From Marchantia polymorpha subsp. ruderalis (Eukaryota > Streptophyta > Marchantiopsida > Marchantiales > Marchantiaceae): a stretch of 64,000 bases of DNA. Numbering within the stretch: position 1 is the first letter of the stretch; every line of letters starts with the position of its first letter. Location: positions 4,568,501 to 4,632,500 of the forward strand of contig AP031352.1 in NCBI GenBank assembly GCA_037833965.1, written 5' to 3'. This document shows positions 1 to 64,000 of the stretch, piece after piece. The position numbers and the translations under genes were made by a program. The notes beneath the pieces were generated by a model, which was not told where the DNA came from, did not search any database, and saw only the letters and a list, made by a program, of their open reading frames with translations.

Positions 1-690
1 GGATGGAGTTTATGGGAAGTGTTATTCAAGCCATGTTATAACATTTTTTCATCAAAGTTAGAGTGATCACTTTTTACAAATCCAATGCTAACAAATTGGC
101 AGAGAGTACAAACTACACACTTTTTATGATGTTGACAAAGTATGCAGACATGGATGAAAGCAAGTAGAATTGGAACAAGAGACTACATGCTATCTTGTGA
201 AATTATTGGACGACATGAAATAAATCTACTAGATATTCAAATGGTGTATGAAGGTGGGTCAAAACTTCCCATATAGTTTGACTTGATAATCTTCATTACC
301 ATCCAGGAAAAGTTGAAGAAGTCAAATGGAGTGGAAGTAGTCAAGTCTTGCCAGGAACAATAGATGTAGTAGGATAAAGTTTGAGCAATGATCATAGTAC
401 AAGTGAAGCGAGCTTAACAATTGCAAAAGAAGTATCACGACAAGCGAATCAGATTTTACAACTTGAAGTCATTCAAGGGAGGTGATTGGATGATGCTTTT
501 TGATACAATTAGATACAAGTTTTTTCCTAAGTACTTTGGAACTTTCATAGTTGGAAACTTTACTTATGACATCAAGGAATTAGAAGTACAACACTTTGAT
601 CAAGTTAACCACGACAAGTTGAAGCTATTCCATCGGAGAGCAAATTCTTTCATTCCAAGGACGTAGTGAAATCTTGGTACCGTATGAAAA
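1..690 (+). mobile_element. Truncated Ty3/Gypsy integrase 3' part (relic)
   Basis: This stretch is a diverged copy of the 3' part of the integrase region of the complete element further right. Positions 1-130 match about 8520-8650 and positions 400-690 match about 8940-9237, base for base over long runs. Many stops and indels are present, for example a TAA where the complete copy encodes the residues before the catalytic-core end. The window edge cuts the 5' part, so how far the element extends is unknown. It ends directly at an LTR start. Similarity was judged by eye within the window. Confidence 0.85.
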
Positions 691-1095
691 TGTAAGACCG
701 GATGTTATATGTGTGAAATATAACTAAAAGTAGCCAATGAATTAATTGTGGTTAGCTTAGTTATAACTAAGTCTAGCTAGTTATAACTAGCTTTATCAAG
801 TTATGATTATGTTTAGCTATAATGCCTATACTTGGCGAATTACTAAAAAAGTTCTAGAAGATTTGAGTGAGCAATTCTATGTTATCTTGTACAAAAGACT
901 AGATTCCAAGAAAAAATACTTTTGACTTCATGTTTAGTTCTGATTGGTTTGACTAAATATGATGACTTCATTGGTTAGATTAAATCTAATGTTGATTTAG
1001 TGGCAAGTGGAGGTTCTAGAAGTTAGAAAGGCTTAAATGACATGTCGCCATTTCAATCTAGAAATGAATATACATTTAGAAGGTGTAGTCAAGTC
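691..1095 (+). repeat. Truncated LTR of the Gypsy family (family A)
   Basis: It begins TGTAAGACCGG, exactly like the 3' LTR at 9238. It follows that LTR in order (the TAGTTATAACTA-type short repeats, then the motif around TTCTAGAAG), but with clearly more substitutions than separate the two LTRs of the complete element. It stops at about 1095, where a family-B repeat in reverse orientation begins, so the LTR end is missing. Confidence 0.8.
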
Positions 1096-1450
1096 TGGAG
1101 TGTTGTCGTGCAAATATGTATTGTCATACAATCTACATCGTTGACATGCCATACTCACACACACATATACATAAAAAACAAGAATGTACACACACAAAGG
1201 TATCACAACTAAAATCAAGCATGCAATTCTCACTGGTTTAGATCACGAACATCACACAAAGTCACTCCCAACCCACTCACTCATCGAAGAATCTGGATCA
1301 AAGCTTATGGGGTCACCACAACTAGTCTATTGCAAGCTACCCTAACGCGCAAAGGCTTAACTGAAAGTTCTTTGAGTTTGCAAAATTCTATATTTTTTGA
1401 CTCTAGTGAACCTCAACCCTAGAATGACACTAAATATAGACAACACATGT
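1096..1450 (-). repeat. Family-B repeat, reverse copy, diverged
   Basis: Read on the minus strand, this matches the family-B copy inside the 3' LTR (9369-9779). The terminal GTTGTCGTGCAAATATG block, the ACATCGTTGACATGCC block, the CA-rich stretch and the CCCAACCCACTC block all occur in the right order. The match fades after about 1300, and the far end near 1450 is approximate. It replaces the missing end of the LTR on its left. Confidence 0.6.
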
Positions 1451-1489
1451 GAACATGATACATTGCTCTGGAACAAATGGATATGAATT

Positions 1490-2110
1490 GGAGAATCGAT
1501 TCATACTTCTTCTACCACAACCTATCATAGTCTTTGTTAACATGCTCCAACTCCATGGCCACCATTTTGGCTTCAGCTAGAGTTTGAAGATTTTTCTTCA
1601 GTATCCCTTTGATACTTCTAGCTTTGAAAAAACTTGAATGAAGAATTGTCTTGATATGTTATCATTGAGCATTGTGTCTACAAAACGTGCACGCACCAGA
1701 TAAAATATTCAAATATATGCTAAAATATTCACTTTTCTTTCATGATTCAACAAGGCTAATGCTCTTAACGTAATGCTCTATCCAACCTCAGGTCTAAACT
1801 TGTTCAAGAACTCTCTTTGCATCTATTTTCATCCCCAAAATAACCCTTAGTGTTAACTCTATACCACTTGTAGGCTTCATCCTCAAGAGTAATAGGAAAT
1901 CACATCAATCGGATCAGTATTGAGAGAATTGACTAACCTCTCTATATATTTCTCCATGTGACTTGAAATGTCCTTGGGTTTTGTTCCATAAAACTTAGGA
2001 AGATTGAATGGTATAACCACTACCGCCAAGTTTTGTGGAACCTGAATGGGAAGACCTATTGCCCTTACTAGTGGATCAATGGGAGGATTGTGAGAAGTGT
2101 CTGCTCTCTC
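1490..2110 (-). pseudogene. Gypsy gag relic, antisense
   Basis: The minus strand reads through a recognisable retrotransposon gag segment. A Pro-rich lead-in is followed by LPKFYGTKPKDISSHMEKYI (complement of about 1955-2020) and then, after stops and indels, blocks typical of plant gag such as a Lys-Trp-Tyr motif and a Lys-Phe-Arg-Pro motif. It is a different element from the complete one, whose gag reads differently. Several stops are present and no protein can be made. The lead-in 2110-2282 is probably the start of the same gag or its leader. Confidence 0.65.
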
Positions 2111-2282
2111 TCTCAGTCGTCAATCATGACGGCAAGTTCATGAACTAGTATTTTCTTATCAAATTCTAAAGATTTTTATTCTTCAGTTTTTGCAAAGATT
2201 TGATAAGTCAAATTTGCAAAATTAACATTCTCGTCTAGCTTACTATCTCTCTCTATATGATCTTATAGAGAATCATGTGCAC

Positions 2283-2287
2283 GATCT
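2283..2287. repeat. Target-site duplication GATCT (left copy)
   Basis: GATCT here is repeated at 10481-10485, immediately outside the two LTRs of the complete Gypsy element. A five-base duplication is what Gypsy integrases make, so the two LTRs belong to one insertion event. Confidence 0.9.
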
Positions 2288-3116
2288 CAAAGACCGGGTG
2301 TTGCACATATGTACTAAGTCTTAGAAGTGGTCAAGTGATTAATGACGATTAGCCAAGGCATAGCTAAGTCTAGCTAGTTATGACTAAACTAGTTAGTTAT
2401 AACTAAATTTATCTAGTCATGACTAAGTTTGGCTACAATTGTTTATAGTTGGCGGATTAATTAGCGGAGATCTAGAAGAGTGGAGTGAGCACTTCTATTT
2501 TGTCTTATACAAAAGTTATAGATTCCAAAGGATTAGATATTTGATTAGAAGCTTGGATTTGATTGGTTTGACTCAATATATGAAAGATGATTGGCTAGGC
2601 TAAGTCTAATGTTGACTTAGTGGCTAAGATGCTTGTAGAAGTTTTAAAGCTTCCAATGGCATGTCGCCACCTCAACCTCAGATTTCGGAAACTTCTAGAA
2701 GGTTTAGCTAGGCCAATGGCATGTTGCCACGTATAGTGGGTTAGTCAAATTTACCTAGGTAAAAGTAAGTTAGGAGAAATTACCACATGTTACTATGGTA
2801 ACTTCTCAAGTAATATAAATAGAGAGGTAGAATAGCATCTCTCAAGCAAGTTTGGAGAGTCATGTGTGAGAACTTGTTTCAGGAATGAAGGAGTGAAACT
2901 TTTGAGTATCTTGGAGTATCGACGTGTGTTTGCGTTTATGTGAAGAGAGTGATGTGAAGAGAGTTTGTGTGTGAGTTGGAGTGATACATGGAGAGTTTGT
3001 GAAAGAAGATGTTTGTGACATGAGTGTGAGGATGAATACTAGTCTTCTAGAACCATGATGCACTACCGCAAAGCCATCAGAGGTAAACCTTAGTGAGAGT
3101 CAGCTCGGAGGTTGCA
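2288..3116 (+). repeat. 5' LTR of the complete element
   Basis: 829 bases, ending CGGAGGTTGCA. Its first bases are altered (CAAAGACC against TGTAAGACC in the 3' LTR). The U3 part holds several short palindromic repeats of the type TAGTTATAACTA (about 2360-2430). A TATA box lies at about 2814. It aligns with 9238-10480 once the family-B insertion is removed. Confidence 0.92.
2812..2821 (+). promoter_or_regulatory. TATA box of the 5' LTR
   Basis: AATATAAATAGAGAGG lies two thirds of the way into the LTR, about 300 bases before its end. This is where the U3/R boundary of an LTR promoter would be. The same motif is kept in the 3' LTR at about 10176-10185 and, in reverse, in the solo LTR near 14130. 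Activity is inferred. Confidence 0.6.
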
Positions 3117-3119
3117 TTT

Positions 3120-3137
3120 TTGGTTCCGTTGCCGGGA
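3120..3137 (+). promoter_or_regulatory. Primer-binding site, tRNA-Asp-like
   Basis: TGGTTCCGTTGCCGGGAC starts four bases after the 5' LTR. The complement of the 3' end of plant tRNA-Asp is TGGCGCCGTTGCCGGGGA, which matches apart from a few positions. The location directly behind the LTR supports the call. The tRNA identity is from memory of that tRNA's acceptor end. Confidence 0.65.
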
Positions 3138-4455
3138 CCTCAATCTAGAAGGTGAAATGTTTAGCATTCGATTTCTAGCTCAAGAGAAAGTATCCATGAG
3201 GGATCACTTGGAGTTAGCATTGGGGAATGAAAGAGCGAAGAGTGTGCTTGAGAGTGAAATTTCCTTTGTTTATCCACTAGTCTCATATGATAGCCTAGAA
3301 GCGATTTTGTATGTTTTGTTCACGTAAATATGTCATTTTGAGAGAAAAATGATCTTAGACACCGAAAAAGGATTTTTGAAGGTATTTTTCAAAGTTTTGA
3401 TTAATTGTAAAGTGGAAGATAGAGAATGTTTTAATTTTTGTTTCACGTCTAGATCATGTGTCAACAAAAAGATATGAGAATTAGAAGTTGAGGGGTTTTT
3501 TACGGGTACCAAAAGTTTGCTCTCTAGAAAGTTTGTACAGAGTTGACTACTCTTTCTGTATTTCAAGTTAGCCTTTGAAACTTTGTACAAGTGTGTATGG
3601 AAAGATAACCTACGGTTGAGTCAAAATTTCATTGAGTAATCACGTCTAGATACAAAGTTATGTTGATTTGAAGTTTAGGGGGTGCAAAAGCAAGATAAGA
3701 GAGCAAAAGTTTTTGATTTCTTTATTCGCAGTTTTCATCAAGTAGATAGCGTTTCTGAAAGAGGTCTTTTGAGTGGTTTCTACCTTATGGTAAAATGAGT
3801 GAACAAGGAGGTTGGAAGGTTAGGTTATCCAAAGTACCTCAAGGCTTGGATGTTGTAGTGTCTTTAGACTCAAATACAAAAGATCTACAAGATGGAGTTT
3901 GAAGAACGAGTAGTAAGTCAATCCCCAAGAGTCAAACATGAGACTTGCTTTTATTATGGAGAGGAGAGACATAAGGTTGTCAATTGTTCCATGCGGAACA
4001 AAGATAGAAGATTGAGGAGCAAGAGGAACTTGGAACATTTGAAACTTCACTTGGGACCATCATCGCCACATGAATCCCAAATCGCGACCTTTTGTGACAA
4101 TTGTGGAATGATTGGACTACCGGCGGGACACGAATGCAGCGGAGTGAAGGCGTTTCTGAAATCACTTGTGAAAGGGTTTGACGGCAAGCTAAGTGCTCAA
4201 ATGAAGAAAGTTACTTCAGTGGGTTCAAGCTTCAACTGAAGATGGAGATCATCATTCGGATGATGGAGAAGATGATGATGAGGGTAAAACTCATCGTATG
4301 CGTAGGGAGGAGAGAGCTTTGGCTATCTTGGAGCAACCAATTTCTTTTGTGTTTCCTTTGATGAATTATTCAAGAATGGAGTTAGTGTTGTTTGTATTGT
4401 ATTAGGAAGTCCCATATAAATTTTCAATAGAAAAAAAAATAAAAAATAGTTAGAA
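3138..4455 (+). other. Leader of the Gypsy element
   Basis: 1.3 kb between primer site and gag start. Open stretches exist (3112-3327, 3892-4239). The second encodes a degenerate cysteine/histidine cluster (CFYYGEERHKVVNC, then CDNCGMIGLPAGHEC) that resembles broken zinc knuckles. I cannot tell whether this is an extra domain ahead of gag or decayed coding sequence. An A-rich tract at 4428-4448 immediately precedes the gag ATG. Confidence 0.45.
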
Positions 4456-5582
4456 ATGGGAAAATTTCCGGTGTTTTATGGGAGGAAGAATGAGGATGTA
4501 GAAACTTTTGTTAGAGATTTCAAGAGGGCCTGCATAGAAAACAGTGAGAGGAAGAAGGACGAGTGGACTAGGCTTCTGCCGGATTTCTTGGAAGATTCTG
4601 CTCTCAAGTGGTACAACTAGTACAAGAGGAAGCATTTGGAGTACGACACTTGGGAGACATTGACGGAGAACTTGATCAAAAATTTTCTTCCTAGTGAAAG
4701 TTATGAAAAGCTGATGTGTGAGTTCAACTTCTTGAAACAAGGAGAAAACGAGAAGGTGAGGACCTATGTGGAGAACTGAAAAGTTGGAGTCTAGATTTCA
4801 CGTGATGTTGCGGAAGGGTGGAGACGAAATGGATGCTACGATGGTGGGGATACGGGCGATGCTCATGAAAACTTTGTTGGAGGTTTGAGACTTGAGATTC
4901 TAAGTAAGGTGAGATACAAGAAGCCCTCTTCTAAGACGGAAGCCATTCGAATCGCTATCGAATGGAGTAAAACTTAGAAGATGATGATTCTAGCTTGGTG
5001 GCTAGAGAAGTAGCTCCACTGGTTGTAGGAAAATCCATTAGTTAAAATCCTGCTAGTACATCCACGATAGCGAATCCTAGTGTAGATTTTCAAAATGAGT
5101 TGAAATCTATCACGGAGACTCTAGCGGACCTCAAGATCAATGTAGTACAATTGTGGGAGAAGAAGAATCAGAATGTAGGGGGAGGCTCTAGGGGGTATGG
5201 AAATTATCCTCCAAGAGGAAATCCACCTTCTGAGAACTTTGCAGTTTCTTGTTTTACTTGTGGCGGTCCGCATTTTCAGCGAAATTGTCCTAACCCTCGA
5301 CAACATGATGGAGTTCAAAACAATAACAATGCACGGACCACGCAACAAGCCAAGGATAAGGGAACAACTTCCATTGATGTATTTCCTCATCAGTGCACTT
5401 TTGAGAAAGGGGAGAACTCGAAGTCCAAGGTGGATATCCTTGCTCCTGAGAAGAAACGTGTTCGATTTGCGGACGAGTCGATTTTCATGGAGGACACACT
5501 AAGCCGAAGTACACGGTCAAGTGGAGTAAGCCAACCAAGAATACCAAGGAAGAAGTTGGGCATGGATGACTTTTCCATTTAA
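4456..5582 (+). pseudogene. gag: gag (capsid and zinc knuckle), broken
   Basis: Gag forms the virus-like particle of the element. From ATG 4456 the frame reads MGKFPVFYGRKNEDVETF and continues through a capsid-like segment of the retrotransposon gag family, up to an in-frame TAG at about 4618. A second break lies at about 4775, where the frame shifts and a TGA appears, with another stop near 4910. From 5100 an open stretch runs to 5582 and contains a zinc knuckle of the form Cys-x2-Cys-x3-His-x4-Cys (CFTCGGPHFQRNC), one residue shorter than the classical spacing but a common plant variant. No intact Gag can be made from this copy. Confidence 0.8.
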
Positions 5583-5603
5583 TCTTCTCAAGCTAAGTAC
5601 GAC

Positions 5604-7810
5604 GTGATGGAGTATGTAGGAAATCAGAAGTCCAATATAACAGTTGGTCAGCTTATTCCCTTGAATCCAGCCATTCGGAAGGAGTTAAGAGGAGGTCTTA
5701 GCTCCACAAGGACCAAGAAGCGGAAATCCAAGGGAAAGGCTCACATGACCAATGTGGGAGTTGGTGTGATGGATGCAGTTGCTTCAGAGGTATGTACACA
5801 TGCTTCAAAGATCAAAGTGAGGATCAATGGACATGATGTATCAGACATGCTGGTTGATGGTGGATCGGCTGTGAATGCCATGTTTGAGAGGTTGATGCAG
5901 AAGTTGGGGATGCAGCCTTCTAGACATTCTTCCATAATTGTTGGTATGGCCAACAAACAGAAGGTAAGACCACTAGGGGTGGTAGACAAAGTTGTGGTTA
6001 GTGTGAGGAGAGTGCAATCTTTGCTTTCCTTCCAAATTCTCAAGGAAGCTAGCTACGACTTGCTGTTGGGACGTCCTTGGTTGAGGGCGGTAAGGTCTAC
6101 GGACCGATGGCACAAGGGTTATTTGAGGATAGGTCCAAAGAACCATCGAGTTAAGGTTCCTTTGACGAGAGGAGGGGAATCCATCACTGACTCAAATAGA
6201 CCAACTGACGAGTATTGGGAATCTAAGAGTGAAGAGAGTGGTAGCTTTTCAGAAGTTGACACAGACATTTCAAATTCCGATCAAGAAACATCCTCGGAGT
6301 ACTCTTTTGATGATAATGTTCAAGTACAAGTCATTGTTGCCATGGAGTTGTTGCCTAAGCCTGGAGTGAAGAAAAATCCTGACAAAGTGGAGATGAGCGA
6401 AGAGGAGGTGTGTCGACGACTGTCCACTCTCAAGTTTGATCCCAAGGTTACCAATGAGGAAAAGGCTAGGTTTTTGGATATATTTCGCAAATATATTCAT
6501 GTTTTTGCCTTTAGTTACAAAGATCTTAATCATGTGACGTTGGAGACTCATCGCATCGAGTTGGAGGAGAAAGCTCGTCCTATTCGGCAAAAGCAACGCT
6601 GAATAAAGCCACCTACAGCTCTTGTGGTGAAGGAGGAGATCGACAAGCTCAAGGAGACTGGCTTCATCTACGAGGTAGAAAATTCTGAATGGGTGTCTCC
6701 AATTGTGATAGTGAAGAAAAAGAATGGTAAGCTACGAGTGTGCGTAGATTACAAAAAGTTGAATGCTGTCACAAAGAAAGACTACTATCCCTTGCCTTTC
6801 ATAGATGAGATTCTAGAAGAGGTTGCTGGCCATGAGTGGTATAGTTTTGGAGATGGTTATAGTGGCTATAACCAAATCCAAACTGCCTTAGAAGACCAAC
6901 TCAAAACAACTTTTACCACTCCATGGGGAACCTTCGCTTTTAGAATGATGCCGTTTGGTCTATGTAATGCTCCTGCCACTTTTCAAAGGTTCATGAATAG
7001 AGTGTTTGAACCTTTCATTGGGAAGTTTGAAAGGGTCTTCATAGATGATTTTTGTGTTTACGGGAGGAAAGCAGATCATTTTGATCATTTGATCAAAATA
7101 CTTCAACGGCTGGAGGAAGCTAAGGCTTCACTCAATCTAGAAAAATGCATTTTTGGATGTGAGAAAGGCCTATTGTTGGAGCATATCATCTCTAAGGATG
7201 GTATAGCAATGGATCCAGAGAAGGTGACGCGGATCATGGAGTTACCTTTTCTTGTGACTTTGACCAAGTTGAGACAATTCCTTGGTATGGGGGGTACTAT
7301 CGACGGTTCATCTTGTCCTTCTCCAACAAAGCTCATGCCTTGATAAATTACATGAAGAAGGGAGTGGAGTACGAACTCATTTTCAAGGATGAAGCTGCAA
7401 AGATGGCGTTCAAAGTTCTCAAGAAAGCGTTGGTGACGGCTCCAATTTTGGCAAAACCGGATTGGAGTAAACCTTTCATTCTTTACACAGATGCATCAAA
7501 TATTGCTGTATGATGCATCTTGAGTCAATTAGATGATGAAAAGCATGATCATCCAATTGCCTATGCTAGTAGATAGATAGTTCAAGCAGAAAAGAACTAC
7601 TCAATGACTGAGAGAGAGGCATTAGCTGTAATCTTCTCACTTAAAAAGTTTCGACATTATTTGTTGGGTGGAAGATTCACTATAGTGACTGATCATAAGG
7701 CTTTGAAATACATTTTCAACAAGCCTAATGCTGAGGGAGTATAGCTAGATGGAAGCTACTATTAGAAGAGTTTGATTATGCCATTGATGATGGACCCGGA
7801 AAGAAGCATG
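5604..7810 (+). pseudogene. pol: pol part 1: protease, reverse transcriptase, RNase H, broken
   Basis: Protease: residues of the 5604 frame include LVDGGSAVNAM, with Asp-Gly-Gly-Ser in place of the classical Asp-Thr/Ser-Gly, as in many plant elements. The same frame continues into reverse transcriptase after one in-frame TGA at 6600-6602. The RT core is clear: KKKNGKLRVCVDYKKLN, FGLCNAPATFQR and the catalytic box VFIDDFCVYG (Asp-Asp kept). A run of six G at about 7289-7294 coincides with a frameshift. RNase H follows (YTDASN at about 7485, TDHKALKYIFN at about 7690), interrupted by TGA at 7511, TAG at about 7573 and more stops after 7735. The breaks mean no functional polyprotein. Confidence 0.85.
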
Positions 7811-7815
7811 CTAAT

Positions 7816-9215
7816 GTGGATTTGATGTCGAGAGCATATGATGATGGAGAAGATCATTCAGTAGATGACACCTTTCCGGATGAGTACTTGTTGGTCATGG
7901 ACACGATGACAACGTTAACGGAGGAGTACAAGAAAATTTGGGATTTCATCTCTAGAGGAGAGTATCCTCAAGGAATTTATCAAAGGGAGAAAAATGCATT
8001 AGTGAAGAGATGTCAACCTTATATGATCATGAAGAAGTTACTTTTTCATCAAGGAGCTGACGGACTTCTATGAAGGGCAGTTGGGAGAGAAGAGGCACAA
8101 CGACTCATGAAAGAGTTTCATGATGGTGCAGTATGTGGAGGACATTTTGCGGGAAAGGTAACTGCCTTCAAAATTCTTGATGCTGGTTATCATTGGAAAG
8201 GTATTTTTAAGGATTGTGAGGAATATTGCAAAAGTTGTGATGTGTGTCAAGCTCTTGCTAAAAAGTCCATGAAAACCCCTCCTATGATTTTTGTACCAGT
8301 GTTAGGTCCTTTTGAAAAGTGGGGGATAGATTTTGTAGGTCCTTTGAATTTTACTCCTCGAGGGAATAAGTTCATTGTGATAGCTACAGATTATCTTACG
8401 AAGTGGGTAGAAGCAAGACCACTTAAATCTACTAATGAGAAGGAGGTTGGTAGATTTCTATATGAGAGCATCATTACTCGATTTGGTTGTCCATCGGATT
8501 TAGTATCAGATAGAGGAGGAGAATTTGTGGGAAGTATAGTTCAAGCCATGTTAGAGCACTTTTCCATCAAGGCTCGAGTGACCACTTCCTACAAACCTAA
8601 TGCTAACGGGTTGGCGGAGCGGATCAACTACACTTTGTGTATGATGTTGGTCAAGGATGCAAACATGGACGGGGAGTAAACACAATTGGGACAAGAGACT
8701 TCATGCTATCTTGTGGGAGTATCACACAACATGAAAGACATCTAACGGACACTCACCTTTTCGGATGGTGTATGAAGTTGAGTCAAAAGTTCTCATATAG
8801 TTTGACTTGACAACATTTACAACGATTCAGCAGAAGATGAAGAAAGCAAATGGAGTGGAAGCTGTCAAGTCTTGCCAGCAACAGCTGATGGAGTTAGAGG
8901 AAGCTCGAGCTTTGGCCATGGTACGAGTGGAGCGTGCTCAATAGTTGCAGAAGAAGTATCACGACAAACGAAGTGGAAATCACAACTTGAAACCGTTCAA
9001 GGAAGGTGATTGGGTGATGCTCTGACGCAATTAGATACAAGAGAGCAAGGAAAAAGTTTCTTCCTAAGTACTTTGGTCCTTTCATAGTTGAGAAGGTGTG
9101 GGTAAATTTCACTTATGACATCAAGGAGCTAGGAGGACGTCACTTCAATCGAGTCAACCACGACAAGTTGAAGTTATTCCATCAAAAATCAGATTCTTTC
9201 ACTTCGAGGGCGTAG
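7816..9215 (+). pseudogene. pol: pol part 2: integrase, partly intact
   Basis: 7816-8073 is a linker frame. 8107-8679 carries the integrase zinc-binding motif (His-His at EFHDGAVCGGHFAGK, Cys-Cys at YCKSCDVCQ) and the catalytic core: first Asp in WGIDFVGP, second Asp in LVSDRGGEF, Glu in GLAERIN. The core is therefore intact in this copy although the 5' neighbour frames are broken: a stop at 8071-8073 separates it from the linker, and TAA at about 8677 ends it. From 8680 to 9215 the carboxy-terminal part is recognisable only by similarity to the relic at 1-690 and is full of stops. Confidence 0.85.
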
Positions 9216-9237
9216 TGAAATCTTGATCCGGGGTAAA

Positions 9238-10480
9238 TGTAAGACCGGGTGTTGCACATATGTACTAAGTCCTAGAATTGATCAAGTGATTAAGGACGAT
9301 TAGCCAAGGCATAGCTAAGTTTAGCTAGTTATGACTAAACTAATTAGTTATAACTAAATTTATCTTGTCATGTAGTTTCGAGTCGGCTCACGCAGTCTGG
9401 GCACTTACTATATTTAGACGTGGAGATAGAGTTTGGGTCACGAGGGGTATACAGTCGGGGACGGCTCGAAGAACGTTAGTTCTTCGAGTCGAGACTGGAA
9501 GCGTTGGGAGCGTAGAGCGACTTTTCCCTTTGCGTCGACCTGGATTCTCCGAGTGTGGAGTGGGTTGGGCTTGACTCATGTTTGTGACGGTGACGGTTTG
9601 TTGCCAATAGGGTAATCGACCGACGGGAGTTCCAGTGGAAAATCTCCCGTTTATTTCACTCAAATAACTCCAGTGTGTACTCTCTCGCGCCTTATATGTG
9701 TGTATGTGTGCATATGTGTATGTGAGTAGCATGTCAGCGATGTAGAGTGTATAGCGATATGTATTCGCACAACAATCCAGTCATGACTAAGTTTGGCTAC
9801 AATTGTTTATAGTTGGCGGATTAATTAGCAGAGATCTAGAAGAGTGGAGTGAGCACTTCTATTTTGTCTTATACAAAAGTTATAGATTCCAAAGGATTAG
9901 ATATTTGATTAGAAGCTTGGATTTGATTGGTTTGACTCAATATATGAAAGATGATTGGCTAGGCTAAGTCTAATGTTGACTTAGTGGCTAAGATGCTTGT
10001 AGAAGTTTTAAAGCTTCCAATGGCATGTCGCCACCTCAACCTCAGATTTCGGAAACTTCTAGAAGGTTTAGCTAGGCCAATGGCATGTTGCCACGTATAG
10101 TGGGTTAGTCAAATTTACCTAGGTAAAAGTAAGTTAGGAGAAATTACCACATGTTACTATGGTAACTTCTCAAGTAATATAAATAGAGAGGTTGAGTAGC
10201 ATCTCTCAAGCAAGTTTGGAGAGTCATGTGTGAGGACTTGTTTCAGGAATGAAGGAGTGAAGCTTTTGAGTATCTTGGAGTATCGACGTGTGTTTGTGTT
10301 TATGTGAAGAGATCGATGTGAAGAGAGTTTGTGTGTGAGTTGGAGTGATACATGGAGAGTTTGTGAGAGAAGGTGTTTGGGACATGAGTGTGAGGATGAA
10401 TCCTAGTCTTCTAGAACCATGATGCGCTACCGCAAAGCCATCAGAGGTAAACCTTAGTGAGAGTCAGCCCGGAGGTTGCA
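9238..10480 (+). repeat. 3' LTR of the complete element, split by an insertion
   Basis: Starts TGTAAGACCGGGTG and ends CGGAGGTTGCA. Parts 9238-9368 and 9780-10480 together align with the 5' LTR with about two to three dozen differences in some 830 bases (counted roughly by eye). The gap holds a family-B repeat. Confidence 0.92.
9369..9779 (+). mobile_element. Family-B repeat inserted in the 3' LTR (solo-LTR-like)
   Basis: About 407 bases that are absent from the 5' LTR. It begins near TGTAGTTTCGAG and ends CAACAATCCA, so a TG...CA form is possible, as for a solo LTR. GTCATG occurs on both sides (9367-9372 and 9780-9785), which could be a 4-6 base target duplication. However, the family-B copy at 13785 also begins GTCATGTAG, so part of that duplication may belong to the repeat. 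It contains a perfect palindrome CTCGAAGAAC-GTTA-GTTCTTCGAG at 9465-9488 and a TG/TATG-rich stretch at 9695-9725. No coding capacity. Confidence 0.75.
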
Positions 10481-10485
10481 GATCT

Positions 10486-12640
10486 ACATTCAGACAAATC
10501 GTGAGTCTAATCTCTGTCACTTCCTCGGCTTCCTCACTCTTTGGTATTCTTTTCCTACGTACGGTTTTCTTCAATCTTAACTCTAGGTTTCGCTTATGAA
10601 ATCTGGTTTTTCTCTGCATTTACATATACTTCCCTTCATTAGCTAAAAGTATTTTGTTGTTCAAGTATGATTGAAAATGAAAATAGAAAGACAAAAGAAA
10701 ACAAAATTTGCAAACCACGCAATAGGCTAAAAGCAAGTACTAACGCAATACAATATCCATTTCTTGAGAAAAATGATTACAATTCAATTGATTTTTTTTG
10801 AAATCAAACTAAGAGCTTACACATTACTCTTATGATTCATATATTACCAATGTCGTTTTGTTACCGACTAACTCACCATTTTACGTCAGCTTAATAATTT
10901 TTCCTCATGTGCGTTGTAGGCCGAGGGGTATTTTAAAACTGACACGTAAAAACCATTATATTCTATATTCTACTTTTGTTTGAAATTTTTTCCAAATATT
11001 GATTTCGGCTGTCCCTCAAACTGAATATTGCTCTCACACCTTGCTTAGCTCTTTCATAGCTTGAATTTTGCTCTCATCTCGTTCAATTCTAATTGAACCT
11101 CGCTCTTCATCCTCGACAGTTTCTGTTCCACTCCAAAATACCCTTCATTTACTCCAATTTCAAGTTTTTTTGTCTCAATCCAAAAATACATCACTTCTTT
11201 CCCTTGACAGTTTTTGTTACTACACCTTTTGAAATGTCATTTTGTCAGCTTTATACTTTCTCACTATTCAGAACTAACACTTAGGCCATCACACTCTCTT
11301 CTGTTGGCGATCACGGCTTTACTAACACAGGTCATGCTACTACTTCTTGATTTCTCTTCAAATCTCCTTCCCTCTCCTTGTAAAAATCTTTTCTGTCTCT
11401 TCAAAAAATCTTTCTTTTCCCTTCAAAATCTCCTCTCAATTTCCTCCAAAATCCTTCTTTGTCACTTCCAAAATTTCTCTTTCTGTCACCTCCTAAATCT
11501 CTTATCATATCAACTTCAAAATTCATCTCTTCACTTTCAAAATCACTCTCTCCTCACCCCCAAAATTCCACTCTCTGTCAATCCCAAAGTCACTCTCTCT
11601 TCACCTTTGAAAATTCCACTCTCTCTTCTTCTCTCTTCAACTTAAAAATTTAATCTCTATAGCACCTCCAAAATCCCCTTTTGTCACTTTCAAAATTCCT
11701 CTCTCTTCTCCTACAAAAAATTCCTTTTCACTCTTGGCACTCAACAATAGTTTTCTCTCCCACTCAGCATCCAGCAGTAGCACTGCACACAGGCAGCAGC
11801 TCAACACACTCACTCACACAATGACGTCTGATCCCTCATTTCTTGCATGCTCGTCATACCGACTTCCCATCTCACGTCAAGCCCGCACCGTCCACAGCCT
11901 CCGGTGGCATGCCCTACAACCCCCACCCTCTTAGTAGGCGTCACTTAGCATCAACCAAAGGCCGTTGTCCTAGCATTCCCTCACGCAGCGGATGACACAT
12001 GGCAGCGGGGATCGATAGCCACTAGTCCGCACACCAGCTCTTGCCGCCTGACCGTCGAATGGCCATCCCTTCGCATCGTTGTCCTGTATCGCATCGTCGC
12101 CGCCGAGATACAAGACGACGCCGCCTTATCGCCGCCGCCTACACTTTTTCTTTGCCAAAAAACTCTAACCCTAAACCCATTCCTCCATCCCGTGTTTCCT
12201 CTCTCTCGCTCACCCTAATCATATACTTTCCCTTCACTTACAAAGTCATACCACAATCTCCCAGGTACAGCATCATCGTCACCATCTCTAGCTCCCCTTT
12301 TTGCTTGCTCCTTTTCTCTGTTCAAAATACCATCAAAGCTCCGTATGTTTACTCCCTTCTACTCGCTTGCAATTCAAACTAAAACCTACACTAACCTAAA
12401 ACTCACGTTCTTTTTATGAGTTTTATAAATTAATTCTAACGTCTAATGCTAACCATACTAGATTCACAACATAACATCAAATGTGAACAATCATTTTGAG
12501 CTCACACATTTACTTTACTCTCGGAAAAATTATATCACTTTCCTTTCAAAATGTTTACTTCTTTCTTTTTGAAACGCTATCTTCTTTCTCTCTTGGAAGA
12601 ATTTGATCACTTTCATTTGTCGTGCGAATACATGTCTTTT
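10486..12640. other. Intergenic, no gene recognised; pyrimidine-rich part
   Basis: I see no coding region here. About 11140-11740 is strongly C/T-rich on the plus strand and repeats a unit of roughly 25-35 bases of the form 'TCACTTTCAAAATTCCTCTC' with many variants. 11740-12200 is GC-richer with short ACAC and CCGCCG stretches. The frames through these parts are low-complexity and show no domain. Confidence 0.6.
11360..11740. repeat. Degenerate polypyrimidine tandem repeat
   Basis: Repeated CTTTCAAAATTCCTCTCT-like units, about a dozen, with irregular spacing. The strand asymmetry is very strong: almost no G on the plus strand for 380 bases. Such tracts can form triplex DNA or arise by slippage. 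Confidence 0.6.
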
Positions 12641-12644
12641 TTCA

Positions 12645-12989
12645 TCTTTTGCTAAAAATAGACGTCAATCCAAGGTTTCAGATCGCGAAGTATATAGGAT
12701 CAAAGATGACTCAGAGAACGTCAGTTCTTCGAGTCGAGCCTGTAGCGTTGGGAGTAGTGCGAGTAGAACGACTGCCTGTTAGCGTCGACTTGGAATCTCT
12801 TCGGAGTGGGTTGAACTCGACTTATGTTTGTGACCGTTTTAGTGCCAGTGAGGTAATTGAAATTGACAAGTTTTTCAATGGTAAAAACCACGTGTTTTCA
12901 CTCAAAGAACTGACGTCCTTTGATTCGTCTTCGACACTATACCCTTCGCAACCTGAAACCCTAACTCGATGTCTATTTTTAGCAAAAGA
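12645..12989. repeat. Inverted-repeat unit enclosing a family-B copy
   Basis: The left arm 12645-12699 (TCTTTTGCTAAAAATAGACG onward) and right arm 12939-12989 are imperfect inverted copies over about 52 bases. Between them 12709-12930 matches the middle of family B (GTTCTTCGAGTCGAG, GCGTTGGGAG, GCGTCGACTTGGA, CTTATGTTTGTGAC). Just outside, TTGTCGTGCGAATACATG at 12617-12634 matches the family-B end in reverse. The structure looks like a rearranged or foldback B derivative. Confidence 0.6.
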
Positions 12990-12999
12990 CAAAACCACA

Positions 13000-13712
13000 T
13001 GACACATTCCAAAATGCTATCTCTCTCCTTGTGACCAGACAAGCCCCGCGTTCCCTAACGGAATGTCGACGAAACACTATCCCCTTGGTGCCTCTCTTAG
13101 CCATTGCTCCAACGCACAAGTTTGTTCATAACAACATGTATATTTAAAAACATAACTCATAAGGAAATATATTTTTTTAACATTTATAATATAAAAATGA
13201 CAAGTGATCAGCATTTTGTGCTCACAAAAGCTTTAAAGATTCAAAATTCAAGGATTGTATAATTTATGACTATCTACTCTTTGTTGACAATATGAGATTT
13301 TTCCTCGATGATTTTCATTATTATTTCATGAAACTTCGTGCAATACTGGCAAAGTATGAAGCAAGGAGTTGGACAAGACTCAACTTAGCAAATTTGTCCA
13401 TTCTACTACTTGGAATGAATAGATCTTTGGGCTGGCTATTGCTAACAAGATGTGAATATAACCAAGTCCGAGTGCATTTGATCGAGAGAGAACGTACTTT
13501 AAAATTCTGCATATGTGAAAGAATATGATGACATCAAGGAATTCACCGAGCAAACAAACTAGAGAAGAGCATTGAGAGAATATTGTAGTTCTCCGGGAAT
13601 GACATTTGCCGATGTCGACAAGCCTATATGGAATGTGGAAAAGAAAACGATCAAACGGTAGTGAGCGAGAAACAACAGATTTGAAAAAGATCACAGTTGT
13701 GACTCAATAGTC

Positions 13713-13745
<33 letters not shown>

Positions 13746-13784
13746 TGTCTATAGACAGCGTCAGAATCGCTCAATGAAGTAACT
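13000..13784. other. Intergenic with (TA)13 microsatellite
   Basis: No gene recognised. 13713-13738 is an uninterrupted TA repeat of 13 units followed by CACACA. The frame at 13292-13528 has no recognisable domain and is probably chance. Confidence 0.6.
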
Positions 13785-15181
13785 GTCATGTAGTTTTGGT
13801 TTTACTAAATATAGACTTCAAGCTAGAGTTTTTGTTGTGCAACCTCCGGGCTGACTCTCACTCAGGTTTACCTCTGATAGCTTTGCAGTAGCGCTTCATG
13901 GTTCTAGAAGACTAGGATTCATCCTCACATTCATGTTCCAAACACCTTCTCTCTCAAACTCTCCATGTATCACTCCAACTCACACATAAACTCTCCTCAC
14001 ATCACTCTCTTCACATAAACGCAAACACACGTCAATACTCCAAGATACTCAAAAACTTCACTCCTTCATTCCTGAAACAAGTCCTCACACATGACTCTCC
14101 AAACTTGCTTGAGAGGTGCTACTCTACCTCTCTATTTATACTACTTGAGAAGTTACCATAGTAACATGTGGTAATTTTTCCTAAATTACTTTTACTTAGG
14201 TAAGTTTGATTAACACTCTCTATGTGGCAACATGCCATTGGCCTAGCTAAACCTTCTAGAAGTTTCCGGAATCCAAGGTTGAGGTGGCGACATGTCATTG
14301 GAAACTTTTTAACTTCTACAAGCTTCTTAGCCACTAACTCAAAACTAGACTTAGTCTAGCCAATCATCTTTTATACATTTTAGTCTAACCAATCAAATCC
14401 AAGCTTTTAGTCAAATATCTAATCCTTTGGAATCTAGAACTTTTGTATAAGACAAAATAGAAGTCCTCACCCCTTGTAAAAGACAAAATAGAAGTGCTCA
14501 CTTCATTCTTTTAGAACTCCGCTAATCATTCCGCCAACTATAGACATTGTAGCTAAACTTAGTTATGATTAGATAAACTTAGTTATAACTAACTAGTTTA
14601 GTCATAACTAGCTAGACTTAGCTATCCCATGGCTAATCATCCTTAATCACTTGACCACTTCTGACACTTAGTACATATGTGCAACACCCGGTTTTACAAT
14701 TCACGTAGTGTTTAAAGTCGATGACGATTCGAAGAAATTTGGTTCTTCGAGACGAGTCTATTAGCGTTGGGAGTTGTGCAATTGCCCGGAAGCGTCGACT
14801 TGGAGTCTCTTTGGAGTGGGTTGGGCTCGACTTATGTTTGTGACAGTTTTAATGCCAGTGGCGTAGTTAAGACTTACGCATTTTTTAGTGGGGAACATCG
14901 CGTTTATTTCACCCAAAGAACTAATCGTTAGTACACCGAATCCGTCGGTGTGTCAAGATTTTATGTGAGGTTTTTTTTTCGAGAGTTTAGGGTTTAGGTC
15001 GCCATCCTTGGAGTTCTTGGGACGCGACAAGAGTGTCAACTAGAGTTGCAGCCCATGCACATGGAAAAGTTTTTCACGTGTAGGTTGGTGCAAAGGAGGG
15101 TACGGAGAGCCGTATCAATTCTTTGGAGGATTCTATCAATTCAAGAGAGCCAGCAATGTATGTCGACACGTATTCGCACGA
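13785..15181 (+). repeat. Family-B repeat interrupted by a solo LTR
   Basis: 13785-13837 (GTCATGTAGTTTTGG through ACTAAATATAGAC to AGAGTTTTTGTTG) matches 9367-9436 of the B copy in the 3' LTR. After the inserted LTR, 14699-15181 resumes the same repeat in the same orientation: TTCACGTAG, GGTTCTTCGAG, AGCGTTGGGAG, TGGAGTGGGTTGGG, TATGTTTGTGACAG, ending CGTATTCGCACGACA. This copy is somewhat longer than that at 9369. Confidence 0.75.
13838..14698 (-). mobile_element. Solo LTR of the Gypsy family A, reverse orientation
   Basis: On the minus strand it begins TGTAAAACCGGG at 14698 and ends GGAGGTTGCA at 13838, full length like the LTRs at 2288 and 9238. No internal element sequence adjoins it, so it is a solo LTR left by LTR-LTR recombination. 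A short internal duplication (about 14452-14500: AAGACAAAATAGAAGT... twice) is private to this copy. The five bases on each side (TGTTG, ATTCA) do not match, so the target duplication is lost. Confidence 0.88.
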
Positions 15182-16520
15182 CAGAACAACATCAAATAAA
15201 CATGGAACATGATCAATATTTGTCTATGTTTTCAATAGAATATAAATGTTAGTTAATTTCTACCTGATATAGATTGTGTTGTACACTAATTTCTTTGAAT
15301 ACATTTTGAAATGTAGGTAGACTCTCAACATTTTATGATTTTTTTAGTGTTTAAATACATAAATGTTACCTATTACTTCTAGTTGTAAGTGAATGCAATA
15401 TAATGAAATACACAAATATCTAGAAGTTAAATATATAATAAAACTTATAATATTACTTATAAATATAATATAAAACTTATATTATTAATTTTTATATAAA
15501 AGTTATTAACATAAATTTTTACATGATTTTTTTTCCTAAGCATACTGTATTTTAAATAAATGTAAATATTTGGATGATATTCATTGTGTAAAATGCAATA
15601 TATTTTTTACACAATGATTATCATCCAAATTTTTACATTTATTTTTCATATTATTTTAATGTGTATTTTTATTTTTTATTTTTCATGTATTATGTGTTAG
15701 TTAGACTTTATTATAAAAAAAAATCTATTTATAAACTAATTCACCCAAAAGCACAAACAATAAATGCACAAGCAAAAAGTAACATAATTTGTCACTTGAC
15801 TACATCCACAATAAAAGTATTTTTATCGTCAATATTTGAGGGAATAAGTTACGTTATGTTGTTTTTATTAATCACGATTGAAATTCTAATTAATTGACGA
15901 TTTGAATTTAACTTAACATTCCTGTGGATTTTATAAAAAATTTGAGTCATACAAAGACATATCTAAATCTTATTATTATAGATCTGAACATATGTTGTTA
16001 TGGAATTAATTTGAAATAAATGTTGAAAATTTTTATACTTATTCTAAATTATTTTGAAATTGTACTATCTTTGAGACGTTGATTATCATATTTTAATCCA
16101 AAATATAACGTGATTGTGATATATTAGAAAAAAATTAATCAATTTGTAACCTTAAATCCAAAAATTTTATTTTAATTTCATTCTGAAAAGTGATGAAGAT
16201 AACTATTTTCATGATTTTATCATAAATAAATATCATATAAACGCAATACTACGATTATTTATTTTACATTTGATACAACTTTGAAAAGTTTAATTATGTG
16301 TGCTCTCAATGAATTTCATATGGATGATTTGTATATAATCTAATCATCTAAAACAAATTTTTTTTATGAACCTTCATTATAGAAAAAATAATTATAATTT
16401 TACTATTTATTTTATATATAGTATTTTGAATGATATGTATTAATTTTTTTACATGTAACATCTTGCTGCAAAATTAATAATAACTGAATCACTTAGATGA
16501 TGCTTAAGGAAAAATTTGAT
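15182..16520. other. Very AT-rich intergenic DNA
   Basis: Long A/T runs and no open frame with coding character. The only clear structure is the hairpin at 15554-15644. Confidence 0.7.
15554..15644. repeat. Near-perfect 40-bp inverted repeat (hairpin)
   Basis: The left arm 15554-15593 and right arm about 15605-15644 are reverse complements at about 38 of 40 positions, separated by about 10 bases. The core is TTTGGATGATATTCATTGTG against CACAATGATTATCATCCAAA. It could be a small MITE or a hairpin RNA source. No flanking TA duplication is evident. Confidence 0.75.
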
Positions 16521-18151
16521 CAATACTTAGAGCATTTGACTTCCACTTGGGAGATACATGAGTTGAAATACAAGACATATATGTAATCTCCCTTTTCCCC
16601 TTGTTTCATCTTTGTTAGTGATGAAATCTTTCCCTGCAGCTTGTTTCATCTTTATTGGTGTTGATAAATTCTTCCTTGAGTTTCTCAAATTATCTTTTTT
16701 TTGAAAGTGAAAAAAGAAAACAAAAGGCCTAGCATAAAACGTCAAACAATTCATAAGCATTGCTTCCGGGGCGAAACATGTTTACCAATGAGTGGACTTC
16801 CTCCAAAAGCGTTCCAAAAGAGTACCGTACTTGTTGCATTACTGGAAGAAAGTTATGCCATTCGTCCTGATTCGCCTAAACTGACTTCGCACCTTGCAGA
16901 ACACACAATTCGGTCATCTGGTGCTATCCAGTTGCGCCAGCTGGGCCAGTCGTCGCTCCTGTTGTCGGGTCAGACCAGTCGCTGATGAAAGAATTTCGTC
17001 CTTAGCTGCTCCCAATTATATCTATTTTATTATCCCATCCATTCTGCCCCTCGACCTGCCAGCGCGAACTTCCGTCCGTACGCTTGTTACCGCTACCATG
17101 CCCAACTGACCCCACTGCGTGTCTGTTCCACGGTACAGGTTGTTCTCGCGATCTCACTGCGCAGTCCACGGCACTGGAGACTGACTGGGCCGGGACCCGA
17201 GACCCTCTTTGCCGGAGGCAGCCCTAACCGGACGGGGAACGGAGACGGGACGGAACTCAACCGGTCATGGGAGCGAACCAGAACGGGAATGTCAGAGACA
17301 GAATTCGGGCGGCCCGAAGTCTCGTGCGCCGATTACGTGGTGGTTCGACAGTCTCAGTTTCAGTAAGACGCAGTCGCAGTGCGATGCTGTTGCGGCCTTG
17401 CCTTGTTGCGTGTTACCCGGTTGGTTGCCTCCCTGTGTTCCATCGTTTCCGCTATATTAGTCGGTCGTTCCCTTCGTTCAGGAGGGGGAGGTGCGTGATT
17501 TGGATCCGATTGTGGACAAGCAGGATTCGCTGGCTGGAGCGCCTCTCTGGCTTCAGGAGCAGCGGGGGCCGGGAGATTCTTTCTGTGTCGTCCGGAACGA
17601 GGTTTGCCGGTGGCCTCTGTTGGGGCGGGGGGCGATCCTGCGACTCTGCGCTATTCGATCGATCTGTCACGTCCGAGCGCTCGTTCTCTCGACGCGGAAC
17701 GCGCCGGCGAGGCTGCGACGAGTTCGACAGTCCGCCCGACCGCCCTCCCTCCGAGAGACGATGAGCTTGCGGAGAGACGATGCGAGTCGTCAGTTCAGGA
17801 GGCAACCGCAGATGGATTCTCGTGCGAGTCGCAATGCCCGTGCTTGAACGGAGGAACGGAATCGGCTCGCTCTCGCTCTCCCTCGGGCATGTGAGCCGCG
17901 CCTCTCGTTCCTGAGCTGCATATTCTCTAGAGGTATGGGCAATTTGCGATCCTGCAACTCGAAGATCTGCATTTCGAGTCGACGACAGAGCGCGCATTGG
18001 GCTCTGCGGTTGAATTCTTCGCGCTGATTGCTGGGGACAGAAAAACTTGGAATTTTAAATGGCTCGCGAGGGTGAAGTCTTTTTTGGTGCATGACATGAA
18101 AGCTTTGGATCTTGACAGGAAAGCTTGGCGGCGAGAAAGCGAACTTTCGAA
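16521..18151 (+). promoter_or_regulatory. GC-rich upstream and leader region of the cyclophilin gene
   Basis: 16600-16680 holds two imperfect copies of a 40-base unit around CTTGTTTCATCTTT. From about 17040 composition turns GC-rich and stays so until the ATG at 18152. Long frames on both strands here (for example 17452-17997 minus, 17267-17764 plus) overlap each other and have no domain, as expected of GC-rich non-coding DNA. A non-coding first exon and leader intron of the cyclophilin are plausible, but I cannot place the transcription start. Confidence 0.45.
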
Positions 18152-20209
18152 ATGGGTTGCGCTATGTCTATGCCCAATCCGAGATGCTGGATGGACATTT
18201 CTGTTGATGGCAATTTAATCGGTCGACTTGTTATCGAGGTGCGGGAGGATGTTGTGCCAAAGACTGCCAAAAACTTTATTGGTCTATGTACAGGCGAGTA
18301 TGGAAACTCTTACAAGGGATCATTGATTTACCGCGTCGTTCCAGGGTTCATGGCTCAGGTAAGTTCACTATCACATTGAGCTGTTCGCCTTCCCTGGTCT
18401 TTCAATTAGTGTGTAATAGACTGCTACTCGCCTGCTGAACTTCAAGGTCCGTCAAAGGAAGCCAAATGAGAAGTAATTGTGTGAGAGGGCACCATAAGGT
18501 CCTGAAAATTCCTAAGAGGGGTGGAATTGAGAAGCTACAAATTTCACGGTAATCAGATCGCTGTCTGTAATAGATGGCACCACTTGCAGATGATGTGTCG
18601 GGACGGATTTTTCGGAATGAGAAATAAGATGAAGGAAGACATGCAAGGATAGTTGGTTGCTTCTGCATTTCAAGCATTACAGTGCCATTCCAACCGTTCA
18701 GAACATGCTCCTCCCTTTGGCCTTTTTCTCTGTACAGCCAATGAGCACCTCAATCTTACAGCCACCCAAAGAGATTTTCATGTTACCTGGAGGCGAGCCC
18801 AATTTTGTGCTGAAGGTACTTTTGACTCCACAGAGATCCAAGAGGAAATTTAGCAGGGAAACACATTGCATGCTTCGTGTCTCCGCAACCCAATTTGGAG
18901 TGATGTGAAAAACAACATAACGGACTAATTTTCTGTGATGCATCGAAGACAAAACGTACTTTGTAGCTTCTGAGATTGCAACAGAATGATAGAGTACAGA
19001 ACCAATCAGGAGATTATTCAAACAACATATAGTGTTCTCATGATGTTTAGCGAAGTGATGTCAAAGGCGTAGAGCCATTTTAACGCTACACGGTTTCTTT
19101 TTCCTTGCTGTCATTTGCTTCAGTGGATGATCATAACCCTCGCTGGGAAAGAAATGGAAGTTAAATCTGACTAGTATCGCTGACGCGTGTTTGAAGTTTG
19201 TCACTAAAATCTACTCTTCACTTCGACCCGTTCAACATGTTCAGGCTTATCATCGGTCATTATGATTGCTCGCTGTAACTTCTAGAATCGTACATAACCG
19301 TCCTAAAGCAAGATCCTGAGCGAATAACGCTCCTGGACACCGTTTCGACTAGAGTCGTGGAATCATGACTTTCTTGCTTCTGAATCTTAGCCGGATTTCC
19401 TCCAAGTACCTGATCTTGTGTATATCAGGGATGTGATTTTTTTCTGATTTTTCTGTTCAACGTCATGAGCAGGGAGGTGACTGCGGCAAGTCAATATACG
19501 GCAAGAAGTTTGAGGATGAAAATTTTAAGCTTCTCCACAATCAAGTTGGTGTTGTCTCTATGGCGAACAATGGGCCCCATACAAATGGTAAAATTCTATG
19601 TTTCTCTTACATTCCAGGTTTGGAACACATTGAACCCTGACTTCCAGCACCCGTGGATCGGAAGCGCATCAGACTATTGAGACGAGAAAGAAGGCAACAC
19701 ACCTCAGTAGAAATTTGATTTTGTGATCCGGAGGTTCAATTCATCTTTCTGTAGAGATTCTGCAAACGGTGACTGCTAAGCCATGGCCTCAGTCTGATAC
19801 CTTTTACACCCGTGTCGTTTGTGATTGTTGAATACTCTAGTAGAGTAGTCAGTCAGCTCTGTCGATCTCTGACATGAGTTTGTTTTGCCAGGTACGCAAT
19901 TCTTTATCGTGTTAGGTGACTGCTCAAGCTTGGATGGAAGGCATGTTGTATTTGGCAGAGTAGTCTCAGGTCAGTATCGAACTGCGTCCTCATAAAATTT
20001 ATGGCATATCTCCTTTTCGTAGGTTTAATCAGGTACGATCTTTAAGGTTTGCACAACTGAAATACTCTACATATCCCAGAATACTCAATTTCGTTCTATC
20101 CCGGCTGGTGAATGCAGGCAAAGACGTTTTGGACCAATTGGAAGCATTAGGCAGCAAAGAAGGAACAACATCGAAGCAGATCAAGATAACGGACTGTGGA
20201 CAATTATGA
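18152..20209 (+). CDS. Cyclophilin-type peptidyl-prolyl isomerase, divergent
   Basis: Cyclophilins catalyse cis-trans isomerisation of peptide bonds before proline and act as folding helpers. Four exons joined by GT-AG introns give 163 residues in phase: 18152-18358, 19473-19587, 19892-19969, 20118-20209. The start is the first ATG of the frame (AAATGGG context). Seen: [27 protein letters not shown] (catalytic Arg61, Phe66, Met67, Gln69), [27 protein letters not shown], and TDCGQL at the end. Length fits single-domain cytosolic cyclophilins (about 165-172). Two oddities appear against human PPIA. About eight residues are missing between GGD and GKSIYG, inside exon 2, so they are not hidden at a splice junction. 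The cyclosporin-binding Trp (PPIA Trp121) is Ser120. No transit or signal peptide is evident. Cyclosporin insensitivity is an inference. Confidence 0.9.
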
Positions 20210-21362
20210 GCACTCGAGGTCGAAGAGAACGACTCAACCTCGCCCTCGTCAGTCTAGGCAATGTACAAAGGTGCTTCATATGGTTTCTTGTCACTGGATG
20301 ACACAGTACATAATTTGATGACACAACGCTTGTAAAGTAGCTGCATCACGATATCAGGAGCGCAGAAATCGGTCTCAACTATTAGATTCACTTATAGAGC
20401 AGTCTCACAAGAAGACTGGAGTTTCTTGCGAGGACCAGCAGCTTGATCAACCGAGACAGCATTGTCTCGATAGAGATGTATATGAATACTTAATGAATAC
20501 CCGTCCATTTCTCACTTTTGTGAGTTCTCAAATCTTATGCCTGTACTTGTGTCTCATCATTTTGTGTAAGAGTGCCATGACAATTTTGGTCCTCACCATC
20601 ACGCCACTTAAAATTCTGCTCAATCGTCCTATGTAAACCTTAGGTTCCTCAGAAGATTGATTTGTCGATTCGGTCCTCCTTTTCAGATTGCATCTATCGT
20701 ACATGCTAGTAGTAAAATAATAGGACGGTGGACACCGCTAACTGGAGCCTAGAAGACTTTGTTCTCTTTGTTCTCGAGATTCTGGCGCAGTGCAGTGTGT
20801 TCATCAGGCGAGTCTACCAGATAATTCTGGCTGGAGAAAACGCCAAAATACAGAACGTAGGCCATGAGTCAGATGGTGAAGTTACACTGACAGCTGACAT
20901 TTTACGCTTGTTTTATCTAGTGAATCGATTTTACATCTTAAATTAACCAGGACTAGATCGTAAGTCTATAAGCAATGTCAAAACTTCCTAACAAGTCAAC
21001 GAGAGCAATTAAGGAACAAGGAATCTCGGTACAAGATGTCCATATCAAAACACGATGATTTTTATGATCCTCGAGAGAGCGACAAGTTAAGTACAGTCCG
21101 AACGTTCAGATTATCCGCACGACCCACAATTCCGAAAACCGAAAGTGTTAGTGTGTACGCCCATTAATTATCACGCAGAATTCTTGATTCACTGGTCAAG
21201 AAGTGTTTCACATAAGTAAAGACTAAACCTTTATTCTTCATATGATACTAGATTAATCGAAACTAGATTAATCGAATTACTTCTGTGCTTCTAAGCATCT
21301 TATAAAACCTCAAGCAATAGATCTGTAAGTTCACGGTCATTATGCTGACTTATCTCTTAATA
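20210..21362. other. 3' flank of cyclophilin, no gene recognised
   Basis: Mixed-composition sequence without a supportable frame. A short direct repeat ACTAGATTAATCGA occurs twice in a row at about 21249-21278. Confidence 0.6.
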
Positions 21363-21951
21363 CAGTAGAACCTCTATAAATTTATACTCCGAAAATTTAT
21401 CAAATTGTGCGGTCCCGGCATGGGACCAGGCCAAAAATTTATAATCTTATAATTTATCAAGTTTTGGCTGCCCCGAATTTTTTATGAACTTATATTGAGG
21501 TTGATGTGCTTTTCGAGCTATATTTGTACGACTATGATCGACTAAAGAAACTTGTAATGGTTGTCTGCCTAAGCTTTTGTTCACATTTGTTTGTTGGCTG
21601 CTTAAGTATCTGATGTGGGTTAGGGATTTTCCTGGGTTAAGTTGTTTACATTTTGAGAAGTTTTCTTCTACACAATACAACTGTATACAGTACCCCAGGA
21701 TACAGTGCCCTACACACCCCATTACAATACCACAGCCAATACACACGGAACCTGGGTATCAAACAACTTCTATGTCTTTTCGAGGTCTTGCATTCCTTGC
21801 CGTAACCTTCCATACTTTTCTGCAACCTTCCAGATGGTTATGAGACCAATCAAACAAAATTAAATGAATCAATTTTAAATAAACTTATCACCTCTATAAA
21901 CTTATCAAAAAGGGCCTGTCCCAGCTTGATAAGATTATAGAGGTTCTACTG
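21363..21951. mobile_element. Pogo/Emigrant-like MITE (Tc1/mariner superfamily)
   Basis: Terminal inverted repeats start CAGTAGAACCTCTATAA on both ends (21363-21379 and complement of 21935-21951), flanked by TA on both sides (21361-21362, 21952-21953). The inverted similarity continues inward with more divergence (TTATCA...GGGAC). CAGTARAACCTCTATAA ends with TA target duplication are the hallmark of the Emigrant/Lemi1 pogo-like elements of plants. At 589 bases, with no transposase frame, it is non-autonomous. A second CCTCTATAAACTTATC block at 21890-21908 shows internal duplication of the end. Confidence 0.88.
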
Positions 21952-22746
21952 TAAATAAACTAGATTACACAAAAGTCTATTGCAATATGATGTTGAGTTA
22001 TACAATTTCAAAAATTTTGAAACAAGTAATAACAAACAAATATTTTGATGATATATAGATGAGTATTATTCAACACGCTCTCTTCTTATATTCAATTGAA
22101 ACATATTTTTCATTATTCTAAAATCCTCCCACCAGCTTCAGGAAAGAAACTTGGAATTTATTATTTGTAAAACTATATATTTTAGATTAAGATTCATAGA
22201 CCTGAATAGTACTGTTTAAAAATATTGCATTGAATTTAAATTTTAACTTATTGGTGAAAAGATGTTTAGTTCATATCAATATGCTGATTTATAAAATACT
22301 CAATTCAACAAATTGTGCAATGAGAAGCAAAATTGAGATAGATGTTATTGTTGTATATGAATCACGTCAGTTATTTTAATCAAAGTCTTAAGTGTATGAA
22401 TAATTACATTAGATTGAAAATTGCACTCTAGATCAGAGTACAACATCACTTCAAATCTACACCTATACCAAATCATAACCATGAGCAGAGTTCTAATCCC
22501 ACCCATAGCATTACTTTTGCCCATCCATGCTATTCAAATTATGCCAATTGTGTTATGTGTATTACTCAGTTACACCAATTCTTGGATGTATGAACACTCC
22601 CCTTAGCATTATTTGTGACCATCCATGGAAAGAATTATGTCATTCAAAACCTAAAATCATGAATGGATATGGGCATGGTCACCCAATGTTAGGCTTTGCT
22701 CTAGATGAAATTATAGCTAATTAAAAAATGTCTCATTATTCCTCAA
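21952..22746. other. AT-rich intergenic DNA
   Basis: No supportable gene. A few 60-residue frames (for example 22421-22606) look random. Confidence 0.6.
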
Positions 22747-23064
22747 TTTATGCTGATTATTTTTCACTCGGCAAGATTAAAACGGTTTTTAACAATTTTG
22801 GTGTTGCGCCAATAACTTTTGTCACTTTATGTTGATTATTTTTCACTCAACAATATTAAATCGATTTTTAACAATTTTGGTGTTGACCCAATAACTTTTG
22901 TCACTTTATGTTGATTATCTTTCACTCAGCAATATTAAATCAGTTTTTAACAATTTTGGTGTTACTCTAGTAACTTTTGTTACTTTATGTTGATTATCTT
23001 TTACTCAGCAATATTAAATCAGTTTTTAAACGATTTTGATGTTGTACCCAATAACTTTTGTTGC
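22747..23064. repeat. Tandem repeat, 79-bp unit, four copies
   Basis: Units start at 22747, 22826, 22905 and 22984 with TTTATGYTGATTATYTTT and end with CAATAACTTTTGTYAC. The copies differ from one another at several percent. The unit is not a multiple of three and carries stops, so it is non-coding. Confidence 0.9.
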
Positions 23065-23284
23065 GGATCGAGAACTTATGTTAAAAAACGTGTTGTTGCT
23101 ATGACCCTAGCATATCAAAAAAACATACATGCATAACAAAAGAGTAACTTTAGTCATAATGTATTGAATGTTTGAGTGTGTAAGTTTGATGATCATGAAA
23201 ATGACTAATACACTTGCTACTATGGGCTAGAATTTCTTGGTAATTCCCAAGATTTACATTAAAGATAGAGCAATATATATAATT

Positions 23285-23425
23285 TTTGCACGGTGAGTGA
23301 TAATTAGCATAAAGTGAATTCACATGGCTTATGTTGAAGAAAAGTACTTCTCTTTTGTAAAGTGAGTAATAATTAACATAAGGTGAGGATAACAAACAAG
23401 GCATAATTGACATAAACTAAGAATA
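23285..23425. repeat. Inverted partial copies of the 79-bp unit
   Basis: GTGAGTGATAATTAGCATAA (about 23291-23310), GTGAGTAATAATTAACATAA (about 23361-23380) and a third weaker block near 23405 are reverse complements of the first 22 bases of the 79-bp unit. With 22747-23064 they form an inverted arrangement of subrepeats, as at the two ends of some DNA transposons. Confidence 0.5.
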
Positions 23426-23926
23426 AGAAGCCGCTATAAAAAAATGCATCATTATTATGCAAGTGAAGCGTTACATTCACACTCAAGTGTACAATCCGTG
23501 TTTAAAATCCACATTCCATGTGCGAGATAGTCATGCATCAAACTAACATCAATTGCATTGATGATATATTATATCCGGACATTGGAAAACCAAAGTTTAG
23601 TATCTTTGACTTCCTTAAGCTAAAAACTTTTATTTCAATCATTCTTTTTTAACGTTCTTGAATCTTGATGACATAAGTTTAGAAGAAGTTGACCAAAATC
23701 TTATTGAAATCAATGTTGTTGATGCTATTGGCAACAACCATGCTGACAATGTTAGCATTGTCAAATCAATTTTAGAACAACATCATCTCTTGCACAGTAA
23801 GAGTATTTCAAATGATTATGATGTCGGTGAAAATCTTTCTTTGATGATCATCGAGCAGACAATCAGATGATTACTTATTTGATTTTGACAAAAATATGAA
23901 AAAATCACACCATAAATGATTTTGTA

Positions 23927-24160
23927 TTTGATTTTAAACCCGTGTTTAAATTCTAAAACTTTTTTAATTCTTATTTGATTCTAAATCCACAAGCTTTGAA
24001 CTTCTAATCAAATTCTAAATTTTGTTTGCCTCCCATTAAATACTAAATCCACAAGCTTTGAACCCGTGTTTGAATTCTAATTTCTATTTTGAATCCCATT
24101 AGATTCTAAATCCACAAGCTCTAAACACGTGTTCAAATTCTAGATTTTGTTCTGAATCCC
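23927..24160. repeat. Tandem repeat, about 63-bp unit, three and a half copies
   Basis: Full units begin at about 23973, 24035 and 24098, each with ATTAGATTCTAAATCCACAA-like starts and CCC ends; a partial copy precedes them. Sequence divergence between units is moderate. Confidence 0.85.
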
Positions 24161-24839
24161 ATCCATCATAATGTTTAATCAAGCTACAATCTTTTATCCT
24201 GTTAAACTATTTTCCTTCCTTTGTAAAATTTTCCAATTAGGATTTTCTACTATCAACATCTTCTTTTCCGTTCCTTGGTTTTAAACACTTTGCGTTACCT
24301 TGATTCATTTGTTCCTTCTTCTTGCATATTACAATGGCTCCAATTCTATTGATTTCAGATTCACATTTTCTTTGCCTTATATCACAACTTGCACTTTCTT
24401 TTCTCTTGCCAATTCTTACCATCTTCTTAATTCAATTTTATTCTATTACTCATGTCACTCAAAGTCCAATACCTTCCATTGCACTTGAGTTTGGCAAAAA
24501 AATTCTTCATTGTATAATACTCGCTTTCCTTACACAATGTCGTGAAGATTTTTGTTTTAGATGATGTTAAAAATTTATCATGAACAGTTTTCAATCATTG
24601 ACAATTTATTTCATCATCGATAGTGTTGTCTGCTTGTTCATACATTGGCCAACTAAAACAATCAAACAAACTAGCAAGCATTAATTCTACACTATCTAAT
24701 AATTAATCTTCTCTTGCCAACCGCTCCAATACATACTCACCAATATCATCACCAAATTGCAAAACTATAATTACGTAAAACAATGAAATCTAATTTTTTA
24801 CGTTTTATGATATTAATAATACATGTGAGTTTCATATTC

Positions 24840-25805
24840 TACTCACAACAATCTTCTTTTGGTCCAATCTACAACTCTTCACAGAACAAGCTTGCCGCAT
24901 AACAAGATTACCTTGATGAAAATCTTGCAAACAACTTCATTCAACATTCTAAGTCACTTGCTAGAGATCCTATACTATTTTTCAAGAAAAAAAAATTCTA
25001 TTTTTGGATGTGCGTGTACTATCGTGGATTAAAAAAGATCACAATCAAAATCAAAATTCATTGTTTCTTATTTTAGAGCTTTTTGGCTAACTCAATCAAG
25101 CAAAAATTCACATCAAGATTGATCTTTGTTGAACGTACAACCTAGTACATATTGAGGAGTATGACAAATTAGAGATGGCGTTGCAAATTAGTTATGAACA
25201 CTTTGAATACAATATCATCTTTTGTATTCCTACCAATTCACATGCCGTCTTTCAGCATTTGATGAACAACATTTCTAAACAATTTCTAGACAATTTTGTT
25301 GTCTGTTATCTTCATAGTATGTTGATTTTTTCCAAGAATGAAGCAATATTAGACATCAGACATGTAAAACTAGTGTATAGTAGTATTGTGTTGCAATTTT
25401 GATACTTACAAACTAAACTACAAACTTGACCATCTTCTTGGATCTTTTTGTGTAAGTAGCCAAGTCAATAAGATAACAGATAGATTCAACCTATCATCAT
25501 CTATGAAAATGCATCCATTGTTTCATGTTTACTTGCTTGAATCGTATAAAAAATCGAATATCCCAAGACGGTTGTCAGCACCTCCGCCATCAATCAAGAT
25601 TAACAAAGAAAAAGAATTTGAAGTTTCTAACATCATCAAGTCCAACATAAATCAAAAAAATTAAGAATATCTTGTAGATTGGATGTGTTATGAAATAAGC
25701 AATCAAAATTGGAAATTTGTTGCTAATCTTGCTAAAGTGTCCAAAATAATTGATACATTTTATCATAAATATTTGACAAAACCAATTGCCAAAGATCTTT
25801 AATCT
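24840..25805 (+). pseudogene. Decayed chromodomain-type Gypsy (chromovirus) relic
   Basis: From about 24850 the plus strand reads a Gypsy RT lead-in: a Tyr-Leu-Asp-Glu-Asn block, SLARDPILFFKKKK, then MCVYYRGL. It goes on to RT blocks IDLCGTYNLVHIEEYDKLEM, EHFEYNIIFCIP and FVVCYLHSMLIFSKNE, where the catalytic Tyr-x-Asp-Asp box is lost (YLHS). Directly after, the reading jumps to the integrase carboxy end (HPLFHVYLLESYKKSN) and a chromodomain-like tail (YLVDWMCYEISNQNWKFVAN). RNase H and the integrase core are therefore deleted. In-frame stops (24898, 25662) and the missing middle show an ancient dead copy. This lineage differs from the element at 2288, which shows no chromodomain. Confidence 0.8.
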
Positions 25806-28339
25806 CACACGTTTGGATATAAGCATTAAAGTGTGTAATCATGTAAAAATCACATGGACTTCTCATAAAAATTTTATCTTTTTTGTATTATTGATAAGAT
25901 AATACAAAGGTAAATAAAAAAATTTGTGGAAACTCATTGCTTGAAAGGGTATGATATTACCAAGGTTGCAAACAATGTTGGTGAGGTTTGATTGCTTTTA
26001 AAGTTTACAACCGTTTGATTAATTTCAAATTGGAAGGCAATTCAGAATTTTCCAAACTTAAAAAACGTCAAGAAGAATGAGGAAAGTTAAGATGAATTTT
26101 GGTTTTTTCCAAGATGAAAGACGTTTTGATTTATCCTCAAACTAGTGGGCACAGGAGGATTTTACTAAAATAAGATGAGTTTTGATATTACCTCAAATTG
26201 AGAGATGGTTAGGACTTTCATGAACTTAGCAGCGGATTGAATATTCCCAAACTGAGAGATGGTTTAACCTTTTCCAACTTAATGGCATTGTCATTTTGCA
26301 ACTTCAGAATTTTCTTAACATTAGAAATAAAAAAGTCTTGGTACATTGTTACTCACCCTCCTCAACATCAGTTGTACTTGAGCATCAAATATCAATACTA
26401 CTAGTAGTAATACTAGTTACAACTGTTTGAGTATTGTGTGAGTTGTCGTACTCAATAATATCAAATTATGAATTGTTGTATTTTCCACTCTATATTCCTT
26501 GTCATTCTTATTGTTTATGATTTTTTCTAAAAAAATTGTGAATTAATCCAATTGAAATGAAAATTTTTCATTATTTTATTAAAACATTATTTTTTATTTT
26601 CAAATAAATAAGATCAAAAAATTTGATTGCAATTGAAATAATTTTTTTTATGAACATTTTGTGAAATTTAATTAGTGAATGAAACATGTATTAAAATAAT
26701 CGAGATCTATACTTATGTAGCAACCTTAATAAATTCAAGCAAGTTATAACTCATTTACGACAGAATTGAAATCTCAGGACCAATTATATATACGAACAAA
26801 CAGTGAGAAGGTGAGGTTCAGTAATTATGACCTTGCAAAAAATTTCCAACTTTTCAAATTACATTTTTTTGATTATGACTACAAATATATTACTATTCAA
26901 AATTAATTTAAATTTTATCTTCAATTATTGAAAATTTTAAATGTTAAAGATTAAAAAAAAACATGAAAAAATAGTAATAAAAATCATCAATAGATGATTT
27001 ATAATATGATATATTTATTTATCTAATGATGAAAAATAATAGTTTAGAATAAATGTTTTAGATTATATATTTTTAACAATTTTTTTATAAAGTTTCAAAA
27101 TATGAAGCAGTTATAATATTCTATATATTATAAACATCAAATTCTTTTATTCATGTAACTCCATCTAAAATATCCAACAAATTTCACTATATGTTAAATA
27201 ATAATTTATTTAAAATTAAATCTTACTCTTACAGTACTTTATTTGTATGCTATCTCGTATAATAGATAAGTTTGTTTGAAGTCCAGATTCTTCTGATTTT
27301 TATTTTAGTCTTTTGAATCTAACAATTCAACCCAAAAAAATGAGTATAAAATTTTGAAATTTTAAATTTTTAAAATTTTTCTTAACCACTTCTATACTAA
27401 AAATATTGAATTTTTTCAAGTTTGAAAAGAGAAATTTTCTTAAAAAATATAACAAGATTAAGCACCCATAAGAAATAAACTAAAATATTTTTTTTAAATA
27501 AAAAATTTTCTCCACATTTTTAATCTATTTTTTCATCCAAGTTCTTTAATTTTTATCATGTTGTGAATTTGAGTAATCATGAGTAACATATATTATGTTA
27601 TATAGAAAAATTAAAAAAATTTGGAACCATTTAAAAAATATAGATTGAAATTATCAAAGCAATTAATAACTCATTGAAAAATGATTTTTGTATACTTTAC
27701 TATAAGAATAATTCAGAAAAAGAATGATATAAAACATGTAAATAGTTTAAGAACTGAATTGTTTTTTTCATCATCTATTTTTTCTTAAGATTTAGATGAC
27801 CAATAACATTATCACGAAAGTCATCAATTTGATCTCATTTTTTTTATTACTTCTTTCAATCTTATATTTTTCAGGTTTAAATATATTTATATATATAGAA
27901 TATTGAACAATTTTTTTGACAAAAATTATTGCTAAAGCATTTACAACAACAAACTCGTAAGGTACAGTGTCCAAACACATGGCACTCCCTGAAGATAGAT
28001 TGCATTGGTGTAATATAGTTAGAATTATCATGCATCCCATATATAACTTGCAGTAGGAGGCCATCGACTTTGGCCGGCAGACAATCTGCCATGATGATCA
28101 ACATATGGAAGTTTCTGCATGAGTTTTACGCAGAAACGTAAAGTGAATAATTACCACGGACAAGTTAGATTCCAAAGGTTTCCGGCTTTTTATTCAATTT
28201 ATTGGTTCACAATGTCAGTCTTAGCTGACTCAAGACGTGATGTATCAAAGGAAGTTCCCTCGACACAAAGTTCACTGACAATTATTCAAATGAAGATGAG
28301 GCATCGGAGCACTGGAGACTGCGATGGAAAAACCGATAT
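25806..28339. other. Very AT-rich intergenic DNA
   Basis: A/T runs throughout and no supportable frame. The first 300 bases may be the tail of the chromovirus relic, but no LTR could be delimited. Confidence 0.6.
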
Positions 28340-28873
28340 CTACGCATTTGGATCCATTTTGAACTTCTTGCAATTGTCCTCCACGAAGCCGCCCTGCTTG
28401 CCATTCTCTCCGCCGGTGTTGCATTCGTCTGTGGGTCGTCGCAGCAGCCTGTTACATTCATTCGGGCTCACTGAGATCGAGCATCGAGCCTCTGCAGAGA
28501 TGTCGATGTGGCCGGTCTCCGGATACGGGAATCTGAATTCCCTCTCAACCTTCTGGCCATCGGATAGATTAATGGTATTGGTGCAGAATGAGTTGATCGC
28601 ACTGATGATCTGTGTTTGCCCCAGGTTGAATGAGAAAGATTGGATTTCCATGCAGGAATCTCAGATCAATGAACGCATTATAGGAATACAGTAGAAATTC
28701 TAAGACTCGAAATGTGACGAAATATTAGAATGAATTAGGATTCTCACCTTGGCACGATCGAACTTTCTGCCGGAGTTGTAGCAAGTAACCGTCTCGGCAC
28801 ATTGGGCAAGCGGGATCCAGGAGGCTGCCACCACAGTGGCCAGCAAAATTGCGAAGAGAACCAAACGGGCCAT
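28340..28873 (-). CDS. Small secreted six-cysteine protein, possibly Y3-type glycan-binding
   Basis: Two exons on the minus strand, 28748-28873 and 28340-28609, join across a 138-base GT-AG intron (donor AAG/GTGAG, acceptor CACAG) in phase 0 and give 131 residues. Residues 1-25 are a signal peptide (MARLVLFAILLATVVAASW then an Ala-Gln-Cys cleavage box), so the product should be secreted. The mature part has six Cys (31, 51, 85, 94, 105, 122), with the motifs VTCYNSG, AINSFC, ARCSISV, ECNRLL and GGF. Length, Cys pattern, the CYNSG start and the CNTGG...GGF end recall the Y3-type glycan-binding proteins of mushrooms, but this is from memory and unverified. If right, transfer from fungi would be one explanation. 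A TATA box lies 90 bases upstream. The long plus-strand frame over the same bases is a shadow. Confidence 0.75.
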
Positions 28874-28960
28874 GATACCACAGGGCCTGAGAGTATATGG
28901 ATAGATGAGCTGCGAGATGCGCTGAGAGCTGTGAATGTGATTTATAGACGCCGCCTTGAG

Positions 28961-28969
28961 TTTATATAA
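28961..28969 (-). promoter_or_regulatory. TATA box of the secreted-protein gene
   Basis: Minus strand CTTATATAAACTC, about 90 bases before the ATG at 28873. This leaves a leader of roughly 60 bases if transcription starts 30 bases downstream. Confidence 0.65.
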
Positions 28970-29008
28970 GATTTGGACTATCACTCAATATGGACCTGGC
29001 TCTTGTGG

Positions 29009-29034
29009 CGTCGATTCTTGCCAAAGAATCGACG
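29009..29034. promoter_or_regulatory. Perfect 11-bp palindrome upstream of the secreted-protein gene
   Basis: CGTCGATTCTT-GCCA-AAGAATCGACG, 40 bases beyond the TATA box. A second, shorter one (ATCAGC...GCTGAT) follows at 29039-29056 and a 12-bp one at 29179-29206. They are candidate operator-like sites; the function is inferred only from position. Confidence 0.45.
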
Positions 29035-29178
29035 AGGGATCAGCCGTCCAGCTGATTCGATAATGGATAGGCATGAGACTAGTCACTGTTGAATCAGAAC
29101 TTCAATTGATTCAAGAAAGGAGTACGTTCTGATATTTCAATACAGTTCGCAACGTGTTAAGAGCGTTCCTTCATTTCT

Positions 29179-29206
29179 AGCTTTCTGTACAGAAGTACAG
29201 AAAGCT
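29179..29206. repeat. Perfect 12-bp palindrome
   Basis: AGCTTTCTGTAC-AGAA-GTACAGAAAGCT, loop of four. It lies in otherwise featureless AT-rich sequence 210 bases beyond the TATA box of the secreted-protein gene. Confidence 0.7.
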
Positions 29207-30029
29207 ATTAATCTTCAAGTTTTACAAAGAAAAGAAAAGAAAAAATATGCTGGAATACTCTCTGGATACAATCACACACAAATGCAGGTTTTATTAACGT
29301 GATGCTAAATATTTACTGAAATGTTCACTGCTTACGTGTCCCACAGAGGTCCGGTTTTTGTTTGGACTTCAAGTTTCAATGATTGGAGGCATGTAGGAAG
29401 TAATAATACAAATCTAAATAGCTCAACGTATGTCGCTCACATCTCAACGGGTTGAAAACTCACATTAGAATATTTGTAAAGATATTATATGAATCAAAAC
29501 ATTTGTGTTAGAAGTGGCAGCAGCTAGTCCACTATCTTTCGTACGTTATATTCGGGGCGTTTGTGAAATTGTGGTCGGGTGGGGTAAGGGTGAGTATCAA
29601 TCTAACGCATTACAGAGTGAAGATCTTGTTATTGGTGGAGAAAATGATTAAAACTGCTTCCCAGCTCCGCCCGTTTGTGTACCTCGATTGCGTCAGAGAC
29701 GCAATCAACGCATACGAAGGTCTTTTGAGGCTCTTGCATATATCTCTGCATCAAGGAGCAAGGATTTGTCCGATTTCTGATATAAGTAAGACCCCAAGGG
29801 TGAGGCCGTTCTTGTTAGTACACATGTGGTCCCCCACTGAATCAAAAGTTGCAGACGGTGCTGGTTCATATATTTGTTGAGCTTAATAAAAAAACATTCG
29901 CAAATATTTAAAGGATGTAATCCTCAAGAAGAGTATGGGTGCGTGGAGTCAATCCATATAACGCATCATATTGCCGGACAAGAAAGATTAGTTATAGAAA
30001 GTGAAGAGTGAATGTGACATTGTACAAGT
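29207..30029. other. Intergenic, no gene recognised
   Basis: One frame of 105 residues (29563-29880) shows no domain or codon pattern I recognise. Confidence 0.5.
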
Positions 30030-30552
30030 CAGGGTGGATAAAACCAATAAATCTTGGTAAAATCAATCGGGTTGCTGGTTTAATATAATAACACTCAATA
30101 TTTGGTGAGTTTAATTATTGACAGGGTTACTTTTCTACAATGACTTCATCAAGTGGAAGTCTCTAATAGAAACTTACACTTGTTGAAGACCCACCTCATT
30201 AAAACCAAATTAACCCGAATTAACCTAAAACCCCACTTGATTTAACCATGCCATGCTAGCCTTGGTACAAGTATATTCCTCAAGGTTGCCACGATTTTAC
30301 TGAGTTTTAGTGTTTAATTCTATGTTTCCGAGGCCACATAAGTGGGGTTTAATTCGATTTTAATGACATGGTTCCTATGAAAAGTGCAACTCTTTATTAG
30401 AGACTTTTACATGTCATTTTCGCTTGATAAAATTATTTCAGAGACATCCACATGTCAGTACTTAAACCCATCAAATAGTGGGTGTTTAATAACCCAATTA
30501 ATTAATTAACCCGATTGATATTGCCAAGATTTTTTGGTTTTATTCGCCCCTA
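30030..30552. mobile_element. Foldback / hAT-like non-autonomous element
   Basis: The two halves are inverted copies of each other over about 240 bases. The ends read CAGGGTGGATAAAACCAA (left) and, on the other strand, TAGGGGCGAATAAAACCA (right). Inner blocks (AATCTTGG, TCAATCGGGTT, AAGTCTCTAATA, AACCCCACTT) recur in mirror order. C/TAGGG ends are typical of hAT elements such as Ac. An eight-base target duplication is not preserved (GTACAAGT against ATATTCCT), so the superfamily is tentative. No coding capacity. Confidence 0.7.
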
Positions 30553-32296
30553 ATATTCCTATGAACATCTAGAAACATAAAAGAACTTTGTCGAGGAGAG
30601 AGAAGAGCAGAGGGCAAATCACCTCACGAAAAGATTTGCAGAAAAAAATTGGATGAAGTAAAATGCATGTAGGCATGGAAGGAGTGGATATAGCAACAAT
30701 TTTAAGGCGTCAAATGGAGTTTTCATCAGCCAAACAAGAGCGGCCATACATATTAGAATCAATAGCGAGGAGAGATGTGATGAATCTGAGTCAAAGCGAT
30801 TAAAGAGACTTTGAGAATTATCGTACACTCAAATGAATCTATAATAAAGCAGAATGAAATGTACAAAGTCATTTTTAAAAGCGATGAAAATACAGACATT
30901 GGATTATTATGCTGAATCTCTTGAGAATATTATTTGCACACTACGTCTGATAATTTGCTCCAATAAACAAAACAAAAAATATTGCATTCATAATCAGGAG
31001 CTGGATTTGTTGTTGGGCACGAACATGCGAGCTTGTCAATGTGCTCTGAGTAAAGTTGTACTTGGATGTTTTATGGCATCGATAATGTTAACAAGAAATG
31101 TCTGATTTAGATTTAGACTAAACATTCATTTTATCTCGTGGAAGTTTAATTGTATTCACTGTCCAAGAAGATTTTTGGAATGTTCTTAGTAGCTATACTC
31201 ATGCATTGTTGTGTTGTCCTACAATAACCAAAATGATCTGTCTTTGCTGAGATTTATGCATGTTGTTGAATGTGATAATACAGCATAGCTACAATGTACT
31301 TTGATTTTTCTAATATTCACATGAGTGAGGAAATGGATAATTAATGTATAAATCGAATTGATTTACGAAAATTAACAATATGTGCAACTCTTAGACCCGT
31401 TTTGCAAAACAATTGTATGTACTCTTATACCAATTTTTCAAAAATTATATCAACAAATTTCAAAAATAAATCCATGATTTTCGTTGACTCCGATTGCTTT
31501 GATTGTTTTTATTTTCGGAAGTTTGCTAGCGCTACATAAAAACATTTATGGATGCTTTCTATAATTGAATTGAGAAATTTTTGAAAAATGTTTGAATGTT
31601 TATGAACATACATTTAAATGAATTGAAGTGAATAGTAAATTACAGGTTGATTTTAACTAATAATTGTGTTAATTGGCTGCTCATTAGTTTTCTTGATTGA
31701 GATGTCACTTATTAAGATATGTTTTTATATCGAATTATATTCATTTAAGCAATAAATATTTCCAAAAATTTTGTATGCAGTAAATCAAAATTACATAGGT
31801 AACACTTTTATTTGATACAATTTTTTATATCATATCAAAATCTTTATAATTAAAATTTCATAAATTTCATGTTTCAAAATAAACATTAAAAATGCGACAG
31901 AAATATATAAATTAATATTATTAAAAAAAATCTTATTAAATCAATGCTTTCTGAATATTAAATCTCTAATTAATATTATTAATATCTCAAAATTTAAAAG
32001 TAGATGCAAAGAAATAATAGTATTTTTTATTGAATTCAGCTAAATTATTTATATTTGAAATGTTGTTTAAGTTAAAAAATTGGAAAAAAATTTATTTTTA
32101 TTTTATTATTTTTAAACTTCAAATTACAAAAGAAATATCTTATAATATCTGGTGTGATTTCTAACTGAAAAATTCATCCTAGAAGTTTCTCTCCTCATCA
32201 TAAAAGAAAACCAAATCAATCTTGTATAACAATAATAGATGAATGATGAAAAGAATTCAAAAAGTCATATTTAATTCGAAATGTATCTGATGTAAC
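30553..32296. other. AT-rich intergenic DNA
   Basis: No supportable gene; long A/T runs after 31280. Confidence 0.6.
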
Positions 32297-32305
32297 GAGT
32301 TTATT

Positions 32306-33199
32306 GAGATATTTGTTTGATGAGACCCATCAAAAACATATTTGCTTGATGTGATTCATCAAATTTGGTTTTACCCGATGGGACCTCACAGAAGGTGTGA
32401 TGTAGATGAACTATAATGAATGTTCTAATATGAATTTTTTCTTGTATTTTTTCTTTTAAAAACATGTTCATATTTCAGAAATCCTGGAGCCGAGCATTCT
32501 ATGATGCTCACCGTACAAATTTGCTTTGGCACGCAACGATATAACTCCTCCTACACGCACCCAATGCAACGGGGCCTTGCGGTCTGCCGATCCAATCTGA
32601 GCTCCCCATCACACCCGTCCCGACATCGAATTATCTATCTATACTCCCTCACGGCCAAAACCTCATGCTCCTCCGGATAACCTGAGATTCCATATCCGCT
32701 GCCTGACAATCCCCTTCCGGCACCGTCGAGTCCGAGGTGCAAGAGACGATCAAGACTTCACTTCACACCCGCAGCAGAGAGCCCAGAAATGTCGCTGCTC
32801 ATGCCCACCACCGCCAACACAACCTTCGGCTTCACACAGGCTCCCACGCTCGAGCGAGCTCGTCTCATCACTTCTCGAGTCAGTCACCCTAGGAGGGGGA
32901 AGTGCGGTCTTTTAGAGCTTCATCCTCCTCGAGCGAGCTCGTTTCATCACTTCTCGAATCAGTCACCCTAGGAGGGGGAAGTGCGGTCTTTTAGAGCTTC
33001 ATCCTCCTCGCTCCTCTCTCCGAGCGCGAAAAGACCCTAAACCGCGGGCCATATTTCACACCGTCTCTTCATACTAGAAGAGTGTGACGTGTGGATCTAA
33101 TCAAGTTTCGATTAGATCAAATGGATCCCATCAAGCATATATATTTTTGATGGAATCCCATATATATTTTTGATGGAATCCCATCAAGCAAGTATCTCG
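32306..33199. mobile_element. Mutator-like non-autonomous element with GC-rich cargo
   Basis: The left end GAGATATTTGTTTGATGAGA and right end (other strand) GAGATACTTGCTTGATGGGA form an inverted repeat with subterminal copies (TTGATGGAATCCC twice at about 33150-33185). The nine-base GAGTTTATT is duplicated outside (32297-32305 and 33200-33208). Nine-base duplications are the mark of Mutator-like elements. The middle, about 32480-33060, is much GC-richer than the ends or surroundings, as in Pack-MULEs that carry gene fragments. It includes a 60-residue frame at 32789 and a 79-bp tandem duplication. A related element with the same ends is at 47952. Confidence 0.75.
32851..33008. repeat. 79-bp tandem duplication inside the Mutator-like element
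   Basis: Units 32851-32929 and 32930-33008 start CGAGCGAGCTCGT and differ at only two positions by eye, so the duplication is recent compared with the element's terminal repeats. Confidence 0.9.
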
Positions 33200-33255
33200 G
33201 AGTTTATTTCCTTCATGCTATTTACTTTTTCATCGAATAAAAACAATGAAATATC

Positions 33256-33277
33256 TAACTTACGCCTGCGTAAGTTA
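33256..33277. repeat. Perfect 10-bp palindrome
   Basis: TAACTTACGC-CT-GCGTAAGTTA, 50 bases outside the Mutator-like element. No known site is recognised. Confidence 0.6.
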
Positions 33278-34700
33278 AGTGTACCCTATTCCACGAGATA
33301 AATTCAATTCCCACTCTCTATTCGCCGTGTGTGTCGAAGCACTGTTCTCTCCGCTTGTGCTGGGAACGGAAGCTTTGACGATGAGATGTGAAGATTTGTC
33401 ACATTTTCTGCAATACTTCTGGACAGGAAGGAATATTTCTGGTATTCCTGTCAGTATGCACGTAGTCAGTGACCAGGAGTGATTACCCTTAGGCGTGGAT
33501 TGCCTATGAAGATCCTGATCGTGATTACAATCTCTCCGTGTTTCAATTTCTGAGCATCATTCTAACCTGTGATAGGATCAGTTTGAGACATCCATGGCAA
33601 CAATATGACCAGACAGCCGTGCTCGGCATTTACTGGTCAAATGACATCACTGCTTGCTCTCACTAGTCCTAAATTGTCCTAATTGAATCTTCCAACACAC
33701 CTTCATATACAGTTCAATCGACTCAACTTCCGGATCGCAGCAAGTACTCACCTTCGGCTACCAAATCGATAGTGACTACGCAGGCCACGGCTCAAAATGA
33801 TGTCTGCAAACAGAGAAACAGTTCATTGCTGCCCGCACTAGCACTGACGAAAAGCAACTTGATCCGATGGATGACATGCGCCATACACTGATGTGATTAT
33901 GAACCAAATAATGTAATGAGGTAAGGTAGCCTCCCCCAGAGTACACACGACATAAGAGGCTCACAAAGCCCCATCCTTTCGGCTTCTCTTTGACCGTTCT
34001 CTGAAAATATCACTTAAAAGATACAAAATTGTTCGACACCCCATGGTCTATCCTAACAATCCTTCATTCTCAGCATTACGAATATCATATTTCTTATTTG
34101 GCTATCGTCTCAAGGGCTGGAGCACTTTCACAACCAGTGGAAGCTTTTCTTTCTGCTCCAAGCGCGATGCCTGTGAGATGGCAGTTTGATGACTGGCGTA
34201 CGTGAACTTCCCGTTTCATGTTGCCAGGCGTCTGCTTTGCTCGGAAGGTGTACAGAAGAACTGACTTCGAGTCTACAAAGGGGATGATAACCTTCACACC
34301 ATCCCGTCCTCCAATGGCACATCTCACCAGCCCGAAATATCAAAGACAACAGAAAATAATTACTGTCTAACTACTAACCTCTTGGTCCTGCTTCAATGTC
34401 TCAGCTGTATATGAATGGCTCTAATTTCTAATTCTTCCAACATGCCACATCTTTCGTAGCGGCAAGGCATTTTGACAGGTCATCATTCATTTCTTCTCTC
34501 GGCAGCCTACTGACTGCTTCGTGTACCTTCGTGTCAAGGTGTCAACCGGCAATGTAGATCTGACTTTAGCACCTACTTCTACTTAAAAAACCCTCTTCAC
34601 ACATTGCTCAAGAATACACGAGGGGCTACTTTCCTCCCTGAATACCCTTCCGCTCGATGGTTGCGTTTGGCTGAAGGCCAACAAACTCTGATCTAAAAGT
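33278..34700. other. Intergenic / 3' flank, no gene recognised
   Basis: Mixed composition; short frames on both strands lack any domain. The 3' untranslated part of the minus-strand gene at 34701 probably lies in the right end. Confidence 0.5.
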
Positions 34701-36600
34701 CTAGAACAATTTTTTCATTAACCTGATAAATGCCCTCAAGAAGGGTCTCCACCAGTCCACAAAATCCTCATATCTCTCGTTGCTCCAATCAGAAAAATCT
34801 GAGTATCTTAGCTGCATGTACATTTTGAAGTCACTGGCTGCTTGGCCACTCTGGACGTACACAACAAACTCCGACCTTTTGGTTGCTGCTAGCTCTCTTA
34901 ATTCCCTGTTTTTTTCCTCCATCGAAATCTTTATCTTGTCAACTAACTCCCCGTTCTTGGCATCTTCAACCACCTGGGCGACGCCTTGGACAAATGCTTG
35001 TCGCGATGGCTCACTGCGAACCACAGCTTCACGGGTAGCGTCGGCAACCCAATATACAGTTCTGATAATTGTACCTGTAACCAAAGGACCAAGAATCCAC
35101 AGAGGAACTAGATCGCGTGAAACCGAAGTCCCGAAGACGGCTGTAACCACCATGAAGACGGAAACACTGCACGAAAACCGGCAGGAACAATGAGCTCGCT
35201 CCTATCACAAAAGAGGCAAAGCCCCAATCTCGACGAAATAGTTCCAAACAGGCGCATAGATTACTTTCACCACTAGAGCGCGAGTCAACGTAAAACAGGT
35301 AAGATGAAAGACGAATACTCTACGATCAGCCAAGCTACAAAGAGACGAAAAGCTCTTCACGAAAGTGAGATAATATCAGAGAATAAAAACAGAGAAGAAG
35401 CGATACACTCACAAGATAGCCAAGGGCCACTTGACCCATGGTTTTAGCGCCTGCCACGTCGCTGCTCCTTGAGAGGAGATTTTAGAGCCCAAATCTTCTT
35501 CCAATACAAGCTTCCCGTCTCCAGATTTTAACTTTACAAAGGCTTCCTCAAAACCCTGTTTGGTGCTCTGAAGTAAGCCCCTTTCTTTCATTTTCCTAAA
35601 GCCTTCCTGCAGCCTACTTAAAAAGGCTACCAGGAAGTGGTTCAATTCAACCGAAGACAAGCTCATAGCTTGGGCTGAAGGTCCGACGACATCACCACTG
35701 CTTGAGTCACTGTCTGCTGTGACGGCTTGCAAGGACGTAGCTTGCAACCTAGCTGGCCGGTTGACTGATCGGAACGTGCCTAATGAGGTATAGAAGCATG
35801 AAGAGCTGCAACAAATATTCCAACTCAGTACGGCTGCATGCACGAGCAAGTCCTAAGATATCAAAGTGAGTCAAATAGCCTGTCGATACATTGCAGCAAA
35901 AAAAAAACTTCCTGACTGCACTGGAATATGGTTAACAGAGAATAGAACACATCAAGAGTCTGCGAGGTCAGCTGAAAAGGCTCAATTTCACACTGCCAAA
36001 AAGTAGACAAAATAATTTACCAAACATCCATATAAATCAACGGGAAGCACTAGTTTCGGCTATAATCTACAAATCGTACCTGGAAATATGACGCAGCTTA
36101 AGCTCGAGATGACGAGTCGATTTCACTCTCCTAGGTAGGCTGAATTGTTGCACGAAGGATGCTTTCCTAACTACCTCACCACCGCAAGAAGATGCTGTCA
36201 CCAAGGTCGTAAACCTGCATGCTTTGTTTGGGGTCTGCGAGAATTTCGCCGAATCAACACGTCAGCTGCCCAGAAATTGGACCACTTGTCACCCATATTC
36301 GGATGCTGTAACGAAAAGAGGACATCTTAAAGATATACAGGAAAACACCGCTCGCTTTCCAAGGAAGAAGCAAGTTCGTGACTGGATTAAAGAAGTGAAT
36401 AAGCCATTTTATGGATCACAAATATACACATGTACGAGCCTGTAAGTCTGTACGTCCGTAAGTCACATATATATCTCATATTCGTAAAACCCATCCGTCT
36501 TTCGATACTTTAACTTAGAAAAACTGATTACAGATTGGCAACTTTTGTTGTGAAGCTCAAGGTCTGGGCTTACCGCGAGTGCCACTGCTTGAAGAGACAT
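34701..36600 (-). CDS. Predicted plastid membrane protein, unknown function
   Basis: Four minus-strand exons fit in phase: 36574-36600, 36080-36234, 35413-35805, 34701-35166 (346 residues). Exon 1 encodes only MSLQAVALA before a strong donor (GCG/GTAAGC). The first 80 or so residues are rich in Ser, Thr and Arg and poor in acids (for example RFTTLVTASSCGG, RRVKSTRHLELKLR), as in chloroplast transit peptides. After a helical middle (FLVAFLSRLQEGFRKMKERG), two hydrophobic segments follow, about 187-206 (WPLAIFVSVFMVVTAVFG) and 210-232 (LVPLWILGPLVTGTIIRTVYW). A charged tail follows, with YSDFSDWSNERYEDFVDWW. I do not recognise the family; an inner-envelope or thylakoid membrane protein is a guess. 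The tiny first exon is the least certain part. Confidence 0.75.
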
Positions 36601-38320
36601 TATGAAAAATCTTCAACGAACACTTACTATCATACCATCCTCAACACATCTTAGGATCTGCAGAAAAAGTGCAACCATTCCAGGGTCAAATCATTGATTT
36701 TGCGTCATCAATTTAGCAGTTGCCCTGACAATGGGTTCTGTACTAGACGCACGGCTCTCCATAAGAATTAATGCAGGATTTTAAAACATAAGAAATCTTC
36801 AGACCCAAATTTGACACCTCTCATTTCACAACAACAGATATTTGAGTTCCCAGAATCCCAAAAGCCCTCAGTTTTGCAATTTAGGAAACTAAAAAGCTCG
36901 CAAATCGCGAAAGAAGAAAAATCTGGTGCATGCTTCTAACTGGAGTTTTCCGACAGACAGGGAGTATAGCATTTCATTTAAGCGTTAAGGAATGCCCAAC
37001 ACAGGACTTCCCTAAGGTCTCGGTTACTTCAATCGACAGAAAATGTCAATCTTCGTCAATTACACAAGACGTTGCTACTGCAATCCGCAATTACAAGGGC
37101 AACCGCACGCAAAGTCTTCGAACCTGAAGACAGAAATAGAAGCTCTACACAAACAGCCAACATCTGCTACGCATTGCGAGACCCATCTCTACGGACACAG
37201 TTTCTTTGTTTTAGGATATGTAGAGAGGTGAAATGTACCACAAGGGCACCTCACTTCAAGGCAAAGACTGTCAAGTAATTGCTCTGACAGAGGAGCAATC
37301 ACACCTCTCGAGGCCAGGTTACACACGTCTCGGAACAACGACGGTATATTAGACAAGCCGCACTGTAAGTCGGAGAAGTTTGTTGACGTGGGGAAATGGA
37401 CATGCCCAACACAGGTCTAGCGGGCAAAAAAGTGCTCACCGACCTCAACACTCAGTCTCGTAAAAACGTGGCCAACCCGAATACGAGCTCTCGACTCAAA
37501 ATCCCCTTCTCCTGGCACGTCCCTCGGCTTCCTTTCCTTTCGTCTCCTTTCCTTTCCCCGAACTATCTCTGCCTCGTTCACTCGCTTCCTAACCTACTCG
37601 ACAGTTGAGAGGGAGCGCAATTGCATCACCCACCTTCTGGCCACCACGTTGGACTCCAAAACGCATGCCATCTAGCACAAGTCGCGACTCCAGAATCTTC
37701 CAAATCTATCTTATCCTTCTCGCGTCTCGCCAAATATCCACACTTTGTACCACAACTTTCTCTCCCTCCCTCTCTTCTCTCTCTCTCCTTCGAGGGGACC
37801 CCGAGCGGCAGGCAGGGCAGGCAGGACGAAGTTGAAAGCAGGGAGAGGAGAAAACGACAGCCCCCAGAAGTCCAGTAAGCTCAGGAGAAATCAAGAAAGC
37901 AAAAGACAGCACCACAGCGCAACACAGATGGAGGGGGACGGGGCGAGGCACGGGACGGGACGGGTGAGAGGAGAAGGGCAGAGAGGGGCAGAGAGAGTTG
38001 AGGGCTGGGAGTGGAGGTGGGGCCTGTTTCGGAGTCTGACCGACCGCGACGAAGTGGAGTGAAGATGACGGAAGATGGACCTTCCTCTCGTCGTCGGCCC
38101 TGCCCTTTTCTTCAGCCCAGCCGAACCAACAAAGAGAAGGAAGGAAGGAAGCGAGCCACCGACCAACGACCATCCGACGACGACGCAGGCACCAGCGCGA
38201 AAAGCTGAGCGGAGGATTTGCCTAGCCCGCGAGCAAGCGGGCGAGAAATCAAGAGATCAATCGATCCGGTCGAATCGATCGGCACAAAAGAGATAATGTT
38301 TCCATAAAGGCTCCCCTGCC
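36601..38320. promoter_or_regulatory. Upstream region of the plastid-protein gene
   Basis: 36601-37400 is mixed. From about 37480 it becomes GC-rich with C/T and G/A blocks on alternate strands. The long minus-strand frame at 37706-38173 is Pro/Ser/Arg low-complexity without a domain. I see no TATA box I would defend. Confidence 0.4.
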
Positions 38321-38325
38321 TTCAA

Positions 38326-38368
38326 TCCCTCCCCTCCCCGTCCCCATCCCCTCCCCTCCCTCTTCCTT
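38326..38368 (-). promoter_or_regulatory. G-quadruplex motif, minus strand
   Basis: Plus strand has seven C3-C4 runs with one- or two-base gaps (CCCTCCCCTCCCCGTCCCCA and on), so the minus strand has seven G-runs, more than enough for a four-layer quadruplex. Position about 1.7 kb upstream of the plastid-protein ATG. Confidence 0.7.
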
Positions 38369-38446
38369 TCCCTTCCTGTCTCGGCGTCGTTGACGCTCTC
38401 GCTTGCTTTCCAGATTTAGGATCGAGTACCTCCCCGAGCAATGGAC

Positions 38447-38471
38447 GGGATGGGGTGGGATGGCGCGGGGC
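38447..38471 (+). promoter_or_regulatory. G-quadruplex motif, plus strand
   Basis: GGGATGGGGTGGGATGGCGC followed by GGGG gives four G-runs with loops of 2, 1 and 7 bases. It lies 80 bases from the C-rich counterpart, on the opposite strand. Confidence 0.6.
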
Positions 38472-41400
38472 CCGATTGGCGGGGCGAGCCGAGGCGGTCC
38501 CGTCCTGTCCTGTCCTGCGCCGGTGTCGTCCTTGTCTTTTGGCCTGGCCCGAAACGGGACTGGACTGGACTGGACGAGGCGGGACGGGGGAGCGAGCGAG
38601 AGAGCAGAGAGAGAGAGGGGAGAGGGAGGCAGCGAGTGAGCGAGGTTGGAGAGCGACTAATCGGAGCGTGCCATGTCTGGCTGATCTCGGCGCTTGTGCC
38701 CTGAGCGTGCCACGTAATGGAGCTGAGCTCTACATGCTCATGGCTCGTACTGCTCGCACCGTGAGCCAATCGACGGCCTTGTGTCGGGGTCTAATTCTAA
38801 TCTCTTCTCCTTCTCCTCCTGCATGCCGAACTGGTGGTCGCCATCAGGCCTGTGCTGCCGCTGCCCGCATTTATTCTGGCCTACACTCGCCTGCGCCGAC
38901 TGCACCCCGCTGCGCGAATTCTCTCTTTCTCGTCTGGGCCGCATGTCCTCGCCTGGCCATGGCCGCGTATTTTCGCTCTCAATTTGGGCACATTGGCACT
39001 TATTCCTCTGTCGTTCCGCTCGTCCATGATTTGGATTGTGGCTTCAGTTTGGTTCTTATTCTTCGTTCTTATTCTTCGTTCTTATTTTTGGCTGCATTGA
39101 GCTTTCTTTGGTAGATTTTCTGACAACTCGAGCGACCTCTTTTCTATGGACTCCGTTTATTTTATTGGAAAATTGCGAGTATATTATTTCCTACTTGCGG
39201 CAGATAAGTGGTGATTTCAAGGGTCACATGCTGAGGTGTATATGATGTTCGGGCCATGTGAATAAATCATTAAGTCCTCGGAATATGATTCAGAAGTTGA
39301 GGGTGAATCTTCTGGACAACTCCCATCTTAGATTCTTGAAGCAGATTCTGGGTTCTTTTGGCAATAGCATTCTTTACGTGTTTGAAACTAACACAAAGTA
39401 AATTTCCAATACAACATACTGTCTTCGAGGCCGTGTAAGAAGTAAAAGATGTACAAATTTATTGTAATTGTAAGTGGGAGAATGCTTCATTACGAGAGAT
39501 ATGTGGCAATTTAAGCTAAACTTTACGAAGAGGGTTCTCATTATTCTATCATCGAGTCTAAAACATTTCACGAAAGTTTACGGTATAAGATTATTTCCCA
39601 GAAAGCTCACCTCCCTACCAAGAAAATTTTGTAGTAATTATATGAGACACAAGAGGATATTGTAGGTCAATTTGATTGACTGAAAAAATAACATGAGAAT
39701 TTTTGTTGCTACTAAAATTATACAGTAAACTTATATAATCGTTATTATTTGTCTTATTCTAATTTACATGGAGTTTGTTAGAATATAAGTAAGAAATATA
39801 CATAAAAAAGTAAGAGATTATATCATAGGTTTGGCCAAGATTTAGTTAACTAGTTAATTGGTCCATTCAAAACTTTTTGAGAAATAGTGATGGAGACCAA
39901 CTTTCATCATTTTTTGAGTAGCTTGCTTTTGGAATAAGCAAATCCATCTTTTCATTTTCATCATCATCTCGATGTTTTTGTGTTGATAATTTTGATAAAT
40001 CTAAACAAACAAATCACCATTCTTCAAAAACGTCAATTCAGATGCCACAAAAAAGTCTTAAACCATCAACGTGTTATTGGCCAATCTTGGATAAGGTCGA
40101 GAGACAATTGTAATGTTGTTTACATCACAACAGTACGTCAAACACGTGATGATCCACTTGTGCCATGAGCATGAAAAAGTCGTTGATCTTGTCAATGGGT
40201 GCAGTGTTTTCATTGGCACTGTATAACTCTCCAGCAAATAGACTGAATATATTAGAAGTTAAAAATAGCAGTTTTTCCGAACATAAGCTGTAATCCACCG
40301 TCAAAATGAATAAATAAGGTCTTTGAATTCCATCATTTCAAAGAACGTATTGCTAAATCGAGTATCATGAAGTAAAGCAATTTTGGAAACTTGACAATTA
40401 AGATTGGCATTATATTTTAGCTACTTGAGTTTCATGGCAACAACAATTTTTTTGACGATCAGAGTGAAGAATCCACAGTCTAGTTGTCAAAAACGAGGTT
40501 TTTTGCACATAGTAAGGAAATGCTTGTAATCGGAGATGGGAGAGGAAGTGAAACGCAACCACGTCCACTTGCGACAATAGTGCAATGGTGTTCAGATAGC
40601 AAAAAGTATTGGCATGATTTGAAAGCATACAAATTCATGTAGGTCAAAACCATATTGCTCAACCCATCACAGAATAGTTCAAAATTACAAAGCGTTGAAA
40701 ATACATCACAATATTGAAAGTACTAGTTGATCATGATGAAGATGAAATTTCAGCATGTCTCTATACCCAGACCTAGAATTTCAACACAATCCTTGAAAAT
40801 GCCTCCAATTTTTTTATCTTTCTACATCTTGTGTTTTACTAGCAGATGACAAAACAATAAGCTTGATCTAGTATTGGCAAAGAATGATTTAATTCACCTA
40901 ATGTTTTGAGAACTCGTGAATTTTTGGGTGATGACCTTAGATTGATTGAACTGTTTCACTAATTTGAAATGAATCAAATCCAACTCGCAGAGGATTTTGC
41001 CTTCCGCGTTCGCCCGGTGGATGTTGTTGCTGTTCGGCTATAGACAGCGATAGATTATCCATGTGTACTACGGAATGAGGATGATTTCAAATCGCTGACA
41101 ATAATGGGGTCGGTCATGCTATTGTTCTTTGACTGCTCAATCGACAACATCAATGGATGGAAATTGAGAATTAAGATTTGTGGCAGCCTGAAGGATAATT
41201 AATGGTTATACTTTACCAGTTCGAGCATATTATTGTTGATTGTAACATTAACGTTGAGTAGTTTGAGCTGCCTCAATATGGTTACTAACCATTATTAAAC
41301 TACCCACTCTAAAAACATTCTAGACCATTTACAAAAAATACATTAATCTTAGATGACGAAATGGGTCCAGTTAACCAATCCCAAGGAAACATTGACACCG

Positions 41401-42220
41401 ATTAAATCTACCAACAATTAACCGCGAGTCCGAACCATGGCCAAGCCTATTATATCATGAAGTTTTTTCAAAAGTATTTAAAATGGCTAGAATCCACTAT
41501 CTTAACATGGATAAATATATGTAATTGCACCTAAAATTTCCAAGTTATCTAACAAATCAAATTCAAAATTGATCTATCAGATTCAAAATTGATCAATACA
41601 ATATCGATCAAATTGATTTCAAAACAAATTATATCCAAAAAAGCAACATAAAATATGATTCCACTATGTCAAATGGATTGCACCAACTACAATTTTTTCC
41701 AGCAATTGATAGATTTTACTAAATGACTATGAAATGAACGAAAGAAAGTGATGACATTTCAATCATCATGACAACCAAACTCACAAACATGTCATGATTT
41801 TTACTTTGGGAACTTGCTAAAAAGAGTAATGGGGAGCTTTGACTTGAAAGATTGACTTGGTATTAATAACTATTTGTAACTAAAAAACGAGATTAAAAGA
41901 CTGATATTGTTAAATTACCTTTATAATTATGTTCTTGACTACAATCTTGCTAATACAAGAAATTTGAAAGACGTTGTAGATTCTTCACTCTAGTGTGTAG
42001 TTTATACGGTACTTTGTTTATGTTTGTTCATTTCAATTATTAGAAGCTAAACTGTTTGTTATAAATTTTGTAAATATATATATATTGTATATAATGTCTC
42101 ACTCCGGAGTATCAAGTGGTCCAAAGTAATGGTCCATCTCGCCAATGCTCAAAAATTACACGAAATGAATAAAGATATGGCCAGAGTGGCTTTAGCCTCT
42201 ACAACTCTTGCCTTCAACTC
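38472..42220. other. GC-rich then AT-rich intergenic DNA, no gene recognised
   Basis: 38472-39110 stays GC-rich. Long overlapping frames on both strands (for example 38455-39114 plus, 38416-38769 minus) are low-complexity and domain-free. From 39250 on it is AT-rich with frequent stops and no retroelement domain I could read. Confidence 0.5.
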
Positions 42221-42263
42221 TATACTAAAGTAGCTGCAAATTGTTTGCAGCTACTTTAGTATA
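42221..42263. repeat. Perfect 20-bp inverted repeat with 3-base spacer
   Basis: TATACTAAAGTAGCTGCAAA, then TTG, then its exact reverse complement ending at 42263. A 20-bp stem with so small a loop is a cruciform candidate. It is too tightly looped for an ordinary plant microRNA precursor. Confidence 0.9.
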
Positions 42264-44319
42264 ACGTTTAGCATCACTATTTGATTTACAATTTATTATA
42301 TGTGAAAATTCTACAAGGAAAGGGAGGATACAGTAATATTGTGTCAACAAATGAAAAAATGGTGAAAAATTGAACATGGATCAATCTCACTTTCATAACT
42401 CACATATTCTTATGAACAAATTAAGTATAAATACAAATCAACACCCCCGTGAAATTGTAATTGTTCTTGAATAATACACTCAACGTATTACAACTGATAT
42501 ATAGTATCTCAAATGCAAGCTATCAACTTCTAATGCACTCATTATCCCAAGAACTCAAATCCAATACCTCATTTATGCACGCCGATGATTTTGGATACAA
42601 AGAAAGTAAAATTAGAATGGATGAGCACGTCCATGCTTATCCCCAAGAGCTCTTCGCTCTTTTTTTCGGTTGATGAATGATGCGTTCAAAAAGCCTTGAA
42701 ATGCGAAGCACATGTAGAAGAGTGCCCAGCATTCATCCACCACAGAAGGCCGTATGTCACGCCTGTTCAAGGACAAAAAGCATATGGACCAAATTGTATT
42801 CAGATCATCGCAATTACGAGTACCAAATTTCTACTTATACTCAGTGCAATTGGAGGGCAAAACCAACCAGATATAAGTAGACGACACCGCACAATCATGA
42901 ATATAACATACTTTCCTTACCAGACTTCACATGTTATCCAGTACAGTAGAACCTTATCCCTACCCAGTGTGCTGAATATGCGAGTAACAGCTCGCTCGTT
43001 ACAGTTGTCATCCTCTCAGAGGCCGAATTGTACCACGCTCTTCCGTGACTGCCCGAGTGTCTACCTACTATACCGCAAAGGTATAGCCAGTTCTATCATG
43101 AAAGGGGTAAAAAATATTACGTTCATTCCCTTCAATCTTATTGAATGAGCCGACAGAATCAGACCAAGTTTCAGCCAAGAAAAGAAGCCTTTGAAGCTGA
43201 AGATTGAAAGGACGTGTCAAATTGAAACTTTGAAGATTTTACTTCAGCAAACGCGTTACAGTCGATTACGGTTTCGGTTTCGTGTTTCGTGTTGGCGTCG
43301 TGTAGATTCTATACGATGGTTACACCACCTTTGACGAGAAATGATCTCTATCACGTGTTTACGAAAGCTCTATTAAGAGCAGAGCCCCAGGCAGGCAGAG
43401 CTCTTCAATTTGCTTTCCCTGTAGTATCCATGATGATACCACTCGCACTCTCTATGAACAAGGACTGAGAAACGAATCAAAATGGATCTGTTTACTAGAG
43501 CCACCGAAAATTATCAAGAAACTCGTCTCCTTAGTATGCACCGAGGTCTAGAAGAGTATGTTTGTACACGTCGCCTCGTCCCGCGAAATTGGGGTTATTT
43601 CAAAAAATATATAATATAAAAATGAAGAACTCATTGCGACAGATGACGAGGCACACAACGGCATATCTTGTGATTATCGATGTCAGTTATCATGCATTTG
43701 AGCTCATATCTGCTACAATAATTCCTGGACTCTGAACGCTGGAGTTCTCGACACGACGAAATCTGATGATCATACATCATGCGTGAAAGATTTATGAACA
43801 TCAGTGTCTGAGCCCTGCAAAGATGCAGTCGTCAAATCTCCCTAGATCACTAACTCTGAAGGTAACAACCACGAAGTCTCCCTCACAATAGCCCGCCGTT
43901 AATTAGGTCGATAAGATCAAAAAACTGAGTAAGAACTGAGAGGTGCCACTAGTGAGAGCAACTGCATTCCTCAACGCAACGTCAACGTTCCTGCCTACGT
44001 CTACATATAGAACATTCTTAGGTCGGATTGAACAGACCAGTCGCTCTATGATATGTTTATATAGACGAACTTGGATAGTGTTCAGGGAAACAATGTAAGG
44101 CTGCTAAGAACAAGAAAATCGTGGAGGTCCTTCTTCACGAATATCGGACAATTCAACTCTCGTTCTTTTGCTCCCGTTGGTTCAAGCCAGACAAGAAACA
44201 AAGGTTGTCAGCCGTTCACCCATCGCATCAAAGCTGGAACAGATGCTAAACCTCTTGGGCGCTTCAGAATTGATGTCCACCAGGACCTCCGAAATTCTCC
44301 ACTGCTGGGTAGCATTAAC
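42264..44319. other. Intergenic, no gene recognised
   Basis: Several frames of 80-150 residues (42696-43148 plus is the longest) have no domain, and codon use looks random. A TATA-like TTTATATAGAC lies at about 44056 without a clear gene behind it. Confidence 0.45.
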
Positions 44320-44481
44320 TTATAGATGAGGACAATTCTGCACATGGACACCAATCATGGCTCCAATAATTACGAACAAACCAAACACAGAAGCCAGTAA
44401 CCAGTAAGGACTAAAAGCATGTGAGCTCTGTGCTTTCGGGTTGTCGCACGACGAGGTTGGGGCAGCTTGTATCGATGACAT
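44320..44481 (-). CDS. Possible 53-residue membrane microprotein
   Basis: From ATG 44481 the minus strand reads MSSIQAAPTSSCDNPKAQSS and then one strongly hydrophobic segment (YWLLASVFGLFVIIGAMIGV, about residues 26-45), ending VHVQNCPHL and TAA. A single tail-anchor-like helix near the end is unusual for chance. The frame lies 92 bases downstream of the NFKBIL1-like stop, so it may be part of that mRNA's 3' part or a last exon of another gene. A GGTATGT donor-like site sits just before the ATG. Weakly supported. Confidence 0.3.
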   Translation of the reverse strand: MSSIQAAPTSSCDNPKAQSSHAFSPYWLLASVFGLFVIIGAMIGVHVQNCPHL

Positions 44482-44573
44482 GAAGAGTTTACATACCTAT
44501 TGGCACTTCAACACGAAAGTGGGAGAACTTCCAAAAGAAGGCTGAGATTTGAGTCAGGTTCTTCAAGTCCCAT

Positions 44574-46566
44574 TTATTTGGATGAAGCTGGCTCTTTGTA
44601 AAGAACATGAAGCGCTTGAGATATCCCATTCACCCGTGCCACGATACGGTCATGATCAGGACCCTGCAGTTTCGGACCCCACTTTTGGAGGAATTTGTCT
44701 GGAAGAAACAACGTATATGTCAGTAGATTCAGATGATGACATAAAAAAGGTTGCCATTCTCACCGTGTGCAGACGCATTTTCAGTTGAACATTAAAAGTA
44801 TTACAACTACTATAGGGAGAATTAGAAAGTAACAACTAAGAAATTCGTTTGCACGAATTCTGCTCTTGGAGACCAAACAAATACAGAGAAGATAAACACA
44901 GCTACAAACAGATAGCAGGAGAGGATATATTGGGCCCGAATCTGCTACAACTGAAGCTTACTAAAATACGCCCCACAAATATGGATCAGTCTCACTTAAG
45001 GGACCTACTGTTCATACTCTTGTGATGTGATGCAAGTTTGACGCAACTTTGACAAGTAGATAAATCATAGAAGAAATCAAAGGACAGGAATTTTACAAAG
45101 TGGCTCACATCTTCCACCACAAATGTTGAACCAAATATGGTTCAAGTTTGAAAGAAGTGAATGTGGGACATTTACTACAAAATTAAAAACTGTATGACAA
45201 TTAAGATGGCGATTCCGGAACCTACGAAGTCTTGAGTGCTTTCAATGTAACCTACTCCCACAAACATTGAAATGAGCTAGTTGAGATGGCTAAATGATAT
45301 GAAGCACATATATATGTGCTCAGGATAGAGACTTAAAAAGATACCTGGATGCCACTTCAGAATCTCTTTCCTCAGAACGTCCCTGTGCTTGGCTGGATCA
45401 ATACCCTGCAGAAGAACTTGTCCCAATGTTTCTTCCTTTCCCTCAAGAACAGGGAATGGTACATCAGCATATGAGAGACATAAATTGTAAGAATTCGAGA
45501 ACAGCTGCCACCGCTTGTAATAGCTGCGCGCATCTGCAGTGATAACTTCCTTGTGCAACTTCACTTCTTCCGGCAATCTCTGCTGCTCACCCTTGTCTGT
45601 TGCTTTAGCCTTGCCTTTGCTCTTGGGCTTCTTCTCAGGCTTCTCATCATTCCGCACCTTCTCTTGTCGAAGGTAATCTCTGAGACTGAAGAGATCCTCA
45701 TTGTACAAGCCCCTTGCTTGGGAGTTTTCTGCCAACTTTTCCAACAGAATATCCTCCCACTCTTGGGGCTCGGGAGCTTCAGAGAAGTTCTCACCCCACC
45801 ACTCATTGTCGCTAATTTCATCAGCCAGATGATTGAACCAATCCTGCTGCTGTGGAGGTTCAAACGCCTCCTCCTTTGGCTCATTCGTCTTTGAGAGAAT
45901 ATCTGACGGTGTCACACCGTCATCGTTGAAAGCCTCAAGATTTCCACCGGCCCTCAGAAGACGAGATACAAGAGGCAGCAGCCCCAATTTTGCGGCTATG
46001 TGCAAGGGCGTGTTTCCTTTCGAGTCTCGAGCATGCACACTTGCGCCTTTCGATATGAGATACTTCACAGCCCTATCGGACCCGGCATAGCACGCATGAT
46101 GAAGTGGAGATAGCCCGTCGGAATCCCTACCATTGACAATGTCACACAATGTTTCAAAGGGACGGGCCTTTTTACGTGTCTTCTCGTTTGAACCTGAGTC
46201 AGATGAGTCTCTCTCCAACTGTGTTGATTCCGAGGTTTCGGCATCGTTGCCGTCTCCGCAATCGGAATCCGAATTGGATTCTAAATCCAACTCTCTCCGC
46301 TTTCTCTCGTCTCCTCTCCGTCGAGTTTCTCTGCTACTTCGTCTAGTTCGCTTCCTGCTCTTTCCACTGCTGCTCTTATAATCTGAACGTTCGTACTTCT
46401 TCCTCCCACTCGTCTTAGAAGCCCGTCTCTCCAATTTCCTACCGCGCTTAGATATGATATGACTGTGAGAGCCAAGAAGACCCCGTAAGACTTTCACACT
46501 GCCCAATGCAGCTGCTTTCAGGACCCTCTCCTGGACTTTACTGGCTTTGGGTGGGAGAGGGGCCAT
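44574..46566 (-). CDS. NFKBIL1-like ankyrin-repeat protein
   Basis: Two minus-strand exons, 45345-46566 and 44574-44698, join in phase (donor CATCCAG/GTATC, acceptor CTTCCAG/ACAAATT) to give 448 residues. Residues 35-100 are very basic (Arg/Lys/Ser), likely nuclear-targeting, then an acidic Ser/Asp stretch to 125. Two ankyrin repeats follow: DSDGLSPLHHACYAGSDRAV (149-168 onward) and DSKGNTPLHIAAKLGLLPLV (181-200 onward), with a partial third at DDGVTPSDIL. Then WWGENF, an acidic/helical linker, and YYKRWQLF (349-356). The end EILKWHPDKF...ISQAL is the hallmark carboxy terminus of the NFKBIL1 (IkBL) family and depends on the splice. Animal members are nuclear and have been linked to splicing control; the plant role is unknown. 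A read-through of the intron would give a shorter 429-residue form. Confidence 0.9.
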
Positions 46567-47503
46567 GGCTCAACAGATTCCTTTCGCTCATCAGAGTCTT
46601 TGAAACCTCGCTGCTGATTTTCCAGCTCAGACTTGAAATAACACAGCATCGCACACTATTAATGAATCGGCTGTTCTACGTCATAATTCCGCACCAACTT
46701 TTCAGCTTCTAACTTGATGCTGCATTTCAGGAGTATCAAACTTGCGTCAGGACAAAGTTTGGTATGCCTCTGTATCGAAAGCTGATCAACATTTCCTGGA
46801 TAGTTACAGAGCGCAGTATTAGGACTCCTCATAATCTTCCCAGAAATTTGAACAAAGGACATGTATCATAGATTCTCTAGCGATTATTGTCTCAAACTAT
46901 TTGAAGAGAGTACACTGTCGAGCAAAATTGAGAACAAAGGAAGCGCAAATATTTGTACAAATTACAGTTCAATAGCTGGTCCAGTAAAGCGTCGCGCACG
47001 TCACAAGAATACGTAATCAACTGTTACATGGGTTCTCAATTTCATAAGCGTATGTTGTCTGGATAGTGGAAAATGAAGAATTTAGGTCAACTTTTGCAAC
47101 AAACATATGTGTTCTCACGGCCTACGTGTCTCCTCGGCGATCACCAATTCCGCCAACAAATGTTCCCAAATCCTTAGAATGATCGAAACTTGTACAGGTC
47201 AAAAATTGCTCAAACTTCCCGAGATTTCAAACGCGGAAGAAAGAGAGAAAAAAGCCTTGGCGCTAGGAATCTCAAAGGCTCTCGACCAAATCGACGGAGC
47301 TCTAAACAAAAATTCGTTCCCGTGGAGCAGTTCAGCTGTACGAAACACATTATCGTGCTAGGGTTTACCACGCAAACCACAAAAATTCAACGGTAGAATC
47401 CAATGCCATTCATGATACTGTTGAGGTACAGTAGAGAACTCACCATTGAACAAATTACTGCTCCAGACTGGTAGTTCAGAGGCGGAATGAAAAATGTTAC
47501 AGG
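46567..47503. other. Upstream flank of the NFKBIL1-like gene
   Basis: No gene recognised. The promoter of the minus-strand gene must lie here, but no clear TATA box is visible. Confidence 0.45.
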
Positions 47504-47705
47504 CAGCCTACGAAGGCTTTGCACATTTACAAAGCTGCAAATTCCACAAATGCCGTCGGTTCGACGGAATCAGAATTCCCTGTGGCCCTCCAGAATTGAC
47601 AGAACAGCCTACGAAGGCTTTGCACATTTACAAAGCTGCAAATTCCACAAATGCCGTCGGTTCGACGGAATCAGAATTCCCTGTGGCCCTCCAGAATTGA
47701 CAGAA
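47504..47705. repeat. Exact 101-bp tandem duplication
   Basis: Units 47504-47604 and 47605-47705, both starting CAGCCTACGAAGGCTTTGCA, appear identical. Identity over 101 bases in non-coding DNA implies a very recent duplication or an assembly artefact. Confidence 0.95.
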
Positions 47706-47951
47706 CAGACCTCTTACAAGCCACTCAGAAAGCAGCAACTCACCGTTAAGGGAAAAGAGCCCTCGGTTGCAGTTCTTCTGCACTGTGGATCTAGGTACAG
47801 CACCAAATCACAGAACTGCCCTTCGAGCAATAGCTGTTTCAATTCTAAGACACAGTCTTTAGTAAGTTTGAACCAATGTTGACATCTCATTCCTGACTGA
47901 ATACCTGCAACTACTATTCCACATATTGTTAAACTGAATATAAGTGTATTC

Positions 47952-48393
47952 TTGAGAAATTTGCTTGATGTGACCCATGATTCGCTTACAAGTATTGGGT
48001 CCCAATACTTGTAACTGCTTTGTTTCCACTTCTATGAAAAATAATAATTCTTCCCCGATTTAAGTTAGTCAGATTTCCAATCATCGTAATGAATCAATTT
48101 CTCAAGTTCCATAATGATTTTACAGTTATAATGTATGGGGCGTAATCTACTTACTCTTTATTTTTTTTTCTAAAACTACTGGCCGAAGTAAATTGATTCT
48201 TTTGGTCCTTGGAGTGATCCGTGGAGAGGTCACTTTTCAACAAATAGACGAAGTGATTTTACTAACCCGGATTGAAAGTAATTACAAAAACTCACAATAG
48301 AACATTGGTGACCCGAAAAAGTATACCAGAGTTTAAAATAGAATGTTTTGGGTCACATCAAGCAACCTGATGGGATCCGTCAGGCAAATTTCT
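47952..48393. mobile_element. Second Mutator-like non-autonomous element
   Basis: The left end TTGAGAAATTTGCTTGATGT matches the left end at 32306. The right end on the other strand reads AGAAATTTGCCTGACGGATC, and a further TTGCTTGATGTGACCCA block lies inverted at 48349-48366. Nine bases AGTGTATTC (47943-47951) and AGTGTATTT (48394-48402) flank it, a target duplication with one mismatch. At 442 bases it carries no gene. It contains the palindrome TTACAAGTATTGGG-T-CCCAATACTTGTAA at 47986-48014. Confidence 0.72.
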
Positions 48394-48402
48394 AGTGTAT
48401 TT

Positions 48403-50431
48403 TTAGATGCGAAGAGTAAAGTGTAAACATGGATGTTATTAAATTGATAGAGTTCAAACTATATAAAATTTCTTAAATATTAAAATTTTAAATTATTTTT
48501 AATCTGTAATTGCAAATGTATACATGTTATATATAATGTATTTTTTTCCATGAACGAAATTTTTGGAAATCAAAGATGATAGAAATATCTTTACAAGTGA
48601 AAACTTTGAAAGATGTTAGCATAATTTGAATTTTAAGAGGTTTTATTAATCTGAGTTCAGCATAAATTTTTACAAACACGGGAATGTTTTATTATTTTAA
48701 TAAATAATGCACAAAATATGAAATGAGATTGTAGTGCCAAACTTAAACGTGCTGTATTCATTAATATGTATACTGCTTAGACCTCATATTTTGGAATAAA
48801 TATCTAAAAAATATATGTTATTTTCTTTCACAGTATATTAAAAATACCTTTATATTCGTTCAATGAGAAACTTCTCTGATCCAAAGTAGGTTATCTTTAG
48901 ATTTATTAACCCGATTAAAAAATTAATGAGAAATTGAAAAAAATTAATTAGATCGAATAGATATGCCCACGCTAATTATTTTATTACAAGTTGAAATCAA
49001 ATGATTCAAAGCAAAACTACGAGGTGCGCGGTTGTAGTATGTCTTTGTCGGAAGAATGTATACTTTTTGAATTTGAAATAATTTATCTAACCCGTAAATA
49101 GGAAGCAACGGTTCTATGTTATGACGAGTCTTTGTTTACATCTTTAACCCACTTATTGCAAATTTCCATAGGAGCTATGTTTCGTTCTTGTACTATATGT
49201 TGAAGAATTTAAAGAACGGCTATTTATCCCTCATCTAGGCTAATCATTCCACTCGAATATTACTTTTCATTCGTAGGTGCAGGGTTATAGATTCCTATAT
49301 AGACAATCATTGTAACGTGTTCTACCAATAAAAATATAGCATATACTAGTGTGAGGGTTAATTAACCCTAAGTGAAAAATAACTACCCATACCCACAAGG
49401 AAGGGCTGTAAGGAAGGGTAAGTTATATCTCATATATTGGTGGATGGCAGGGTTATAGGTTCTGGGATGAATAGCAATAAGGGTGATGGACCAAACAGAA
49501 AATCGCATATACTAGAGTGAGACATATTAGCCCCAAGCTAGTGATAACTAGCCCTCCCCAACATTTATTGGTCTCTATTCATCGTGACCTATTTCGAAGC
49601 ACGACCGAAAGAAATATTAGAGCCCTATTCTGTCGTGTAGTAAAACTTCGGTTAATAACCAGTTCAATTGGTGTTGTAGAAAATTATAAAACCTGTTCAT
49701 GGTCTATACTGTATTTCTAGTTAAACAGGATTATTTCGCGGTTGGAAAAATCCGTTGCCGTTGTGCCGGATGTACTGTACCTTGACAGCAATAACCTTCC
49801 GCGCTTGATTCCATCGGTAAGAAAGATGAGGGGACTTTATAATACAGCCAAAAGGATCGGAAGAAAGTCCTGAAGGACAAGTACGGATGTAAGCTTTAAT
49901 AAGGCTTCCTACTTGACCTTCGATGGTGAGATCTTACGCGCGGATCGAATAAACTTGCCTCCGTACTTTATTTCATCGCCGCCTTCAAGTTGGTCTTTCA
50001 ATTATACAGCGGGAGCATACGGGGCCGCAAATAAAGATGTACATGAATTTTGCCTGCCGGTGGTGACTTCTGAATCGGATACTCTTGCCCGAAAAGTGAT
50101 TCGCGTTTAGAAACTGGGGGAGTTCCTCAGATGAAGACGAGGGAGAATCATTAGACGCAGTTGTGGGCTTTGATTGCCGGTCACGTGAGACAAAAAGCCT
50201 CCATGCATTTCTCCGGCCATTTCTCCGTTGGCATCTCGGCTATTTGTTAAAATGCTCATCATAATTTTGACGAGCCATCTCCTCAATCCAAGCACGAATC
50301 TGGACAATGATGGACGTACCAATCTCATCGCAGTTAACTGTATTCCACGTATCTGCAACGACGAGCGGAGTATCAAAATCCCTATGGCGCCGCCGTGCTT
50401 CCTCAGAGCACTCAAGCTGAGATTTGGCAGC
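48403..50431. other. AT-rich intergenic then GDSL upstream region
   Basis: No gene recognised. 49277-49400 and 49447-49560 are diverged copies of one another (GCAGGGTTATAG..., GCATATACTAG...GTGAG..., TAACTA), about 170 bases apart. From 49780 composition rises toward the GDSL gene. Confidence 0.5.
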
Positions 50432-50438
50432 TATATAA
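50432..50438 (+). promoter_or_regulatory. TATA box of the GDSL gene
   Basis: GCAGCTATATAAGAAGG, 124 bases before the ATG at 50562, implying a leader of about 95 bases. Confidence 0.75.
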
Positions 50439-50561
50439 GAAGGCGTCGTGTGATGTTCCACCCTCTCTCGAGTTCATTCCACGACAAAGTCGAGTCACAG
50501 ACGCACATCGGGATACACCGAGGAACTCGAATCTTCGCTGTCCAGCCGGGGAGGGGGTACA

Positions 50562-52565
50562 ATGACAGCTTCGTACGTAATTCGAAGAATATCACTGATT
50601 GCTGCAGGGATAGCGTCAGCGATCATGTTGCTGGGGACGAGTGGAATGGGGCATCGCGAGTCCAGCCCACGACGGCGTCTGGCAACTGCTGCTCGAGGAG
50701 GAGTGCCTGCGTTGTTTATCATGGGAGATTCCACCGTGGACGTGGGCAACAACAACAATCTGATAACTCTGGCGCAGGCGACCTTTCCTCCATACGGTCA
50801 GGACTTCGATACCCATGAGCCGACGGGACGCTTCAGCAACGGCCGTCTGGCTGTTGACTATCTGGGTACGTGTGATCCAAGTCCATTCTCAGAGTCGGCT
50901 AGGTCCGCCGTCGCCCTGTATCAACTCTTGACTCACGGATGATACTTTCCTCCGTTAACCTCATAGATTGCTACCTACTTGTTTCGATTTACGAGACGTA
51001 ATCTATCCAGTGGGTCCATCTTTTGATGTGAATCACTTGAATATTGACTAAACATTCATGATCTCTTGCTAGTGACTGACACCGATCCTGATCATCCGCG
51101 TGATGCAGCATCATATCTGGATATGCCCTTGATTCCGGCTTACCTCTTGATGAACTCAACGTCGGATATTTCCAAGGGTGTCAACTTTGCCTCGGCTGGA
51201 TCTGGCATTCTCAATGATACTGGGACCATCTTTGTAAGATTTTGAAGCTTATATTCTACGTCTTAGAACGGACGTGCACGTCAAATATTCAGATATTAAT
51301 AATATTGCTCAGATGCAGATGCAAGACTTTGTCACAGACTTGTCAACGAACGGTGATTTATTAATATAGGAGCTCGAGAGTGGTTTGTACGTTTGGATCT
51401 TACTTGCATACTGGCGATAATTATTGGTGCACATTTTTTGAAGCACAGGGAGAGTATGTGTCCCTTTCGCAGCAGCTGGAGCAGTTTTCGATTGTGAAGC
51501 AACGCTTGAATGAGGAATTGGGGGCCACAGCTGCCTCGAGGCTGGTCGCGGGTTCTATATACTACATTTCAACAGGAAGCAACGACTTTATAAATAATTA
51601 CCTCTTGCCTGGAAATCCTCACTTGGATATTTTCCCCGATGGATATGAAAGACTGCTCGTTTCATCTTTCAGCGACCTCATCAAGGTGAGAGAGAGAAGA
51701 CGAAGTCAATGCCTCTTTTGTTTTCCTCGAGCCTGGATTTCACTGGTCCACGTGAGGAGGTATCTTAAAGAAGGATCTTCAACATCCTGAAAATAGTTGT
51801 CTACTAATTGATTGATATCAACCCTGTGTTTTTCCACAGCAAGCTAGCTTGCTGTGGAATAGAACATGATGTGCTTATCTCAGATAGAAAATGGGCTTTT
51901 ACTTGCAGAAACTGTACAGAGTGGGAGCGAGGAAGATTGTGATAACTTCCCTGTCACCTTTGGGCTGCATACCTTCAATCCTGTTCAAGATGGGTAGCAG
52001 GCAGGGGGAATGTATAGGGCAAGTCAACCAGCTGGTGGTGCAATATAATATTTTACTCCAGAAAGAACTTCGCTCGCTGCGAAAACATTTGCACGGAGTC
52101 AAGCTGGTCTACAATGACGCCTATCATGTCTTCCTCGACATAGCCTCTAACGCTACTTCCTATGGTAATTCTGATCGAATGTGGTTTCAGTTAAGAAAAT
52201 TTAAAGCTTCAAACGACTCGGTTTCAGGTTCTCTTGTGTTAGCTCGGATTGGATTCTTATCTTGAGTATTTCTCAGACAAACTGGGTAACTGTAGCGCGC
52301 GATCTTCGCTCAACTATTCGTTTGCCCCTTGTTCTGTGGGCCAGGATTGGGTTCCATCGACCAGTCTTGCTGTGGAGCGGGTCCTTATGGAGGCCTGAAG
52401 ACGTGTTCCCGAGGTTTTAAACCCTGCGAGAGCCCCAAGGCTTATTTCTTTTGGGATGAGTATCATCCAACGTCCGCTGTGTATGAATTGATGGCGCAGA
52501 GATTCTGGTCTGGCTCGGTCAAGGCAAGTTCTCCCTGGAATATCCGGACTTTGGCTCAAATGTAG
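50562..52565 (+). CDS. GDSL-type esterase/lipase, secreted
   Basis: Serine esterases of this family hydrolyse lipid, cutin-like or small ester substrates outside the cell. Five exons fit in phase: 50562-50865, 51073-51233, 51449-51685, 51909-52164, 52345-52565, for 392 residues (the family is usually 350-400). Residues 1-25 form a signal peptide (IRRISLIAAGIASAIMLLG). Block I is FIMGDSTVDVGNNN with nucleophile Ser57. The block II region is VNFASAGSGIL. Block III is STGSNDF (Gly198, Asn200). Block V is WDEYHPT with Asp357 and His360. The four catalytic blocks are thus complete. PLGCIPS and SIDQSCCGAG are also typical. The start is the first ATG after the TATA box. A different long frame over exon 1 (50228-50818) is a shadow. 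The gene is tail-to-tail with the alpha-dioxygenase. Confidence 0.93.
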
Positions 52566-53570
52566 GCAACTGCAGTTGATGACCGCCGTGCAATTCTTCA
52601 AGTGCAAGTTCGATTCTGCAATTTTTTTCTTTGTGATCAGAACGTGAAGACCGCATGAGCCTTGAATGCAGCTATTTTCGTTGGGAGTCAATCCTTGACA
52701 TCTTCTGGCTGTGGCGGCTGCCTTTTGACAATGCTCATTGCTTCGATGTCAACGAGACGGGATGTAATCTTTCGGTAATCTAGGGGTTTAGAACTGTTGA
52801 TCTTCAGTTCGATTGCTTCCAAAGTACTCGGAGTTTCCGGTTATCAGAACTTTACGAAAATTGCGGCAGATGTTAGTGCTGAAATCCAAAATTCCTCCGT
52901 CCTTGCTAATTCCCGAGTCGGTCTCAAATCACATCAAGCAGCTTTCGCTACTTCTTCATGAAAGAATCGCTTCTTTCACATGCATGAATGCATGCAATAA
53001 TCGATTTGAATGGAAGGTTTTGATCATATTAGCCATGTTAAGAATATTGCACAGAGCTAGTTACGATCATTAAATCTGAACGTTTTCGTGAGAGATTTAA
53101 CCGACAAAGGTTGTGAGTTTGCATCGATAAAATCGGAGTTCAGCTTAATATTGTGGATATAAATGAGTTTAATAAAGCATGATGAAACAAAACAGTGGAG
53201 ATTTTTGCAAAGTATAAAAGAATAGACCTTGAAATAACCCATTAGGTCCGGAGTGTATGAACAAACATGCGAAGAATGAATGGCTTTTCTTCTACGCTCT
53301 GACTCTTTAACATAATCGGAGTAAAATTTTTCAACCTCTCTAAATATTCACAGAAGTTAGACATGTACAGCGAGAGTTTAGAAATTAGGCTGAAACGTGC
53401 TCACGACAGCCTCGAAGCACGACGACTGAGACTTTGTCCTCACACGCTGGAACTTGCTCTGTACAAAAAGTATGTAAGCAGGTTATCAACTAAATACCTG
53501 TAAATACCTGTAAAACTTCAGATTTTCCAGAAGGAGTGGCTTGTGATACGGAGATTGTGGAGCCAAATCC
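52566..53570. other. Spacer between convergent genes
   Basis: About 1 kb between the GDSL stop and the alpha-dioxygenase stop. It should hold both 3' untranslated regions. No gene recognised. Confidence 0.6.
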
Positions 53571-56500
53571 TCAAGGTAGACGAAGGTAGAGAGGTACGGG
53601 GTTCCATTTGTCGGCGGGAGCGCTCCAAATCGAGAATGCAGAACTAGCAGTCATCCAGTTTGTGACAATGTCGGGATAATGGCGTTGAACCACATCTTTC
53701 AAGCCTTCTGTTTTGTTGACCCACTGCAGTCCTATCTTCGTGTAATTTTCCTCGTTGAATCTAGAGGTAAACCGCGCATCCGATTCCAGTCTCCTGCTCA
53801 GAGCAATTCGACATCATCAGTAACTTTTCTGATGCAAGGATATGTTTTTACATCAGAGTAATTTCATATATGCAAAGAATATCCAGGTAGATAAGTCAGC
53901 TTGCACGGTACCGCTACTTCTACCAGCTCTTGAGATATTTAATCAGAGGAACGTGTCTGACACTGGCCCGGAGGACTCAATGCCAACATAATGCTCCGAG
54001 TCGTAGAAGTGGAGTTCGATTAAGGAAGAGTATTCTTCTCTCTGATCCGATCCATCTTCATATAAATCTACCATGTTGCGTAAAAAATGAAAATGGGGCG
54101 AGGGAATAATTTAGAAAGGTAGTCTAAGTAATCTCTACAGACATTTGGTAACTTATATTGTATCATATCAAGATTCTACTACTTTATCCCTCTCTTTATA
54201 TTTTACAACATAATCAGCTTGTGCAAGAATATATACATGGTCGTGCTTGGCAAGAGCTGGTGGGTGAGGTTGTACCTCGTGGCCATGAGTACGAAGATGA
54301 AGAACGCTGTCTCACTGATTGCGAAGCCAGGAATCTTCTTCTCTCCTAGAAGCCCCACCAAGAGATCCAGCTTTTCCACGTCATCACCGTAAACCTCCTT
54401 GATGACTTCGATGGTGGCAGCTTCGTCAGTCAAATCCTCCCATTTCTTGATGGCAGGCATTAACATACTTCTCCGGAATTGGTTATAACGAGCCACTCGC
54501 CGAGAGCGATCTCTGAATGCTGCACGAGAAATTAAGATTAGTAAATAACAACAACCAAAATCAAAGTTGAATGTCGAGATCTGTTGAATGTCCGTTCCGA
54601 TCTGTTTTTTTGGAACTCAATAGATCTTACAGCTGCACATGTTCAGTATAGTCAGCTTTTGGAGCATTTGTCAATGTTGTAGGATGTGAAATAAGTGAAA
54701 GAAACGTTCACTGCGTGAATTGGATAAAATTGCAAAATGTCATTAAGGTCTCAAATAATGTTAACATCTGCAGCTATGAACTGGAACCGTGATGTTTACT
54801 TTCAATTGCCGGTAAGTCCACGTGCTCTTTACGGTAAGTGCCGTCATCGTTGGTGACAGGAAGATTTCGCATCCATGTGGGATAGTTGAACAGATTCAGT
54901 GCTCCGGATGGTTGGAGGCCCAAGGATGTCAGTGCGGTCTTCATTCCCAACAACTTGGCCTTCTGAAGCCCTGGTGCACCGATCAGCTCTAACATTGGAA
55001 CTCTGCAAACGAGGGAGATTCCTGATGATGATCGATGGAATCACATCACACACTGAGCAACATAAATTCAATCATAGTTTCACCCAGGAAATCTCGAACT
55101 CCAGACGTGCAACAGTCGGTTGTGGGAGTTTGGTAGCTTACTTACTCTTCCAGTATGGAGGGTTCGCTATCCTTAGGCAAACATTTCTGAATGTCCCTGA
55201 ACTCGATCTTCTCCGGCAAAAGAGGATGCATCCGGTAGACCGATGTGAATTCCTCCGTCAACGAGTATGGGACGCCATGGTCTATGGGTTTTGGGGCTCC
55301 AGCTATTCCACTCAAAAGAGCAATGCTTGTCTTCCCTATATGGTCCTTGATCCACTTCCCCAGCAGCCCATACCTGAAACACTTTCGTAAGGTGCATCAG
55401 CACAATTAAGTCACTGTGATATCAGCAGTGCTCACAACGCACCTTTCAAGCTCCAGGCCCCTTTGTGATGAATCTGCAAACACGAAGTACAACCGGAACT
55501 GACGAGATAGATAGACGTGGTTGACACATGGAATGCATTCAGCTTTACCTCGTTGTGGATCACAGAGGGTTAATGCATTTGTTTAACGACATTAACTCTT
55601 TCAGGTCGAGTGCACTTGACATGAATTCAGACTGACTTACCATTTGACCATCCATTAGTGACGACTACGAAGTTGAGGAATGAATTGAAACCGGCATCTT
55701 GGCTGTTGATTAGTCCTAGAAACCTTGTAAGGGATGGCTATGAGGGATCCGGACCTTACCAATTAGCTCTCATGGCTGCAAGTAAAGTGTTCGTTTTTAG
55801 CAGCTGGGTGGTCCAGTCGATGGTATGGATCTTTGCAGCTTCAGCCATAACCACAAGCCTCCCATGTTGGAAAAGAGATTCATCGTCGAGATTCGGATAA
55901 GCATTCTGCATTCTCGTCAAGTAATGGTATCAAAATTTATATCCGAGGACTCACAAGACTCTTTCTCCGATTGCCAAAATGATTCGTACATCGATGAGCA
56001 AGTCTCGGGCGAGACACAAGCACAATTATCTGAGCATCTGTCGTGCCTCGAGATTTCTTCTCTCGATTGCCGGAAATATTTATCAGGCTGCTGACGATAT
56101 CGAGAAAGGATGTAATGCTGAATACCCCTCACCTCCAAAATTCGTCTTACCAACGAGGCAGTAATCTTGAGGACTTTTTCAGTCCATGATTTGAGATAGT
56201 TACGAGTCCAGAGAAATATTTCTCAGACTTAAAAATCTCTCAAATTCGCTCGGTTAGAAGAAAATTCAGAATTGAATTTTCGACGCAACTTCTAGCTCTG
56301 GTTCCATGCACAAATGCTCGAAAGTAATCACCTTGAGGGTATCGCAGACGAGGTTGTGTTCGGAGACAAAGAGGGACTGTAAGACAGAGACTCCCATCCA
56401 CGGATTTCTCGCATCGCCAGTGATGGGAATATTGCGGCTATCGACTTCAAGAAGTCCTCCGTCTCCAAGCTTCAGCTTCCCATCGTTGAATGTCCTTACC

Positions 56501-58203
56501 GATCTTTGGGATTCAGTGTTCTGCCCGTAAATAGCACTCGCATCCCTGTCCATAATCGCTGTCACCCGTCACGATTACGTTGTAGAAGTGGATCTCGGGA
56601 AACGAGGAAGAAATGACGAAAGACTCAATCTAACAGATGCTGACGAAATCGCATTTCATCTCTTCGTCGAAATTCTTACCACCAAGCGGTTCGTGTGTTT
56701 TTGAAACCAACTCGCCCTTCTCCAATGGGAAACTCCCTTGTGGGATAGAACTTGAAAGTCTTCAAGGGGCATTCCGCCGCCACAGAGTCAGGAGCGGTGA
56801 TGCCAAGCAGCTGCAGCGCAGTACCCTCGATCAGTTTTCAATTTAGCACAAAAATCGACACGTCGACCATTTCTCCATTCTGCTCGCTGAGGCAGAGCTT
56901 CAACCATAAAGAGAAGTGAAAATAGGATGAATTGGATGAGCACCATATTGCAAGAAAATGTGGTGAGACAACAGATTGGATCTCCGTGGAAGCCATGTCT
57001 CTCACGTTCAGAGAAACGAAGAGGACTGTGATGATTGGCAGCTCGTTCTGTACGTTGATTGCTGTACCTGATGGGAGTCGTCTTCCATGTGATCGAGCCA
57101 GTCTTTGATCATGTAGTTTATCCACGATGTCGCTAGCATGTTGAATTGTTTACCCGTGCCGACGAATGTGGTTCGGTTCAGAAGCTTTGTGGCAATCACA
57201 GAAGGATGAGGAAGGAGTAGCTGCACATGGGTGGATTTCACCAAATTACATGTGGACTATTGGCACGTTCCCTCTCACATCTCTTGTAAATCATTACGGG
57301 CCCTAAAGTCGAAGACTCTGAGATTTCATACTGAAGAGAAGAATTGCAATCTGCAGTAAATGATATCACAAATTTCATTGATCACATTCCGGGACTACGT
57401 ATGTACAGTCAAAGTGATAAGGGCAAATTTTGCTCATTTCTCGGGGACTTGAGGCTTGATGCTTGATGCTTGAAACTGCAAAGAATTCCTGAAATTTCCT
57501 GGATGAAAAGCACGTGAAGAGAAGGGGTTTAACACATGGAGTGCACTGTGATATGTGCGTAGAATGTTCTTCTGTCTTACTTCATCTTGTTGAGATTGTT
57601 GGTCCATATTTCGGCCGAAGAAGGAGTACTGGTCTCCACTGTCTTCATCAGGAGGACCTACGGCGATAAGGTTATACTTTTGATGTAGCAGCCTTCGCAA
57701 TTCGAGGTACACGAGGCCCAGGAACACGGGTACTTTGTACCATTTCAGGTGCCTATCGGAAAGGTTCACATACTATACACATCGTTCCACACATGATACA
57801 TAAAACAGGGCCGCTTGTCAATTTCATCAACGAAAATTTTATAATACAATTGAGGTTCGTTCATCTTGAGAGTAAAGATGATGAAAGCAGGACATGAACC
57901 TCTCTGTTAATTAGAAGGTTCATTGCAGTTACCGTTGTGTCTCAGTTCTTGATAGAAGTCATAATCTCACTGTCTGAAAGCCAAGTAGCTACGCTAGTTT
58001 CGGGAGCAAATTACATCAATCTCAAAAAAGCTTCTCGAATGTGAAAGTGTCCAACAGCCCATGAACTGTTAGCGTGAGACTGAAATATTAGCAACATTAC
58101 AAAAACGTGTCAAACATACCAGCAAGCAGAGCTTGTACCCAAATGGCATCTTCTCGTAAGCAGGCCTTAGTTCTTCGCTGATCCAAGACGATAGGAACCC
58201 CAT
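53571..58203 (-). CDS. Fatty-acid alpha-dioxygenase, divergent
   Basis: Alpha-dioxygenases are haem peroxidase-fold enzymes that add O2 to the alpha carbon of fatty acids to make 2-hydroperoxides. Eleven minus-strand exons fit GT-AG rules and phase: 58120-58203, 58015-58079, 57581-57752, 57068-57220, 56680-56810, 56332-56545, 55760-55905, 55146-55373, 54800-55002, 54276-54519, 53571-53793. They give 620 residues (Arabidopsis DOX1: 639). Seen: PVFLGLVYLE, YSFFGRN, GKQFNMLATSWINYM, IYGQN, LFVSEHNLVCDTLK, AAKIHTIDWTTQLLKT, VPYSLTEEFTSVYRMHPLLP (catalytic Tyr368, proximal His371), QPSGALNLFNYP, RYNQFRRSMLM, GFAISETAF, and a family-type tail (WVNKTEGLKDVVQRHYPDI). Oddities: MIKDW has Lys146 where the family has its distal haem His, and about 20 residues are missing between NLIAVG and YSFFGRN. 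Exon 2 is the weakest part: its other frame reads LTLTVHGLLD, closer to the family. Confidence 0.9.
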
Positions 58204-58338
58204 AATTAGCTAAATCTATTCGAGAGAGAGCAGAGCTCCAAATTTATCAAAAAACCTGCTTCGAGCCAGTTCAAGGTCGGTTGGTCTAAGATCTGTCTTC
58301 GTATGTCTGCGATACGAAATGTACCGACGGTGTGGAAC

Positions 58339-58347
58339 ATTATATAA
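58339..58347 (-). promoter_or_regulatory. TATA box of the alpha-dioxygenase gene
   Basis: Minus strand CAGCTTATATAATGTTCC, about 140 bases before the ATG at 58203, giving a leader of about 110 bases. Confidence 0.65.
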
Positions 58348-61300
58348 GCTGAAGTCCCTCGAAAGAAATTGACTTTCGGCCAGGTTAGTGCACGCAATGT
58401 CTAAGTCAATACTCACTTGTGATGCTGGATTTCACTGGATCCAGGGTCTCTCTCCAGTCCACCAACTGCTGTTACTATTTCTCGCATATACATTAAACAT
58501 TAGAGCCCATTCTTTGACACTTGGAGACACTGATTTTCTGTTCGTTCGTTGGGCCCCCCCACCCATCCTGCCCGTGAGTGGAAGGCAGGGAAATTGTGAG
58601 GGAATGAGACCGGACAACAGAAAAAGATTTATCTAAAGGAGGTTCATAATAAACCACAGTCGAGATGCGAAGATCTAGTTCAAGCCTTGATATACTGCCA
58701 TGATCTGGAAAGTATGGAGTTGGCTGCAACTCCTATCATCCTGTGTAGAGATAGAGCTTGAAGCCGCCTCAAAGTTGATTGTGCAAATGGCTGTCATTGC
58801 CACTAGCTGGTGCTTAGTTGAACATCATGGACTCAGTCTTTGTACCTTGCGATGAATCTAAGAATCATTGAAGAGTCTGATACCTCTTCTTGCTCCAGTT
58901 TGTCTGATAGTAGGGCACCACGTACACCGTTTATAATGTCAGCGGCATTGAGTTCTGAAGAGGCCATGGCAGCTGTTAATCTGCTTCTCCGGTGGGAGGG
59001 ATCTGCTAAATTTGTGCCTCATGTTTCGGTGGTACAACGAATTTCGCCTCGGGCCGGAAATACGGTCATTGTGACTGTCATGGTTGTCATAATCTGCCTT
59101 TGTATGAACAGTCTGTAGAATCGATTTGGGGAGGAGCTTCACGTTTGCTTCCCATGCACAGTGAAAGCATTATACTAGCACTTACAGTGCACTCGTGTCG
59201 TGTTGGCCGTAATAACTAAACACCATATTCGAGCATTAACTGTCCCTGTTGATGCAGTGCAGCTGTTGTGATCATGAACAGTGAACGCAAGTTGGGATGA
59301 GATTCTGTTTATCTTGATCGAGATCTAAGCTGTCATTAAGTTTGCTTAATCCTCTTTCTTACAGTTCATGCCTCGAGTTTGCAACCTCTACCACTTTAGC
59401 CCTCCAATAACATCGCAGCAAAAGAGCGGAACAAAGTATGAACTCAGGGCAACAAATGCATTTGGATGAATTCGGGGTTGATGTGCTTTAGAGAAATTCG
59501 TGTACCTTCATCTGCTTCACGTTATTTAAAGTCTTCGCTGGATGCGAGGCAACTAGTATGAAAGAAATGAATCTCGTTACGCCATAGTTGACCTCCACGT
59601 GCATCGCTCACAGAGGTTGGATTGGCGGTGATTGCGCTGACAGTCAATTATAACTGTACTTTATGACTTTGCGTGCACAAACAACTTTATTATGCGGTCT
59701 GAAGACAGGTTTTCATTTAGTGAGTCAAGGGTCGGTCATAACGGAGAATCGCTTCCGTGATGGATTTTTAAACACCTACAGAATGTACATTTCACTGGAG
59801 CTCTGAATCTCCCCATCACGTCTTCAAAATTTGCACGTCAGAGAAAAGCAGCCTGCTTAAGGCTTAAAGCTGAAAGGCGAACCAGTTCAGTAAGCCGAAT
59901 CACCTTATCTGACTGGCCTGTCATCTCAGGCCGGTCTCCAAGATCTGATTGACTGAAAAGGAGTTGGTACCTCGTGCCTGGACGAAGGAAAATGTGGTCT
60001 TGTACAAGGAGGTTGAGTGAATGACTGAATAACTGAAACAGATAAAGCCTGGAATATTTTCTACTGATTAGATGGAGGCGAGATAGGGGTAACAACGTTT
60101 CTGCTCGAGTCTGTTTGGCTACTGCTCCACGTTATAATTGTCGACCACTAACAAAAGATAAAGAGCAGCTAATTGTACTATAGACAAAATTATCAATCAT
60201 TACCCGTCTTGGCAGGAATGTCCGTGACGATCATTTCTGGTTCATTAACGAGTAAGCTCTATTCATACTGATAAGGTTCTTGTAAGATTCGGTGTCAAGG
60301 TGTAAAATCCACACTGCTAGACTGGGAACAGATATTGTGAGGGGATGACATTCGGGTTGACAAACTGCAGACAATTAGAACCTCAACTGGGTCAAATCCA
60401 AAGCATGCGCAAATATACTAATCAAACAGATTGATCAGTTCTTCTCTTCACCTGAATTTGAGCAATTCTGTCTGCACGCTTGGAGAATTAATTCAACTGA
60501 AATGATGCTCATCTTAGCTGATTGCCTCGTTATCATTTGATTTGTGATACCTGTACACAGCAAGGCCGAATTGAGTCTCCGCAGGATTTGGAAATCAGGC
60601 TCGAACTAGTTCTGGCAGGAATCAAATTCATTAGTTACAGGTACAATCGTGTTTACGTCTCACTCAGTGCCAGTTAGGTCTGTAAAGTTCCCATGGCAGC
60701 GGATCTAACTAGGCAAGAAAGGTGTGTGTAATGTCCTAACACTAAATTGAATTTTGCATTCACCAGAAATCAACAGGAGCACTTAATAGGAGGAGCGACT
60801 TTTGTTTCCAAAATTCATAATAAGGCACCCGAAGTGAAATCCTGACTTAAATTCCATCGAAGAAACTGAACTAAGATTGACTGACAGTCATTTCAACCTG
60901 CAGATCCGCATCCACTTCCAAGGAAAATACTGCCAAACGGTTGATTATAAGAAGAAGGTCATTCAGTAGTAACTGGTAGAGAAAGCCAAAAGTCTGGAAG
61001 TTCAACTCATCTCGATGTATCATGAAAGAATAATGGTCTCCACGATGGGCTTACCGTCACGATAGAAGTTCGGAGGTGAAAATTTGTAACTTGCTGGAAG
61101 CCTTAAATTTGTCTTGCAAATCAATTCACCTCTAAAAGAAAATTTGATGTAGGCTCTATCTTGCGATTAATCACTACACAATATATACACCTGAGATCAG
61201 AGAGGACGTCAAAATCCCTCATCATTCAAGAGAGTGAACATTCGGAGACTGATTTAAATTTCAGTCACGTTCTTGACGCCGTTGGGACGCTAGTGCTCTG

Positions 61301-64000
61301 TTCTCGAAGGTGGGATGGGACAATGTTCTTAAGACTCTGGTATCGCTGCGTTCGAAGTTTCATGCTGGAAAGACCTGCAAGACGACTCGTCTACCACTCT
61401 GCCTAGACATAGCTCTTCTCTTACAAACATGAGCTATGCAGTCGTGAAGACTTTACTTCACTTGTTGCACTCAGACCTTAACCACTTGTGGAGTAGCTCT
61501 TAGCACGCTGTGCCCACGTCTTAAGGATTACTGCACCTCCAAATGTTGCGTACATTCCGACAAGGAAGCTTACGTCGCTCTTACTGCAGCTTATCAGCTT
61601 GAAACAGGCTTCGCCATCCAGTTCGGATTTATACTTTCACAGGAAACTGCTGTGAGCTTTAATAAGTGAATTGAAGGTAGTGCTTGTGAGAAGAATTCAG
61701 CCAGAATTATCAAGAAATAAGACTCCTGGACTATGAGATATGTGCACTGGGATAATTGTGACGAGGCCCTTCTAGTCTAGAAAGTGTAATAGACTGTGCT
61801 GTAAGTAGGCTCACGGGCACGTATGCAAAACTTCAATTACAAATGGTCCAGACACATCCTCATCTCGTGGGCCGTGGATCTATCTATATCATTAAGGTCC
61901 TGCTTTATTTCAATGTGTGCTTGGTTGTCAGTACCAAATTCACATAGAGAATGGCCATCGTGTGAAAGCTCCGGTCTCAGCTCGTGTGCTAATGTTCAGC
62001 ATATATTTATCTCTATCAAAAGGAACAGATTGCATAACACGAAAGGCTTTGTATCATTATTTGGTCTTCCCAAAGTTTTCGTTAATTTACTGTGACCTCT
62101 TTTCCCCGTAATACAGAAGGATAGATGGGTACTTCGGGAAGATCCTGTCAGACAGCAGATTTGCGAGTTTAAAGATTAGGCTTTTTGCAGCGCGACTCCC
62201 TTTATTTCGTTGTTACTGGAGTGCGCGAAGACAGACCCTAATAAATCCCTACTGTTTACAAATTTGGATCCAAGCGTAAAGGTTCAGTATGAGAGTTTAG
62301 CCTCTAATCTGCACTCATAACATATAGTATCAATCTTGAAATGCAGCTCGATGCATGGAGGATAACTCTGTATCAGTTGAGATCTGCGACTGAAGTGTAG
62401 GTAGCTGTCCAGATTTATAACTTTGATGATCTCTCTGACAGTTGCATGCAAGGATTATGAAGGCAATCTCCGCAAACCAAACTCTTCCCTTACCTGAAAG
62501 GCCGTCGAAAGTCGTAAGAGTCAAATATGTCGTGGGTATAAAGTTTTTTTTTCTTTGCTGACTACATAGCCAAGACTTTAAGCCGGTAGTTTCAATAATG
62601 TTGGAAATCATTATTTTACAACAATATTATAGATACTACAGTATTGCGCAATTCAATGACTTGTGTAGGTAGTCCACACAACGTTTATAAATGAGAGTCC
62701 AGGCTACTGAATTAAAAAATTGGAACTTGGAGATAGTTTTGCATTATGTATCTCTTTGAGTTGCCTTAGTTTATTCATGGGATCAAATTTTATTTCGTTG
62801 TGTAGATCACTTGTTACATACTAACAGTGATTCAGTACAAGTAACTCCACAACCTTCACTCATTGCACTGGCCCCTAAATTTTATTCTTGTTTTCCTATC
62901 TTTTGAATTACGGCTGAAATTTATGATCTGGTTTTTTGTTATTGGAAAGCCCCATAACGCGAATCGATGAAGAATTTTTAACATCAATCAGAAACTCCCC
63001 TATACTTCACAAGAGCAAATTGGATGTGCATGTAATGCAAAAGCGCATAATTGGGTTCTTGAATTTTCCATGTCTACTTTCTCATGACTTTTTGCCTCCA
63101 CCTGACTTTTGACATCCACCATTTGTCCTATCGAGTTTTAACTTACCGAGTTCTAGTGTAGATCGACAGATGCGATTCGGAAAGTCCAGTAGATCTGTAA
63201 AAAGTGGAATTCCGCGATGATGTTTGATTGTAGACTTTGCTAGCAAATATTTTTCTACAATTCAGCTCAGCAATATTATGTTCTGATCAGTTTTACAAGT
63301 CCAGGACTTCAACTTACTTTTCGTTTATAAAGCCTCGACTTTGGATCGAACAATATAATTGAATATTTGAACCCAAAAAAATTTCTTACCATATAAATAA
63401 ATGAATAAATGAAAAATGGAAACAAGGATAAGATTACTCAATTGTGAATCTAAAAAAACCCCTCAAATTTAACCAGTAATGTCTAATGATTGAAAACCTA
63501 AAGTATAATCTCAATTCTTCTCCTTTTGTATTATTTGTGACTCTTGTTCAAGTTAGAATTTCATTCTTTATCACTTTATCCTCATTTATTTTTCTTATGA
63601 GCACGATTTGTGAAAAAATGACGAGTATTTATGCACATAATCGATAGGCTCAGGCATATTCATTCAGATATATATCACTCCCTTACATTTTATTATTTTC
63701 TCTAATTTTATACATCACCACACGTAAACCACAATTTGAATGACTCTCTGTGTCATTAAATTTCTCACCATTTTTTCAACCAATATACTATCATCCTAGT
63801 GATACAACTTGTAATCCCTTGACACTTCATACTAACACAACAAAAAAGATTACATCGCACTAAAGGGTATTTAAACAGCAGAAAATCTCTAATGACACAA
63901 TGTCTTTTTTAAAATTTAGATAGTGTTCAAATCAGAGTAGAAAAAAAATATATCGCCAATATAAAGTATAGTTTGTGTATCAAAATTCCAAGTTCTTGCT
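58348..64000. other. Intergenic DNA, no gene recognised
   Basis: 58400-62500 has mixed composition with many frames of 60-95 residues on both strands. None has a domain, conserved motif or extendable splice structure that I can defend. The frame at 58840-59118 ends in one hydrophobic segment and is the least random-looking. 62600-64000 is AT-rich. Upstream control of the alpha-dioxygenase lies in the first few hundred bases. Confidence 0.5.

What the first reader, a model, noticed from the sequence alone, without database searches (positions are those of the whole stretch)
57068..57220. Alpha-dioxygenase with the distal haem histidine replaced by lysine
The exon reads ...WINYMIKDWLDHMED. In plant alpha-dioxygenases the same place is MIHDW, whose His (His163 in Arabidopsis DOX1, His157 in rice, from memory) is the distal haem residue needed for peroxide activation. 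Here the codon is AAA (Lys146). Everything else of the core, including Tyr368-x-x-His371, is kept and the eleven-exon frame is open. So this is not an ordinary decayed pseudogene. It could be a paralogue with changed chemistry or a recently inactivated enzyme.
Basis: partly seen in the sequence, partly recalled or inferred. Interest (0 to 1): 0.75.

Follow-up and report, generated by a model that had tools for sequence, protein, structure and literature searches.

The report
Liverwort fatty-acid oxygenase with altered haem pocket
A liverwort gene for a fatty-acid-oxidising haem enzyme carries lysine where nearly all its relatives carry a histidine thought to help switch the enzyme on, and two liverwort species have kept that change in an otherwise well-preserved protein, so it looks like a maintained variant rather than a dead gene.

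Summary
The gene is on the minus strand (58203-53571, ten exons, 605 aa) and identical to a public Marchantia polymorpha fatty acid alpha-dioxygenase. Lys131 (AAA, 57106-57104) aligns with the distal haem His of rice alpha-dioxygenase. Among the 120 best homologues listed, 118 have His and two Lys: this gene and its M. paleacea orthologue. Both species also have a His-bearing paralogue. In the tree the Lys lineage lies outside a Marchantia-His plus Riccia clade, so it looks old. It is constrained: 51 differences separate the two Lys proteins, one at the 196 most conserved columns, 16.5 expected. No faster evolution than His sisters was detected. Of 101 columns invariant in the other 118 sequences, the Lys pair departs at two, Phe128 to Tyr and His131 to Lys, three residues apart. 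Catalytic Tyr353, proximal His356 and substrate-anchor residues are intact. A decayed or recently inactivated gene is unlikely. Best reading: a maintained paralogue with a remodelled distal pocket and altered peroxide activation. Activity, expression and haem ligation are untested.

The parts
58120..58203 (-). exon 1 (start codon at 58203)
   Evidence: tblastn of P0001 residues 1-28, 100%
57581..57772 (-). exon 2
57068..57220 (-). exon 3: distal haem segment, Asn127-Tyr128-Met-Ile-Lys131-Asp-Trp
57104..57106 (-). codon AAA = Lys131, at the place of the distal haem His (rice His157)
57113..57115 (-). codon of Tyr128 (Phe in 118 of 118 other homologues); place worked out from Lys131 by counting codons within exon 3
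56680..56810 (-). exon 4
56332..56545 (-). exon 5
55760..55905 (-). exon 6: substrate carboxylate residues His285 and Thr290 (rice His311, Thr316)
55146..55373 (-). exon 7: catalytic Tyr353 and proximal haem ligand His356
54800..55002 (-). exon 8
54276..54519 (-). exon 9: ends inside the codon of Arg532
53571..53793 (-). exon 10: completes Arg532, then Arg533 (rice Arg559), C-terminus and stop codon

Best explanation
The gene encodes a maintained fatty acid alpha-dioxygenase paralogue of Marchantia whose distal (peroxide-side) haem pocket has been remodelled by His131 to Lys together with Phe128 to Tyr. Shown: gene, alignment, orthologue in a second species, position in the tree, protein-level constraint, intact Tyr353, His356, His285, Thr290, Arg533, predicted alpha-dioxygenase fold. 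Inferred: it binds haem through His356, binds the fatty acid carboxylate through His285/Thr290/Arg533, and still makes the Tyr353 radical that takes the alpha hydrogen. Without a histidine as acid-base catalyst, the haem should be oxidised slowly by peroxide. The enzyme would then start slowly, need higher peroxide or hydroperoxide supplied by the His-bearing paralogue or lipoxygenases, and reduce its own 2-hydroperoxide poorly, favouring the shortened aldehyde over the 2-hydroxy acid.
Against: No expression, haem-binding or activity data. Constraint shows that the protein is kept, not that it oxygenates fatty acids. The distal His is otherwise almost fixed in the samples I counted (118 of 118 other plant homologues; 119 of 120 relatives of an actinobacterial protein; 8 of 8 plasmid-borne), which suggests that its loss is costly. 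The number of departures at invariant columns (two) is not in itself unusual: five control pairs gave 0 to 3. dN/dS was not computed because no M. paleacea coding DNA was at hand.
Confidence: 0.45

Rival explanations
1. Lys131 binds the haem iron as sixth ligand (His356/Lys131), giving a closed, low-spin haem that opens only on a change of pH, redox state or ligand: a gated dioxygenase or a sensor of peroxide or fatty acid.
For: A distal Lys ligand is known in an algal haem protein, Chlamydomonas THB1, where diatomic ligands displace it (PMC4304232, passages). The paired change Phe128 to Tyr in the same segment suggests a rebuilt pocket rather than a single loss.
Against: THB1 has an unrelated (globin) fold; the predicted model has no haem and no coordinates were available to measure the Lys-iron distance; rests on chemistry by analogy.
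Confidence: 0.2
2. Catalytically dead but maintained pseudoenzyme: it binds haem or fatty acid, or pairs with the active paralogue, and is kept for regulation.
For: Loss of a residue that is nearly fixed in the samples counted with strong constraint on the rest is what a pseudoenzyme would show.
Against: Tyr353, the radical tyrosine, and the substrate-anchor residues are all kept; a pseudoenzyme would be expected to lose some of them.
Confidence: 0.25
3. Retains radical chemistry but on another substrate or with another product, the pocket change being part of a new specificity.
For: Other states shared by the Lys pair and absent from the other 118 include V277 (others Thr 114, Asn 4), M278, A281 (others Ile 106, Leu 11, Val 1), all shortly before His285, and L412 (others His 114, Asn 2, Tyr 2) (25 such positions in all, 128 and 131 included).
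Against: Valine at 277 also occurs in 113 of 120 listed relatives of an actinobacterial protein, so it is not peculiar. No direct evidence on substrate.
Confidence: 0.07
4. Pseudogene, recent inactivation, sequencing or assembly error.
For: Loss of a key residue.
Against: Open ten-exon frame, nine GT-AG introns, Lys shared by two species, constraint, two base changes needed.
Confidence: 0.03

Closest known systems
Marchantia polymorpha His-bearing fatty acid alpha-dioxygenase (P0005)
   Same: Same family and species; same catalytic Tyr, proximal His and anchor residues; 65.0% identical in my alignment
   Different: Has Phe and His at 128 and 131; its longest contig has another length (30,125,287 against 33,167,028 bases), so it probably lies on another chromosome; groups with Riccia in the tree
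Rice alpha-DOX (4kvj/4kvl) and Arabidopsis DOX1 (4hhr/4hhs)
   Same: Full-length similarity and predicted fold
   Different: Distal His present; rice has about 24 residues more just after our residue 67 (from the two stretches)
Physcomitrium patens alpha-DOX (P0012; PMC4334559, passages)
   Same: Bryophyte alpha-DOX, 59.1% identical, Asn at 127
   Different: Both haem histidines kept; activity demonstrated according to that paper
Cyanobacterial 10S-DOX and fungal 8R-DOX H203Q (PMC13049297, passages)
   Same: Same superfamily; enzymes, natural or mutant, in which the distal His position is altered
   Different: Other branch of the superfamily; residue is not Lys; other position of oxygenation
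Chlamydomonas truncated haemoglobin THB1 (PMC4304232, passages)
   Same: Distal Lys ligand to the haem iron (bears on one rival only)
   Different: Unrelated fold

Membership tests
Fatty acid alpha-dioxygenase | Full-length sequence similarity to proven alpha-DOX | tested here: met
   phmmer E 1.4e-212 to rice, 1.3e-209 to Arabidopsis; PF03098 270.6 bits against cut-off 25. NCBIfam has no matching model
Fatty acid alpha-dioxygenase | alpha-DOX fold | tested here: met
Fatty acid alpha-dioxygenase | Catalytic Tyr and proximal haem His | tested here: met
   Tyr353, His356; both identical in 120 of 120
Fatty acid alpha-dioxygenase | Carboxylate-anchor residues His311, Thr316, Arg559 (rice) | tested here: met
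   His285, Thr290, Arg533 by alignment; importance of His311 and Arg559 known from a paper title in a reference list, role of Thr316 recalled
Fatty acid alpha-dioxygenase | Distal haem His | tested here: not met
   Lys131. Not treated as strictly defining: Kim et al. report the distal His only 'partially conserved' in the family (PMC8720084, passages). By descent it belongs to the family; whether it is an alpha-dioxygenase by activity is open
Fatty acid alpha-dioxygenase | Alpha-oxygenation of fatty acids | not testable with these tools
   needs recombinant protein
Pseudogene | Broken frame or relaxed constraint | tested here: not met
   open frame; constraint at protein level

The most novel reading that the evidence does not exclude
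Tyr128 and Lys131 together form a new distal pocket in which Lys131 ligates or gates the haem, making a peroxide- or redox-gated fatty acid dioxygenase (or lipid/peroxide sensor) that has been kept in Marchantia next to a normal enzyme.
Probability: 0.2. Interest if true: 0.75.

Novelty: new variant of a known kind. Interest (0 to 1): 0.5.

Why it matters
The distal His is regarded as the acid-base helper for peroxide activation in the cyclooxygenase-peroxidase superfamily. A naturally maintained Lys variant beside a His paralogue in a genetically tractable plant makes it possible to ask what the distal residue is for: swap the two residues in both directions, measure activation, peroxidase and product ratio, and knock out each gene. 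It also gives bryophyte oxylipin biology, where jasmonate is reported not to be made in Marchantia (PMC4490225, passages), a second and unusual alpha-DOX.

Tried and rejected
Own-genome search: the genome search 'own' was asked 16 times with the same request and never answered. So the number of alpha-DOX genes in this assembly, the DNA of the His paralogue and synteny were not examined; the paralogue is known only as protein P0005.

dN/dS: not possible, no M. paleacea coding DNA at hand; replaced by protein-level constraint and rate tests.

Bacterial survey by the search for related loci: all 80 loci kept (of 150 that encode a relative) have His, but all 80 carry the search pattern WI[NQ]FM[IV]H that itself demands His, so this count is circular and is not used. 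Samples that do not demand His: plasmid tblastn, 30 records with a match, 19 covering at least 80% of the query; 8 of these 19 were picked as distinct and fetched, and 8 of 8 have His; the other 22 records were not examined at this residue. Relatives of the Nonomuraea protein: 119 His and 1 Arg among the 120 listed of 7733. These contrast with the published statement of only partial conservation; my samples may miss the branches meant there.

Region search for other Lys-bearing relatives: 2 candidates, P0001 and P0002; it needs shared exact words, so it cannot exclude others. Only the best 120 of 1898 homologues were listed.

First structure prediction with 22 sequences was poor (pLDDT 56.8) and was dropped; the second, with 75, was used. 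No coordinates were returned, so no Lys-iron distance could be measured.

NCBIfam gave no family for P0001 or P0005. Tandem copy in the window: none seen; the tblastn matches away from this gene have E-values of 3.6 or more. Papers not held: PMC2529013 and 10.1021/bi400013k. No paper on this Marchantia gene showed up in the listings (titles and starts of abstracts) of three searches: 'alpha-dioxygenase' with 'Marchantia' (15 of 15 listed), with 'liverwort' (10 of 11 listed), and 'Marchantia polymorpha' with dioxygenase, oxylipin and fatty acid (12 of 22 listed); two reviews were looked into by passages (in one search, 12 of 18 places were shown). The library holds only open-licence papers. I also searched for natural distal lysines and for distal-His mutants; the myoglobin paper opened is about a proximal Lys and was not used.

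The closeness of positions 128 and 131 (79 of 5050 pairs of invariant columns lie within 3 residues) was noticed after the fact, so the 1.6% is descriptive. The segment 115-137 used there comes from the poor model; the good model gives helix 120-129. The clades tested by AU were chosen after the tree was seen.

Full report
Gene and coordinates. The exon at 57068-57220 lies on the minus strand. Splicing by eye, guided by reading frames and matches to solved alpha-dioxygenases, gives ten exons from 58203 to 53571, nine GT-AG introns, one open frame of 605 residues. It is identical to P0001, a public M. polymorpha subsp. ruderalis protein that its source calls fatty acid alpha-dioxygenase, so the window is taken to be M. 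polymorpha. No second copy was seen in the window.

The residue. Codon 131 is AAA at 57106-57104. In the alignment to rice alpha-DOX it pairs with His157, named as distal ligand with His382 as proximal by Kim et al. (PMC8720084, passages). In an alignment of the 120 best homologues (of 1898), the position is His in 118 and Lys in two: P0001 and P0002, M. paleacea. The catalytic Tyr, proximal His and the three substrate-anchor residues are identical in 120 of 120. The same two species hold His-bearing paralogues, P0005 and P0004. Asn127, where the seed plants have Gln, occurs in 13 of the other 118, among them the named mosses and liverworts, so it is not part of the oddity.

Outside plants. 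Bacterial relatives that I could count without bias also keep the His: 119 of 120 listed relatives of a Nonomuraea protein, those with names being actinobacterial (one Arg), and 8 of 8 plasmid-borne relatives that I fetched out of 30 records. A further 80 of 80 do not count because the search pattern demanded His. Kim et al. write that the distal His is only partially conserved in the family; I did not meet the branches they mean.

Age and constraint. In a tree of 26 of the 120 proteins, the Lys pair is sister to a clade of the Marchantia His pair plus three Riccia proteins; that clade has 100/99 support. A tree that unites all four Marchantia proteins is rejected (AU p 0.0076), and so is one that joins the Lys pair with the single Riccia fluitans protein (p 0.00017); both were named after the tree was seen. 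So the duplication appears to predate the Marchantia-Riccia split; no Riccia Lys orthologue is among the 120 listed, which means loss or absence from the database. The Lys pair is 91.6% identical, the His pair 87.8%. The 51 Lys-pair substitutions avoid conserved columns: 1 at 196 columns, 16.5 expected, p 2e-8. With columns defined without either Marchantia pair, the Lys pair has 2 of 51 at 203 columns (17.1 expected) and the His pair 5 of 74 (24.7 expected), so both behave alike. Relative-rate tests of the Lys proteins against five His proteins with four outgroups show no acceleration (40 comparisons, lowest p 0.10; they are not independent). This speaks strongly against a recent or drifting pseudogene, as far as protein sequence can.

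What changed. Of 101 columns invariant in the other 118 sequences, the Lys pair departs at two: 128 (Phe to Tyr) and 131 (His to Lys). Controls on five other pairs gave 0 to 3 departures each, so two departures is not unusual in number; what stands out is that both are shared by the two species and lie in the distal haem segment. The Lys proteins depart at 8 and 9 of the 196 columns conserved at 95% or more, at the upper end of the set but within its range (up to 9).

Mechanism. From established knowledge of this superfamily: peroxide oxidises the haem to Compound I, which takes an electron from the tyrosine; the tyrosyl radical starts the oxygenation (described for COX in PMC7494923, passages, where the distal His is said possibly to help ionise the hydroperoxide). 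Here the radical and substrate parts are intact and the peroxide-activation part is changed. The direct inference is slower or differently controlled activation. Precedents in the superfamily show that the distal His position can be altered without loss of all activity (PMC13049297, passages). Lys as haem ligand is known in THB1 (PMC4304232, passages) and is the boldest alternative. Nothing here measures activity.

Verdict. Real, well supported as a conserved lineage-specific variant of alpha-dioxygenase; functional meaning open. New variant of a known kind.

Noticed in passing
P0121-P0240; e.g. P0121, 972 aa: By my count of the table, 93 of the 120 listed relatives of the Nonomuraea alpha-DOX-like protein are annotated with a catalase domain (PF00199) besides PF03098. 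In P0121 the distal motif lies near residue 500 of 972, so the catalase part should come first (inferred): a peroxide-removing and a peroxide-activated domain in one chain. One of the 120 has Arg at the distal position.
   Followed up: partly
window 5583-8676, +: Pieces of a retrotransposon: aspartyl protease, reverse transcriptase, integrase domains.
   Followed up: no
window 45280-46569, -: Open frame of 430 aa with ankyrin repeats (PF00023, E 4.2e-15).
   Followed up: no
window 50454-50939, +: Frame with a weak GDSL lipase match (PF00657, E 0.0039, below cut-off), next to the 3' end of the alpha-DOX gene; a second frame at 51365-51787 looks like its continuation to my eye but had no Pfam match.
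   Followed up: no
P0006 and P0007, Riccia sorocarpa: Riccia sorocarpa has two listed His-bearing alpha-DOX copies, 83.8% identical, sisters in the tree: apparently a separate duplication.
   Followed up: no
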